From: Phorcus lineatus
Lineage: Eukaryota; Mollusca; Gastropoda; Trochida; Trochidae
DNA: 64,000 bases
Direction of reading: 5' to 3'
Assembly: GCA_921293015.1 (NCBI GenBank)
Contig: OV121086.1
Coordinates: 40,379,402 to 40,443,401 of the forward strand
Position numbers and translations under genes: made by a program. Under the pieces are notes generated by a model that saw only the letters and a program-made list of their open reading frames with translations, did no database searches and had not been told where the DNA came from. Each line of letters begins with the position of its first letter. Within the stretch, counting starts at the first letter, position 1. Positions 1 through 64,000 of this stretch are shown in pieces.

Positions 1-259
1 TAGCTACCAGTCATCAACATATTCACTATATTCAAGTCATTGGCCCTCTGTAATGATAGAAATGAATGCATAAGACTATAGCAGAATGGAAATAAAAGAC
101 TAAGACTGTTGCAATAGGAGAATTCAAAGCATTGGATTTCTCCACATGCTGTAAATACATAATGTCTTATTGAGAGCTCTCTGTGGAGAAAGGTTAAAAA
201 GTCTTCATGCTGTATAAACAGCTCAAAACATGTTCTGCAACAGGTTTTCCCATCAAAAT

Positions 260-445
260 CTACATGAATCTATTTACTTCTAGCTTCCTCTCCCGAAGGA
301 GAGCCGAGTCACAGATGCGTACAAACATATGGTGATCATCAATAGATCGGCACTGACCGAAACCGTAAACACCAAGCTTGTGAATGGTCATTGGCAGCAG
401 GTGACCAATTCTAAACAAATATTTCCTTCCATCAATATGGACATA
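260..445 (-). CDS. Candidate coding exon, minus strand, unrecognised protein
   Basis: Read on the minus strand, a possible 3' splice site (CATCATTTCAG) is followed by 61 open codons and a TAG stop at 260-262. The translation is not low-complexity: it begins YVHIDGRKYLFRIGHLLPM, continues through a GFGQCRS segment with a DDHH run, and ends in a charged LLRERKLEVNRF stretch. The block is clearly richer in G+C than the AT-rich DNA beside it. A weak donor (GAA|GTAAAT at about 277) would let the exon end before the stop. I do not recognise the family. The gene, if real, would continue leftward out of the window or end here. An open frame of this length is not decisive alone; the composition and splice site raise the odds. 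Confidence 0.35.
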   Translation of the reverse strand, partial: YVHIDGRKYLFRIGHLLPMTIHKLGVYGFGQCRSIDDHHMFVRICDSALLRERKLEVNRFM

Positions 446-514
446 CTGAAATGATGTACGTATCGACGATCACCTACAATAATGATATCGTCGATTCCTC
501 ATTGTCATTCTCAT

Positions 515-692
515 AAAATAATGAAATGGTTGTCTATATTTGATATTATCTAGTAAAATAAGGAAATAAGCATCTATATTTGATAGTTGATCTTGTAAAA
601 TGATGATATAGGCATCTATATTTGATATAATCTTGTAAAATAATGATATAGACATCTATATTTGATCACGAATCTTGTAAAATAATGATATA
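515..692. repeat. Tandem repeat, 40-42 bp unit, about 4.3 copies
   Basis: A unit beginning AAAATAATGATATAG and containing CATCTATATTTGAT followed by ATCTTGT repeats four times plus a partial copy, with 40 or 42 bp spacing. A minus-strand frame across it repeats every 14 residues (SNIDAYFLILLD-like) and is a by-product of the repeat, not a gene. Confidence 0.85.
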
Positions 693-1250
693 TAAGGGCC
701 TGGATTCAAACTATTTAATATATTTATTATATGTTTGCCAATTGTAGAACACAAATCTTCTTGAATAATCATGTATATGTGCATATACTATCACTGATCT
801 CAGGACATATGGTTTTTCTATTCTATCATTATTTGTCCTGCGTTTTCATGCAATCATGACTGAATGAAAAATTTCTTTAAAATGTATTGATCAGACTTCC
901 CTGATCTTTGAATTTGTTCTTACAAAATTATTCCCTGGTACGCATTGACAAAACTGAAGAAAAAATATATCAATTTATATTAGAGTTTTACTAATGTGTA
1001 TAAATACATTATAGTTTTACTGTTCACATAATCTATATTCTCTTTTTGTAAGTATTGTATGATCAAAATCTAATGTTGCATCCCTTTCATTACCTAAATT
1101 GAAACTCTGTTATATACATATGTTGAAATATTTGGTTCATAATCCCAAGACCATCAGCTTTCATTGATGTTCAGATATTCTTCATTGGACACAGGAGGGA
1201 AGTATCCTGTTGTCATCTGTCAGTCTGTCAGCAACAAAGAAGGTACTTAC
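693..1250. other. AT-rich non-coding stretch
   Basis: I see no gene, repeat or clear site here. If the two flanking minus-strand exon candidates are real, this would be intron. Confidence 0.5.
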
Positions 1251-1403
1251 CTAATGTAGGTAGTAAACACCAGTGCCACAAGAGCGCGAGCTCAGCATAG
1301 ACTCTCCTCATTCTTTCACAAAACAGCTCCTAGCATCTCAGTAATCACATCTCAGGACAAGTGCAGGGGAATCATCAGCTCATGTACAGCAAGTCAGGTT
1401 GAT
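1251..1403 (-). CDS. Candidate 5' exon with start codon, minus strand
   Basis: On the minus strand this stretch sits between a good acceptor (TGTTTTTGATTACAG before 1403) and a near-consensus donor (ATTAG|GTAAGTA after 1251). Most of it has stops in all frames and would be 5' untranslated, with several short upstream ATG frames. The last 61 nt (1311-1251) open with ATG and encode MRRVYAELALLWHWCLLPTL, a basic start followed by a hydrophobic run, as in a signal peptide or signal anchor. It ends in phase 1. Splicing it directly to the candidate exon at 445 would give a stop after a few codons, so either another exon lies between or one of the two calls is wrong. Function unknown. Confidence 0.3.
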
Positions 1404-4402
1404 CTGTAATCAAAAACATACATGTGAGTGTCATCACAACATTGCAGTACACAATCTTGTTAAAAGTCGCATATGGATGATTTAATGACCTCAGAGCAGA
1501 ATGTATATTCTCTGCATCATCATCTCATTCATAATAAAGTTGATCAAGACTACTTGCTTTTCTTTTGTATTCCACTTCTACAAGAAAAACGTGAATGTTA
1601 AATGAGTCATATGTAAAATTTTAAAGTCTAGATGCAGAGGTTAGGTTAAAAATGGTAATGGATAATGACATATCATCATATCACAGTTAAAAGATAATTT
1701 TTGTTTTCTGGAATGAGTACTAAACAATAATAATTACTATTCATGAGTATTCATGAAGCCTTGTATCTATACACAAAGTACATGCATAGAGGGTATACAA
1801 GTCAAAATTGAAATGAATGAATGCAAAAAGCATGTAAATGAAATTGTATCTAAGATATTCATTCTCTGTATAATAAGCAAAGGAATCAATATGTTTATCT
1901 GTTAGTGACCTTTTACATACGAAGCAACAAATGCCCTGCTGACCATTAAAATAATACTTACATCACCATCACAAAATAAGCCCAAATTACCCAATGAAAT
2001 CAATAAGTATCTCCAGGTTGCAGTCCATTAATCAGGCACTGTAGTAGTAAGCTTAATCTCCATAAAACAACAGTAAAACCTTCTGCAGAGATAACGCAGC
2101 ACTTAGCAAACCACTAACTCCCGCTATGATAGAGTGGTTGCGCTAACACATACTCCAGCATAGTGGGCCTCAGCTTGACTGATAACACAAGCATTGCTAC
2201 ATCAGGTCTCATATTGTCATGAAAGAAGCACGGAGTTTCACGCCTGGCAATGCAATTCAACACCTCATCTGTGAATGTATCGCAAGTTTGTATAGTATTG
2301 ATGACTTTAAGAGAGGGTTACTGCAAGGTTTCTCACTTGCTCTTTTCTTTTTCACACAAAGAATGCTTAGCCCTATAGTCCCATACCCTTCAATCGCTCT
2401 TTACTTCACACAGAGGGGTGAGACAAGCAGTAAACTGTATCCTTTCCTCTCTGTATAAAATGTTGAGAACCTTCTGCCTAAGGGTTTTTAAGATAAGGAA
2501 GCAATCTACTCAAAGGCCAATCTTCGAAAAAGGACCTTAGCTTTTTGTTACTGGGTTATGAATAAAGTTAACAAACCAGCTGCTAATATCAGCTTTGAAC
2601 ATTTTGGAAGTCATATCTATGGTAAGTTTACAATAATATTTAAAGACTACTCCTAGAATTCTCAAACATGACTTGTAAAGGGAGTGGTTTAGTTTTCATT
2701 TCTCTGTCTGTATTTCACGCTTATTATTCTGTTCCATTTGAAAGTGTCTTTGAACCATTTCAAGTGAAACTAATCTGGGTATCAATTTCCACTTTCCTGT
2801 TTTGAATGTCTTTAAAGTAAAACATAATTAGAAAAACATTGCTACTTTAAGATCATGTTGTTATCACTTTCCTACAATCTGCTTAAAACATTATGTGACA
2901 TATATTCAAGGAAATGGTTTAAGCGAGCTGTTAACTTTCTTTTTTTTTGGTCAACATAATCATAAAATTAAACTGTGGGGAAATGTGAGTTTTCAAAATA
3001 GAGAATATTGACTCACTTGAAAGGAATGAATTGCCCAAACCAAGCACTTGCCTTTGAAATGATAGAGTATCAAAAAGATAAAACAATTTAATGAAATAAG
3101 TGCATCTTCCTTTAATACACATGACAATATACTAATTCAACATTCATAAGTATTATCAATGTGATGAAACAATTTGATAAAATTAGTAAATATATACTTA
3201 ATCAACATGAATAAGTATAATTAAGGCAGTAATTAAGGAAAAATGCTAATGAAGCAGTGACCTTTCAGGTATTTCACTCATTATTTAATGGGAAGGATGG
3301 AGGCCATTAATAGCTTATCAGGACCTTATCCAGTGAACTGGAGTGACATTATCAATCATCACAGTCATTAGGTTATAATCTTCTAGTAACTAGCTGAACC
3401 AGGAATAGTTTTGATCAAAGTGCAGTTGCTTCTTAACCCTTCACCTGCTGGTCCAGATATGTTATTGGTTTGCCTATCTTTCACCAGTGACCATTCTATC
3501 AATGCTTTAGCTTACAAATTGCATTTCTCGACAACTCACCCCTCAAAAAGATTTGGTACTTTATTTTTACTTTAAGTATTTTATCATCTTAAACCTTTTC
3601 TTGTTTTAACAAAATTGATTTGATTGCAATTACTTGTTATTGTTCTGTAGTAAATTTGAATTCGTGTGTATAGTACAAAAGTTTCATATCATATTCTTTT
3701 ACAAAAGTAAAAATGTAATTGAAGAAAATACACAAACAGAACATTCATATAAGAAAATCTATCACAAGTTGTATTGTCAAACAAAAGGCACTGTTTTTCA
3801 AGGAGATACATGTCTAATGTATATACAGTAATCATATTTGGAAAAACCATAAGTAAACTATAAACTTTAAAGTTCACATCATGTGACATTCCTTCATATT
3901 ACAAAATGCTACACTTCTTACAAGGCACAAATACTATTTACTCAAAGCTCATTACAGTGTTCTTATAAATTACTACACATATTTGCCTGTGCTTTTATTG
4001 TCAGAAATAATCGGATAAAACTATTTTTCTTTAAATGTGATATCCGTTTACATTTTCCACTTCTTTCTATGAATAAATAAGAGGCTGATTCCAATATCAT
4101 GTTTATCTAATAAGTTCTCTTTTCAACCATCACATATAATGATTAAACAAGATTCAAATGGAACAGTTAACTGGTCCTTGGCCACCTCTGTATAGTAAAA
4201 TATGAATAATCTACCGGTATATAACATATCAGTTCTCTACCAATATCATATCAATATCAATACTCTAAAGGTTACGGAATATATATTTCAACTGAGAGTT
4301 AAAATAAATCCTATTTTCAAGAATTTCCCTTTTAAGAATAATTATTAATACTGGATACACTAGATCACTATCAATATTTCATATTGGAAGAAGATATCAC
4401 TT
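1404..4402. other. AT-rich non-coding stretch
   Basis: No convincing exon or mobile element. The part around 3240-3420 has several homeodomain-type cores (TTTAATGG, CATTAATAG, ATCAATCATCA) and reads less AT-rich than its surroundings. The 2100-2460 part is also less AT-rich, with no feature I can name. Confidence 0.5.
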
Positions 4403-4437
4403 CTATGACAAATATTGCTTGCTATGACAAATATTGC

Positions 4438-4565
4438 ATGGGTGGTACCGTGCTGAAATTCAGTGTAGCATTGCACCCAAACCTTACTGCCTGTAGTTCC
4501 CTACTGCTGACAAAAATGCCTAGCCCCTGGCAGGATTCAAACCACAGAACTCCTGCTATGAAGCC
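4438..4565 (-). mobile_element. SINE-A fragment (internal part)
   Basis: Shares CATGGGTGGTAC, GCTGAAATTCAGTGTAGCAT, TGCACCCAAACCT and AGCCCCTGGC with the full-length SINE-A copies at 19.9 and 27.8 kb, in the same orientation (tRNA-like head to the right, so minus strand). Both ends are missing. At its left edge CTATGACAAATATTGC occurs twice in direct repeat, 18 bp apart (4403-4418 and 4421-4436). Confidence 0.75.
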
Positions 4566-4627
4566 ATACTTGCTATCAAAACCAGTGTGTGATTTTGCCC
4601 CAATGAAAACAGTAATTATTGACTTCA

Positions 4628-4952
4628 AATAATAATAATAATAATAGCATTCTTATACTGCACATATATTCCATGACAAAGCATGCTCAAAGCGCCATGA
4701 GTATTGTTACCCTGGATGGATAGTATGTTCGGTGCCGCTGATTTACAAGCGCTCCGCGCGACCATACTACCCCTTTGTTCTGGTACCCATTTGAACAGCT
4801 GGGTGAACTGAGTGCTAAGTGGATGAAGTATCTTGCCAAGGGACACAACACAGGATGAGACCCAAGTCACAAATTTTTTGTGTCTCCACCAGGATTCGAA
4901 CCCGGGTCTCTGGCATGAGAGGCAAGCACGCTAACCACTACATCACTGTGCT
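4628..4952 (-). mobile_element. tRNA-Glu-like SINE with (AAT)n end (SINE-B)
   Basis: Read on the minus strand, the head (4952 to about 4880) is tRNA-like. It has an A-box-like GTAGTGGTTAGCG, an anticodon arm CTTGC-CTCTCAT-GCCAG with four of five pairs and CTC at the anticodon position (glutamate type), and a consensus B box GGTTCGAATCC. The acceptor ends do not pair, so this is a retroposon head rather than a working tRNA gene. The body includes CTTGGCAAGATACTTCATCC and a CCAGCTGTTCAAATGGGTAC block of a kind found in many invertebrate SINEs. The 3' end is an (ATT)n simple tail at 4628-4646. A 5S- or 7SL-derived origin is excluded by the tRNA boxes. Confidence 0.8.
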
Positions 4953-5489
4953 CAACAGTGAAATACATTTCAGAGAACTCTGTCCTTTGCATTATTAAAA
5001 GAAATGATGTCAAACTCGAATATTATTCAAGACAAACAATCTTCTAGGACAACCATAAGTTTACAAAGAAATTTTGAGGTTTAGTGTTAAAAAACTATCA
5101 TATATATCTTTGAGTGTTATACATATCTAATCAAGAACTATAAAAAGGAAAACACAGCAAGGAGACTTTTTGAATAAGACTAAAAATTGATCACTTTCAC
5201 TTTTTACTTACTATCCTCATATGTTGAAAAGGGTAACAAGATTCACAAATATTAAACAAGATGGAACACTGTAACTAAGGTACTTTTGTTGAAACACAAT
5301 TTTTGGGGAAAATAATGAATTATTTAATCTAATGAAAATGATTACTTCTCTGATTGGCATACCAGAAGCTGATGTGAAGATCAACAAGGCCAATATTAAG
5401 GATAAGCGTCTTCTTTATTCTGTGAAAGTGATGTTTGAGAAAATTATTAGCTTGAATATGAGTGGGAGTAATGTTTTGTTTCCACAATT
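4953..5489. other. AT-rich non-coding stretch
   Basis: Nothing recognisable apart from the left flank of the GC-richer block that follows. Confidence 0.5.
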
Positions 5490-5890
5490 TGCCTGAATTT
5501 TCATAAATAGCATACCTGGCATAACGACAATGACATCCATTACTGCAAACACGTCACCCACTACATAAACTCCACAGCCTTTGCATGATTGACATGCTAT
5601 CAACAACACGGTTGTGTATCAAACACTATCCAATGATCCTGTAATTGGCTGTTCACATTTCTAGCATTTCTCTGCACGATGTGACATCAACTGACCTTGA
5701 TAATGCAACCCTGAACAAAACCATTTGCTCTAATTCTATCTGGATGGCAATTCTGAAGCGCGAGCTCCGATTCTATCTGGATGCAATTTTCTGAAGCATG
5801 GAATCTAATTTCTAATCCCACCGACAGCTGATGGATTCTTGATGGCGACAACAGATGCACGAAATGTACAAGCAATCAACTTTAACTTTG
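5490..5890. promoter_or_regulatory. GC-richer candidate regulatory block with 37 bp-spaced direct repeat
   Basis: The block is richer in G+C than its surroundings and open in several frames without an identifiable protein. It holds GCATGATTGACATGC near 5584-5598, a near match to the PBX/MEIS composite TGATTGACAG. The segment GATTCTATCTGGATG with a following TTCTGAAGC recurs in direct repeat with about 37 bp spacing between 5730 and 5800. Regulatory function is inferred from composition and motifs only. Confidence 0.25.
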
Positions 5891-6864
5891 ATGGGAACAG
5901 GTATAAGAGAAACTGAATCTGTTAAGCTTCGTATGATTTGCAGCGATGTTTTCAATTCATGGGCGGAACTAATCTTTTTTGAATGTGTAGGCTAAATCTG
6001 ACTTCATAATCAGTTACCCTTTTTAAATAGTTTATCGTCAAATTATTTCAAACATAAGTGTTTTCAATTCAGAGATGTAAAAATGTATTAGCTTAATTTA
6101 TCGTCATACAAAGTTATTAATGCAATGACAGATGTTTATAATTTGAAAAAAAAAAATTCATTCAAAATCCAGAAGTTGGACTTCCTATGTAATACCACTC
6201 CAAAAGCGGTAGCAGTTGAGCCATTTGCCTTAATTCATTCAAAATTTTCCCCCACATACAGTGCTGTCACTTAGAACAGATAAATTTGTGTTGTTAGGTC
6301 ATGAGTTAATGGTATTCAAAATCAAAATTGAAACTGTAAAAGGTTAACTTGATAAGCAAGTTCTGGACAATATAGAACTCAAGGTTATCTTTCAAAACTA
6401 TAGGTAACTATAGTAACATAGGTAAAGAGATATCCCCACCATTAAAGCCAAAGTTACTTCAAGTATGTTAATAAACTGATAAGTACACTATTACTTATCA
6501 ACAAACTCAACCATAAGCTTAAACATTGAAATCAAGGTTTTCATCTAGAGGTCATTTGATTTATCAGTTGTATCAACAAATATCAAATTACCATTCATAA
6601 ATTACAAGATTTGTTTTGAACATAAATGTACTGATTTTGTATTGTTTTTTAAATGCTACTTTAATAGAAAAAAATTTAATTGCAAAAAGGCAAATTGTAA
6701 TTTACTTTTCTCTTCTTAAAAAATGGATAAGTATTATTATATCCATTTCATATACATATATTTATTCATATGTCAGAGCATTGTTAAGTCAACAACTTTG
6801 TGATATCCAAGTAGTGCAAGCTTTACACAGCCTTGTGATGTCACTAGCTGATGATGGGATAGCT
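5891..6864. other. AT-rich non-coding stretch
   Basis: No gene or element seen. A plus-strand open frame starting at 6616 runs into the MITE at 6865 and is not a gene. Confidence 0.5.
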
Positions 6865-7220
6865 TTAAAAGGGCCAGTAGCATGTTTTGTGAAAATGTCA
6901 AATGTTACCCAAATGTATTTTGCCCCAAATGCCAAATTTATCAACTTCAGAGGGTCAAATATCACTTAACTCAAGTCAGTCATCGGTAGTCCTAAATGAA
7001 ATTTTCAATGGTCAAGCACAAACCTTAGGCAGCCATTTTTTAATGAAAACTTGTTCACCATTTGAGGTATGGAAATGGATTAGCAAAGCTTAAATGAACA
7101 TGGTTTTCTTTCCTTTTAGAATAGCTTCTTTTGATCAAGAAACATTGTCTTGAAATTAGCAACATTTTGTTTTGTTATCATGAGATCACTTTGCTTATGT
7201 AAAACAATATGCTACTTTAA
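6865..7220 (-). mobile_element. TTAA-flanked MITE, copy 1
   Basis: TTAA at 6865-6868 and 7217-7220 bracket about 350 bp with short inverted ends (AAAGGGCCAGTAGCAT at the left; ATGCTACTTTAA at the right). The inside shares the family core CTTGTTCACCATTTGAGGTATGG and CAGAGGGTCAAAT with copies at 52.7 and 57.3 kb, in reverse orientation to the 52.7 kb copy. There is no transposase. TTAA duplication is typical of piggyBac and Kolobok elements; which of these mobilised it cannot be told here. Confidence 0.75.
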
Positions 7221-8325
7221 AAGTGATTTAAGGTGATTTGTAGCAGTATCTCCATGTAGATGTCAAACAAGTGATATTTACTGTGATAGCTAGTTTGGTT
7301 GATAAAGGTATGATATACACTTATATAAAAGCACTAAGTACTTAATTTTCAAAGGCCTTTCCAGTTTAGGCGGATGGATTGAACATCTCAATACCAGTCT
7401 TTAATCTTCAGATGTCTGACATTTCACAAATAGTGTTGTTATAGCCAGAATACTAATCTTCTGTACACATTATATACACGGCTTTCTCTTACTGGATCAT
7501 ATTTCATTAAATGATCATTAATAATATAAACAAGAAACTAATATCCACTACTTATTTCTGTTAGTAGATAATATTTATCACATCTTGATTTTGAAAGGAA
7601 CAATAAACGCATCTGAATTGTAGTTAATGTGTTTGTCGTTGGGAATTTGTAAAAAATCATTTGTTTATATGATATTGAATATATCAAAAGAGTATTCTAA
7701 CAGTTATCACTAAATACTAACATGAAAAAATATCAAGTTGTATGTTGGAATATTGAACATTACCATTGATATGCATAGACATAACCCATTAAAAATACAT
7801 CATTTTATTTATATTTATAAATCCCGCTGATATTGATATGATCATAAATTAAACCTGAATTTTCTTAAATATCCCATTCTTTTGCCAAAAAATCTGTAGG
7901 GCAAAACAAATCGAGGATTTTTTCTCATTCAGGTTTCCTTTAAGATCAATGATGGCTATGAGTGAAAAAATCTGAACCAAAATGAACACAGAAAATAATC
8001 AAACTTGAGATCTATGCCCACCAACCCCCCAGAAAAAATGAAAACTGTATTCACAAACCCATGACAACAATTGGAAGTGTTAGATCATATCAATAAAATG
8101 AAAATCAAGAAAATCAATTTTCACTCTTGACAATAATTGTCAAATTTCCGGCAAAACAGTAAGTTCATACATCTTTAAATAGTACACAGGACTACGTAGA
8201 TGAAGACATGATAGGGGCAGATTATGAAACCTACTTTCAGTTCCTCACCCAGCATTAGCAGACTCTTCATGTATAGTTAATCCTCTGATATTAAAGCTTG
8301 ACATCACGAGACACCTTCATGATAC
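7221..8325. other. AT-rich non-coding stretch
   Basis: No element or exon recognised. Confidence 0.5.
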
Positions 8326-8385
8326 CCCGAGGCTCTTCACCAAGTGATGACCGGACGAATCATCATTTGTCTATAGAGTCTACAG

Positions 8386-8599
8386 ACATTTGACTCGCGT
8401 TGATTGTTATACCACATTGGTAGGCACAACTTACGCTTTCAATACCCCACTGGATATCCATCCCACTATTGGTTCTGAGCTGCGGGATGCTTTTGTCTCG
8501 GAAATTGCCAAGTTCGCTGTTGGTTCACGGTTGAGTCATTTGGACAATTCTTGGCAGCTGATGAGAAAGAATGCTTTTTGGATTCGATTTGACAATTGA
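8386..8599 (+). CDS. Low-stop block, possible exon
   Basis: After a possible acceptor (GAGTCTACAG at 8376-8385) one plus-strand frame is open for about 70 codons to TGA at 8597. It has mixed, protein-like composition (for example VGTTYAFNTPLDIHPTIGS and DNSWQLMRKNAFWIRFDN). I recognise no family. No donor is needed if this is a last exon, but no polyadenylation signal is obvious. The block is GC-richer than its surroundings and could equally be conserved non-coding DNA. Confidence 0.2.
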
Positions 8600-8939
8600 T
8601 TCTTACTTGTATGTAACGCAAAGAAAGAGTTTTATTTCTTTCATAGTTGTAGTCGACAAACAGACATGCCTTGGTGATTAATGGAATGATATTGGTTTTG
8701 ACAAAAAAACTGGGAAACAATGGGGACCCAAAATTCATTTTTATTGTTTGGGACAATTGAAGCTGATCATTGTTTTATGCAGAGATGAAGAAGTGAAGTT
8801 GGCTCTAGTTCAAAGAAAATATCTTTTGAAATTCAGACAATTTCAAATATGATATTGCAATGAAATCAATTCTCATGAAGTTCAACAATCATCGAGAAAC
8901 ACATGTAAAGTGAATTAATGCTTTCGTCAAATACACTGC
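8600..8939. other. AT-rich non-coding stretch
   Basis: Nothing recognisable. A 96-codon minus-strand open frame overlaps 8466-8756 but lacks any family resemblance or splice context. Confidence 0.45.
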
Positions 8940-9310
8940 CCCAGGCTGCATAACACTTTATACGTCCAATTTCCTCAATTTTAAAACTCATCCTTTATTC
9001 GATGCAATTTGCAAGAGCCCCAATGCACCCTGTAATGCTTCCAATAAAAGTTAACCTTATCCCCATTTCCGGATGCTTCCAAACTAGAAAGGAAACCCGG
9101 ACTGTGCGCGTGTGTATACGCAAGAAACACGAGCCTCCTATGAGGTCCGACAAACACTTACTGTTATTAACAAGTAATAAAACCAGCTCAGTGCAAGAGA
9201 ATTGACAATCTTTCAGTGGGGAGAGACTTTATAGCCTAAAACATTTGCTCTCCCATTGTGGCTATAAACCCTCAACAACTCCACGTCACAAGTTTCAATA
9301 TCACTTTACG
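8940..9310. promoter_or_regulatory. GC-richer candidate regulatory block
   Basis: A CpG-containing stretch with CATTTCCGGATGC (ETS-type core TTCCGG) near 9064 and an alternating GTGCGCGTGTGTATACGC run near 9106-9123. Composition and motifs suggest regulatory DNA; there is no direct evidence. Confidence 0.2.
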
Positions 9311-12206
9311 AAATTGCGAACAAATGTTGATAATCAAATTGATGAAATAAGACCATATGATGGTGTGTATTGATTACAATAAACATTTTTTCTCAAAATA
9401 TTGTATAAGTCAGGGTGATCACGTTGATTACATAGACGGCAGATTCCCGACTGTGAATGTCAATTCTTTCAATCACTTTAAAAACTATTTATGATTATGC
9501 TTATTGATATTATAATGATTGAAATCAACACTTTTATTACCAAGTATGATGGCTATATTGAACATGAAATCACAATAAAAGTTTTTACTTAGCATAATAT
9601 TACGTTTTTTAATTAAATGAAAAGATAAAGTGTTTTTTTTAATCTGAAAAGCACTTTTTTGATAAATAATTTTGTATATAACTTGGTTATAATTAAAAAA
9701 AAAAATCAATCTTAAAGTAATTAATTAGATAAGCTACACTGAAATGAATTCAAAATTTTATCTTACATATCATCTATAGAAAATGTTATATAATAATCCT
9801 TATTGCTATGTTCTCGACAACCCAAAAACTGATGATTATGCGATTTCCATCTAAACAAAACCAAATAATGAACAGTAACACTTGCCAACTTGGTAAAAAA
9901 CAGTAACAAGGTTTAACTTTGAGACCAAAAAATCTGCAAATACAAATTCCTACATTTTGTAAATCAAGTCCAGAAATGATAGATAAGAAATTAACTAGGT
10001 TATCTTTGTAACAATTTTATCTGCAAAACACAAAATCATACATTTTGTAAGTAATTCTTTTGCAAGATTTATCAAGCACCCTCACATTGCCAGCAAAAAC
10101 TGTACCAATAACTTATCCATTTAGCAATCGATACTTCATATTGATGTAAATCATATATGTAAAATGATGATACTTTGAAATCATTATATTATATATCATA
10201 TGATGGGTGCTATTGGTCCTGCTTGACATGCTTATAATGTTTTCAGAGACCTAAATTTCAAGTGAGTTTTATATTCACTTCATATTCTTTTTTCAATTTG
10301 TCACTTGATAGCCTATTCAATCTGTCAGGTGATAAATGATTTTTGGCTCTTCTTTGTACATAACACTGCCAGGCAATAAGTATCTCTTGCAAGGAATGTC
10401 CAATCCCTGCAGTGTTTCTGATGTTATAGACAGGTATAGAAGTGTTGCAACTAGTATTGTTCTATATAAAACAGGAGGAGGGTCGTTAAAAATAATAACA
10501 ACATCCTGCCTCATCCCTGATGCATGACCCCTTAGCCTTGTGATGTTTATATGGTATTATATCACATTATCATGAAAGTTCGTACCAAGAGGCCTCAAAT
10601 TAACCTAGTAATTTGATTCATGATATCTGACTCATAACAATATCAATTTGAGCATAGATATATATATGATCATTAGTGAGTTTTTTAAATTCTGTTTTTT
10701 GCTGATAATGAATAAGGTTGACAGCTTTTCTGAAATAAACTAAGAAATACTTCTATTACTGCAATAACTACCTGGATGCTTTTATAATGTGAAGAATGAA
10801 ATGAAAAACACATAATTAGCAAAAAAGTAGAATTTGACCAACTCATCCCAACTCTTGCTGAAATTGTGTGACCTGATGATTGATTAATAAATCTTTTCCT
10901 CTTACAATGCTAGATACATAGTAGTCTTTTAGTATTTATTACTATCAATGATTATCAATAAAATGAATTAAAACTGTCAGGAAAAATGCACTTACACAGT
11001 AAAGCTTTTAAAAAATATCTGTTTTAAAGACTTCCATTCATTTACTTGCATGACCTTTCAAAACGGTATGAGAGTTATCCAGAATAAACGCATGTTGTAT
11101 AGAAAGAACATTGTCTAAATATGCCTAATTAGAATAAATATTTTACAACCCTTTGAATAAATTATTAACAATTTGCTTTAATATGTCACAGTCTAGTGAT
11201 CCTGTTTTAGTTATTTTGTGTCATGCTGCCCCTTTGAACATTAAAGCAATGAAATAAAAAGAGTTTTTCTCTGTTAGTCACGCATGAGTGATGCAGTCGA
11301 TACTGTACTCAGTAACTCTGACAGGTGCCGATCAAATCTATTATGTCATTTCCATAGTTATCAATAATTCTCAAATCAGATCATGTTTGTACTTGCCATG
11401 TGTTTATATTATCATACAAGCGAGAGGTGCTAAGAGCTTGCTCATTACTTGCATAAAAATGGAGGTTATGGAATTATTATTTCAATATTTTGTGAATGGT
11501 TATAATCTGGAATATGATGATAATCGATATCTAAAATATAAATTGTTTTTAACACTTTTGAAAAAGAAATTGTACAATCCATTGACAAAATTAATCTTTA
11601 ATTAGATAAAATTTCAAATAATGAAATGCACTCTGATACTTGTATTACATGAAGTAAATATACAATAATCACGTATCAATCAAATATTATCCTAAAGAAA
11701 CACAAATTTTATTTTGGGTCAGAAAATTCTCAGATTAACAGACACTTCAAATATTGACATCACTTTGACAGATAAACTCCTGATAGCCACATTGAAAGTG
11801 GTATTGTGATGAATAAAATATTTTATTGAGACTCAAGATTTGAAATATGAAATCAATGATGATATGTGATAAGGTTTCCATATTCAACAACCACCCTGAT
11901 ACCATCCGTATCATCCCACCAAAACGTCAATGGTTAATAATTTAACAAGAATCTATAGATTAAAAGTTGAAAAGCAAATTTTAACTGTCTCAGTTGGTGA
12001 ACTGGTATTTGATGTATTCCCAAGAATTTCTATCATATAAATGAAATGACATTTTGAGCTTGCTTAAAATGTAGTTTATGTTTACAAAACAAGCTTATGT
12101 GCCTTTTTACATTCTCATAATATGTTTACTTCTGCTGTTTCTTTTACTTATTCATGTCATGTGCAAACTTACTTCCGCCCAGCACCAAAGTTGGCATTCA
12201 AATGTT
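9311..12206. other. AT-rich non-coding stretch
   Basis: Very AT-rich, especially 9480-9760 with A and T homopolymer runs. The 10320-10530 part is less AT-rich but unassigned. Open frames at 11288 and 10317-10527 show no family signature. Confidence 0.5.
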
Positions 12207-12478
12207 CTTCACATTTCAAGTAAACCATCCACATTTACAAGCAAGCCTTTCACATTTTCAAGTTAAACCTTCCACATTTACAATTAATCCTTTCACTCTA
12301 CACAGTTAAAATTCCCATTTTCAAATTTAACCTTCCACATTTTCAAGTAAACCTTTCACTTTTCTCAGTTCAAATTCACTTTTTCAAGTAAACCTACCAC
12401 ATTTTCAAGTAAACCTTCCACTTTTCCAAGAAATAACTTTCACATTTTCAAGTTAACCTCTCACATTTTCAAGTGATT
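12207..12478. repeat. Degenerate tandem repeat, about 20 bp unit
   Basis: Variants of TTCACATTTTCAAGTAAACC repeat about a dozen times with substitutions and small indels. The strand is poor in G throughout. A plus-strand frame (12078-12266) runs into it and picks up a repetitive FTSKPFTFSS end. Confidence 0.75.
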
Positions 12479-12719
12479 CTTCAAGTGTTTTATTTTAAAA
12501 CATGAAAAGTTGAAGAAACATTTCTCTCCTACACAATTAACAATCATAAATTGAAAAATGATAAACAGCCACAAATCAAAAATTTCTTTAATGTCTGTTT
12601 GTCTTTTTTTTGGGCAAAAAAACCCATCTTTTTAGCAAATGAGAAATAGAACCCCTTTAAAAATCATCAAAGCTAAGTGAAATTCCCTTCACCTTTATAA
12701 GTCAACCAGTAATTGACAT

Positions 12720-12910
12720 TCATGAGAGAGATGACTTATTTCACCTGTGTTTTATGTACAATATACCTGTCAGTGGCAGGTGAGCGAGGAGTTTTAACGA
12801 GATAGATGAGGCATTAGTTAAGTGATCACTGACTCCCCACTCCCAACAGGTATTCAATCGTCTACACCTGACATTGGCACCTAGCTCAGATCATAGCTCT
12901 GTCTATAAGA
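12720..12910. promoter_or_regulatory. Cluster of CAGGTG/CACCTG E-boxes
   Basis: CACCTG or CAGGTG occurs three times (near 12742, 12776 and 12865), with half-matches ACCTGTCAG and ACAGGTATT between, in a GC-richer stretch. CAGGTG is bound by Snail/ZEB zinc fingers and some bHLH factors. Function is inference. Confidence 0.2.
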
Positions 12911-13009
12911 CAGTGGAGAAGAATACTTCAAATTGTCATAAGAGATAAGGGGAACAAATACAGCCAATGCCATGATTTTGTTCTTACAAACATGGACATA
13001 AATAGAGGA

Positions 13010-13238
13010 CACATTAGGTAATAAAATGTTATATGTAATATCATGCAAAAATGAAATGGAAACTTATTCAGATTATAGCTCTGTCAAAAGTGTTAAAATA
13101 ATCCAAAGCGAAAAAATATGACTGCCCACATTAGGTAATAAAATGTTATATGTAATATCATGCAAAAATGAAATGGAAACTTATTCAGATTATAGCTCTG
13201 TCAAAAGTGTTAAAATAATCCAAAGCGAAAAAATATGA
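13010..13238. repeat. Perfect tandem duplication, 117 bp period
   Basis: Bases 13010-13121 recur at 13127-13238 without a mismatch that I can see, joined by a short CTGCC linker. Perfect identity implies a recent event compared with the decayed repeats elsewhere, or an assembly artefact. Confidence 0.95.
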
Positions 13239-14587
13239 AAAGAGAGTGCTCGTTATGTCATGAAAATGTAGACAGATATGACATTAGATATTGTATACCA
13301 AGGATCTTGTATCTTGTACAAACTTGAACATCTTTGTACAACCAACAAGGAGACATCATTTCTACAATTCTATTGAGCCCCATTGTGAGAAATATCTCTC
13401 CTGTTCATACAATGGTCAAGAAAATATTGCATTTAACATAACTTCTGTCAACATTCATTTCAATTAGCTCCATACACATAGCTCCATTGTCACATACCAT
13501 ACAAGAGTACATATCATAAACATGGAATATATGAATCAGCTGATTACTTTGAAAATATTACTTAATCTTTCATCAATAAGAGTATGTTCAAATGCTTAAC
13601 GTCTATGACAATATATAGTCACTGTTTACAGTAAAGAGCACTAAACTCATAGATCATTTGCAAAGAAAATACCATGTAAACCATTCAATAACTCCTGTCA
13701 ACATCTCTGCTTTTCTAACCTTACAACTCCTGCCCTGAAATGCTGAGTACTTCTAATAATGTGGTTCATACTGTTACTGATTTATTGTAGTGTACAAATA
13801 TGATAGATATCTACGTTCAGGGTTTGATAACAAATTATACTATTTCTGGTAAATCATGAAGTTAACAATAAATCAATGTTTAATAGAGACTTATGTTATC
13901 TTTGAGATGATACCTTTAAATTCTGTTAAGTACAATCCTAATCTATGTAGATCACAAAGTTATTGATATCATCTAAAATTTATGACTTTGTACTTTAAAG
14001 TATTAGGTAAGCATTTTCTTATCAGTTTATTTCCAGGTGATAAAGTAATTGTCATAAATATGACACCAACTTCAGGTGTAAAGTATCATAATTTTATGAC
14101 TTCGCACTTATAAAGTAATAAAACTTACGTATCGGCAAATCCTTAACACTTGTTGTAAGTGATAGGCGAGATTACCTGTGTTTGATTAGTCTCGCTTCAC
14201 AAGCGTTCAAATCCTCGTCACACAAACCATGTTTAACCACTATAACCCACCTTGATAACAGCACTGATATTTCCCTTGAGGTAATCCGGGTGATTGAAAC
14301 AAAATTCCTTTAAGAATATGCAGGTTCTTGATCACTATACAATCACAGAACAAGGTGTTTCAATAAATCTCAATTTAACTCCAGATTAGATATAAGATTG
14401 CCCACCGATATCACGTAAGGCAAACAAATATGTTTTGTAACAGTGTACTTTAACATGCTTGTACTATAAAGCACATACACATCTAATGGAGAGAACACTT
14501 CATAGTCGTCAATTGCAGGTGTGAAGAAATTGACAAGCGTCGTTATTATTGCAATAGACTACAAAGCACGAAGGAGACAAGTGACTG
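13239..14587. other. AT-rich non-coding stretch with one decayed direct repeat
   Basis: A segment containing TTTATGACTTTGTACTTTAAAG at about 13977 recurs in altered form at about 14091 (TTTTATGACTTCGCACTTATAA), a 114 bp spacing. Nothing else is recognisable. Confidence 0.45.
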
Positions 14588-14830
14588 ATGGTCCTTGTTC
14601 GGACAGCTATGCTACACAGCACCTCAGGCAATATCCCTCATAAATCTGTAAACAGCCGGTGCGAAGACTCACTCCCCCTAACTCAGGCCCCCCCTTACAA
14701 TCAAACCCCCCTCCCATTGTTACTCTTCCTCCCATCGTCAAAGCCTGTTCGCGGCACGTGCTCCAAGCAACTACAAAGGCAACCACTTATCAAGGATGCT
14801 GGGGCACGTGACTGTAATTTAAACACACAG
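14588..14830. promoter_or_regulatory. GC-rich block with two CACGTG E-boxes
   Basis: Two palindromic CACGTG sites lie 50 bp apart (14755-14760 and 14805-14810), the second as GCACGTGACT. Between them GCAACTACAAAGGCAACC (about 14767-14784) resembles an X-box for RFX factors. C-runs (CCCCCCC, CCCCCC) and CCCATTGTT (SOX-like) precede them. It could be an enhancer or a promoter. No TATA box or transcript evidence is visible. The open frame across it reads proline- and serine-rich because of the C-runs. Confidence 0.3.
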
Positions 14831-16132
14831 TACCAATCAAAATGGGATTATTCGAAAATCTAGAGATTATCTCTTGTTTAATAGTTTCTCAATACGAAAG
14901 AGTGACTGTATTCTTAAAAAGGTCTTTTGTGAATAAATGGATGTTTACTCTTGTGGGAAACTCTTTCAATTCAATCCCAATTCACACACATCTTTCTTTA
15001 GTCAGGTTACCATTCTATTGTTGCCAGCCTTGCCTGGAATTCCTGCAGGTAACTGGTCACAGTTAATTATCAAAACCAAAGTAATAGGAAACCGTGTAAT
15101 TCTGCAAACAAGTATTTTTTATCAAAATATATCAGAACCAATCACAACTTTTAAACCTCTGGAAGATAAGATTTATTCTGTTTTGAAATGAAACATTGCC
15201 TTAGGAAATTTATCTCACTAGGAACTTTTGAGGTTCTCTTTAATTTTTCTATTTGAATCACTAAACTTCACATCTAGGACATCTAGTTTTCATGCTTTTC
15301 TAAACAGTGACTAGAATGCATTTTATTGATTAGACTTGACAGGAAATGTGTAAGCATTGGAGCTGTCTTTAAATAAGCTCTTCGAAGTTTGCTGACTAGT
15401 CCATTTATGAATTAAAGTAATTTTATGAATAAAAAATTGTTGAATGAAGCTTACACTCATACATACTATGCAGCAAGTTTTCACAACCCACTTGAAATTA
15501 CATCATTAAATGTAGCACAAATCTATTATTTCAGCAGGTTAGAAAATCTGAAGATAAACTGCAATCTGAGACAAAAGTTGAACATTGTGCCCCTTCCATC
15601 AACCTGGATGTTTAAAGTATAAACAAATTAGTGCGAATGCTGTGTTATTCCAAGCAACCGTGCCAATCTCAGACGACAAACATGATCTACATAGTTAGAC
15701 TTCTCAAACATTAGATTGCCTGCCACACGCAAAGCCTTTATTCTTTTTGTGAATCTGATGTTGAGAAATATTTTCGAATTACGTGCCGGATATTTTTACA
15801 AGAGGCTTTCCTATTTTGAAACAATTAAAATGTGAAATTTTTAATGGTTAAAAACTTGTACAGAAAAGAGTACAATAGTTCTGACATTTTACAAAGCAAG
15901 ATTTTTATATCCAAACTACATGTGAAATGTAAATAGTTGTTGCTTTGACTTACTGTACTAATTATTATGTGTAAACACCTTTCAAAACATTCATTAATGT
16001 TTAGCTTCTGATGATAGTTTAAACAGCAATAAAACAAAAAACTGTTAATTAAAATTTGGGAAAAGGTATACTAACTTGCTTCAAAACTTTGTTTTATTTC
16101 AATTGTACTTACATACAAAAAATCAAATCAAT
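14831..16132. other. AT-rich non-coding stretch
   Basis: No gene or element recognised. Confidence 0.5.
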
Positions 16133-16200
16133 TGCTATACTGTCAATATTGATATACTGTCAATATTGCTATACTGTCAATATTGCTATACTGTCAATAT
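16133..16200. repeat. 17 bp x 4 tandem repeat
   Basis: TGCTATACTGTCAATAT repeated four times, with one C-to-A change in the second copy. Confidence 0.95.
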
Positions 16201-16455
16201 AATCTGAATGATTCATAAAGGCTACATCACTGAGGTTAGTCATTTACAGATGTATCACATTTATAGTATAATAGAGACACACTTTGTTATTTCAGTGGTA
16301 TTTTATTTATATTTCATATGTGTCGAAACACAAAATATGATGATATTCATTAAAACATTAACATCGAAAATACATGTTAATAGCTAGATACTAACAATAT
16401 AAACTTTACCACACTATTAACCCAAATGTTCTACCGGCACTCAATAGGTTTCCAA

Positions 16456-16805
16456 TGTTTGACTAATTGTTCTCGGCGATTATGTTTGACTAATTGTTCT
16501 AGTCCGGTTATGTTTGACTGATTGTTCTAGTCCAGTTATGTTTGACTAATTGTTCTAGTCCGGTTATGTTTGACTATTTGTTCTAGTCCGGTTATGTTTG
16601 ACTGATTGTTCTAGTCCGGTTATGTTTGACTAATTGTTCTAGTCCGGTTATGTTTGACTTATTGTTCTAGTCCGGTTATGTTTGACTATTTGTTCTAGTC
16701 CGGTTATGTTTGACTGATTGTTCTAGTCCGGTTATGTTTGACTAATTGTTCTAGTCCGGTTATGTTTGACTAATTGTTCTAGTCCGGTTATGTTTGACTA
16801 ATTGA
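16456..16805. repeat. 28 bp minisatellite, 12.5 copies, with higher-order structure
   Basis: The unit is TGTTTGACTAATTGTTCTAG plus TCCGGTTA. The first copy differs most (CTCGGCGA in place of CTAGTCCGG). Variable bases after GACT run AA, AA, GA, AA, AT, GA, AA, TA, AT, GA, AA, AA, AA. The series AT-GA-AA recurs four units apart, so blocks of 112 bp have been copied as a whole. Confidence 0.95.
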
Positions 16806-17450
16806 CATACATCATTGTCCAGGTTCCAATCATAAATGCGAGTATGTAGCTATACCTTGTTATCCTACTGAACAGATGAGCATTAAAATGATTCAACAGT
16901 CAGTCGTTCTTGATAAGACTGCACCATTAAAATAAATCCACATATGTTAATAACAACAAAGGGAGGATCTCTCTTAGGAGAGTTCCTTATTTCAAAATTT
17001 GGTAAAATAGAGGAAGTGAGAGGTGATGTGATGCTCACAAGGTTTAAATATGTCCGATGACGATGAAGTGGACTTATCTTTCTGGCATTGCAAATCTATT
17101 TACTCAATTTGTAGACTCTAGCATTTGAGTTTCAATTTGTCAATTCTGAATTTGGCTGATGGGCAATCAGTCTGAGTTAAATTTCTGCACAAAATAACTG
17201 TCTCATTTGAATTTTAAAACATCTAAAAATTTGATTGTCAAAAAAAGATATCAAATTGCTTAGGAGAGATGTTGAAGTCCAAGTATGTGATCAAGAGTAA
17301 ATCTAGCTGCAAGAAAGTGACAAAATGAACCACTCAAAATGCAAATACATGGACGAGAAAATTACAAATGCAAACTACATGACTAGAAACAGAATGATTG
17401 GAAATTTTTTTGATGTAAAGCAGACAAAATCTTTCAAAATGATAGAATAA
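16806..17450. other. AT-rich non-coding stretch
   Basis: No gene or element recognised. Confidence 0.5.
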
Positions 17451-17665
17451 CTAGAAATTAGTATGGAGGTAGCTTGGCGGCACTACTCTAATCCAATAAA
17501 ACCCAGTACTGTAAGTGAAAGCAATCAAACATTCATAGACTGTGGTACTAATACATGAGCTCGGTGCAGCCAGGCTGTCCAATATGCCAGTTCGGTTAGA
17601 CATATTGGAATAGAAGCCATCCACCGTGTAATATATCAGTCGCACAGCTGTCAATCAAATGCTGA
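17451..17665. promoter_or_regulatory. Candidate regulatory block with PBX/MEIS and E-box sites
   Basis: CAGCTGTCAATCA at 17645-17657 reads TGATTGACAGCTG on the minus strand. That is an exact PBX-MEIS/PREP composite (TGATTGACAG) overlapping a CAGCTG E-box. Upstream, TCCAATATG and CATATTGGA form an inverted pair 14 bp apart (about 17578-17609). A minus-strand 67-codon open frame covers the block but has no recognisable domain. Confidence 0.3.
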
Positions 17666-18599
17666 AATGTACAATAATATTCACAGTCTGAGAATTAAAC
17701 TAATTACAAAACTGAATAGAGATCAATATCAGTCAGAACTGTGTCATTATGCTGAATTGGACATCAAATCTTCAAATGTTCATTATTCCCAGTCAAGGCA
17801 GTGCAGTTCATTGGGTAGAATTTGATAAATGAACTTCTGTTAACTGAAATTGAACTCACTATTTACTTCTCTTCTCAGAATTTCATGACATTACCATCAG
17901 ATCAATGATTTCGACACGTGAAGCAAATTTACTTTAATTTGAGCATGTACTACCTTTTTCAAACGTCAAATTTCTAATCATTTAATTCTATGGCTGACAG
18001 TTTGAATCTCGATCAAAACTATTTAAAACTTAAATGTCAACAGGCAAAGAATTTGGCAAGAAAATTTTTAACTTCTTAATCTAGATGAATTACCAAACTT
18101 AATGTTAATGTACTCACTCAATGTACATATCAATTTCTGTTTAAGAAATTCAACAAATGAAGGAAATTTACGTTAATTTCAGCAAATTACAAGTTTTTTT
18201 CAATATTTCCTATAATTGAATTCTGACAGATTGAATTTCCATCTAAGTTTTCTAAACTCTAACCATCAGGCAAGTAACCTTGCAAGAGAACTTTCTAGAT
18301 TTTGGAATTGAGGTTAACATGCTCGATGTCAATGTACTGACATTGAGTAAATATCAATTTCTGTTTAAGATTTTTATAAATGCAGGACACCTCTTCTTTT
18401 TATCTGATATCACCATGTTTCTGTCACCTAAATTCTCAAAATGAATTAGCAGTTTAATTGATGATCTTATCTTAATGACATTAAAGCAGAGACTAATTCT
18501 AAGTTGTCAAGAAAGAAAACACTTGAAACCATGATCCATTGTTTTATCGTAAAATCACAAATTTAAATCAGAAAATTTGTCACAAGTTAAAAAATTGAA
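17666..18599. other. AT-rich non-coding stretch
   Basis: No gene or element recognised. Confidence 0.5.
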
Positions 18600-18840
18600 G
18601 ACTCGGGCAAGTTTAAAAGCATGAAATTGATCCCACTATTATCAATTTCCCATCATGCAATGGATGACCCAAATGATGTTTCACGACTACTGTGAGAATA
18701 AACAATGTCGCTGAGATAGAGGAAATTAGGTATTGGGTCAAATTAGCATATTCAGTGAAACTTGAACTCCGGTTGACAAGTCCTGGTTCATCGTTTGTCA
18801 AATAGAGTAATCTTTTTCAAGCCCCTGTGGATCCTTTGTG
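18600..18840. promoter_or_regulatory. Candidate regulatory block with FOX/SOX-like site
   Basis: Less AT-rich stretch containing AATAAACAATGTC near 18697, a forkhead-like ATAAACA overlapping a SOX-like AACAATG. ATTGATCCC and TTATCAATT form further homeodomain-type cores. A 62-codon minus-strand frame lies across it without a recognisable family. Confidence 0.2.
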
Positions 18841-19054
18841 TTGATATTGAACAATCTTTAAATTCAAAATAATACTATGTAAACAGATTTGGAAAAGTTT
18901 AAATTAAAAGAGGATTTCAAGGAAATTCTATACACTGAGAAAAAATAAGATAAGTGACCTTGATGTTGTCATTAAAAATGGTGTTTGTTTGATTGTGTAA
19001 TAAAATGTAATGCGTAGTAGTTGATTGATAATGCCATGTTGTGATAACATCATC

Positions 19055-19640
19055 CAGTTCATCTTTCCGTCACAAGTGTATGTTAATACCTCATATCTTG
19101 CTAATCTCTAATGTTTTGTTTTCTAAAATATTTCAGGAGTGAAATGTTTAATAGGTGTTGACTTTTCTATATGGAAAGTTGTGGAATCCCTGGTTCCGTG
19201 TGAAACCTGGGTGCCAAGTTGTCTTAGATCAGTCCTTCACAAACATCCAATCAGAGATGCAGATCTCATCAATATCACACTTTCCATTTACTTTATTCAT
19301 CTTTCCATTACAGGTGTACATTGATTAATCAATATCTTGCTTATCTCTTTGTTTTGCTTTCACAAACTACTTCAGGAGTAAAAGGCTTAATAGGTGTCGA
19401 CTTTCCTTGTTGGAAAGGTGTGGACTCGATCCCTTGTATTAGGTCATACTTCATAACAGCCACTCAGTTTGCAGATCTTTTCAATATGACACATTTCATT
19501 TATGTTATTCACCTTTCCATTACAAGTGTATTTTGAAAAACTATTATTATCTTTTTTATCCATCATGTTCCATAAAATAGGAAGCAAGGTGTGGACTCTT
19601 TGGTTCCTTGTCAAACCCTGGTGCCCAGAGACTGGGACCC
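19055..19640. repeat. Tandemly repeated segment, about 215-237 bp, 2.5 copies
   Basis: CATCTTTCCGTCACAAGTGT (19060), CATCTTTCCATTACAGGTGT (19297) and the matching block at 19511 start three successive copies. Each of the first two continues through ATCTTGCT-ATCTC, TTCAGGAGT and TTAATAGGTGT-GACTTT. The third copy has lost its middle but keeps GTGTGGACTCTTTGGTTCC. The open frames at 19139-19720 read the same segment in successive copies and are not independent genes. Confidence 0.85.
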
Positions 19641-19940
19641 CTTTCATAAAGCAACCTTCACGAAGGTTAAGCTTTTCTCGCATCCTTTACCATTCTACTA
19701 AGGTTACCTTTGCAACTTGAAATCTCCCTAGCGCTTTGAGAAAAGATGCCCAGTACTTCACAAACTTCCTGATGGTAAGATAGGCTTAGCTATCAAACAA
19801 TTTCACTCTCAAAGTTAGTTTAAACAACAACCTTAACATATTGTAAGTGTTTGTATACCTGTTGTTGATGAAGGTTGGACATGTCTCACTCTATAGCTGC
19901 CATATTTGCAAGGAATGTTTGGATGGAAATTAAAAGAGTT
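19641..19940. repeat. Probable decayed dispersed repeat
   Basis: Starts with GACCCCTTTCATAAAGCAAC and AAGGTTAAGCTTTTCTCGC, a style of sequence common in dispersed repeats of marine invertebrates. No ends or target duplication could be defined, so the call rests on resemblance only. Confidence 0.2.
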
Positions 19941-20230
19941 GAGCTGAGTTGGTGTTTAACGGCACTGTCAAGAGTTTTATTCATACTGCGGCTGCTAGTA
20001 TTATTGCAGGGAGAATGCCCGCAACACCATGTAGCTATGCATTGCGGTGAAACATGGAACTAGCGAACTATGGGTGGTACTGCACTGAAATTCAGTGTAA
20101 CATTGCACCCAAAACTTACAGAGTGTAGAACAGTTCTCTACGACAGACAAATTTGCCAAGCCCCTGGCCGCACTTGAACCAAAGACCTGATCCATAGCCG
20201 AACACGCTTACCACTGCGCTATCCCGCCTC
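19941..20230 (-). mobile_element. SINE-A, near full-length copy
   Basis: On the minus strand it starts GAGGCGGGATAGCGCAGTGG, a tRNA-like A-box region. A degenerate B box follows (GGTTCAAGTGC at about 20170). The shared body has GTAGAGAACTGTTC, GCACTGAATTTCAGTGCAGT on the appropriate strand, and CGCTAGTTCC. It ends in the GCCGTTAAACACCAACTCAG 3' region. It matches the copies at 27.8, 49.2 and 54.9 kb. No clear target-site duplication. Confidence 0.85.
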
Positions 20231-22024
20231 AATGTTGTGAAATGAAAATGATTAAAATCACAACATTTTTTACATTTTCTCACATATGATGAAGTTTTTC
20301 ATCAAGTTTGACATTCTTGAAAGGTGTCAAGACAGTTAATTGTAAACTACCTATGAAATGATACAAATATTCCAGACAGTAACTCCACACCATCACATAC
20401 TTAAATAGAATGGAGTTATATGAATGTACATCCCTCACAAAGAAGAATGGTAAACCACCTGATAAATGGGACAAATATTTTACAATAAGTGTTAATAGTT
20501 GCTTTGACATTTTCTATACCATATAATTATGTCCTAAAAATATCTCAAATTAAGAAGTATAAAATAACAACAACATTACCAGCTTTATGTGATCTTTCAC
20601 ATTAGAAATATGAATCTACTGGTATATTTCAAAAATTGGATTGAATTGAAGGCGTTTGATGAAATGTTATCCATTTCATTTCATTACCAAGAAACCTCAA
20701 ATCAAAGAGTTTGTCACCCTATATTCAACACATTACAAAAAATAATAAAACTTGTGATTCAAAGTCACATAATTCATAATTGCAAAAGGTTATAGTATCA
20801 AATGCAATATACTAAGACTTAGAGCCAATTCAACTTGGGTATCATGGTAGCAAAATCTAAAATCAATCCAGAAAGGTTTTGTTGAAATAAGTTGAAAAGT
20901 TGAATATTTTTTGTTTTCAATCTTATATTGTGATAGGGAGGGGAACATGGATTTGCTGCAGATTGGTTTCATTCCTGATGCCTGATATTCCCCGTAGACT
21001 CTATAAATAGAAATTAATCAACTTGCACCTCTTTTTTACATTCCCAAAAGAATATACAGGTTGCAGTAATATCTCAGATATATCCTGGTGGTTTCAGTAT
21101 GGTCCAAAATGTACTTAAAATATTAAGAGTAATATATGTCATAAACCTTCAGATATCAATATAGTGGTATCAATTTTGTGACATATACAAAATTAGATAT
21201 TTGTCTTTTTATTTCCCAATTCTGAAATAGACTTCATTTTCGAAGTATTGAAATGTCATTTCATTAATTTCAATGTGTGAGCATACTATCTTTCTGAGAT
21301 GTCAAAAAAATAGTAAGTTCAGCTTCAGGCATATTTCATTGCACAATACCTTATAAAACCTGTGTAATTGAAATCTGAAGATTGGTATGTCACAATCTGG
21401 ACAACTGCGATATTAGAGAGGAATTTTTCTATTCCAAACCATTCCAATTACTCAATCCCCCCAACACTACCTTAAGGACAGATGTATTCTGTATTAGACT
21501 TGAAATAATTCTCTGAGAAACATTTCTAGAGAAATAAAGCATATTCCATCAAAGTTAAACATTCTGACTTACAAACGAAAAAATACTTGTTTTATAGGTG
21601 ATGTATCATGTAACCTAAATCATGATTTACATAACATTTTGCGCAGCAGAATTTGGTGACTTTTCATCAAAGTTGATATCTTTTTTTATCTTTCGTTAAA
21701 TTCTTACATTAGATTTGATAAAATATAAAAAATACCATGCCTTTCTTTGGTTGCCAAATGACAGACTTAAAGACAAAGAGAATGACTCTTCATCTGAAAA
21801 GGAGGCCTTTATAGTGACTTTCTATATATGAATTTTGATATATGAAGCTATATTATTTGATAATATCTTGCATTCTATCTATGGAAGTAATGTATATTGG
21901 AATAACCAATGAATGAAAAAGTGGATCATGGAATTTTGAAAGTGGGGATTCACTTTTGAAAATGGGGAGTCATTTGGATGGTATTTTAATACGCCGGCAT
22001 ATGTTGCTATTCACAAAGAGATAT
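20231..22024. other. AT-rich non-coding stretch
   Basis: No gene or element recognised. Several short open frames (20280-20972) have no family resemblance. Confidence 0.5.
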
Positions 22025-22530
22025 CAACTCATTTATTTTGAAGTTATTATATAAATAAAACTTAAGGGAAAAGGATATAATCAATCTCTATACTGCAATT
22101 TTTTGATTGGCTTATATTTGTGTGAATTATATATAATGTCACATTCTACGTCTGCACATGTTGCTATTTATCAACTCACTGATTATTGAGTCATTTTATA
22201 AATATGACATTGAGGCATATTGATATAGTCAACCTCTTCAAGTTTTTGAGTTGCTGATTGAGAAGTTAAGTATATAAATATTATTCAAAGGAAAATTACA
22301 CAGTCTATCCTTTGAGTGGTAGTCTTAAGGAATGATTAAGAAGTTAAGTACATAAATATGACTCTAGGGACAATTATATAAGACTTCAACCACTGCAATT
22401 GCGTCAGTAGCTGATAAAGAGGTTTCTAAAAATATATGACTTAAAGGATTTTCCATATAACTTATAAATTTGATTCAAAGGACAATGACACAGTCTACCG
22501 TGTGAGTGGTGGTATTTACGGAGTGATATC
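22025..22530. repeat. Degenerate tandem repeat, about 76 bp unit, six or more copies
   Basis: Variants of AGAAGTTAAGTATATAAATAT followed by CAAAGGACAATTACACAGTC and a GAGTGGTAGT tail recur at roughly 72-81 bp spacing (clearest at 22262, 22339 and 22458). Earlier copies near 22035 and 22190 are more diverged. An old array by its divergence. Confidence 0.7.
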
Positions 22531-23559
22531 GACTGGCTGCTTGATGAAGATGACAACAGACTGACAAGGTAGAGCTGACTCACACTGAATTCTACCTGGT
22601 GTTCTCACACTGGGGAATTAGCATTGATGAGATCACGAGCAATCTTATAGCATTTCCCCATAGTGGGGCAAATGTTTTTAATTGGTTGAGTGACTCTAAA
22701 AACACAGATCACTGAGAGATTATTTTTACATAAAATGGAATTGATCAAAATGGATTTAATTTCTCAATGTTAAATTTACAAATATGAGCTGCTTGATTTT
22801 TATAATAATTTAATACCAAAAGTATTTTTTTAAAATAAACAAAATAAATCTTTCATGAAAGTTGGGTAGCTAGACTAATTGATAACATTTTAAAAACTAA
22901 AGAGTGTTTTTTTCCCAAAAAGTTGGCAAATGAAAGATAAATTCCTTTCTTCACTGAATTGTATTTTTGATGATGACAAATGAATCTATAGCGGTCAATT
23001 TACCTGTGATAATTAGGTCATATTCTAATGATCAATAGTACCCTGGTGGCTGATTTGATTTCATTTCATTAGGGCTGATAGAGTTTGTTGTGTTGAGCTT
23101 TTGTGGTGAAAGCTTTGTAATCTAGAACAGCAGATACAACATATGGGATGCCAATTTAGACCTGAGCAACCTTGTAAAGCAATCATAATTTAGTGAGAAT
23201 TTCCTGAGTTTTTTTGGTAGAACAATACAAAATCAAGATAGAAAAATCAAATAAATTCATTGATAAATATTTGTATAAAATAGATAAACTTATCAATTTA
23301 TGGTTTTAAAAAAAACATCCTATCTTAAATGATCCTTGATGATTACAAATGGAGCAAATGACCAAATTTTACGCTCATTTGTCAGTAATCCCTTCATCCA
23401 GTAAATCTTCAAAATGGTTGTAATGAACAATTTTCTTCATTAAAACATCAACACTTCTGGGTGGTAATTCATTCCAATGTGAGAGAAAATGTTCTCTAAA
23501 AGGTTCAAGTGTGAACAGACCACAGCCTATGACAAAAGCCTCACAGATGGCCTTATGAA
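22531..23559. other. AT-rich non-coding stretch
   Basis: No gene or element recognised. The 22980-23180 part is somewhat less AT-rich and contains several homeodomain-like cores. Confidence 0.45.
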
Positions 23560-24080
23560 ACGGATACCCAAACTAAGCCCTTAATTGACATGTGTCAATG
23601 AAAATAACGTGTATCTATTGCAGGCAATTTCACTACCCGTCTATCACACAATTTGCTAATATCGCTGTAATCTATCTGCTAAAAATTCATAAAAAATTGT
23701 GACCTCGGGACTATCAAGTTAAAAACAATAGCCGAGCGTCGGCCACCTCTTTGTAACCATTAGATGTGAACAACGCTGCGTCATGTCATAACCGGCAGAA
23801 ATTAACACCAGAAATTACAAAAAGCATGACTCTTTGTCTCTATGCAGACTAACCACCATGACAACAAACGAAAGTAAGACTGAGTGACAATAAGCTCACC
23901 ATCAATGGAGTCTCTATGTATCCCCAGGCTTCAAGAGCATCCAGAATAAAGGCCATTATATCACTATCCAGCTGTCTGCCTCACACCTGGCACGTGGATA
24001 CAACTAGTACTACAAGCGTGGTCTGCTCAATGAATGAATGAGGTAACGCGGACACGAGTCAGGGAGCAAAACACCGTGAT
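23560..24080. promoter_or_regulatory. GC-richer block, candidate conserved non-coding DNA
   Basis: CpG-containing sequence (GAGCGTCGGCC, AACGCTGCGTC, TAACCGGC) stands out from its AT-rich surroundings. No exon with good splice sites was found. It leads directly into the composite-motif region. Confidence 0.2.
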
Positions 24081-25010
24081 GGCCTACTGTTTGTAAATAC
24101 AGCTAATCTTGGAGTCAGGTTCGCAGTGGAAGTGTAGCTTACTTCAAGCGTAACCTCTTCATTGGTAATGGAAGATTGATAGGGATCCAAGCGACTGCTT
24201 GTAAACACTGTTAATCCTATGACTGAGGGTATTGTCTCCTCTAGAGCGTAACTGACTAAATAAAGGAAAAAATATCCTAACTGTTAATGAATCCATATAA
24301 TGGGGGTTCGGGTTACAGAAAATGTCCTGTTTAAGCATTTCCTTCTAATTTGTAATAATGTTATGGTAGGCTTACGTTGAAACAAATTGAACACACCTTT
24401 TTGTCATATGGTTATATGTGAGGAAATATGAGCAATATATTCAAACAGCAAAAAAAACTATGACGTGTTCAAGTCCTTTTCTAACCCTTTGTAAGTACTG
24501 CTAATCAATGCTAATCGACTGCAGCCAAGTATATGTTACTTCAACCATAACCACCACAAAGAACATATTCACCAAGAATGTGAAGATCACTTCCAATGAT
24601 GTATTGAACCCTACCTGTGTGTACTAACAGCTAATCCATTATCTATGGAAGACTCTTCATTCATAACCAGCCCAATGAGGAACAAGGTAATCCGGAGGAT
24701 GTGTGATAGAGCTTATCCAGGACAGGTTGTGAGAGAGAGACAACCTGCTGTCAGCTCCAGATCAGACTCACTTCTCACTGGATGAAGCGTGGAATGGGAC
24801 GCTGCTCGGTAAGCCAGCTCATTAAATGAGAGCGGTCTCAAGCCAGCATGAGTATGAAGCTGGTAGAGGTCCTGTAGCCAAACAGCATGTGGAGTCCTAC
24901 CTGTTTGTAAATACAGCTAATCCAGGAACAGGTCCAGTGTACAGAGACTCCCTGCTGTTGGTTCCTGGGCAGGACTCTTGTTCTCACTGGGCATCAATTA
25001 ACATTGTGGT
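24081..25010. repeat. Old degenerate repeat with recurring FOX/K50-homeodomain motif
   Basis: TGTTTGTAAATACAGCTAAT and variants recur five times, starting near 24089, 24197, 24487, 24616 and 24902. The first and last copies are identical over 20 bp although 800 bp apart. Downstream sequence is partly shared too: AGCTTATCCAGGACAGGTTG (about 24711) resembles AGCTAATCCAGGAACAGGTC (24915), each followed by GAGACNNCCTGCTG and a TTCTCACTGG block. TAATCC is the core of Otx/Gsc/Pitx-type K50 homeodomain sites and TGTTTGTAAATA is forkhead-like. The layout fits an old tandem repeat or a multi-site enhancer derived from one. Confidence 0.5.
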
Positions 25011-25380
25011 AGTCACGGTAGTCGATGGGATGAAATCGACTCACTGCATGAGCGGTGTAGGGGCTGTGTGTGTCCCAGCTGGTGGTTAGATCATTGGACC
25101 AGTGATTACTCCACTTGCTCAATGTCCCCCAATATGAATCCTCCTCCCCGCTCCTCATGGACCTCTGCTCCTCCTATTAGAGAAAGGAACTTCGTCCAAC
25201 TGTCCAGTCCCTTTCATATGCAAATAATGGGAAGAAATGACTCACGTGCAAATTCACTTGTCATCAGAAAACAGCAACTTGTGCATCTCACTGAAATAGC
25301 TCCACATTGCGACATTTGCTCCGGCGTCAAAGCAACACATTTATTACAGTCGGTTATTCAATCAAATTAAAACAAATGGT
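25011..25380. promoter_or_regulatory. Candidate enhancer with octamer, AP-1 and E-box sites
   Basis: A perfect POU octamer ATGCAAAT (25218-25225) lies 13 bp before TGACTCACGTG (25238-25248), in which an AP-1 site TGACTCA overlaps a palindromic E-box CACGTG. A second octamer-like GTGCAAAT follows at once. The block is one of the most GC-rich in the window. Two overlapping plus-strand open frames (24826-25370) have no recognisable domain. Confidence 0.35.
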
Positions 25381-25955
25381 TTTGGCTGGTGAAGACGATA
25401 AAACTATTGCCTCATGAAGCATGAGGAAGACAATGGAGGAATTGACCTGTGGAAATTGCAAGGATATCACTTGAGCCCCCTCAGCTTCAAATGTAATTCA
25501 TTTCAACTACCCCTCCCTCTTGCCGTCAATAACCGTGGATGTAATATCTCCTGGACTGATTTTAATATTTGATAACTGAAATTTGTTACATGTGACGGTC
25601 AATATTTTCGCATTTCCATTAAAGACATGCTAAAAGGTTAAACTGATAATCTTTCAAATCATTCTGTCAAAGACAGTTGCCATTAATTCCAAGCATTTTA
25701 TACCCCAATTTGAATTTCAATTTCATGTCATTTCCATAGTGTCAGTGGTTTCCTTTAAAAAGAATTAACCAAATATATCATATGAATCTGTAATCTTTGA
25801 GCAAACATATAATGATGTAGTCTTTCATGTTAGGCAGCTATTCTGTAACAGAAGATTGTTCGCACTATTACCACACAAGTTGCTGACAGAGGATGAAATA
25901 AATCTATACTAAGTTAGAATCAAACAATGATAAAATCTATCCAAAAAAAATTAAT
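25381..25955. other. AT-rich non-coding stretch
   Basis: No gene or element recognised. Confidence 0.5.
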
Positions 25956-26317
25956 TACCGTATTCGACGTGATAAGCGCCTGGGGCGCTTAAAAAATTGT
26001 TAAAAGGGGGCGCTAATTAAAACGTTAAAAATTGTCCTCAAGTTTAGTCTTGAAAGTGTTTTCTTACGATACAATATATATGGTTTTATAACTTTTATCA
26101 TTTTGATGGTGGCTGGGGGTCTTGAAAACCCTATATTCTTCACTTTAGTGGAAGTAAAAGACTTATTGCAAGACTGAAAAACCTTCCTCAATGAATCAGC
26201 ATGCAAGGTAAGCAATGTTGAGAGGTGGGCGCTAAATCAGGACGCATATTGTTCAGTCAAAAACGTGGTGGGTGGGCGCTTATAGGGAAGTGTGCGGTTA
26301 TTAAGTCGAATACGGTA
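25956..26317. mobile_element. TA-flanked MITE with CCGTATTCGAC ends
   Basis: TACCGTATTCGACGTGATAA at the left and its near-reverse complement (TTATTAAGTCGAATACGGTA) at the right frame 362 bp. GGGGCGCTT, GGGGGCGCTAA and GGTGGGCGCTTATAG lie just inside each end. Flanking TA dinucleotides fit a Tc1/mariner-type target. The inside has no transposase; a 71-codon minus-strand frame is incidental. Confidence 0.85.
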
Positions 26318-27164
26318 ATAGAAAAAATAAATCCACTTCCTTAAAAATCTATACAAGCTATTTGTCTTATCTTATCAACCATTAGAATAGTCAAGTCCTC
26401 ATTGTGAATCAAAATAAAGAAAATGATAGATTAGACTTTGATAAATATTTCTAGATAACACAGATATTAAAAGTTTGTTTTAATTCATGCCTGTATTACA
26501 CAAAGAAAAGATTATCTATTGTAAGGAGTCTAGATTCTTTATTGAGATAAAATAGTTCATATAAATTCAGAAGAATACAACATAATGTGTTTTAATTTTC
26601 TCTAAAAATGTTTTTAAATTGCTCTATCAATAGAAGGTCAAAAGAAAGTAAACAAATATTTGAAACCAAAATAAGACAGAGTTGACATTTTAAAAGAAGA
26701 TCTTTTCAAATCAATATAATTTTATCTTTCCATTGTTTTTTAACAAAAAATATCAGAATATTATTATCTTTTAGTATTTTCATACGTCATTGAAACAACT
26801 GATTTATTTGGTTTTCATTTCCAAGTTACAAACTGATTATCGAAATCACTTTCATCTTCATGATATAGAATACCTTGCACCATAAACAAACTTCAATTGC
26901 ATTTCCTTAACTACATGTTATATAATGTGATATCACCTACTAACACCCAGTGAAGTGTTGTTATTGATTATGATTATGATCATATCTCAACAATGGTTTG
27001 AGCATAAACAGGATGTAGCAAATGTGTCAATGACACCTTTCACTTTGAGGTGTCATTTACAGTAGGTTGTGAAAGAAGACTCAGCAGGTTAATGGTGATT
27101 TCTAGTGATTGTAGCTAGATAGCACTGCCGTTATTACCCGGAGAAGCACCCTTAGTTGTTAGCC
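26318..27164. other. AT-rich non-coding stretch
   Basis: No gene or element recognised. Confidence 0.5.
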
Positions 27165-27485
27165 TTAAAGGCAATGTAACACCTTTTCATAAAGTGATCT
27201 GAAAAATGCAAACAAATGTTATCTAATGCAAAAGAATCCATACAAGGACCTCTTAAATGAACATACTATGCAAAAATGTATCCCTCCTTAACACAATTAA
27301 AGGTGTTCACCGTTAAATGCCATATGTTACATTTGTCTTAATACCAGACACTTTTTTCTTCGACTAAGGTTGAATAATGAGATGTTTCACCCTTTGAAGA
27401 CAATATATTAGGCTCTTAACTAATATTAGACAGGGAAAATTAAAAAAAATAAAAATTCCCCCAAAAAATGCTTGAGTGCCTTTAA
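27165..27485 (+). mobile_element. TTAA-flanked MITE, diverged copy 2
   Basis: TTAAAGGCAATG at the left and AGTGCCTTTAA at the right give inverted ends with TTAA on each side. The core AAAGGTGTTCACCGTTAAATG and CACCCTTTGAAGACAAT matches the copies at 41.0 and 52.7 kb in the same order, with many changes. It is either an older copy or a sister subfamily. Confidence 0.7.
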
Positions 27486-27795
27486 GGTATACTTTAGGGT
27501 TCATTGACCATAGGATGTGACGATGTTGGTGGAGGTGACTGATGTTTTACAGGGAATCCTTCCTTGAATACACTGCCATTAGCACCCTGGTATGGATCAA
27601 CAGCACCTTCCATTTAGATAAATTTGACATGATTACTAATAATATTTTTAAGACTTATTAGGACTTGTTAGTTACAATTGAAATCCATCTTGTAATCTTT
27701 GCTGTACAGGTGTTTTCTGGCAATGTTTTGGTCAAGATCAATGACATGCAGGTGAGAAAATGTGACACCTGATTCACCTGGTGTAGATGTAGGTG

Positions 27796-28083
27796 GTGAG
27801 GTGATATGGGGTTTAACGCCATTTTCAAGATTATTTCACTTATATCGCGGCTGCTAGTTTTATTGCAGGGAGAAAGCCCACAACACCATTGTGACTATAC
27901 ATTGCAGTGAAAACTGCGAGCATCTGCTGGAACTAGCGAACCATGGGTGGTACTCCGCTGAAATTCAGGACAGTTTAGGACAGTTCTCTACTGCAGACAA
28001 AGTTGCAGAGCCCTTGGCGGGATTCGGGCCATGGACCTCTTGATCCGTAGCTGAACACGCTAACCACTGCGCTATCCCGCCTC
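27796..28083 (-). mobile_element. SINE-A, full-length copy with probable target duplication
   Basis: The minus strand begins GAGGCGGGATAGCGCAGTGG (A box) and has a decayed B box (GGCCCGAATCC). It runs through the family body to a GGCGTTAAACCCC end. GGTGTAGATGTAGGTG at 27780-27795 on one side and GGTGTAGGTGTATAGGTG at 28084-28101 on the other look like a slightly altered target-site duplication. The copy has an internal deletion around AAATTCAGGACAG compared with the 20.0 kb copy. Confidence 0.85.
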
Positions 28084-28101
28084 GGTGTAGGTGTATAGGT
28101 G

Positions 28102-30349
28102 TATCGTTAACATATAATGTGTGTGAATCAAGTTCTATCATTATGAAAAAGATCCAAGATAGGCTATAATCTCATCATTGTTAAACATGAAGCAAGCAGA
28201 TGATGAGGTGAGAAAATAGCGATAGAGTATAATTAAGTAAAGTGATATTTTCAGGAATGATGCAGTCAGGAGTGACTTTGTTACTTTCTCACTTTTTGAA
28301 ATCATATAGTATTGATATTTGGCCAAAACAACGACATTGTCTATTTATAATAAAAAAATTATCATCATAAAACACTTTAAAGCGATGTCAGCAAAATGTT
28401 TCTGTTATGATGTTTGACACAGCCTAACAATTCCCTTCCCTGTTGCATAGTAAATGCAATGAGGAAATATTTCAATTGAAATAATCAATATAAAATCGTA
28501 AACAGTTTTTGAAAAATATATGAATGTTCACAAATGTGTAAATAAGAACCAAACTTAAGCATATAAATATTTGTAAATCATACCCCTTAATTATTAAGAA
28601 AATGTTTCTTATAACTGACATAAGTTTGAACATTAACAACGTATAATTTAACATATCTCATGCAGGTGATTGGGTGAGACACCCGAGTCACCGAAGAACA
28701 AAGAGATAGACGTCTAGAAGCCCTAAAGACTGAATATACAATCTCTGACACTCAATGACAATGTCCGTCCCAGTGCTTTAAATGTTATCGATTTTAAGCT
28801 TTCGCTCATTCTCAGTGCTATGTTACATAGCCCTGTACATGCTATTGATTCTGTTGACAGTCACATAATACATCTTGAGCCAATAATAGAAGGAATATAT
28901 CATTTTTTCAATATTGAACAAATGGCAGTTACCTGTCATGACATTCTGAAATGACAGAGTAGGCTATGCTTTTGAAGTATTGTGTTTGAGAGTGTGTTTT
29001 GATGTCATTGTGACATAAGGTCATTGTCCATCATAGATGACTTCCAAATGAGGCAAATTTTTGTCTTCCCTGTTATAAACAGTTCCAATTACAATTTTTA
29101 ATTGGAAATAGTAAAATGGTTCTCTATTGTTAAAGTTTTTTTAAATTTAAAGATTTTTTTGGTTGTTCTGTTTACATCTATTTTTAGTTTATTTGTGATA
29201 AAACTGTAAAATTTCATAACAATAGTGTTTAAAGTTAATGAAACTTTTAATATCTAATCTTGAGTAAATATACTTATAATGTCTAATAACAACATATTTT
29301 TGTTCTTTTCCTTTTACCTCAATATGTATTTAAAGGGATATCCAAAAAAAATCCTAGCCTTGGAAATGTTTCTGTGGAATTATTCACTTTTGAAATTTTC
29401 TAAAATGATTGATTAAATCCAGAAATTCCCATGATCCAATTAAAAGAATCTATACTCTTCAACCAGATTTTCACAGAAACGATGAAGCCCTACATCCTAT
29501 TCAGTTGATATGAGAGTTCACATGCACACTCCCATGAATCCATTCCAATTTTACAGTTTAAAAACCCTTAATGATGCTATTCTGGTTTTCAGTAACAAGA
29601 ATTCCTGACCTTGCCTCCGGTCTTTATAGGTCCTAACTACTCCCTTGGTTTCGCCAGGTCACTTTTTTCTTGTTATAAGATTACCGCCATTTGGACAAGC
29701 TTACACCATTAACCAATCTCTTTAGAAAGACAAGCCCTGGGCACTGCAACCGAGCTCCGGTTAAAAGCATCAGCTACTTGCAATAGTTGAGGAATGAAAA
29801 GTCATGACGTTGATGGTGACATCTTTGAGATATTCCTCCAGCTATATCACACAGAACAACCTTCAATGCAAAGAATTTATGCATCCTGGTCTGTCATATT
29901 CAGGAAGCACCATTTCAGAAGTTACTGATTGAAAGGTGTCATACAATGATAATTTAAGAGCCACCCTCTCAGGTTATCATATCTGTGGGTATTTATGGAT
30001 CTTAAAGCCACATGTGCTTGTATTGATAACTTGGTTATCTTCATAGAATTTACTTTGATTGGAATTGAGTTTTCATTCATTGTTATTGTTGTGTGTTATT
30101 ATCCTCATCAGTGGTATTGTGGCACTATGTGTTTGTCATCATACAACAATATCCATACAACCATGTCTGACTGCAATTTCAACCATAATAATCATGATAC
30201 AAGTCACAATTGGAGGAATTTTACAAAATGTATTCCATGATAAGTCTAGATATTCAACAGACAACCTTCAGGCAAAGCAAGTTCTTCTAGAGTCTATGGG
30301 AACACTCACAACTTTACATCTATTGACATTATATTATAAGTCACCATAA
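28102..30349. other. AT-rich non-coding stretch
   Basis: No gene or element recognised. The part 29590-29800 is GC-richer (for example GCCTCCGGTCTTTATAGG and CCGAGCTCCGG) and may be regulatory. Open frames at 29995-30349 are overlapping and without family signature. Confidence 0.45.
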
Positions 30350-30720
30350 CCGTCATCATTTACAAAATACAACAAGCACTTCTATCCTTTACCCAATCCA
30401 TTATTTCACAGACATTATATTTCTAATCCCATCACCATCAAACTTCTATTACTACTAAAAACACCAAAACCAATGGCCATTAATTCATGAACAACCAATT
30501 TCCCTTGGAAAACAAATAGTCATCCCGAATATCATTCTTTTGACAATTCATCATCTTTGCTAAAAGTGTAACTCTCACAATTATATAAGGACACTATTCA
30601 GCAAATTCTAAACCACAATCTCCTCATGACTTCAAATTCCCCTGAACATCCCAACCATCTTAACCTCTTATTTACTTCAAACATTTCCCAATCTTGTAAT
30701 CAACTGATGATCACTACAGC
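30350..30720. other. G-poor, C/A-rich strand-asymmetric stretch
   Basis: The plus strand has very few G bases over about 370 bp, with many CCC, CATC and ACCA runs. No repeat unit is definable. It may be a decayed (CATC)-type simple repeat or a stretch with strand-biased mutation. Confidence 0.55.
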
Positions 30721-30879
30721 AGCTTTAACCCCTCTTAGACCTAAAGAATGGTACTAAGGTGAACCTAAGTGTTAAGTTTCTTTGTGCAATGACCCCCAGA
30801 GAGGCACCTAACTACAACTATTTCTTACTACCAACCACTCATAACTACCATCTATTATTTCCTAATTTCATTGCACATA

Positions 30880-31401
30880 CCAAACTACAGTGAATGGACA
30901 ATGCCCCAAACAAGATATACACCAGACACATCCTATACCAAACTACAGTAAATGGACAAAGCCCTAATCCAGATATACACCAGACACATCCTATACCAAA
31001 CTACACTAAATGGACAAAGCCCTAATCCAGATATACACCAGACACATCCTATACCAAACTACAGTGAATGGACAATGCCCCAATCCAGATATACACCAGA
31101 CACATCCTATACCAAACTACAGTAAATGGACAATGCCCCAATCCAGATATACACCAGACACATCCTATACCAAACTACAGTAAATGGACAATGCCCCAAT
31201 CCAGATATACACCAGACACATCCCATACCAAACTACAGTAAATGGACAATGCCCCAATCCAGATATACACCAGACACATCCCATACCAAACTACAGTAAA
31301 TGGACAATGCCCCAATCCAGATATACACCAGACACATCCTATACCAAACTACAGTAAATGGACAATGCCCCAATCCAGATATACACCAGACACATCCTAT
31401 A
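30880..31401. repeat. 58 bp minisatellite, nine copies
   Basis: The unit begins CCAAACTACAGTAAATGGAC and contains CCCCAATCCAGATATACACC and AGACACATCC. Nine copies start at 30880 and every 58 bp after. The first three carry more variants (AAACAAG, GCCCTAATCC, ACACTAAAT); the last six are nearly identical. Open frames on both strands (31233-31445) are products of this array. Confidence 0.97.
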
Positions 31402-31859
31402 CTAATGTGAAGATAATCAGACATCACAGGAGTGTATAGTAACATTGTTCCAGTGGAGCTGACAGATCCCAGATACTGCTGGTGACAGCTGGAAGTCAGA
31501 ACACAGCCCTGTACTTTATTCCACTCATAATTATACCTCTAGGTGAGGCTGTTCGAGCATGATATACTCTAACCTACACAGTAATTATCTCAGAGAGTCC
31601 GTCCTGGACATAAACACATAAGTATGGCCAATCCAAATGGTCATCTAGTGTTAGCAAGTACAGTTTGGTGAAATCCTTCACAGGACTTTATCAAACATGT
31701 AATTATAAATTAAGATAATGGATGATCTCTTCGGCCTTAACAGAAATTATCCAAGTAAGTCAGTCCTCGTAATCAACATTGTAATTGTCATCAATGTGTT
31801 TTTTAATTGATGGTAAATACATTTTTTGGAAATCCTTCACAAGAAATAGATTTCTGTGT
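31402..31859. other. Non-coding stretch
   Basis: No gene or element recognised. Confidence 0.5.
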
Positions 31860-32440
31860 TAACATTTAATGCACAGTATACATGCAACCACAGTGTATAT
31901 TACTTCTGAAAACGGTGAATATACACATAGTAAACATGTTGGTAATGTAGATATCAAAATATCCAACCAGTTTGAAGGCTAATATGAAGACTTATTACCC
32001 ATGTGGTGAAACATAAGTGCAAATATATTGTATTTTGGTTCTCATGTGCAATATTTTAATACAAAATGTTGCACTTCCTCAAGTAAAAATCTCTATTTCT
32101 TAACCACACTCGATGCCACACCATCTATTCCATATCAAGACACAAAGGACTCAGATAGTATACAAATTTGTGAAAAACAAAACTAACAAGCACCTTGAAG
32201 GTAAATATTCAGGCTTATTACCATATGGTGCAAAAAATATGGCGAGATATTTTTGATGTATGCACATATGCAATATTGTAATACATAACTTTCACACTTC
32301 CTGAATCTCTGTATTCAGAACCTTGGGTTCTAATGTCTATTCTGAACATTGTCTCTACCATACTTGCAGCGACATGGTCCTCTCAATGTGTAAACATTGA
32401 GCACACAGATAGTAAACATATTGGGAAGAAAACACCCGGG
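31860..32440. repeat. Degenerate triplication, about 230-250 bp unit
   Basis: CACATAGTAAACATGTTGG (about 31924), CTCAGATAGTATACAAATTT (about 32150) and CACAGATAGTAAACATATTG (about 32402) mark three copies. The first two share GAAGG-TAATAT-CAGACTTATTACC, CATATGGTG, CATATGCAATATT-TAATACA and CACTTCCT. Many substitutions show that it is old. Confidence 0.65.
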
Positions 32441-33189
32441 ATCAATAGGACTGCCACTTGATGATGACATCTGTGCCAGAGACAAGAGCATGCTGGGTAA
32501 ACATAGAGGTACATCTCAACCCACTGATGTCGATACTCTCGCCATTGATCTGGCTAGGTTTCAGAATTGATATGGGAAGTGTCGACCACCTTGGTACAAT
32601 CAGTGATCTTTTTGGGATTAAGTTAATGAATAATTAAATAATGTTAATACTACTGTGCTACTAATTTGATTCTTATATTCAAATGATCATATGTTGTGCT
32701 TTACTGGCTGTCAGCATAGACGTGCTAAGCTATAGATATATGTGTGAATCCATATACAAGATCTTCTACTGAACTTGTCATACGATAGAGAACAATTCCT
32801 GATTGGATACTAAAAATCTACAAAATCAAATTTACTTAATTTTTGGGAGTTTTCAATTGATTCTTTAATTATTTGCCATTTCCAACAAAAAGTGATTTCA
32901 ATTTAAATGTTTTTGACCATTTTAACCATTAAAGAATGTTTATCGACACAAACCAACTAATTAAAGATTCATTTCATAGTGACAACAAAATAATTCTCTG
33001 AGAGGATTCCCTTTATTTGTTGTGTGTAGCCATCTAGACTTTCATGATCCAAACATAAAACAACAAGGAAGCCTTAATCCTCCTTGAGAACTCTACAGAC
33101 AATCTGGGCTCCTATGATCTATCTCAATAAGGCAAACATTTAACCGGACATGACCATCAGTGGCTAATCAGCTAGCTATAAATCCTAGC
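32441..33189. other. Non-coding stretch
   Basis: No gene or element recognised. 32430-32600 is less AT-rich. Confidence 0.45.
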
Positions 33190-33560
33190 AGAGCTTCATA
33201 TCAAGGCTTTTCAGACACTAAAGTACTGCAATCGCCAAGATGATATTTTTCAATCGGAAACATTAACGCTTGCTTAATCATTCCATTTTGGCATATTTTT
33301 CGGGAGTTTTTTGCCAGCTTATGAAATCTGCTTTGTGCATCGAAGTGAAAGAGACTATGGAGTAAATGAGAGGGAGTATTGTGCTGAACGTGGCAGATAA
33401 CGACGAGCAAATTGATTGTTGTATGTCGAGGCACCATTTTTTGTGAGAAGCACTTTCTGATCAATCATTAGTTCAGAAAACGATGTCAATTTTGTTGTTG
33501 AAAATATGCGTGGCCGCATGTAGCGGATTCAAATACGTGCGTTTTATGGGATAATATGAT
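33190..33560. promoter_or_regulatory. GC-richer block, candidate conserved non-coding DNA
   Basis: Contrasts with its AT-rich flanks. It contains CTTGCTTAATCATTCC, GATCAATCATTAG and a CpG-bearing stretch (GTGGCCGCATGTAGCGG). An 87-codon minus-strand frame (33201-33464) crosses it; I recognise no domain and no convincing splice sites. Confidence 0.25.
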
Positions 33561-34969
33561 TATGCCTACGCTACAGATTTTTGATCATATCAATTCTAGA
33601 TTTTGATTATAATGTTTATTCAGATTTATGGTACAATATTGTTTTTTGATAAGCATGGCAGGTCAACATAATGCTAAAAGACACAAATCTATTGGGATGA
33701 TGAAGGAATAGTTATACAGTATATTTGATAATGACTTTGTTGATTATCGTCTATTGAAATTTATGTTAAGAGATCTTATCGCAAGATATTTCTGAGTAAC
33801 AAGATTTACATAAAATTGCTTGATGTTTTAAATGAATGTGATAGTTATCTTCCACTTTAAAGATAAAATAACTGAATAAACATTAAAGACTGCAGAATTT
33901 GATGAATATAACTAAATAATTTGATTTGCTGACATACAAAATATAATTTCTTTCAGAAAAAGCTCATAGTTATCTGACCAGTTTGTTCATATATCAATAT
34001 ATTAATGAGTTTATTTGAGATTAATGGTTTAAAGTTATTATGAAAGGAAAATGTGTTTGTTCAGTAACTGCATTGATATAGGAAATAAAAAATCTTTATA
34101 CTAATTGAGTATGAAGAATTCTGTTGATAAGAATTTTAACCGAGTGAAATCAAATTACTACAAGCCAAAGAGTCTTTAAAGAATCTTGCATGATTGAGGA
34201 TGATTTGAGAAGAACTAATTATTTCAATCCTATTAGAATAACTTCTGATCAAAATCAAGATAAGCTCAAAATGGATAGAGCATTGTTATTATTACAACTG
34301 TTTGATGGATTATCTGACAGAATATGTTAATTTTATACCCCTCTGAAGTCAAGAAGAGATTAAACCTTCAAAACCAGACTGATTTGTGGCAAACCAAACC
34401 CCAATTGAACTTCCAACATTACAGATTATCATTTTTGATGGTTTCTCAATGATCTTGATAACATGCAAATGATGTCAAGATTCGTTAAGTAATGCTGAAC
34501 TTTAATCAAGAGGGCTTAAAAATGATAAAGAATAATCCTATTGGACAGCTTCAGCTGTGAAATTACCACTTGCAGCTAATACTGACATATATATTCGCTG
34601 ATAGTAATCAATATTGTTCTCAATGAAAAGAGGTTAAGTAAGAATTGTCAATACTTTGAAACAATCTAATTGGCATTGGTTAGCATTTGGGGTAAATTCT
34701 TTATAAATTTAGGTTACATGGCATAATTAGCTAACTTTTCTGAGTCATAATCAATCCCTCACCACTTATGCTACCCCTTTCCAACAAAAAATGGTTACAC
34801 TCTCCCCATTCAATTGAAAACAATCTAAACCTTGACGGTTTATTTTAGGAGCAAACTTCCCAATTGAAACATAATGAGTGCCATAGAAGCAATGTGTGAT
34901 GCAAGATCAGAGAGAGTCGTCTCATAATATCTCTCTTCTTCCTTCACTGAACGCAATTAATACAGCGCA
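33561..34969. other. AT-rich non-coding stretch
   Basis: No gene or element recognised. Confidence 0.5.
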
Positions 34970-35310
34970 ACTGTCACTAGAGATAGCCACTTTAAACAAA
35001 GGGGGGACTTCAGGGGGGACAATATTCCTCCCAAAACACGATTGCATTAATGAATGACTCAAATCTGCGTTTGTATCTGTTGTTGGCTTCCGTGCAAGTG
35101 GAGAGTTGTATTCAAGTTTCAACTGCTATCGTCTCCAAGAAAGAATTGTCCTTTATGAGGGGTTCTGGAAAATATTGGATCCCATGCCCGTACCAGGCTG
35201 TGCTCAAGGCGTGACACGAAGTGACGTGAAGCGTGCAGTCTGCAATAACATCTCCACAAAGTCTCCCTCAGGCCAAATCTTAATGTTTGGTTTGCTCCTA
35301 AGCCTGTGAT
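34970..35310. promoter_or_regulatory. GC-richer block, candidate conserved non-coding DNA
   Basis: Open in several frames on both strands (66-73 codons), typical of a GC-richer island and not of one gene. It contains AAGAATTGTCCTTTATGAGG at about 35141, with a SOX-like ATTGTCC core also seen at 36.4 kb, and CpG-bearing GGCGTGACACGAAGTGACGT. No splice-flanked frame was convincing. Confidence 0.25.
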
Positions 35311-36240
35311 GGATAGGCTATTATTGCTGCTAAAGAACATCCACTACATTGACACCAACTTACAAAATCATAGTCTGTTTAGGCGTTCCCTTCCGTCTAA
35401 TTGTTGTCAAGCCGATCATATTACCTTGAACAAAATGCCAACTAAGATTTTGTCAATGAAAAAATTGTCAAAACACTTTCCTTTGTTGAAAAATAATACA
35501 CCATGAAAGAATCCTTGAACGGACTATTTAAGCTCATGATTTGCTACTTATTAATCAATGTAAATGCATACAAGGATAGACTTCAATTTAGTACCATGAG
35601 CAATTTAACCTTTAAACAAATGAGTTAAAGGTTATCAACAAATTATTTTGCAATATTTGTAAAAACATTGAACACGATAATTTTTTTATCTTGTTATCTT
35701 CTGATGAAATTGAAATAAAAGTTATTTTTATGGATTTTTACAAAAAAAACAACAACATTTGAATAGTAAATTCAGCTCTTTTTGGTACTTGTTTATGATA
35801 AATGCTTGCCATGTATTTCTGAAACATTCTGACTTTGATTACGTACCATATTTAATTTAAAAACTTAAGTTGCAACAATTTTTCTCGTCAAAATAAAACA
35901 ATCTACATTTTTCAAAACTAAATCATTTTCTAAAATAAAAAATATGACTTATCAGTTTGATTCAGTTGATTATGACATTTCATAATATATCATTTAAACT
36001 GAAACAAAATGCAATTTCCATGAAATGAGTCTGATATTTCATATTTTAGAATGTAAGAAAAACAAATCTTTTCAAGTCATGTAGAAGAGCAAAAACATTT
36101 TGTAACAAATAATTACATATCTGAAACAAAGCAAAATGCAATTTGACAAAAATAACTCTAAAACAGAAATACTGCAATTTCATCCTACAATGCTACAATA
36201 ATTCATGCATGAACCTACAATAATAGTATAGCAATAATCA
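35311..36240. other. AT-rich non-coding stretch
   Basis: No gene or element recognised. Confidence 0.5.
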
Positions 36241-36520
36241 TTGATGATAATAAGGGAAGCCTTGCATTTCAGGCGGCAGAGTTTGACGGAGATTCAGGAT
36301 GTACGCGAGGCTTGCATGTCACGAGCTTCAATAACAGATATGAAGGCCGTGTTTAATTACTTCATCCATTGCCATTCCAGGCTGGATACTGCTTTCCTTC
36401 CACTAATCATGCAGCTCTGCATTTGGGGACAAACCTCTATTGTCCTTTGATATTTGCTCAAGAGGAGTTACAAGGAGCAAATGAGGGGAGCGTTGTGGGA
36501 GAAATCTCATTTATTCCGAT
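36241..36520. promoter_or_regulatory. GC-richer block with SOX and TCF-like sites
   Basis: CTATTGTCCTTTGATATTTG at 36438-36457 joins a SOX-like ATTGTCC to a TCF/LEF-like CTTTGAT. GTTTAATTACTTC (homeodomain TAATTA) lies near 36353. A possible acceptor (CCTTGCATTTCAG) at 36259-36271 precedes a 60-codon plus-strand frame, so a coding exon is a weaker alternative. I recognise no domain in it. Confidence 0.3.
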
Positions 36521-38680
36521 TCCGATTACTAGGTAGTTTTAATAAGTGCTGTGCAGTACCATAGCATTGGGCTATAATCTAGAGTTGCATTGACCAGCCA
36601 GGCAGAGTGATTGAATAAAGCACCAGTATATAGGAGAAATCAATCAGCCACTGGCATGGTTTTGACTTGATGATACACAGTAGTCCAAATTAATGATAAG
36701 CTTATAGAATGGTAATTCAATGGTTAAGTATTTAGCTTGGTGATGAAATTGACATTTAAATTTACTTTAGAATTAATGTATATCATTTTGCATTGATCCA
36801 GCATGTAAAATTGTATACTATAAAAAGGAATTTTCTAAAAGCTGCATTTATCATTTTGATAAACATACTTTCACCATAAACTCTTTCTCTCTTAATTCAC
36901 ATATCAGAGCGTTTCTTCATGTATGAAAGCAATCATCCATCCACACTTTACGCAATTCATTTTGCCTTTAACTGATATAATTGTGCACCTATCAATCAAT
37001 CAGACATGTATGAATCGATTCCTTAACCCTGAGTCTATCCATTATAAAACCATCTATCAGTCCTTTTATTCCATTATACCCCACACATCCATTTATCCTT
37101 GTGTTATCCTTTTCAAATTGCCCATTGTTCCGTTATACATACCAGATAGTTAACTGTATAATCCAGTTTGCTTAGGGTAAACATATGGAAGATTTGCATT
37201 GCGAAGTATTAACTATACGACTCAAATTATTTTGCAGTTTGTTGAAGTTTTGTAATTCATTCATAATTGAAATCCATTTGCTGACCAAGCTACTGATACA
37301 AACAAATAAGTCAATAATTGAATTTGGCTATTTTTTTAATATTCCAAAAAGGATCCATTAGTACATTCTAAAATCTCTGACAACAAAACTACAATGAATG
37401 TGTTCATCCATCGATTGATGTCTTAAGTCTTACAATAACTATAGCATACCGTTTTACTTTCATATGTTTAATTTTCTTGACAGAATCATTTCTTTGATTC
37501 TATGATATTTTCTAACTTCAAGGTGTCAATTCATCCATGTCCTGCCCCTTCATCCAACTGTTCACCTATTTGTCTCATTCATTAATTCATTATCACCAGA
37601 GCCAAAGTAAGAGGCTACACATTCATAGAAACATGAAATTTTTACATTGACTAATTTTAAAGCAATTGTATAAGAGACAAAGATGTTTTTCCTTCTTAAA
37701 ACATGAAGGTCATTTTCAAAAAGTACATTAGAAGGAAGAGAAATTTATATCCTTTTAGATCAAGTTTTTAACAATTTCTTGTTGTAAATGACTTACACTT
37801 ATATTACTTGCATAAATCAGATGGGCAAACTTTTTAAAAGTAATTTATTTAAAGAGTACATGTGCCCTAGATGTATAACCTGGCAAGAATCATACTAAGA
37901 AGCCTTGTCCATAGCATCAGAATCAGAGTTCAAGACTTAGGTGACTTCATGGCTGCTTGAGATCTTGTATAAAAGATACATCCATCACCACCTGACAGGA
38001 CAAAACCCAACACAATGCTCCACATCTGGCCTTAACACATAACAACAGACTTAAGAAGACTGAGTCCATATATTTTGTCCATTAACAAGTTAACAAAGTT
38101 ATGTGACTGTTTGATTTATTGCTGAAATCAACAAAGAAGTTGAAGAATTAGACGGACCATTTGTAGAAATAAGTTCAGAACAATATGAACTGATGTCATT
38201 TTTGTCTTCAATTTTTTATATTTATGTATATATATATACATGTTTACATAGTACTGATCTGTCTTTGATCTTTGAGAAGCATAATCAACATTTTTTGAGG
38301 GTGCAGAATCTTCTTCCTTTCCTAGCTTTTGAGTTGTGAATCTAATCATTGGTCACTTACAACAGCTTGACATTAACAATGTGTTGAATTAACCTATCCC
38401 CTTACAAAATGGTATCAATATATCAAATCTAAGCTCCTTTATTGTAAGATCATTTTCATGTAGGAAAACATAGATTTGATAGGTTTGATTCAGCAATTGT
38501 TCCAATCAGATTAAATTCCATATCAGTTTTATATCCAAATTTGAAAACCTGATTAATATTTAAAAACAAAATAAGCACAAAATCATCAAGATTAAAGTAA
38601 ATGACCTTAAAAAAATCTTATCACCGTCATACAAGCTATGTGTCTGCATCAGATTTCATTTCAATAAGAAGGTGTGTACG
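36521..38680. other. AT-rich non-coding stretch
   Basis: 36900-37140 is G-poor with repeated ATCCATT and ATCAATC words, probably a decayed ATCC-type simple repeat. 38220-38245 is a short TA run. Nothing else recognised. Confidence 0.45.
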
Positions 38681-38698
38681 ACTTCTTTCTTGTCTTCA

Positions 38699-39003
38699 GT
38701 AATGATCATTCCGATGCCAGGATTATAGTCAATTTCTCTTTGAAATCCAATTCCTGCTTTAACACTACTCTCCTTGACAGACTAGACTGTCTTGTCGTGG
38801 CCGCTGATAATCAAAGTTTATCCAATCAGATTTCAGAACCAAGAGAAGATGGAGACATCGCTATGACAATGCATCAGTTACAGTCAAAGATTTGTCAAAT
38901 ATTTGACAAGAGAGATGTCCTCAGAGTTGTCCTCTGTGCTCAAACAGATAATTCAGAAACTCTTGGAAATAATGAAATAAAGAATTGTCTCTTTTACATC
39001 TAA
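38699..39003 (+). CDS. Candidate coding exon, plus strand, unrecognised protein
   Basis: A strong acceptor (CTTCTTTCTTGTCTTCAG at 38681-38698) is followed by about 100 open codons to TAA at 39001-39003. The translation is balanced and protein-like: a hydrophobic strand in LLDRLDCLVVAADNQSL, an acidic patch EPREDGD, then MHQLQSKICQIFDKRDVLRV and VVLCAQTDNSETLG. I do not recognise a family. If real it would be a 3' terminal exon, reading TCTTCAG|T AAT GAT in phase. AATAAAG occurs inside the frame, and no polyadenylation signal stands out downstream. A chance open frame is still possible. Confidence 0.35.
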
Positions 39004-40479
39004 AAGTGTATTTTACACAAAAATAGGCTTTTTAAACATGATCAATATAGACCAATGACAGGTAAATATTGTAGTCAAATATTTGAGGCTTTAATTCATA
39101 CTACATGCATGATCAATATTTGAGTCTTCAAACTCTCATATCTTTATTAAAAGGCTAGTACAAATTTGAAAGTATCTTGAAAGTTGAAACACCTTTATAT
39201 AAAACTATATACCGGACATACTATTCCCATGAATACTAAAAGGAACTTGAATGATTAAAGGTATTATATTATTGTATATACATATATATTGTACATTATT
39301 TCCTTATTACATTTTTAGATAAAATTTGAAAATATTTTGAGTGGCTATTGTACAGGCATCAAAACTAACAGAGGGAGGAAATTATCCCAGATTGGCTAAA
39401 ATGAACTTTCTGGACATATATTTGGACCGCAGGTAACATTCTGCTTGCTGCACATCAGTATTGTATGGGAAGAACCGTGTTATGTTCACTTGATAGAATA
39501 TCATACAACAAACAGCCTTCTATTGCACTTTGCTGAATATCTAACAGACAATAAACAGAGAAATAACTTTAAAAGACCCTAATGCTGTCACTTCTAAAGA
39601 ACGATATCCTTTTGTCCAAATTCAATGCAAAATCAATGAAAATGGAGGCTGGTTAGAGAAGCATAATGCCACTTTCTGGAGCCTGAGGAATCTAGCACTT
39701 CTTACATTATTTACATTTATATACATATGGAGAACTAGAAGTGAATTAACATGCCTTGAAATAAATTTCATTTTCAAAACTATCTTACTCAATTGAAGTT
39801 TATCTTTTTAAATATTCAAAATTCTTTATAATTTACAAAATGTCCAAAAATAAGAATGAACTTCCCAATATTTTAAAAGGAAACAATTAATTGAAAATCA
39901 TTTTTCTTTAAATCCAATCATTGTATCACAGTTTTTCAAATTGAGATTAAAAACAATGAAATTCATCTTGAGCTGAAAATTGCATGCTGTTTTTAAGTGA
40001 ACTGAACACACAGATTATTGATTTAAGAAAAATAAGCTGGGTGAAATTCAAAGTCAATGAAACAAAGGCTTGGCTTTGATGACTGAATGAATGTAACAGG
40101 TATCTTCTTCTTATGACGAAATTGTGTCAAAATTACACTCATTTCAATTTGTGAGAAAATTGAAATTGAAATTGGATTATTTTTTTATATTACAGTGACA
40201 AACATTAATTGATCAAACAATTTTTTTCAAAACATTCAGCATGGAACAGAATATGTATTAAAAGGACTACAAAGTTTAAAAATGATGGACACTTTATTTC
40301 TCTGTCAAAACCTATTGAAACTTTGAGGTCAACCTAAGGAAACATAATAAATACTGGAATCAAGCCTGGACCAATAAAACTACAGTGCAATGTAACAAAC
40401 TTCGGAAGAAGTCTGTAAGAAGCCATCCATGGGCTTCTTTGTAGCATCGTAACATAACCATGCATTGCATTGTAGATAA
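39004..40479. other. AT-rich non-coding stretch
   Basis: A TATACATATATATTG run lies near 39278. No gene or element recognised. Confidence 0.5.
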
Positions 40480-40900
40480 CACCCCAAACAAGATTCAAAC
40501 ACAAACCTTTCAATATTTTTTCCGCTGTGCTATCACATCTGAATGCATTTTATGAAATGGAAATTTTTCTCAAATTGTTTTAATTTCAACAAACTAAAAC
40601 TGTAGGGTACAAACTAAACCCCCCTTACCAAATTCAAACACAGACCTTTTAATATGAAGTAAAATGGTCTGACAACAGTGTCAACTCCTTTGAAGATTTT
40701 TTAAAGAGATTTTTTCAATTTTAAATTTTTTTTAACTTAAACATATTAAGACTATTGGGTAAAATCCGAAACCCCTTACAAGATTCAAACAAAGACTTTT
40801 GAATATGAAGCAAAATGGTCTAACAACAGTGCCAACTAATTTGAAAAAGATTTTTACTCAAAAATATTTTAGATTAAAAAAAACTTAGACTGTAGAGTAG
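40480..40900. repeat. Degenerate tandem repeat, about 140-160 bp, three copies
   Basis: AGATTCAAACACAAACC (40491), AATTCAAACACAGACC (40631) and AGATTCAAACAAAGAC (40791) mark three copies. The last two share TTTTGAATATGAAGCAAAAT and GGTCTAACAACAGTGCCAAC. The GATTCAAAC word and a nearby CGCTGTGCTATCACATC in copy 1 look like the minus strand of a decayed tRNA-like head, so it may be a tandemly copied SINE remnant. Confidence 0.55.
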
Positions 40901-40982
40901 AGACCTTAAAAAGAAAAAATAAACTTGCTTTGACACATAGTTTAACTGTGAACCACAGATAAAAGTTTGGGTTATTATTAAA

Positions 40983-41215
40983 AGATGTTCGGTTAAGCTC
41001 CATGAATCCATTTCCCTACCTTAAATGATTAAAAGACATTCACACTTAAGTGGCCGCCAGTAGCTTTTCCATGATATTTGATATTTTCTTCTATGCCTAC
41101 GGATAAACAGGTAGTCTCATGAGGGATTTGACCCTCTGAAGATAATGCAGTATAAACATATCATTATTTGGAAAATTTTAGGAAATAGAATTTAAAAAAA
41201 AACATGTTAAACACT
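40983..41215 (+). mobile_element. TTAA MITE, partial copy 3
   Basis: CGGTTAAGCTCCATGAATCC, CCCTACCTTAAATGATTAAAAG, ACATTCACAC, GTGGCCGCCAGTAG and TTTGACCCTCTGAAGATAAT match the 52.7 kb copy in order and orientation. The left inverted end is not recognisable and the right one is lost or diverged. Confidence 0.65.
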
Positions 41216-41984
41216 TTAACCAAAATAAAAGGCTGTAGACATAACCAATAAGTAATTAGCTCAAGATGGTCATGACTTCATAAACCAGATGCCAAACATA
41301 CTGAAATAAAAGCTGTGATACTTACTTGATACTTACATGCTTACTTGTAATCAGAATGAAGTTCATGCAATCAAATTGAAAACACCTGTAATTATTGACA
41401 AAGGTATGCTGCTATGTGGATTACTTGCCAATGTTTCTATATGTGACTAAGTCTTATTGAGCACTTGGTACTAAACTGTTTTCTGAGATAAAAAAGAGAC
41501 ATGTTCCTCCATAAGCAATATGTTCTTATGTTTGTGCATCAACTTCATCAAGTGAGTATATCTCAAATATATGAAGACAGACAAAGAAAAGAGTTATCTC
41601 AAAAGCGAATGAAAATGTCAGACACATAAAAATCTTTTATAGTATGCCATTTAAATTTTTTATATCTTAGCTTCATATAAAATGTATACAATTCTGATAA
41701 TTTTAACTTATTTTCAGCTGACTTATAAAGACATTCGAAATAAAACTGCTAATGATTTTTTTCTCAAGTAAATCAAAATTTTCATAAAGGTTATATGATC
41801 ATAAATCTAAGGGTTTGACAGATCCTTTCACACCATTCATGTTTTACTTTGAAAGTTAGACAGTTCATAAACAATTCATAAGCAATTCAAAATGAAGTTT
41901 TGAAAGAGTTTGTGCCATAGGTACTTGGCAGGTGCTTAATTTCAACTCTTGCTTCAAATGATCAACAATGCAATTGATATTCTA

Positions 41985-42040
41985 TACCCTCTACAACTAC
42001 AGTATCTTCACATCGTCATCATTATGACAGATTTCTTGTA
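41985..42040. repeat. 70 bp satellite, left remnant of interrupted array
   Basis: CCCTCTACAACTACAGTATC through GACAGATTTCTTGTA is most of one unit of the 70 bp array that continues after the inserted element. The last five bases, TTGTA (42036-42040), are the left copy of the target-site duplication. Confidence 0.95.
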
Positions 42041-42286
42041 CAGGCCTACCAAGGTAACGGATCAAATAACCTCCAAATGGAACGAATAACCACATGAATG
42101 GATTAGATTACCTCCAAAACGGTACAAATAACCTCGTCAGCGGTATTAATAACCACAAAACGGAACGAATAACCTCAAAACGGATTCAATAACCTCGATT
42201 TGCGCAGCGCATCCCTACGATCTACCCAGTTTGACTGAAGGAGCCCAGTCTTTTGTTTTATGTTTAGACTACACCAGCGGCTCTCA
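42041..42286 (+). repeat. Left terminal inverted repeat of the 3.2 kb element
   Basis: About 246 bp pairing with 44959-45197 with a handful of mismatches. Outer 18 bp CAGGCCTACCAAGGTAAC, then GGNNNNNATAACC-type motifs starting at 42059, 42079, 42100, 42121, 42142, 42162 and 42182 (spacing 20 or 21 bp). An inner unique part follows: GCGCAGCGCATCCC, GACTGAAGGAGCCCAGTC, CAGCGGCTCTCA. A further matching AAAGTTACGGTA lies just inside (about 42290). Confidence 0.95.
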
Positions 42287-44161
42287 ACAAAGTTACGGTA
42301 GCAGTGAAATTTTCCCCCACCATATAAAAAAAATCATTATAATGTCGTAATTTCATCTCAACCACGGTGTTCTATTCGCTGTCTTTGACCCGATGAGGTC
42401 ATAATTTGCATAATGTAGACCAAGCGATCGCGAAACAGGATTCGGTCACGAATAAAATCCCTGTGAGTAGATTTTGTCAAATGTTGATGTTATTTTCATA
42501 TAGCCCTACAATCAAACTAGAAGACATTTACCACCAGATAATCTAAAAATTCAATCGTAACTATGTTCGCATGCATGAACCGTGTTGGATATGACGTGAC
42601 ACTGTAATCGATCGATAGTTTTAGTTGAGTTTGTATTGCGGCGAATTTGAGTTTTGCTACACACGCACTAAAATCGTAGATCACAAATTTATTTATAGTG
42701 TAAATATAATTTTATTGTACGATTATAATTGTAGAGGTCTTGTTGTTCACTATTTTTAGTTTGGAATGTTGTCCTTCATAGAAATTTATCCGTTTTCAAA
42801 AAAATCGCAAGTGTTATTTCTCAATAATGATAGCAAATGGAAGGGACATGTAAAGGGGACTATCTCAAATAATTTTTTAATAATATGTAAATATCACGAC
42901 TTTTTTTACACCCATGAAAATATGGAAATTTCAAACATCAAATAACATTCTATTCGTGCTTAATTACTGCGAAAATAACAAACAAAATATGGGTCTAATG
43001 ATGACCGGCGCAGACATCAAGTGAGTTGTTGACACTTTCCCCGATGCGTTCCGTAGCTGATGTCACAAGTGTGTAGATTGTATATTTCACGACTATTCGA
43101 GATTAAAAGTAAATAAATCCTTCAACTCTCAGCTTCAAAAATGTATTCTCTCCTTAGTTTTAAATGGAATTTGTACAATATGAAAATAATTTCTCAATAT
43201 CTTGATTTGAAGATCTCTGTGTGGTGTAACTGATACAGACTTTTTGATCCGGTTTGTTTGGCCAGGGATCGTATAGACATATGATTCCTGGTTTGGCGAT
43301 TACAATGAGAGATCGACGTTCAAATATAAGATGATATAGATGTAATCGATGTTATAAACTATTATTGCATTTGGAACATATAAAGCTGAATAGATTTCCT
43401 ACACTTCCGGGTTAAGTTTATAACGATTGATACGTTGTTTGAAATATTATCAGCACGAATTATCCTTGATTTTCTCTCTCATTTTCAATGCATAACGTAC
43501 CAGTCCTTGCTTGCTGGACCGAACTCCCTGTCATGCACCTTAATTATTTTCTGGTACAAAATTTTATTCTGAACAAAATGATGTAAAAAATATTTTTTTT
43601 AAAATTAGTGACAAACAGCCTCCTCCGATTTGGAATATTTAGTACAGATTTTTAACTTGTGAATTTTTGTATTTCATTCATCGACACTAGCTTTTGAATA
43701 ATATCAGAGAAAAAAAGAAGAAAAAATGACAATATCTCGAAATAAAAATAATTCATTCAGAGAAATTGGTATTTTTGAAATATTAATCTTTTGATAATAT
43801 TCAAGTTTGGTTATTTCGGAACAATGTCAACATTGTACTTAACTATATTCTATCTTTATGATGAAACAAGATTTTAAAAAAAATTCTAAACCTTTTGATA
43901 TCCTCTTTATATTTTGCGTAAACATTATTTTTTGGAGTTAGTTCTTATATCTGTAGTAAAAAGTTACATTCAACACATATAGAAACCTTTAATACATTTT
44001 CCATGTCACATGTCTCATCATTGACTATCAAGCTGTTCATAAACAAGCCAAACGGGGAATACTTTATAAAGAATTTTTTTTCAAAAATTTAGGCAGACTT
44101 CAAACCAGCGAACTTCGAAGAAAATGTAGTTTTTAGTACTTCTTCTGGTTCATTCATTTAT

Positions 44162-44777
44162 TACAGTGCTGTCGGGTAAAGCTACGCACCTAAGAGATTT
44201 ATATAAATGTTCATTCTTCCGGAAAAAATACAGTATATGGGATAAAAACCACGTCACTGTTAAAGTTTAGAGCATCACTGATAATATCAATGTAAAATAT
44301 TCATGCTGAAATGTGTTTGTCAGTGACACTGAAAGTTTTCCAACGACTACCCCCCTATTCCCGTAGGTGGTCACGTGTAGGCTAAAGATACGCACGCCGG
44401 GTTTGAATGCTCTTTAGTTTACACTTCCAATATTATGATTTTGATAGATTTTAAAACTGTTTTCGGAAGTCTAGGTTAGGACAAACTGAAAGTCGGATCA
44501 ATAATTTGGTTTCCAATAACAATTGTTATGTGGGAAGGCAAACTGCTTGATTACGATATGTTTTCTAGGAATTTTGTCAGTTTTTACCAATTTTTTGCTA
44601 ACAATCAACAATTAAGTCCTTTTTACCTTTTCAAAAATGTCATGATATCTTCTAAATTGCCTTAAGATGCATAGACATAAATTGATTAGAATCTAAAACT
44701 CATCTTGCTTTACTAGGTTAAGTTTTGTGCGAGTGCGTATCTTTATCCGACGCGTATCTTTACCCGACACGGCTGTA
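44162..44777. repeat. Internal inverted repeat within the 3.2 kb element
   Basis: TACAGTGCTGTCGGGTAAAG with CTACGCAC at 44162-44189 pairs with the complement of the 44727-44777 end, where the motif is doubled (GCGTATCTTTATCCGA then CGCGTATCTTTACCCGACAC). A further copy, GGCTAAAGATACGCAC, lies at 44380-44395. It may be a nested short element or a set of protein-binding sites. No clear target duplication flanks it. Confidence 0.5.
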
Positions 44778-44958
44778 CACCATTTGCAAATATAGATAGG
44801 CCTATTGTTGATTCTCGTAACCACAATACATATTTTCAAATTTTAGTAGGCCTAAAATTATTGTGTCGGTGACCAAATCATCATTAGATTACCGTAACTT
44901 TTGGATTCAAGTAGGCCTAAAAACCTTTTAATTGTTTTGTTTTTTTATCAGGCAAAAT

Positions 44959-45197
44959 GAGAGCCGCTGGCGTAAACATAAACAAAAGACTGGGCTCCTT
45001 CAGTCAAATTGGGTAGATCGTAGGGATGCGCTGCGCAAATCGAGGTTATTGAATCCGTTTTGAGGTTATTCGTTCCGTTTTGAGGTTATTAATACCGTTG
45101 ACGAGGTTATTTGTACCGTTTTGGAGGTAATCTAATCCATTCATGCGGTTATTTGTTCCATTTGGAGGTTATTTGATCCGTTACCTTGGTAGGCCTG
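44959..45197 (-). repeat. Right terminal inverted repeat of the 3.2 kb element
   Basis: Reverse complement of the left repeat, with the same seven 13 bp motifs in inverted order (first GGTTATTGAATCC at 45044, last GGTTATTTGATCC at 45167). Small differences from the left arm (for example CACATGAATG versus CGCATGAATG, and a few bases missing after CTTTTGTTT) show independent drift since insertion or copying. Confidence 0.95.
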
Positions 45198-45202
45198 TTG
45201 TA

Positions 45203-46128
45203 TGTCTCAAATGACACACCTTCTACAACTACAGTATCTTCACACCGTCATCATTGTGACAGATTTCTTGTACGTCTCAAATGACACACCCTCTACAACT
45301 ACAGTATCTTCACACCGTCATCATTGTGACAGATTTCTTGTACGTCTCAAATGACACACCCTCTACAACTACAGTATCTTCACACCGTCATCATTATGAC
45401 AGATTTCTTGTACGTCTCAAATGACACACCCTCTACAACTACAGTATCTTCACACCGTCATCATTATGACAGATTTCTTGTACGTCTCAAATGACACACC
45501 CTCTACAACTACAGTATCTTCACACCATCATCATTGTGACAGATTTCTTGTACGTCTCAAATGACACACCCTCTACAACTACAGTATCTTCACACCGTCA
45601 TCATTATGACAGATTTCTTGTACGTCTCAAATGACACACCCTCTACAACTACAGTATCTTCACACTGTCATCATTATGACAGATTTCTTGTACGTCTCAA
45701 ATGACACACCCTCTACAACTACAGTATCTTCACACCGTCATCATTATGACAGATTTCTTGTACGTCTCAAATGACACACCCTCTACAACTACAGTATCTT
45801 CACACCGTCATCATTATGACAGATTTCTTGTACGTCTCAAATGACACACCCTCTACAACTACAGTATCTTCACACCGTCATCATTATGACAGATTTCTTG
45901 TACGTCTCAAATGACACACCCTCTACAACTACAGTATCTTCACACCGTCATCATTATGACAGATTTCTTGTACATTTCAAATGACACACCCTCTACAACT
46001 ACAGTAACTTCACACTGTCATCATTATGACAGATTTCTTGTACATTTCAAATGACACACCCTCTACAACTACAGTATCTTCACACCGTCATCATTATGAC
46101 AGATTTCTTGTATGTCTCAAATGACACA
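45203..46128. repeat. 70 bp satellite, about 13 copies right of the element
   Basis: The unit has GACAGATTTCTTGTACGTCT, CAAATGACACACCCTCTACA and ACTACAGTATCTTCACACCG plus TCATCATTAT. Copies follow at exactly 70 bp (GAC at 45258, 45328, and so on to 46098). Few variants occur: G or A in CATTRTGAC, CCATCA or CTGTCA in single units, and TACATTTCAA in two adjacent units near 45971 and 46041. Confidence 0.98.
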
Positions 46129-46259
46129 TTATCAGGGATCAACTATCAGCCGGAACTTCCTTAGAGTGGAAAGGTGAGACTTACATGATACCTACACCAA
46201 TACATAGTGTCAAACATCAATCACCAAACTTGACAATATCCTAAACTAAACATCCCCAT

Positions 46260-46500
46260 TTCCCACTCCGGGAATCCAAACCATTATAACAATTTCTCCA
46301 AGTCTAATTACTTTCAAAATGCGGACATAACTGTGGTGTGGTTTGCCATTATGGTATGCACCATTCCAGTAATTAGTTTTCAGAGGAGCACCGAGCGGCT
46401 GCTGTAATTGGCAGATTGACCGATGATGTCAATAACAGACTCTCTGTCCAGTGAGTCAGGCCAGGGGTCAGTATTGGACATCTCAACTAAGCCTGCCAGA
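46260..46500. promoter_or_regulatory. Candidate enhancer with RUNX and homeodomain sites
   Basis: Overlapping RUNX-type sites TGTGGT (46332-46337) and TGTGGTTT (46337-46344) lie between two TAATTA homeodomain cores (46305-46310 and 46370-46375). A third, TGTAATTGG, follows at about 46403. GATTGACCGATGATGTCAAT continues the block. It is GC-richer than its flanks. Function is inference. Confidence 0.3.
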
Positions 46501-47869
46501 CTAGTCAAATCCAAAGGTCATTGTTGTCTTTAGATTTTGGTTTAAATCATTCACTATGTTCTTTTAGAGCTAATCTCTACTTAATCTAATCTCTATCTTA
46601 ATGGTAATTTGTTCTTTTATTACTTTTCATTTTCTCTTTTCGGAATGATTTTAACACATATGGTATAGTTTCATGGTAGTGACTGAACATAATTTTCGTA
46701 ATTACATGAAATGCATTAAATTGTGTTTACCATAGTTAAGAAAATATTGGAAAAAAGTCTTCCCAAAATTTTCTCATATTTATATATATATTATTAATAT
46801 CCCAAAATTTTTTCCCCATAAGATTTTACATGCACCAATCTTTATTCATTTATGTTAATTTTGCTTTGACTTTCAAGATGATATATATATATATATATTA
46901 CAAAACTCAATTGAGCATTGCTTGTTCACTGAAAATTTTCTTTACCTTTGCAAAGATACACAATACTTCGATGATTAAAACTTTGATGTTTTTATAATCT
47001 GAGTTAGCTTCATTTCTTTTCAATAGGAAAGATATGAAATAATTGAAAATGGATTATCTTAATGCATCTGTTGAGTCCATTCAATTTGTGTCATTTATAA
47101 GCAACCACAATCTCAGACATTCAAACTGCAAAATAACAGGAAATATGACATTGAATTAGAGATGAATGCCTAAAAAGGGAAAATCTTTCCTTAATTTAAC
47201 TTTTTAGATTAAAAAAATTACACTTTTGAGCTGGCTACCCCCAAGGATATTTCATGCACTGGTGGAAGGATTTTCTTCAAGTTAACAACATAAGCAGAAA
47301 CCTACTGGTACTGTACAAGTTTAAGTATTCTAAGAGAAAGAGGACCTTTCCCTATCATTTTCTTTCAATACAGCCAGATGGAAACAATGGAAACTTTATT
47401 TAATCATTCATTCAATCAAATGCTCTGCATTTGACATAAAACAGCCAATAAGAACTTGCTCTTCTTCAATAAATGACAACAAATATCATTTGAATAGTAA
47501 CTTGCATTCTCTATCGCTCAGGGTTTAACAACTTAAAATCTTATACTTGTTCCTTTTCTAAACTTCTATAATGAAAATATGTACTCAAGTTACCTCTTTG
47601 TTAAAGATACACTCATTACATTTCAATGAATATGTATTCCTTGACCTTTTGTTATAGTATGTTTTAGAGTAGAGTACCTTGGTATTTTCAAAAGTAAATC
47701 TAGTTTTCAATTAACCTACATTTAGATTGTTTGAAGTCTAATATACTTCAATTCAATTCAATGACAGCATTATTCCTTGACTTTCTGTGACAGTAAAGGT
47801 TAGCAAAGTAAATATAGATTAATCATCAAAGGGAAGGGGAGACAAGGATCACATTATTTAAGACAGAGG
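46501..47869. other. AT-rich non-coding stretch with short TA microsatellites
   Basis: ATTTATATATATATTATTAA near 46780 and a (AT)n run at 46881-46898. No gene or element recognised. Confidence 0.6.
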
Positions 47870-48240
47870 TCACACCCTGGACTAGTGTGACCTTCCGTGC
47901 ATTTCCAAATAACTCCATCTGTATCGTGTAAACTACTCTGAAATTGCAATGATTGTGTGAGTTGTGGTAGTTAGCAGGCTGTGGTAGTGTCAAGCCGGAT
48001 TTGGAATAATGTCACAGGAGGTATCAATGACAGATAGAGCTGGTGATGGGCTGGGGTTAATAGATGTGAACTTTATAGTCAACCATAACAAAGACTTTGT
48101 CAGCGGTGACTGTTAGCAGATGTTATTACAGCTCATCAAAACAATCACTGTAAATGATAGCTGCTGGTATTTACTGCATGAGCGGACAACGTAAAAACAT
48201 TTTGGAGATATTGCTCTGTAACTCTGGTAAAGTCATAACA
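47870..48240. promoter_or_regulatory. GC-richer block, candidate conserved non-coding DNA
   Basis: Contains AATGACAGAT, CATAACAAAGACTTTG (SOX/TCF-like, about 48086) and a GTGGTAGT pair 22 bp apart near 47963. No exon found. It stands out by composition only. Confidence 0.2.
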
Positions 48241-48641
48241 GCAATGGTGTTCTGGATAATAAGTTCTTGTTTTTTTAAATCTTGACATTTCAGGGTTTAT
48301 GCTTACATTCTACTTCATTAGGACGGATAAGGAAATCCAATTTGATGAAGGAGTTAAAATATATACTTCAAAACATCATGATTTTCATGACAAAGAAGTT
48401 GTTATTACAAAACCATTGCTGTTCTTGTGTTTACCACTTAAAAATGCCCTTCAAACGTTTAATCAAATTATATTAATCTCTTAAAAGGCATTATGACGTA
48501 AGTGTTTTCATACCAAACAGCATCCTGCTACGTCAGGGTAATTCTATCAGCATAACTCCTACTATACCCTGACATCAGTAAAACCAATTGACAACTAGTT
48601 ATTCATGGCTGAATTTAGCATGTAATTTTTTCAGCCAGTGA

Positions 48642-48797
48642 GCTGTTGCTTTACAAGGAGTTCGAAGGAAATGTCTTGAACTATGTGATCCTGTCATCAA
48701 GGTTCTGCCATTATTGGTGGATGCAAGTAATTTCATTGGCTGGTGCCCTATAGCGCTATACCAGGTATTTGGCCTGATAGATATCAGGGTTATGTAG
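48642..48797 (+). CDS. Low-stop stretch after splice-like site, doubtful exon
   Basis: GTAATTTTTTCAG (48622-48634) could be an acceptor. A frame from 48642 stays open for 51 codons to TAG at 48795, with a hydrophobic middle (KVLPLLVDASNFIGWCPIAL), and CTATACCAG|GTATTT near 48763 could be a donor. A TGA lies immediately upstream in frame, so the acceptor would have to fall within 48635-48642. No family recognised. The opposite strand is also open for 71 codons. Confidence 0.15.
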   Translation, partial: AVALQGVRRKCLELCDPVIKVLPLLVDASNFIGWCPIALYQVFGLIDIRVM

Positions 48798-48872
48798 GAG
48801 CTCTTTAGATACAAATATGCTGCTATGGGAATGTGGCAGGGTGAAATAAAAGCATTCCTATTGGATTTGGCC

Positions 48873-48955
48873 GGAGGGATATCTCTTTGGCTAAATCGGT
48901 AGAGTGTAGGAATGTCACCAGGAAGTCTTGGGTTCGAATCCCGAGGGAGGTGATC
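48873..48955 (+). mobile_element. tRNA-like sequence, probable SINE head
   Basis: CTCT (48883) and AGAG (48901) form a D stem around TTGGCTAAATCGGT, and TTGGG-TTCGAAT-CCCGA (48929-48945) is a good T arm with consensus B box GGTTCGAATCC. The acceptor and anticodon stems do not pair, so a working tRNA is unlikely. It is unlike the heads of the other two SINEs. No tail or target duplication could be defined. Confidence 0.55.
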
Positions 48956-49150
48956 TCACAATCACCTCTGTTACAGGAAGATAGTTTTTCACTTTATTTC
49001 TAACAATGTTTCTGTTGATGGCATTAATCTAGAGAAAAGCCAATAGATTTCAGAAATATAAGTAATAAAGTCAGAAATTGTGAATGACAAGATTTTTTGA
49101 GTATCTATAAGAACGATACTCTTATTTGTAATTAAACACATTATAACAAT
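48956..49150. other. AT-rich spacer
   Basis: Lies between the tRNA-like head and SINE-A. It may be the body of the first SINE, but no landmark is visible. Confidence 0.4.
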
Positions 49151-49164
49151 TGATGCTGAATAAA

Positions 49165-49399
49165 TGAGTGAGTGAGTTGGGGTTTAACGCCGCTTTCAAG
49201 ATTATTTCACTTATATTATGGCTGCTAGTATTATTGCAGGGAGAAAGCCCGCAACACCATTGTGGATATGCATTGTGGTGAAACCTGCGAGCATCGGCTG
49301 GAACTATAGCGATGAAATTCGGTGTAGCATTGCACCCAAACCTGACTGCGTGTAGAACAGTTCTCTACTGCAGACAAAGTTGCCGAGCCCCTGGCGGGA
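49165..49399 (-). mobile_element. SINE-A, 5'-truncated copy with target-site duplication
   Basis: TGATGCTGAATAAA (49151-49164) and TGATGTTGAATAAA (49400-49413) flank the copy. Between them lies the SINE-A body from GAGTGAGTGAGTTGGGGTTT to CCCCTGGCGGGA. Read on the minus strand, the element has lost its tRNA-like head and keeps its 3' end, CAACTCACTCACTC. This is the signature of LINE-driven target-primed reverse transcription that stopped early. Confidence 0.9.
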
Positions 49400-49413
49400 T
49401 GATGTTGAATAAA

Positions 49414-51370
49414 ACCAAGGGAGTAGCCAATGAGTATGACAAAACTATAAATGAGAATAAAAGGCTGCCTGTCTGAAACAAACTGACAAAAAGAACATAA
49501 TACATTAAATTTCAGTATCGTTGAATGTCAAAGTTAAAAAGGGCTAGATAAGTTTCTAATCATGAAAACGTTAGACCTGTCATTTTCAATTTCAGTAGAC
49601 CTTCCCACGGAAAAGTATATTTACACAAAACTGATCCAAATTTTTTTCTTAACCATCTTTGATCTTTTATCAATTTTCATTTCAAAAGGATACAGTGTAA
49701 ATATTTTCAAGAAATCCAAATACCAAGCCTAAAGAATCATCACTTTTGTTGAACTTTGTAAAACCATCAGCTCTTAGAGATCAAGTTTTTCTTAAGCCAC
49801 ATTTCTTGTTGATCTACAATAATGGAGAGAAATTGAAAGAAGCCTCAAAACAAGACCCAAGTGTAAATTCTCGTTGAACATTTTCTTGGTAAACATCCGG
49901 AGAACTGTCTCTGTAGGGTCGAATAAACGGGTACAAAAACACTCTACTCAAAGCGTCACTGTAAAGCCATGTTGTCTTGCTCAAATCAATACTCTTGTTC
50001 TTAGACTAAATCCCAAACCTGCCACAACATAATGAGCATACAACCGCTGAAATTACAATTTATTCATGGCTTCAAAAAGCAATCAATGCTTGTGCCGTTA
50101 CCGGATAACTGATGATAAGTTGACATCAGGTCATGCCGTTGTTAGGTTGTAGATGGCGAAAGGGAATCCTGGTTTGGTTTCATCTTGTCATCTTGTGTAT
50201 ATCATCTGTGTTGTTTATATATGTCCTCAAGATGTGACAATGTGTATGAGCAAACTGATACATTCAATAGGAAAAAATATGACAATATTTGATATACACA
50301 TACCTCAATATTTGTTAAAGAAATATCTTTTATATTGTTGGGAATATAGGTATTTTAACACCAAAAATAACATCGATGCAATGCTGCTGTCAAGCCTCAA
50401 AAAAGAAAATTACCTAGAAGATTGTGATAGTAATAATAGAAACAAATCGAAGAGATAAAACCAAAATTTAATTTAAAGTAAAAGTTTTTGAAGCACAGCA
50501 ACTTACTTGAAACATTCATTGTATTTGTCATCAAATTTTTCTTATATTAAAAATAAGTTTTAATATATGGTGCTTGCAACATCAAAAACATATAGCTATG
50601 CCGCCAAGAAAAACTTTTGAGACATCTAGTAAGTTGTATGTAATGAAAAGAGGTTCACGTTTCTATCTAGTTATTCATATGTCTTAGATACAAATATTTC
50701 AATTCATATGTAAAAATACATTTATTGGTCTACTGGTGCTTCAATTCAAGCAGAGGAAAAGTAAACTTGAAACCATGAAAAAAAACCCATTTGATTGAAG
50801 TTTGAAATCAAATGACACCATTGATTAAGTATGACTCCAACAACTCACGGAGTGACTCTTTAAATCAAAAGCTTCCAAAATTGACATTAGATTTGTGAAT
50901 CAAGGTACCTATGCAATTCATCAATACTCAAAAGATAACTTGACACAAGTTTGAGAATGATTATATTATAAAAACAACGAATTGACATTCTAATACACTC
51001 CATTCTCACTAATAAAATAATTAAATAACAAAATACCAACAACCCGTCTACTTTACAACTTCATTATGACATGACTTTGAAAATTGGATATTCTTTGGCA
51101 GTTTCAACAAGGTGATAACATTTCAAATTACCAATAACATCACTATCAAATACTTGTACAAAATGATGATTTCATGAATTCCAACCAAAATGATAAAAAG
51201 AATAAATAACCAATAACATTGCTATCAAATACTTGCACGTACAAAATGATTGCATTTAAGCCAAACTGATAAGGAGTTGTACTGATAATCCTTCATCAAA
51301 ATTACAAATTAATATGCTGTAGCAGCCTTGATGAAATAATTTCATAACAAACTACCACTATCATCTTCAG
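49414..51370. other. AT-rich non-coding stretch
   Basis: 49870-50150 is GC-richer with CpG-containing words (GGTCGAATAAACGGG, GCCGTTACCGG) and may be regulatory. The 101-codon frame from 50153 is lysine- and asparagine-rich toward its end and has no family signature. Confidence 0.45.
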
Positions 51371-51570
51371 AGCGAAGGAGTTGTTAATGATTACACGGTA
51401 ATCACTCTGAAGACTTGTGTCGACCTCCAAGTGGATAATACTTAGCAGCTCTTATCAGTCGATTACCACACTGGTAATAAACCGATTGGCCAGCTGAGGC
51501 TGTGTTGTGATCAGAATAACAATCAGGACACTTCATTAGGAAAACAGCACTTATTCAGTTAGCTCAACTA
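51371..51570. promoter_or_regulatory. Block with paired palindromes
   Basis: GATTACACGGTAATC (51389-51403) and TTACCACACTGGTAA (about 51464-51478) are two short inverted repeats built on the same GGTAAT core about 75 bp apart, in a GC-richer stretch. They may be binding sites for a dimeric factor. Inference only. Confidence 0.25.
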
Positions 51571-52696
51571 CACAGGCCTGCAGTAAAGTGGTAACCAAAT
51601 TAACCTATGTCTTAGCTTTATGCTCATCATGGATTGTGAAGAGGATAGTGACTTGTAATTGAATACATGCTGAGCTTTCCACATCTCAGTTAATTGTTTG
51701 AAATTACCTTTGGTCTTTTTATTACATAAATGTTGTTTTTGAAATTTTTCAAATGTTTTTCGTTGCAGGTGACTACTATTACACTTTGATAGGACGCTAG
51801 TACATGGAAGCTGATAGAATGCCATTATGAGATTGCCAAGCATATGATCTCCTATTTATCTTCCAAAGAAGATTTCCCTTGAGACTATCAATAGCATTAC
51901 TGATGATATCAGCAGCTTTCCGTTGACGTAAAAGTGATTTAATTTTTTTCTGATACTATTCAATTCATTTCAAACAAGTGTTGTTATTAAAGATATTTCC
52001 AAGATATGAAGGACAATGATGTTTTTTAACATCCTTAGATTAAGGAATGTCATGAAAATAACTCCATAGCGATGACACCTTCAAGTATTTTTTTACCTCT
52101 TTTTTCTTCCTCGATCTACGAACAATTGATCAGATCCAAAATTTCCACTGATTGTTATCAGCGGAGCCAAAATTATTCCATCAATCAAAAAACTTGATGA
52201 ACAAAAAATAGGAGAAAAAATCTGCTGCTGGATTTCTTTCATAATTCAAGTCTGATATGCCTGTCAATATAATGCCATTTTTCAGCTGGAATATCTTTGA
52301 TTTGTCTTGTCAGAAAAATAGATCATCCAATACTCGGGGGAATATTTTATTTGGTGCTGACAGATTGAGACTGAAAATGCAGATATATATGTATTTATGT
52401 TAATAGTTGAAAAATCATGACCTTAGATAATGTATACAGGGAAGATATATTTCAGGAGATATCTTGATATTTCTTTGGTTTAAATTCATTCAGTTTCCAT
52501 AATCTTCATTAAATGAATTAGTTATATATAAAACTTGAAAATAAGACATACCAGTAATAAAGATAAATGAAAACATAAAAAAGAATCATATTCAATGTCT
52601 ACTTAAATAAATAAAGTGCTGACATTATCCTTACAACAAAAAAGCAGGCTAATAGAGGCAGTTGATACAAGAAAAGCTTGGACTTCCGAGGGGTAT
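51571..52696. other. AT-rich non-coding stretch
   Basis: A 91-codon minus-strand frame (51568-51843) is rich in serine, lysine and glutamine and unrecognised. No splice support. Confidence 0.45.
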
Positions 52697-53057
52697 TTAA
52701 AGGGGCAGTAGCATGTTCTTTTAGATAAATTAAGAGATCACAATAAAATGAAAATGTCTCCTATTGCAAGACAATGTCTTCTGATATAAAAAAGCAGTTT
52801 TAAAAGGAATTTGTCGAGATGGGTTAAGCTATGCAAATTCATTTGCCTACCTAAAATGATTAAAAGGTGTTCACACAATAATGGCCACCAGTGGTTTTTG
52901 ATACTTGGTTATTTCCTCTATAACTACGGTTGATCAGGTTGAGTAATATATGCTTTGACCCTCTGAAGCTAATACATTTGGCATAAATCAATGGTGTTTT
53001 TTTTTTTTGAAAATTGAAGAATTAAATCTTTTGAAAAATGTGCTGCTGGCCCTTTGA
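52697..53057 (+). mobile_element. TTAA-flanked MITE, copy 4 (best preserved)
   Basis: TTAAAGGGGCAGTAGCATG at the left and GTGCTGCTGGCCCTTTGA at the right are inverted ends; the right TTAA has become TTGA. The core CCTACCTAAAATGATTAAAA, GGTGTTCACAC, AATGGCCACCAGTGG and TTTGACCCTCTGAAG is shared with the other copies. No coding capacity. Confidence 0.85.
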
Positions 53058-54264
53058 TGTAATTTAAATCTTTTTGAATCATTTGTAGATCATTGTCATC
53101 AGTTAAAGCAAAGCCATCTGAATATTCCTTCAATGAGTTTAAATCTACAGATTATATTACAGGGTTATTATTTTAAGAGCAATAAAACTTCTAGCTGAAA
53201 AAGAATATGAGTGTTAGGGGTTTTCATCTCTTTACGTGTGTGACCTTATATTTTATACTCGCTAAAGAAATAACAAGCTTAATGACATCAACTAGGCACT
53301 AAGAAGCATAATCTTGCACAATTTAAGACATGAAGTTTCAAAAACATTAAATTCTTACACTGAATCAGGCAATACCATCATAACTTAATATTTGAGATAT
53401 AAAGAGATATGCATCTTATTTAAAAGCCTTATTTGAAACTATCACATGAGAACAGATCAGTAAATAGCCAGTATGAAAGAAATATCCCTTTATTGTATCT
53501 TATATATGTCCGTATACATGTCATCAAAATTCTTTGGTTAAACGTAGTATGAAATAGAAAAACCATAAATAACAATGATTCATGACAGCTATTAATCATA
53601 CAACTTTAAAAACTAATTTGATGAAAACCACATAAAAAGTTGTATATTGACATTAAGAATAAACCACGGAGTAAAATAACGATGAAAAGAAACATATTCT
53701 TTTATAAGGATTTTGATGTTTAGTACCTTATTTTATCACCACCCATAAAACTATTAGTTTATTTAATACGAAAGACTCAAATTTCACACAATCTAGTCAT
53801 AAATCATTTATTCTGTTACAAGCACATAAAAGACCCATATTCCTTAAGGCCTGAGTTTAGGTCTACTGTGATATGATAAACACAAGCATTAAACCATATT
53901 AAAATTTTTATTTTAGACCAAATGAATAGAGTTAGAAATTGTTTAAAATGAAAACTTGCCTCAGGCAAACATCCATAATTGTATACAGTTGCCCATAAAG
54001 ACCTGAAGCAATCACCAGCTCAAATCTGAGTGAATTATAGACATGATGATGTAATATCTTGCATTATTACCCATATGCTTAATCATAAGTTGGGAATATT
54101 TTTAATAAGAGCACATATGTACATATCACTTTTGCACCATGAGCAACTGCCCTACATAACAAATCAAATCAATAATAAGACAAAATAATTTTCACAATAA
54201 CCATAACCTTATAGAACAATGTAACAATATTATAATTGGGATCACACAATCTGAAATAATACAT
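53058..54264. other. AT-rich non-coding stretch
   Basis: No gene or element recognised. Confidence 0.5.
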
Positions 54265-54400
54265 AGAGAATCTCACCCAAGTGTCTCCTGATATCAAATA
54301 AATCAACACGAGTTGATAAAAGTTACAAATATCCAAGGCTTACTTTTATCAACGAGTGTTGATATATTTGATATCAAAAGACACGAGGGTGAGATTCTTT
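54265..54400. repeat. Long hairpin: 59 bp arms, 18 bp loop
   Basis: AGAGAATCTCACCC at 54265 through TGATAAAAGT at 54323 pairs with ACTTTTATCAACGAGTGTTG at 54342 through GGGTGAGATTCTTT at 54400, with about seven mismatches. The loop is TACAAATATCCAAGGCTT. A transcript of either strand would form a near-perfect stem. Confidence 0.93.
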
Positions 54401-54661
54401 TTATCATCCAAAACCATTTTTCATTTCGATTCCGTGAAAAATGTATATTTCTAAACATTGCACTTCTCCAAGGCTCTCAGTGCGGTGATGTCATAGCACT
54501 GTGACGTCATTGCGTGATAATGTAAAACAATTGTGATGTCATGAACTTGACTGTAACAGGGCATTGTTCAAAATCTACTGTCCTAACAATATCTCCTAGG
54601 AGATATTGCTTGATTCTACACAAGCGATATCTCCTGTGGGACACAGTTTTGGATGATAAAA
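54398..54661. mobile_element. Inverted-repeat element next to the hairpin
   Basis: TTTTATCATCCAAAAC (54399-54414) and GTTTTGGATGATAAAA (54646-54661) are perfect 16 bp inverted ends about 230 bp apart. Inside, 54587-54608 is a perfect 22 bp palindrome centred on CCTAGG. Its right half, AGGAGATATTGCTTG, pairs again with CAAGCGATATCTCCT at 54621-54635. TGACGTCATTGCGTGATAA and GTGATGTCATGAAC lie between. Probably a MITE or a foldback remnant, perhaps one composite unit with the hairpin. Confidence 0.6.
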
Positions 54662-54877
54662 TACTTTTTTAGTCCCTTGCTGGATTCAAAACAAACCACT
54701 CAGAGAGGGCATATTGGACCATCAATTCACCCTAGCCAGACACTTGAAGTTGAAATTAGAAATACTTTATCTTTCTTTCCCTTGTTATACCCGGACAACA
54801 CCCTTAGGGTCAGGCAACCCTGCCTCCAGTTACCATACCAGCAGCTGATCAACTCCTCCTCCAGGCTATGTTCGTGA

Positions 54878-55078
54878 GGTGAGGTGATTTTGTGGTTTGA
54901 GGTCACTTTCAAGAGTATTTCATTTGTATCATGACTGGTAGTTTTATTGCAGGGGGAATGCCTGCATCACTATTGTGGTTATGCATTGTAGTGAAAACTA
55001 AGAGCATTGACTGGAAGTAGCGAACCAAGGGTGGTACTGTGCTGAAGCTGTTTCTTACTACTGCAGATAGTGTGATCC
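54878..55078 (-). mobile_element. SINE-A, decayed partial copy
   Basis: AGTTTTATTGCAGGGGGAAT, CATTGACTGGAAGTAGCGAA and AAGGGTGGTACTGTGCTGAA match the family body in the same orientation as the other copies. The head side is missing, and many substitutions mark it as the oldest copy here. Confidence 0.75.
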
Positions 55079-57265
55079 CAAATATAACAATGTTACATTT
55101 GTTCACTATCTAAATGGCATGTATCTCAAATTATAGATCAATACGGCTATTAGTTGCATCTTTGCCCATCGCTTGATAATATCTGTCTGTACTGAGAGTG
55201 TTCTATGTAGCTTCTGTCTTACTAAAGATAGTACTTTAACTATAAATACTTCAGTTCAAAGCTTAAAGAACTGCAAGTGTACACTGTCGTCACTTACAGA
55301 GTATTAAAGATGAAAGCGCGGCTACTCTTCTCTGGATTCCAGTCCTCTAACACATGTGGCCTCTGGTATACTTTCTTTCCTAAGCAAAGCTAATCAGCTG
55401 AAGAGTCAAGAAAATTGAATTGCTTTTGGAAAAAAATGAAACTTTTTTAGCTTTATCCTATTATCACCTTAGCTTGAAGATAAAACTTTAGTGACACGAT
55501 TTTTTTTCTCTTTATCTGCTGCTTCCAATTAATGACAAATCAATTGCCTAAATATTTATCTATTTTTGAAGTATGTACAGTTAATTTGTATCAGTGAGTA
55601 TTGTATAATATATATACATGAAGGTTATTGGAGTGTTAAATAAAATAAACTGATGTTTTAAGTTCCAGGTGTAGACAAACAAGTTTGCCCTCATTCTCAT
55701 CATTTTCAAACAAATCTGCATCCAAACAGATAGATATTCAGATGTATACATTTCTCTCTATAATTATTTTTTTTATCTTTTAATGATTTGAAGTCCATGA
55801 ATTACATACTTGTGTAAAAAGATTATGTAAGTTCAAGTCGTTTGATAAAAAGAGAGGAAATGGTCTCCAGATAGGCTTGTAGGGTTCGAAATATGAAGAC
55901 TGAAAATATATGCAAGACATTGCAAAATTCCTCCCCATGACCTTGAAATATTTTTGTTGTCACTGAAATTGGTCAGTGTCGATAAATCATAAGTCCGTGA
56001 GGTGACCTTGGTACATTATCAATTTCACTGAAACTGTCCAAATAGAAACTCCAGATCATTTGATGCATCATGGTAAAATGCTCAATCATTAAAAATGTCG
56101 ACAGAAAGCACCTCCCCACAAAGATTCAGTGTTGTTTAGGGCAGCAGTTCACAAGGTAAGAAACTGAAAATGCTTTAAAGAATGCAAAAGATCAGGTCTC
56201 TGAAGCTTAAGAATTTCTTTTTCCTCATCACTTGCATTTAAGTTCTGGCCTGCCTTGAAATAAAGCGTTGTCAATACAGCAATAAAAGCAGTAAGCAGAA
56301 AACATGTGACAAAACAAATCAATTTATGGGTTCAAAATGTTTCCAATAACAACGGACAAGGAAGAGTAAGTTTTTAAGTGAAGTGGACAAGAAATTGCTG
56401 AAACGGCATGAAAGCGACTGATTTTTGCCAACAAGTTAACCTATAGATATATAAAAAGTGAAGCACTCTGTGAACAACAAAACACATAAAAGCGAAGGTG
56501 ACCTTGAGCACTTAATCAATGCCAATACCTTATAATGATCCACGAAAGCAGTAGAAAAATCATAAAAAACAATAAAACCATCTTCGTAATGAGGAAAAAC
56601 GCAAAGATCACATCAAATGTAAATCAAAGTGGGAATACTGTTATCGTTATGGCTTTAACAGGAGAGAATGAAAGCCCACAATTGAGAAGCAGTAATGGTC
56701 TAGCAAGATTCCATTAACCCTCACACCCCATTTCTCTCCTCATGGCAAAGGGTAAAGAGAAATCCATCGTAAACTCATCTAGTATCGAACATCGATGACG
56801 AAACTGAATAAAAAGTGCTTAACTATCTAGCATTGACCAGTACTATATCGCCTGGCACCTGTACAAAGTCTACGTTGGCCCGTGATGCCGCTAAACCCAT
56901 CAAACCATGATGATAGATTCCTGAAGTCGTTAAGGCCAATACTAATGAATAATGAATGTCAATATAGTTCAGTATAACACAAGCAGATAGATGGGAATGG
57001 ATGTTGAGCTATTTGTTCACAGTTTTCTGGATACTCAGCACAATTTCCTGATTTTCTCATTGAAATTTTTAATCAATGGTTCATAAATAACACTGAATGT
57101 TTTGTAGGACATGTTTACATGAAATTTTTTGATTATTCAAAAAAATTATATTCTCAAGCTGAAAAACAAATTTATTTGGAAATAAAATTATCTTAACAAT
57201 TCCAACCCTAATATCAAATATAAATCAAGCCTGCTAACATTTATTATTGTCCATACAGGAGGCCA
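55079..57265. other. Non-coding stretch
   Basis: No gene or element recognised. 56440-56930 is somewhat GC-richer, with ACGATGACGAAAC-like CpG words, and may be regulatory. The 60-codon frame at 56535 has no family signature. Confidence 0.45.
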
Positions 57266-57617
57266 TTAAGGGGCATTAAAAGGATTTTAAAAATTTATTT
57301 ATTCAAATTTGCCCTCATTAACATTAGTCTATGCCACATGTCTTATCTACAGAAGGTCAAAATACCTCAACCCCATCATCCATAGCCATAAAGGAATAAT
57401 CAAACATCAAGCAAAAACCACTGGTGGACATTTTAGTGTGAACACCTTTTAATCATTTGAGGTAGGGAAATGGATTCACATAGCTTAACCAATCATGTTA
57501 CATTCATTTTATAACTGCTTTTTTTTCTAAAAAAAATTTTCTTAATTACTATTTGAAACATGAATTATCATTTTTGTGAGAACATGTTATTTCTTCAATA
57601 AAATATGCACCTTTTAA
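57266..57617 (-). mobile_element. TTAA-flanked MITE, copy 5
   Basis: TTAAGGGGCA at 57266 and TGCACCTTTTAA ending at 57617 are the inverted ends. The core reads in reverse relative to copy 4: CCACTGGTGGACATT, GTGTGAACACCTTTTAATCA, TTGAGGTAGGGAAATGGATT, CATAGCTTAACC. Confidence 0.8.
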
Positions 57618-57838
57618 ATGTTATGAAGTAACAGAGTTATTTATATCTAAATCTTATCCAAATTGAATTTAGATGTTAAAAGCTTATCATGCTTGAAGTG
57701 AAAATGGAGAAAAATTGTATCGAACTTATATCAACAAAATTATGCTACATGTCATTATAAATTATCAAAACATTTCCATTTTTCAATTTTTAACATATCT
57801 TACTTTATCTTAAAGTGGAAATCTAAACTAGCTATTAT
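57618..57838. other. AT-rich spacer
   Basis: Nothing recognised. Confidence 0.5.
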
Positions 57839-57926
57839 GATCTTGATGAGTAATTCACATAATCTCGATGAGTAATTTACATGATCTCGATGAGTAATTT
57901 ACATGATCTCGATGAGTAATTTACAT
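57839..57926. repeat. 22 bp x 4 tandem repeat
   Basis: GATCTCGATGAGTAATTTAC plus AT repeats exactly four times; the first unit has two changes. Confidence 0.97.
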
Positions 57927-60217
57927 AATATACATACTTTTCATAACAGTGTAACATAAGTTCTCATCAAATCATTTGACGGCTTTTTTCCCAAGTTCAC
58001 TTTGGTTCCCCTTTTCCTCTTTACATTATCAAGATGGAACATTAGCTTGTATCAATTTTCCTTATAAAGTGCTTCATCCTGTTACATGATAAGTGGTTTC
58101 ACTGGTGAATGATATAACCATGTTAACCCTTCTGTATCTATAACATTTCCTGAAGGTGAGAAATAAGGAAGTGTTTTTTCATTTTTAACTCATGACTTAG
58201 ATAACAAATATAAATGTTGGATTGAAATTTCAATCTTTACCAAGGCCTTGAGCAATATTATGGTTTGTCATTTTAATAGGATGAAAAGAATATGAAGAAA
58301 AAGGTCATGCAATCTCGGTTGATTTTTAAAAGACCTCTGTTACACTTAATAAAAGTAATATCATTTCAGAATTATAATGGTAATGCCAGCATTTCATATC
58401 AAAACACTACACAAGTGTTTTATCAAATTCAAAGTTCAATTAACATTACATATGGTATTATCTTAATTGCTTTTTTATAATCTTAAGTGCAAAAAGAACT
58501 CTTAGCAAAAGATAGAGCTAAAATATGTTCTTGTTATAGGGAAAATAACTAAATGTTTCAGTTTTATTCTTGCAATCCCACAGTGTATTACTATCTCTTA
58601 GGTTTTTTTGCGATAAGAAATGGCAAAACACTATAAAAGTTTAAAAAAGATTATGACTATTGGTATCAATTATTCAGAAAGGAAATGAAGATTTGCAAAC
58701 TTTCACAAAATGGGATGTGTCAGTAATATTCCCAAATATCAATTTCCTATTTTTTGAACCTGGAAAATAAAAATGTCAACAGACAACATGGAACTTTTGA
58801 AGCCGAGATTGCATACGGTGATTATTTTGATTTTTTTTAAGACATCTGATTGCATGAGTCAATGGAGAGACAGATACAGAGGTTGACATTTGTTTCACAT
58901 ACATGGGTCTTGGTTCAAATCCAGCCAGAGCTTTGAATTTATCTGTTGACCAGAGTTTGATACTTGTATATTTCATAGATTTATCAGCGCTACATTTTAT
59001 AAGTACTGTTAACTAGTTAATGCACACAGGTTATATATAACAATATGTAATTAGTTTTGCAGATATCAAAATTTCATAATATGATCATGTCTCTCCTTTA
59101 TCAACAACAGAGACCTGAATATCAAGAAAGTAGAAATTTTACCAAATAATTTCAAAATTTCTAAACAATTTTTAACCAAAAATGCTGTTCCTTTGAACTG
59201 CCAACATAGACCAACAGTTACGTACATATGCTTCCATTAAGCCAATAAATCTAGATCAAGTATTTTCTAGAAAGTACTTGTTTCACCTTCTTGATGCTTA
59301 ATGCACCTGAACCCACATACTACCTGAACAACATTGGACGTTGATCTAAATGTTCAAATTAACACAGATACCTTAGACTTGGTCTGTAAGGCCATTAATT
59401 GATTTTGTCAGAGAGAAGAAAGACGACCCCCATTAGTATGAATTTGTAATAAAGACAGCACCTGGTCAATGGGTAGAGAGGGAGAGAGCCTGTGCACTTT
59501 AATAATGCATGGCTGGAGTAAGACAGGGTGGAGTGCTTAGTCTAGCACTGTTATTACCAACAGGCTAATTCCAGTTTGATGGTCACTTTACATGCAATCT
59601 TCCCTTTCTCACAAGATAATCATGATGAAGCTTGGTCATAAATATGCATTACAAAAAGCTGTTAATTTTTAGTAAACCTCATCCTAGAGAATGATAAAAT
59701 GTTATATGACATGTCAGCAATTCACAATTCACATGGTATAGATGGTATAAAAATGGGGCATTATCTTACATTTTAACATTCAACTGCGTAGTTTAAAAAC
59801 ATAGTTTATAGAAACAAACAGATTTTAAAAATTTTGTTGAATAATCTTTATGGATAGAAAAAGTATTCTGAAATAAACACGACTAATGAATTTAACACTG
59901 GTTCAAAAACAATGAAAGTTTTAAAACTTTATGACTACATAAGGCTGGAATTAGAATATTATCTCTGCAATACTGTTCCAATTTAAACATTCATTTGCTT
60001 TAAGTTTCAAATCAAATGAAGAATAAACATAATTATTTTGACAAAATTTCTCTCAGCTTTCACATCCATGCAAACATGAAAGCAAAGATTTACATCATAT
60101 AAGAAGCAGGGATAGAAAACATGACTCCATAACAAAAGAATTTCAAAAGAAATCCAGCCACAATGGCTGACATTTTCCATATCACCTTCAGCTAAATGAT
60201 ACATCCGACAGGATTAC
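57927..60217. other. AT-rich non-coding stretch
   Basis: GGTTCAAATCC at 58912-58922 is a perfect RNA polymerase III B box, but no matching A box or arms were found. 59390-59580 is GC-richer and unassigned. Confidence 0.45.
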
Positions 60218-60580
60218 ATGCCAAAGAAGTTGAAACATGACACTGTATACCACATACCGATAGATTCTTGCCATTATGCCTCACACCGACACGTCATGAC
60301 CATAATCTCCAAGTATGACAACAGGGGCCAAAGTTTCATCTTTGATGTATGGATGCGTATCTCAACTCCTCACCACCATAGATTAAACTTCCAAAGTCTT
60401 GCTGTGAGGAAATCCAGGAGGCTTGTCAACCAAGACCATGCCGCCGTCCTCTGCGATAAAATCAATCCAATTTCTTTCCTTCATTGTGTGGAGAGTTCCT
60501 CCATGAATCTCCATGCATATGTTGGGTCCCCAAAGAAGTGACAGAGGCACCAGCAGTAAACTTCATAGAATTGCTAATGG
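60218..60580. other. Low-stop block open on both strands, exon or conserved non-coding
   Basis: The plus strand is open for 107 codons (60218-60541). On the minus strand all three frames are open for 30 or more codons in 60470-60580, and one runs about 60 codons to a stop near 60406, ending in a protein-like stretch (IDFIAEDGGMVLVDKPPGF). I could not choose a frame or recognise a family. A possible minus-strand acceptor is ATTAAATCCATTAG near 60575. Low stop density from higher G+C explains much of this. Confidence 0.25.
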
Positions 60581-61170
60581 ATTTAATACCCCCTTTGAGT
60601 TTTCTGCCTCCTTTCAATTCACCTTCAAGGTTTTTGTTCTCTAATGATCAATTTTCTCGAAACTCAATTAAAGTGTTTATACAGTAGACAGAGCAGTGCG
60701 ACCTCAGCTGCCAGGAATAATGGCCCCAGGTTCCAGTGCTATCCTGGCAGAAGTTCTGTTATTAAAGTCATATATCAATAGACGTTCCCATTTTCTCTTA
60801 TCATCTTCACACCAGGTTCGTAACTTGTCTATCCTGTTATGGAAAACAGAATTAAGTACCCTAAATATCTAAGGATAAAGCTTACAACTCAAATGAACAG
60901 TTTCAGTCAACACATAAACCATTTACTTTATAATTGAAAAGGTACATTATTACCCAAGAACATTGAATAAGTTACTTTTTTTGAAAATTAAATACTGCTA
61001 GCTTGCTTTCGTTTAACAAGTCTTCATCAACTTATTTTTCAGGTATCATAAACATTTTATTTATAAGCCATCAAATACCATGGCACTGAATGGAATCAAT
61101 GTTGTAGCATTTTTTTGTCTCCTGAAGTATTCAAGCACACATTGGACCTGAATCAATACTTTTTTAATAA
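60581..61170. other. Non-coding stretch
   Basis: No gene or element recognised. Confidence 0.5.
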
Positions 61171-61340
61171 GTGACCACAGACATCCTATTCCCAAAACAG
61201 ATTTTCCATCCCAGACTTCTCTTTTCTCTCAAATCCTCTTCCAGAATTCCCCCTCAAACTTCATTTCGAATTCTGCTTTCCCATCCACTTTCTATACAGT
61301 CTTCACCTAATATTCACTCAACCAATATTATTTTCTCTGA
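61171..61340. other. Pyrimidine-rich, G-poor stretch
   Basis: The plus strand is dominated by C and T (TCCATCCC, CTTCTCTTTTCTCTC, TTCCCCC) with very few G. The 87-codon open frame across it is serine-, proline- and leucine-rich for that reason. Confidence 0.55.
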
Positions 61341-61525
61341 ATCCATCGATTGTCCCCGACCAGGCAATACTGGCCTGGTTTGCCGTCGTAAGCAGGACTG
61401 TGTTAAATACTGGAGAGATTACCTTGCAATCTGAGTATTATTTAGCCTGGGTAAAGGTACAGAGTTGATCAATACAGATCAGACTGAGGACACTCTTCAT
61501 TTGTATGGGTCGCAGCAGCATCTGA

Positions 61526-61722
61526 ACCAAGCCTCCTCGTTTAACATTCTCGTAGCAATATTTGAGAAGGTTCCAATCCATGCTCCTCATATAAGATTCT
61601 CGTAGCAATATTTGAGAAGGTTCCAATCCATGCTCCTCATATAGGATTCTCGTGACAATATTTGAAAATGTTCTGGTGAAATCTCCTCAAGAAGGTTCCC
61701 GTGGCAACATTTGAGAAGGTTG
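61526..61722. repeat. 50 bp x about 4 tandem repeat
   Basis: ATTCTCGTAGCAATATTTGA plus GAAGGTTCCAATCCATGCTC and CTCATATAAG. Units start 50 bp apart at 61546, 61596, 61646 and 61696. The second and third copies are nearly identical; the fourth is strongly diverged. Confidence 0.93.
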
Positions 61723-61910
61723 CATACATCACGCTTGGAGAGGACCCTCACGCACTAGAATAACTTTAAACCAATCTGCCAGGAATCAAATATGCATCCA
61801 GTTCCATGATTGCAGTGTTGTTACTCTCACAACGAGATCCATATGTGTGAAGACAGAATCTCCTCGTCCATTATTGCTTCTCCGTAACATGCATCCTGCA
61901 GTTGGTAGGA

Positions 61911-62520
61911 GACAGATTTCCTTAACGGTTGTGGTCTGGTCAATATAGCATGTCAAATACCTTCCATGTTTGGATTTTTCTTTTATTTTGTGAAATGTTT
62001 GTAGAGGGATAAAGTTCATGAATATAACAATTATCCTCTTCTTGGTTGGAATAGACAGATTTCCTTTACCGATGAGGTATGGTCAAAACTGCATGCCAAA
62101 TGTCCTTCCATATTTGTAATTTCTTATAGGAAATCCGGTTCATTTCACTTGTGGAATATTTGTAACGCGATAAACTTCATGAATATAACAATCATCCTGT
62201 ACTCGGTTGGAATAGAATTTTGTTATTTTCATTGTGAATATATTTGGAATTTTGTTATTTTCATTGTGAATATATTTGGAATTTTGTTATTTTCATTGCA
62301 AATACATTTGGAATTTTGTTATTTTCATTGTGAAATAATTCTAGAGTTCAACATTCAATCTGTACCTGGTTGGAAAAGACAGAATTCTTTTTGTAGTAAA
62401 TGGTCTCCAATTTATGGACTTTTTCTTATAGTAACTGCCTCAATTTTCCTTGGTGAAATATTTGTAAATTATATTCAGTTCATGAATGTTTATCATCGAT
62501 GTATCAAGTTCAAATGTTTT
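61911..62520. repeat. 143 bp tandem repeat, three copies, the last separated by a minisatellite
   Basis: GACAGATTTCCTTAACGG (61911), GACAGATTTCCTTTACCG (62054) and GACAGAATTCTTTTTG (62378) start three copies. Each continues with GTCAA- or TGGTC-type words, TTTCTTATA, a GTGGAATATTTGTAA block, TTCATGAATATAACAAT and a GGTTGGAATA end. Between copies 2 and 3 sits the 32 bp minisatellite at 62215-62338. Confidence 0.8.
62215..62338. repeat. 32 bp x 4 minisatellite nested in a larger repeat
   Basis: GAATTTTGTTATTTTCATTG plus TGAATATATTTG repeats four times from 62215. The third copy has GCAAATACA in place of GTGAATATA, and the fourth is cut short. The 135-codon plus-strand frame (62149-62556) is open only because the array is. 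Confidence 0.97.
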
Positions 62521-63490
62521 GGCCAGAAGTCAGACATGCCTTACATAAATATTTGAATTACTTCTTTAAGAAAATCCTAGTATTTTCATTAAACATGGAG
62601 CCATTGAAAAAGTTAAAACTTTTGATCCACAGTTCAATATTCTGGATGAAATTCTGAGGAAATGCCGAAAAAGGAGCTGGTTTTTGAGAGACTCTTCATA
62701 ATCTGCTCTGAAGGCAATCAGATACCAGACAGAAATGTTTGGAGAAGATTTAAAGGCAGATTAGACTCAAATAGAAACCTTTGAGAAAGATCAAGCATTA
62801 TGTCATGATGTTTCCAAACATACAAATAGGCAAACTAAAATGATTAAAACTTTGGTGTTCACTTATAAAGATATTTCTTAGATTTATCAGAGAATACTGT
62901 AGCGGTGTGAGTGACATGGCATGAAATTAAAAAAAAATTTTAAAGTGAAAACTTCTTTTAAAAAATGTCAGTGATCACTTTGGAAACAGAGTAAATGTCT
63001 CAAAATCTACTTAACTCTTGAACATTTATCACAAGATTCATGTTCTTCTAGATGCACATCTTACGAATTGAAAAATATCTGACATTAAATGAACATTCCA
63101 AATTCAAAAATTTTATCAAATGTTTGACTACTACCACAGCACAAATAACTCTTGCTTTTGTCATGTCCTGACTTTAGAACCCTGGAAGAGTTTAAAAAAC
63201 CCTGACAATTCAAGAAGATGGCCTTCAGTTTAAAAATACGACACAAGCTAACCTGGAATTCAAACACCATATGAACATTACGCAGACTATGTTTCCACAG
63301 AATGACATCCGATTTTAAAAAATCCTGCTGTCCATTATCACTGTCAGTCTGTCTTTAAAACCATGGCAGCATCTTTCAGTCTTTTTTCAGACATGTTGGA
63401 AGGAAGTTCAACTGGCTCAGTGCAGACTATACGGAGATGGACGTGTCTATTTAGAGAACATTAGAGTTATTATCGGACTTCCTTATACCT
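62521..63490. other. AT-rich non-coding stretch
   Basis: No gene or element recognised. Confidence 0.5.
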
Positions 63491-63710
63491 CTATTGCAGG
63501 AACAGTTATTATTACCACATCCACACACTGTGCAGCTACACCGCAGATCTAGTGTTCAGAAGGAACTCATATTTTGAGTATATATTCAGAGTCTCTATTG
63601 CACGAACAGTTACTATCAGAACATTGTATTCACAGCCTTTGCGGCTACATAGCAAGGTCTAGACCTTCTAAACCTGTTTTAGTGTTCAGTCAGAACTCTG
63701 ATACTTTATC
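63491..63710. repeat. Diverged tandem duplication, about 103 bp
   Basis: CTCTATTGCAGGAACAGTTA (63491) and CTCTATTGCACGAACAGTTA (63594) start two copies. Both continue through GC-GCTACA, a GTCTAG or ATCTAG word, TTTAGTGTTCAG, GAACTC and TTTTGAG/TTTATCAG. The second copy has about 14 extra bases. A third start may follow at about 63716 (GCAACATCTATTTTCAGACTC). Confidence 0.75.
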
Positions 63711-64000
63711 AGTGGCAACATCTATTTTCAGACTCTTTGATACTATTTAGCACATCGATTCAGCAATGCATTTTTACTTTACCAAATTATCAGTTCCTCA
63801 AAAATAAAGTCACAAAGATCTATTGATATTATTGTGGGTTTTAAAAAACTATTTTTAATCTTTTACGTCTAACGAATTCTTGCTTTACCATTAAACCTAC
63901 TTTACAGAAATGATCAGGGATGAAAGAATTAGAATAAACTTAAATTGGTATCAAAAGTGATTTTTAATTTTCAACTTCCTAGAGTTGTCTGCCCATGAAG

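Follow-up and report, generated by a model that had tools for sequence, protein, structure and literature searches.

The window, the whole stretch of 64,000 nucleotides that was analyzed (C11:40379402-40443401), lies in the 957.8-Mb genome of Phorcus lineatus (74 contigs) and carries, within 70-bp satellite DNA, an insertion bounded by long terminal inverted repeats. The features at the locus are as follows.

41986-42040, plus strand: partial 70-bp satellite unit left of the insertion (joined flanks match the satellite unit at 141/145 positions)
42036-42040, unstranded: TTGTA, left target-site duplication, read from the sequence
42041-42286, plus strand: left terminal inverted repeat, 246 bp, with the CAGGCCTACC end (234/246 positions identical to the right repeat)
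42056-42196, plus strand: tandem units of about 20 bp in the left inverted repeat, read as tandem-repeat units (seven ATAACC in the family consensus)
42287-44161, plus strand: non-coding interior common to other copies, by comparison with them (no Pfam match in five of the six consensus frames)
44162-44163, unstranded: TA left of the nested insert, from the sequence
44164-44775, unstranded: nested 612-bp insert with imperfect inverted ends CAGTGCTGTCGGGTAAAG and CAGCCGTGTCGGGTAAAG, foreign to the family (absent from the compared loci)
44776-44777, unstranded: TA right of the nested insert, from the sequence
44778-44957, plus strand: interior right of the nested insert, common to other copies, by comparison with them
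44958-45197, minus strand: right terminal inverted repeat, 240 bp, by comparison with the left repeat and with other copies
45042-45183, minus strand: tandem units of about 20 bp in the right inverted repeat, read as tandem-repeat units
45198-45202, unstranded: TTGTA, right target-site duplication, read from the sequence and an exact match to the left one
45198-46128, plus strand: 70-bp satellite array right of the insertion (13.3 copies, 97% matches)

The element spans 42041-45197 (3,157 bp), running from CAGGCCTACC to GGTAGGCCTG with base-exact coordinates. A sequence-only reading had placed TTGTA on both sides of CAGGCCTACC termini, and coordinates, ends, and duplication all proved exact; the inverted repeats, which it gave as about 245 bp, measured 246 and 240 bp and agree at 234 of the 246 positions aligned. 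Its empty site, drawn from the neighboring 70-bp units, was likewise recovered: once the element and one TTGTA were removed, 141 of 145 positions spanning the junction agreed with the satellite unit. The 3,157-bp insertion had also been taken as one element, and here the boundaries held but the unity did not, since the nested 612-bp insert lies within them. Older-type copies (e.g., L009 to L014) match both sides of the insert site without the 612-bp insert, and because this TA-flanked segment is absent from other copies, the interval is a composite, with a host element of about 2,543 bp once the insert is taken out. No second copy of the insert was found in the window or in the other loci compared, in which only its flank was matched; its TA duplication suggests a putative Tc1/mariner-type MITE. 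As had been read from the letters, no transposase-sized frame is present in the window copy, in which stop-to-stop frames reach at most 65 amino acids (aa).

Searching the genome with the 25-bp end at up to 3 mismatches yielded 84 forward and 82 reverse matches, compared with none on either strand for the reversed-pattern control (all 166 were counted; the listing covers the first 100, each an exact match). A majority consensus built from 19 copies measures 2,576 bp. Twelve copies form a young, nearly uniform subgroup with a pairwise interior difference of approximately 0.8 to 1.3%, and seven, including the window copy, form a second subgroup with a difference of approximately 2 to 3.4%; between the two subgroups, the interiors differ by approximately 4 to 6%. 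The copies compared were the best matches to the left end of the window copy and not a random sample, and the 0% divergence seen in the left inverted repeat of the young copies was set aside because these copies had been chosen by similarity to that very repeat. The low interior divergence among some copies suggests recent activity of the family. For L015, one end was found and the second was not found in the stretch examined; L048 did not match the other loci compared.

Target-site duplications were assessed in 30 paired copies, after the pairings of L027 (8,926 bp) and L034 (1,554 bp), attributed to chance, and one of two pairings of L033, a tandem duplicate, had been dropped from 33 rows. 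An unambiguous 5-bp duplication was present in 25 of the 30 (including the window copy and a 26.4-kb copy described below), a 6-bp duplication in two (L012 and L029), an ambiguous one in two (L027, in an A-run, and L035, in a microsatellite), and a 5-bp duplication with one mismatch in the remaining copy (L044, TTGTA/TTCTA). In cross-paired flanks, computed on all 33 rows including those later dropped, 5-bp agreement occurred in 17 of 1,056 combinations. Most copies thus share the 5-bp duplication, and the two 6-bp cases speak against a fixed length. The 25 five-base duplications tabulated for base composition (L035 included, the 26.4-kb copy left out) had A at position 1 in 20 and T at position 5 in 19. 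With inverted ends and a near-constant duplication length at many sites, the family is a TIR (cut-and-paste) DNA transposon. The right end of L033 and its flank are present twice, 1,661 bp apart, as if tandemly duplicated.

The CAGGCCTACC terminus was present in all 100 plus 100 places listed from two end searches; the right end of L018 has one change from CAGGCCTACC, and variant ends carry GGATG or GGAAC in place of GGATC. Further inward, the consensus end contains seven ATAACC units at positions 26, 46, 67, 88, 109, 129, and 149, spaced by 20, 21, 21, 21, 20, and 20 bp (units of approximately 20.5 bp in each end). When the first 160 bases were shuffled 2,000 times, ATAACC occurred 0.13 times on average and at most 3 times, versus the 7 observed. 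Their spacing of two helical turns suggests that the units form a putative array of binding sites, all facing the same side of the DNA.

Relatives with the same ends and gene-like regions were found elsewhere in the genome. One of them, at C1:35854966-35881321, is a 26,356-bp pair of ends that has the family's inverted repeats and is flanked on each side by AGGTG. On its right side, C2H2 zinc-finger frames on the minus strand and a 3' exon-like frame on the plus strand lie tail to tail and were read as parts of two convergent genes (3.8 kb was read at the right and 2.4 kb at the left, with splice sites placed by eye). The DNA read beside its ends matched the 2.57-kb consensus in the inverted repeats and in one weak stretch only. 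The zinc-finger-side DNA recurs on C39 (two places), C2 (within a 2,183-bp pair of ends), C19 (within a 6,906-bp pair), C32 (beside an end), and C5, with a further short piece at C19:12994719. This DNA lies 240 bp from the terminus at C19, C2, and C32 and 242 bp from it in C1, and the equal distance makes the three loci collinear with C1, although it speaks to collinearity with the query only, since the query itself ends 242 bp from the terminus, and provides no independent boundary. The plus-strand-side DNA recurs at C32, C19, and C5, adjoining the zinc-finger-side DNA, with five further short or weak matches elsewhere. As both adjoin at the same loci, the two sides keep together at four loci, and family ends are present at three of these.

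The sequence-only reading had advised looking for a longer relative with the same ends that encodes a transposase. Longer relatives with these ends do exist; the transposase part did not follow, with no transposase domain seen in the stretches read from one copy (3.8 kb from its right side, 2.4 kb from its left). The plus-strand exon gave no Pfam or NCBIfam match and insignificant PDB matches only, and the zinc-finger gene may derive from captured host DNA. Likewise, no Pfam family was matched in five of the six frames of the 2.57-kb consensus. At the left end of the 26.4-kb copy, the first 152 bp are followed by a retroelement bearing reverse transcriptase (L045, 437-2444), with a 347-aa gag-like frame without a Pfam match and a 404-aa frame with RVT_1; it is probably nested. 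In a PDB search, the plus-strand 3' exon-like frame (L047, 260-493) showed a faint likeness to ribosomal protein L27a/uL15, which was not significant (E = 0.12).

The family is thus mobile, with a defined duplication size and end architecture and with relatives that carry two gene-like regions. We consider it likely that the window copy is a non-autonomous cut-and-paste DNA transposon whose transposase comes in trans from the two-gene relatives with the same ends. Under this reading, the relatives would supply the transposase, and the transposase, the zinc-finger protein, or both would bind the seven repeats that lie in phase with the helix at each end; the bound protein would then pair the ends and excise the element, which would be joined to a target site opened by cuts staggered by 5 bases.

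To which superfamily such an element belongs had been left in doubt from the sequence alone, and this doubt stands; two hAT profiles, a P profile, and a RAG1 profile gave no match in the coding relatives. All profile searches were run exon by exon, so that domains interrupted by introns can escape detection, which weakens every negative given here. One possible assignment, to which we give distinctly less than even weight, is to hAT5, the subgroup of hAT that makes 5-bp duplications; the family would then be non-autonomous and depend on a hAT transposase for its movement. Many hAT elements have CAG-type ends, which favors this assignment; hAT ends are usually short, and the ends here are 240-bp inverted repeats that bear internal repeats. 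The duplications agree: in the available excerpts, those of hAT5 are 5 bp (PMC12730594, PMC9004415) and those of hAT6 are 6 bp (PMC12730594), and those of the present family are 5 and sometimes 6 bp (2 of 30). Because hAT5, credited in the excerpt of PMC12730594 to Kapitonov and Jurka (2007), is a published 5-bp group, a 5-bp duplication alone is not new. Like the present family, hAT5 occurs in animals; it differs from the family in the repeat-bearing inverted repeats, the two-gene relatives, and the lack of a hAT domain with the two profiles. The hAT dimerization profile (PF05699) had at least 150 matches, with 150 of 287 candidates scored; among the matches listed, the one nearest to the 100 listed ends was 52 kb away, and by eye none among the matches listed, from these same 150 of 287 candidates, fell within the coding relatives. 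DUF4371 (PF14291) had 48 matches (117 of 117 candidates scored), none in the coding relatives. Single copies of four hAT families (L040 to L043) had no long inverted repeat, and the one CAGGCCTACCAA in L041 lay inside a frame and not at an end. hAT5 may be too divergent for the hAT profiles used. Filing the family as hAT5 would be premature.

To an equal degree, we regard as possible but doubtful that the family represents a superfamily without a described member, with a two-gene autonomous form. The combination of duplication length, CAGG ends, 240-bp repeats, and two convergent genes had no match among hAT, P, and RAG1; these are the only groups compared by profile, a minority of superfamilies, and introns weaken all of the negatives. 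For the P-type RNase H (PF21787), all 20 candidates were scored and 11 matches resulted genome-wide; none of these lies in the coding relatives, in which introns could hide one. The RAG1 profile had no match in the genome and none in 14 control genomes either, which makes it a weak negative. Transib/RAG elements have a terminal CACNNTG-like heptamer, whereas the ends here are CAGGCCTACC. MuDR/Mutator elements resemble the present family in their long inverted repeats (approximately 200 bp) and two convergent genes but differ in duplication length, which is 9 bp in MuDR/Mutator and 8 to 11 bp in Mutator, compared with 5 to 6 bp here. Duplications are 7 bp in Galileo and 7 to 8 bp in the P superfamily, again longer than the 5 to 6 bp of this family. 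Galileo nevertheless provided the model used for the ends, as its long inverted repeats contain tandem repeats that, according to the excerpt of PMC3688188, hold multiple transposase binding sites. Ginger2/TDD is similar in the 5-bp duplications of TDD-4 and TDD-5 and in the AT-rich targets and inverted repeats (approximately 50 to 180 bp) of Ginger2, but Ginger ends are TGTNR, whereas those here are CAGGC, and the animal members described in the excerpted source make 4-bp duplications (PMC2836005). The Tetris foldback, as described in the excerpt of PMC4079207, is also non-autonomous, foldback-like, and linked with satellite DNA; its duplications are 8 to 10 bp, and the satellite here is a target only.

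That the family is a new superfamily is unproved. We also put forward, as an unlikely but specific proposal, an undescribed superfamily whose autonomous form would have two genes, both with introns and facing each other: on the left, one for a transposase of a type not known, and on the right, one for a C2H2 zinc-finger protein that would read the seven phased 20.5-bp repeats of each 240-bp end. Such elements would make 5-bp duplications and could move large cargo. What sets the family apart is the combination of a 5-bp duplication, long ends bearing phased repeats, and two-gene relatives, which matched none of the few groups tested. If the left-hand gene is an unrecognized transposase, a superfamily with an accessory sequence-specific DNA-binding protein would be added; if the family is hAT5, it would be a structurally unusual branch of it.

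It is very improbable that the family is moved by transposases found inside two long copies. Frames for a 654-aa piggyBac transposase (5862-7823 of the family copy L029, in its right inverted repeat) and for a 482-aa pogo-like DDE_1 transposase (L044) do both lie between CAGGCCTACC ends. Each gene, however, apparently sits in its own nested element, and piggyBac targets TTAA and pogo-like elements TA, not 5 bp. The 9.36-kb pair of L029 was therefore rejected as an autonomous form, as its piggyBac is nested, flanked by TTAA, and has its own ends, CCCTCAAG and CTTGAGGG. So was the 5.7-kb pair of L044, in which the pogo-like element appears nested in its own inverted GACCAGTTATCGCCG ends; this nesting is less certain because the insert lacks a clean TA duplication and approximately 117 consensus bases are missing at the site. 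Neither is likely to be the partner transposase. The 4.0-kb copies L030 and L031 were also rejected as an autonomous form, the longest listed frame of their 1,449-bp insert being 83 aa. These two copies carry the same insert at consensus position 543 and show 99.45% identity over approximately 4 kb. They are located on separate chromosomes, and their duplications differ; since they share the insert at different sites, the insert-bearing copy moved as a unit. The last 150 bases of this insert form a long palindrome.

Foldback-type rearrangement or segmental duplication instead of transposition, which the long inverted repeats with internal repeats might recall, has next to no probability and is refuted for the copies read: nearly all pairs have an exact short duplication, at sites unrelated to one another, and the satellite supplies an empty site.

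Elsewhere in the window, two other homogeneous tandem arrays were seen, one at 30877-31402 (58-bp unit, 9.1 copies, 97%) and one at 16455-16804 (28-bp unit, 12.5 copies, 94%).
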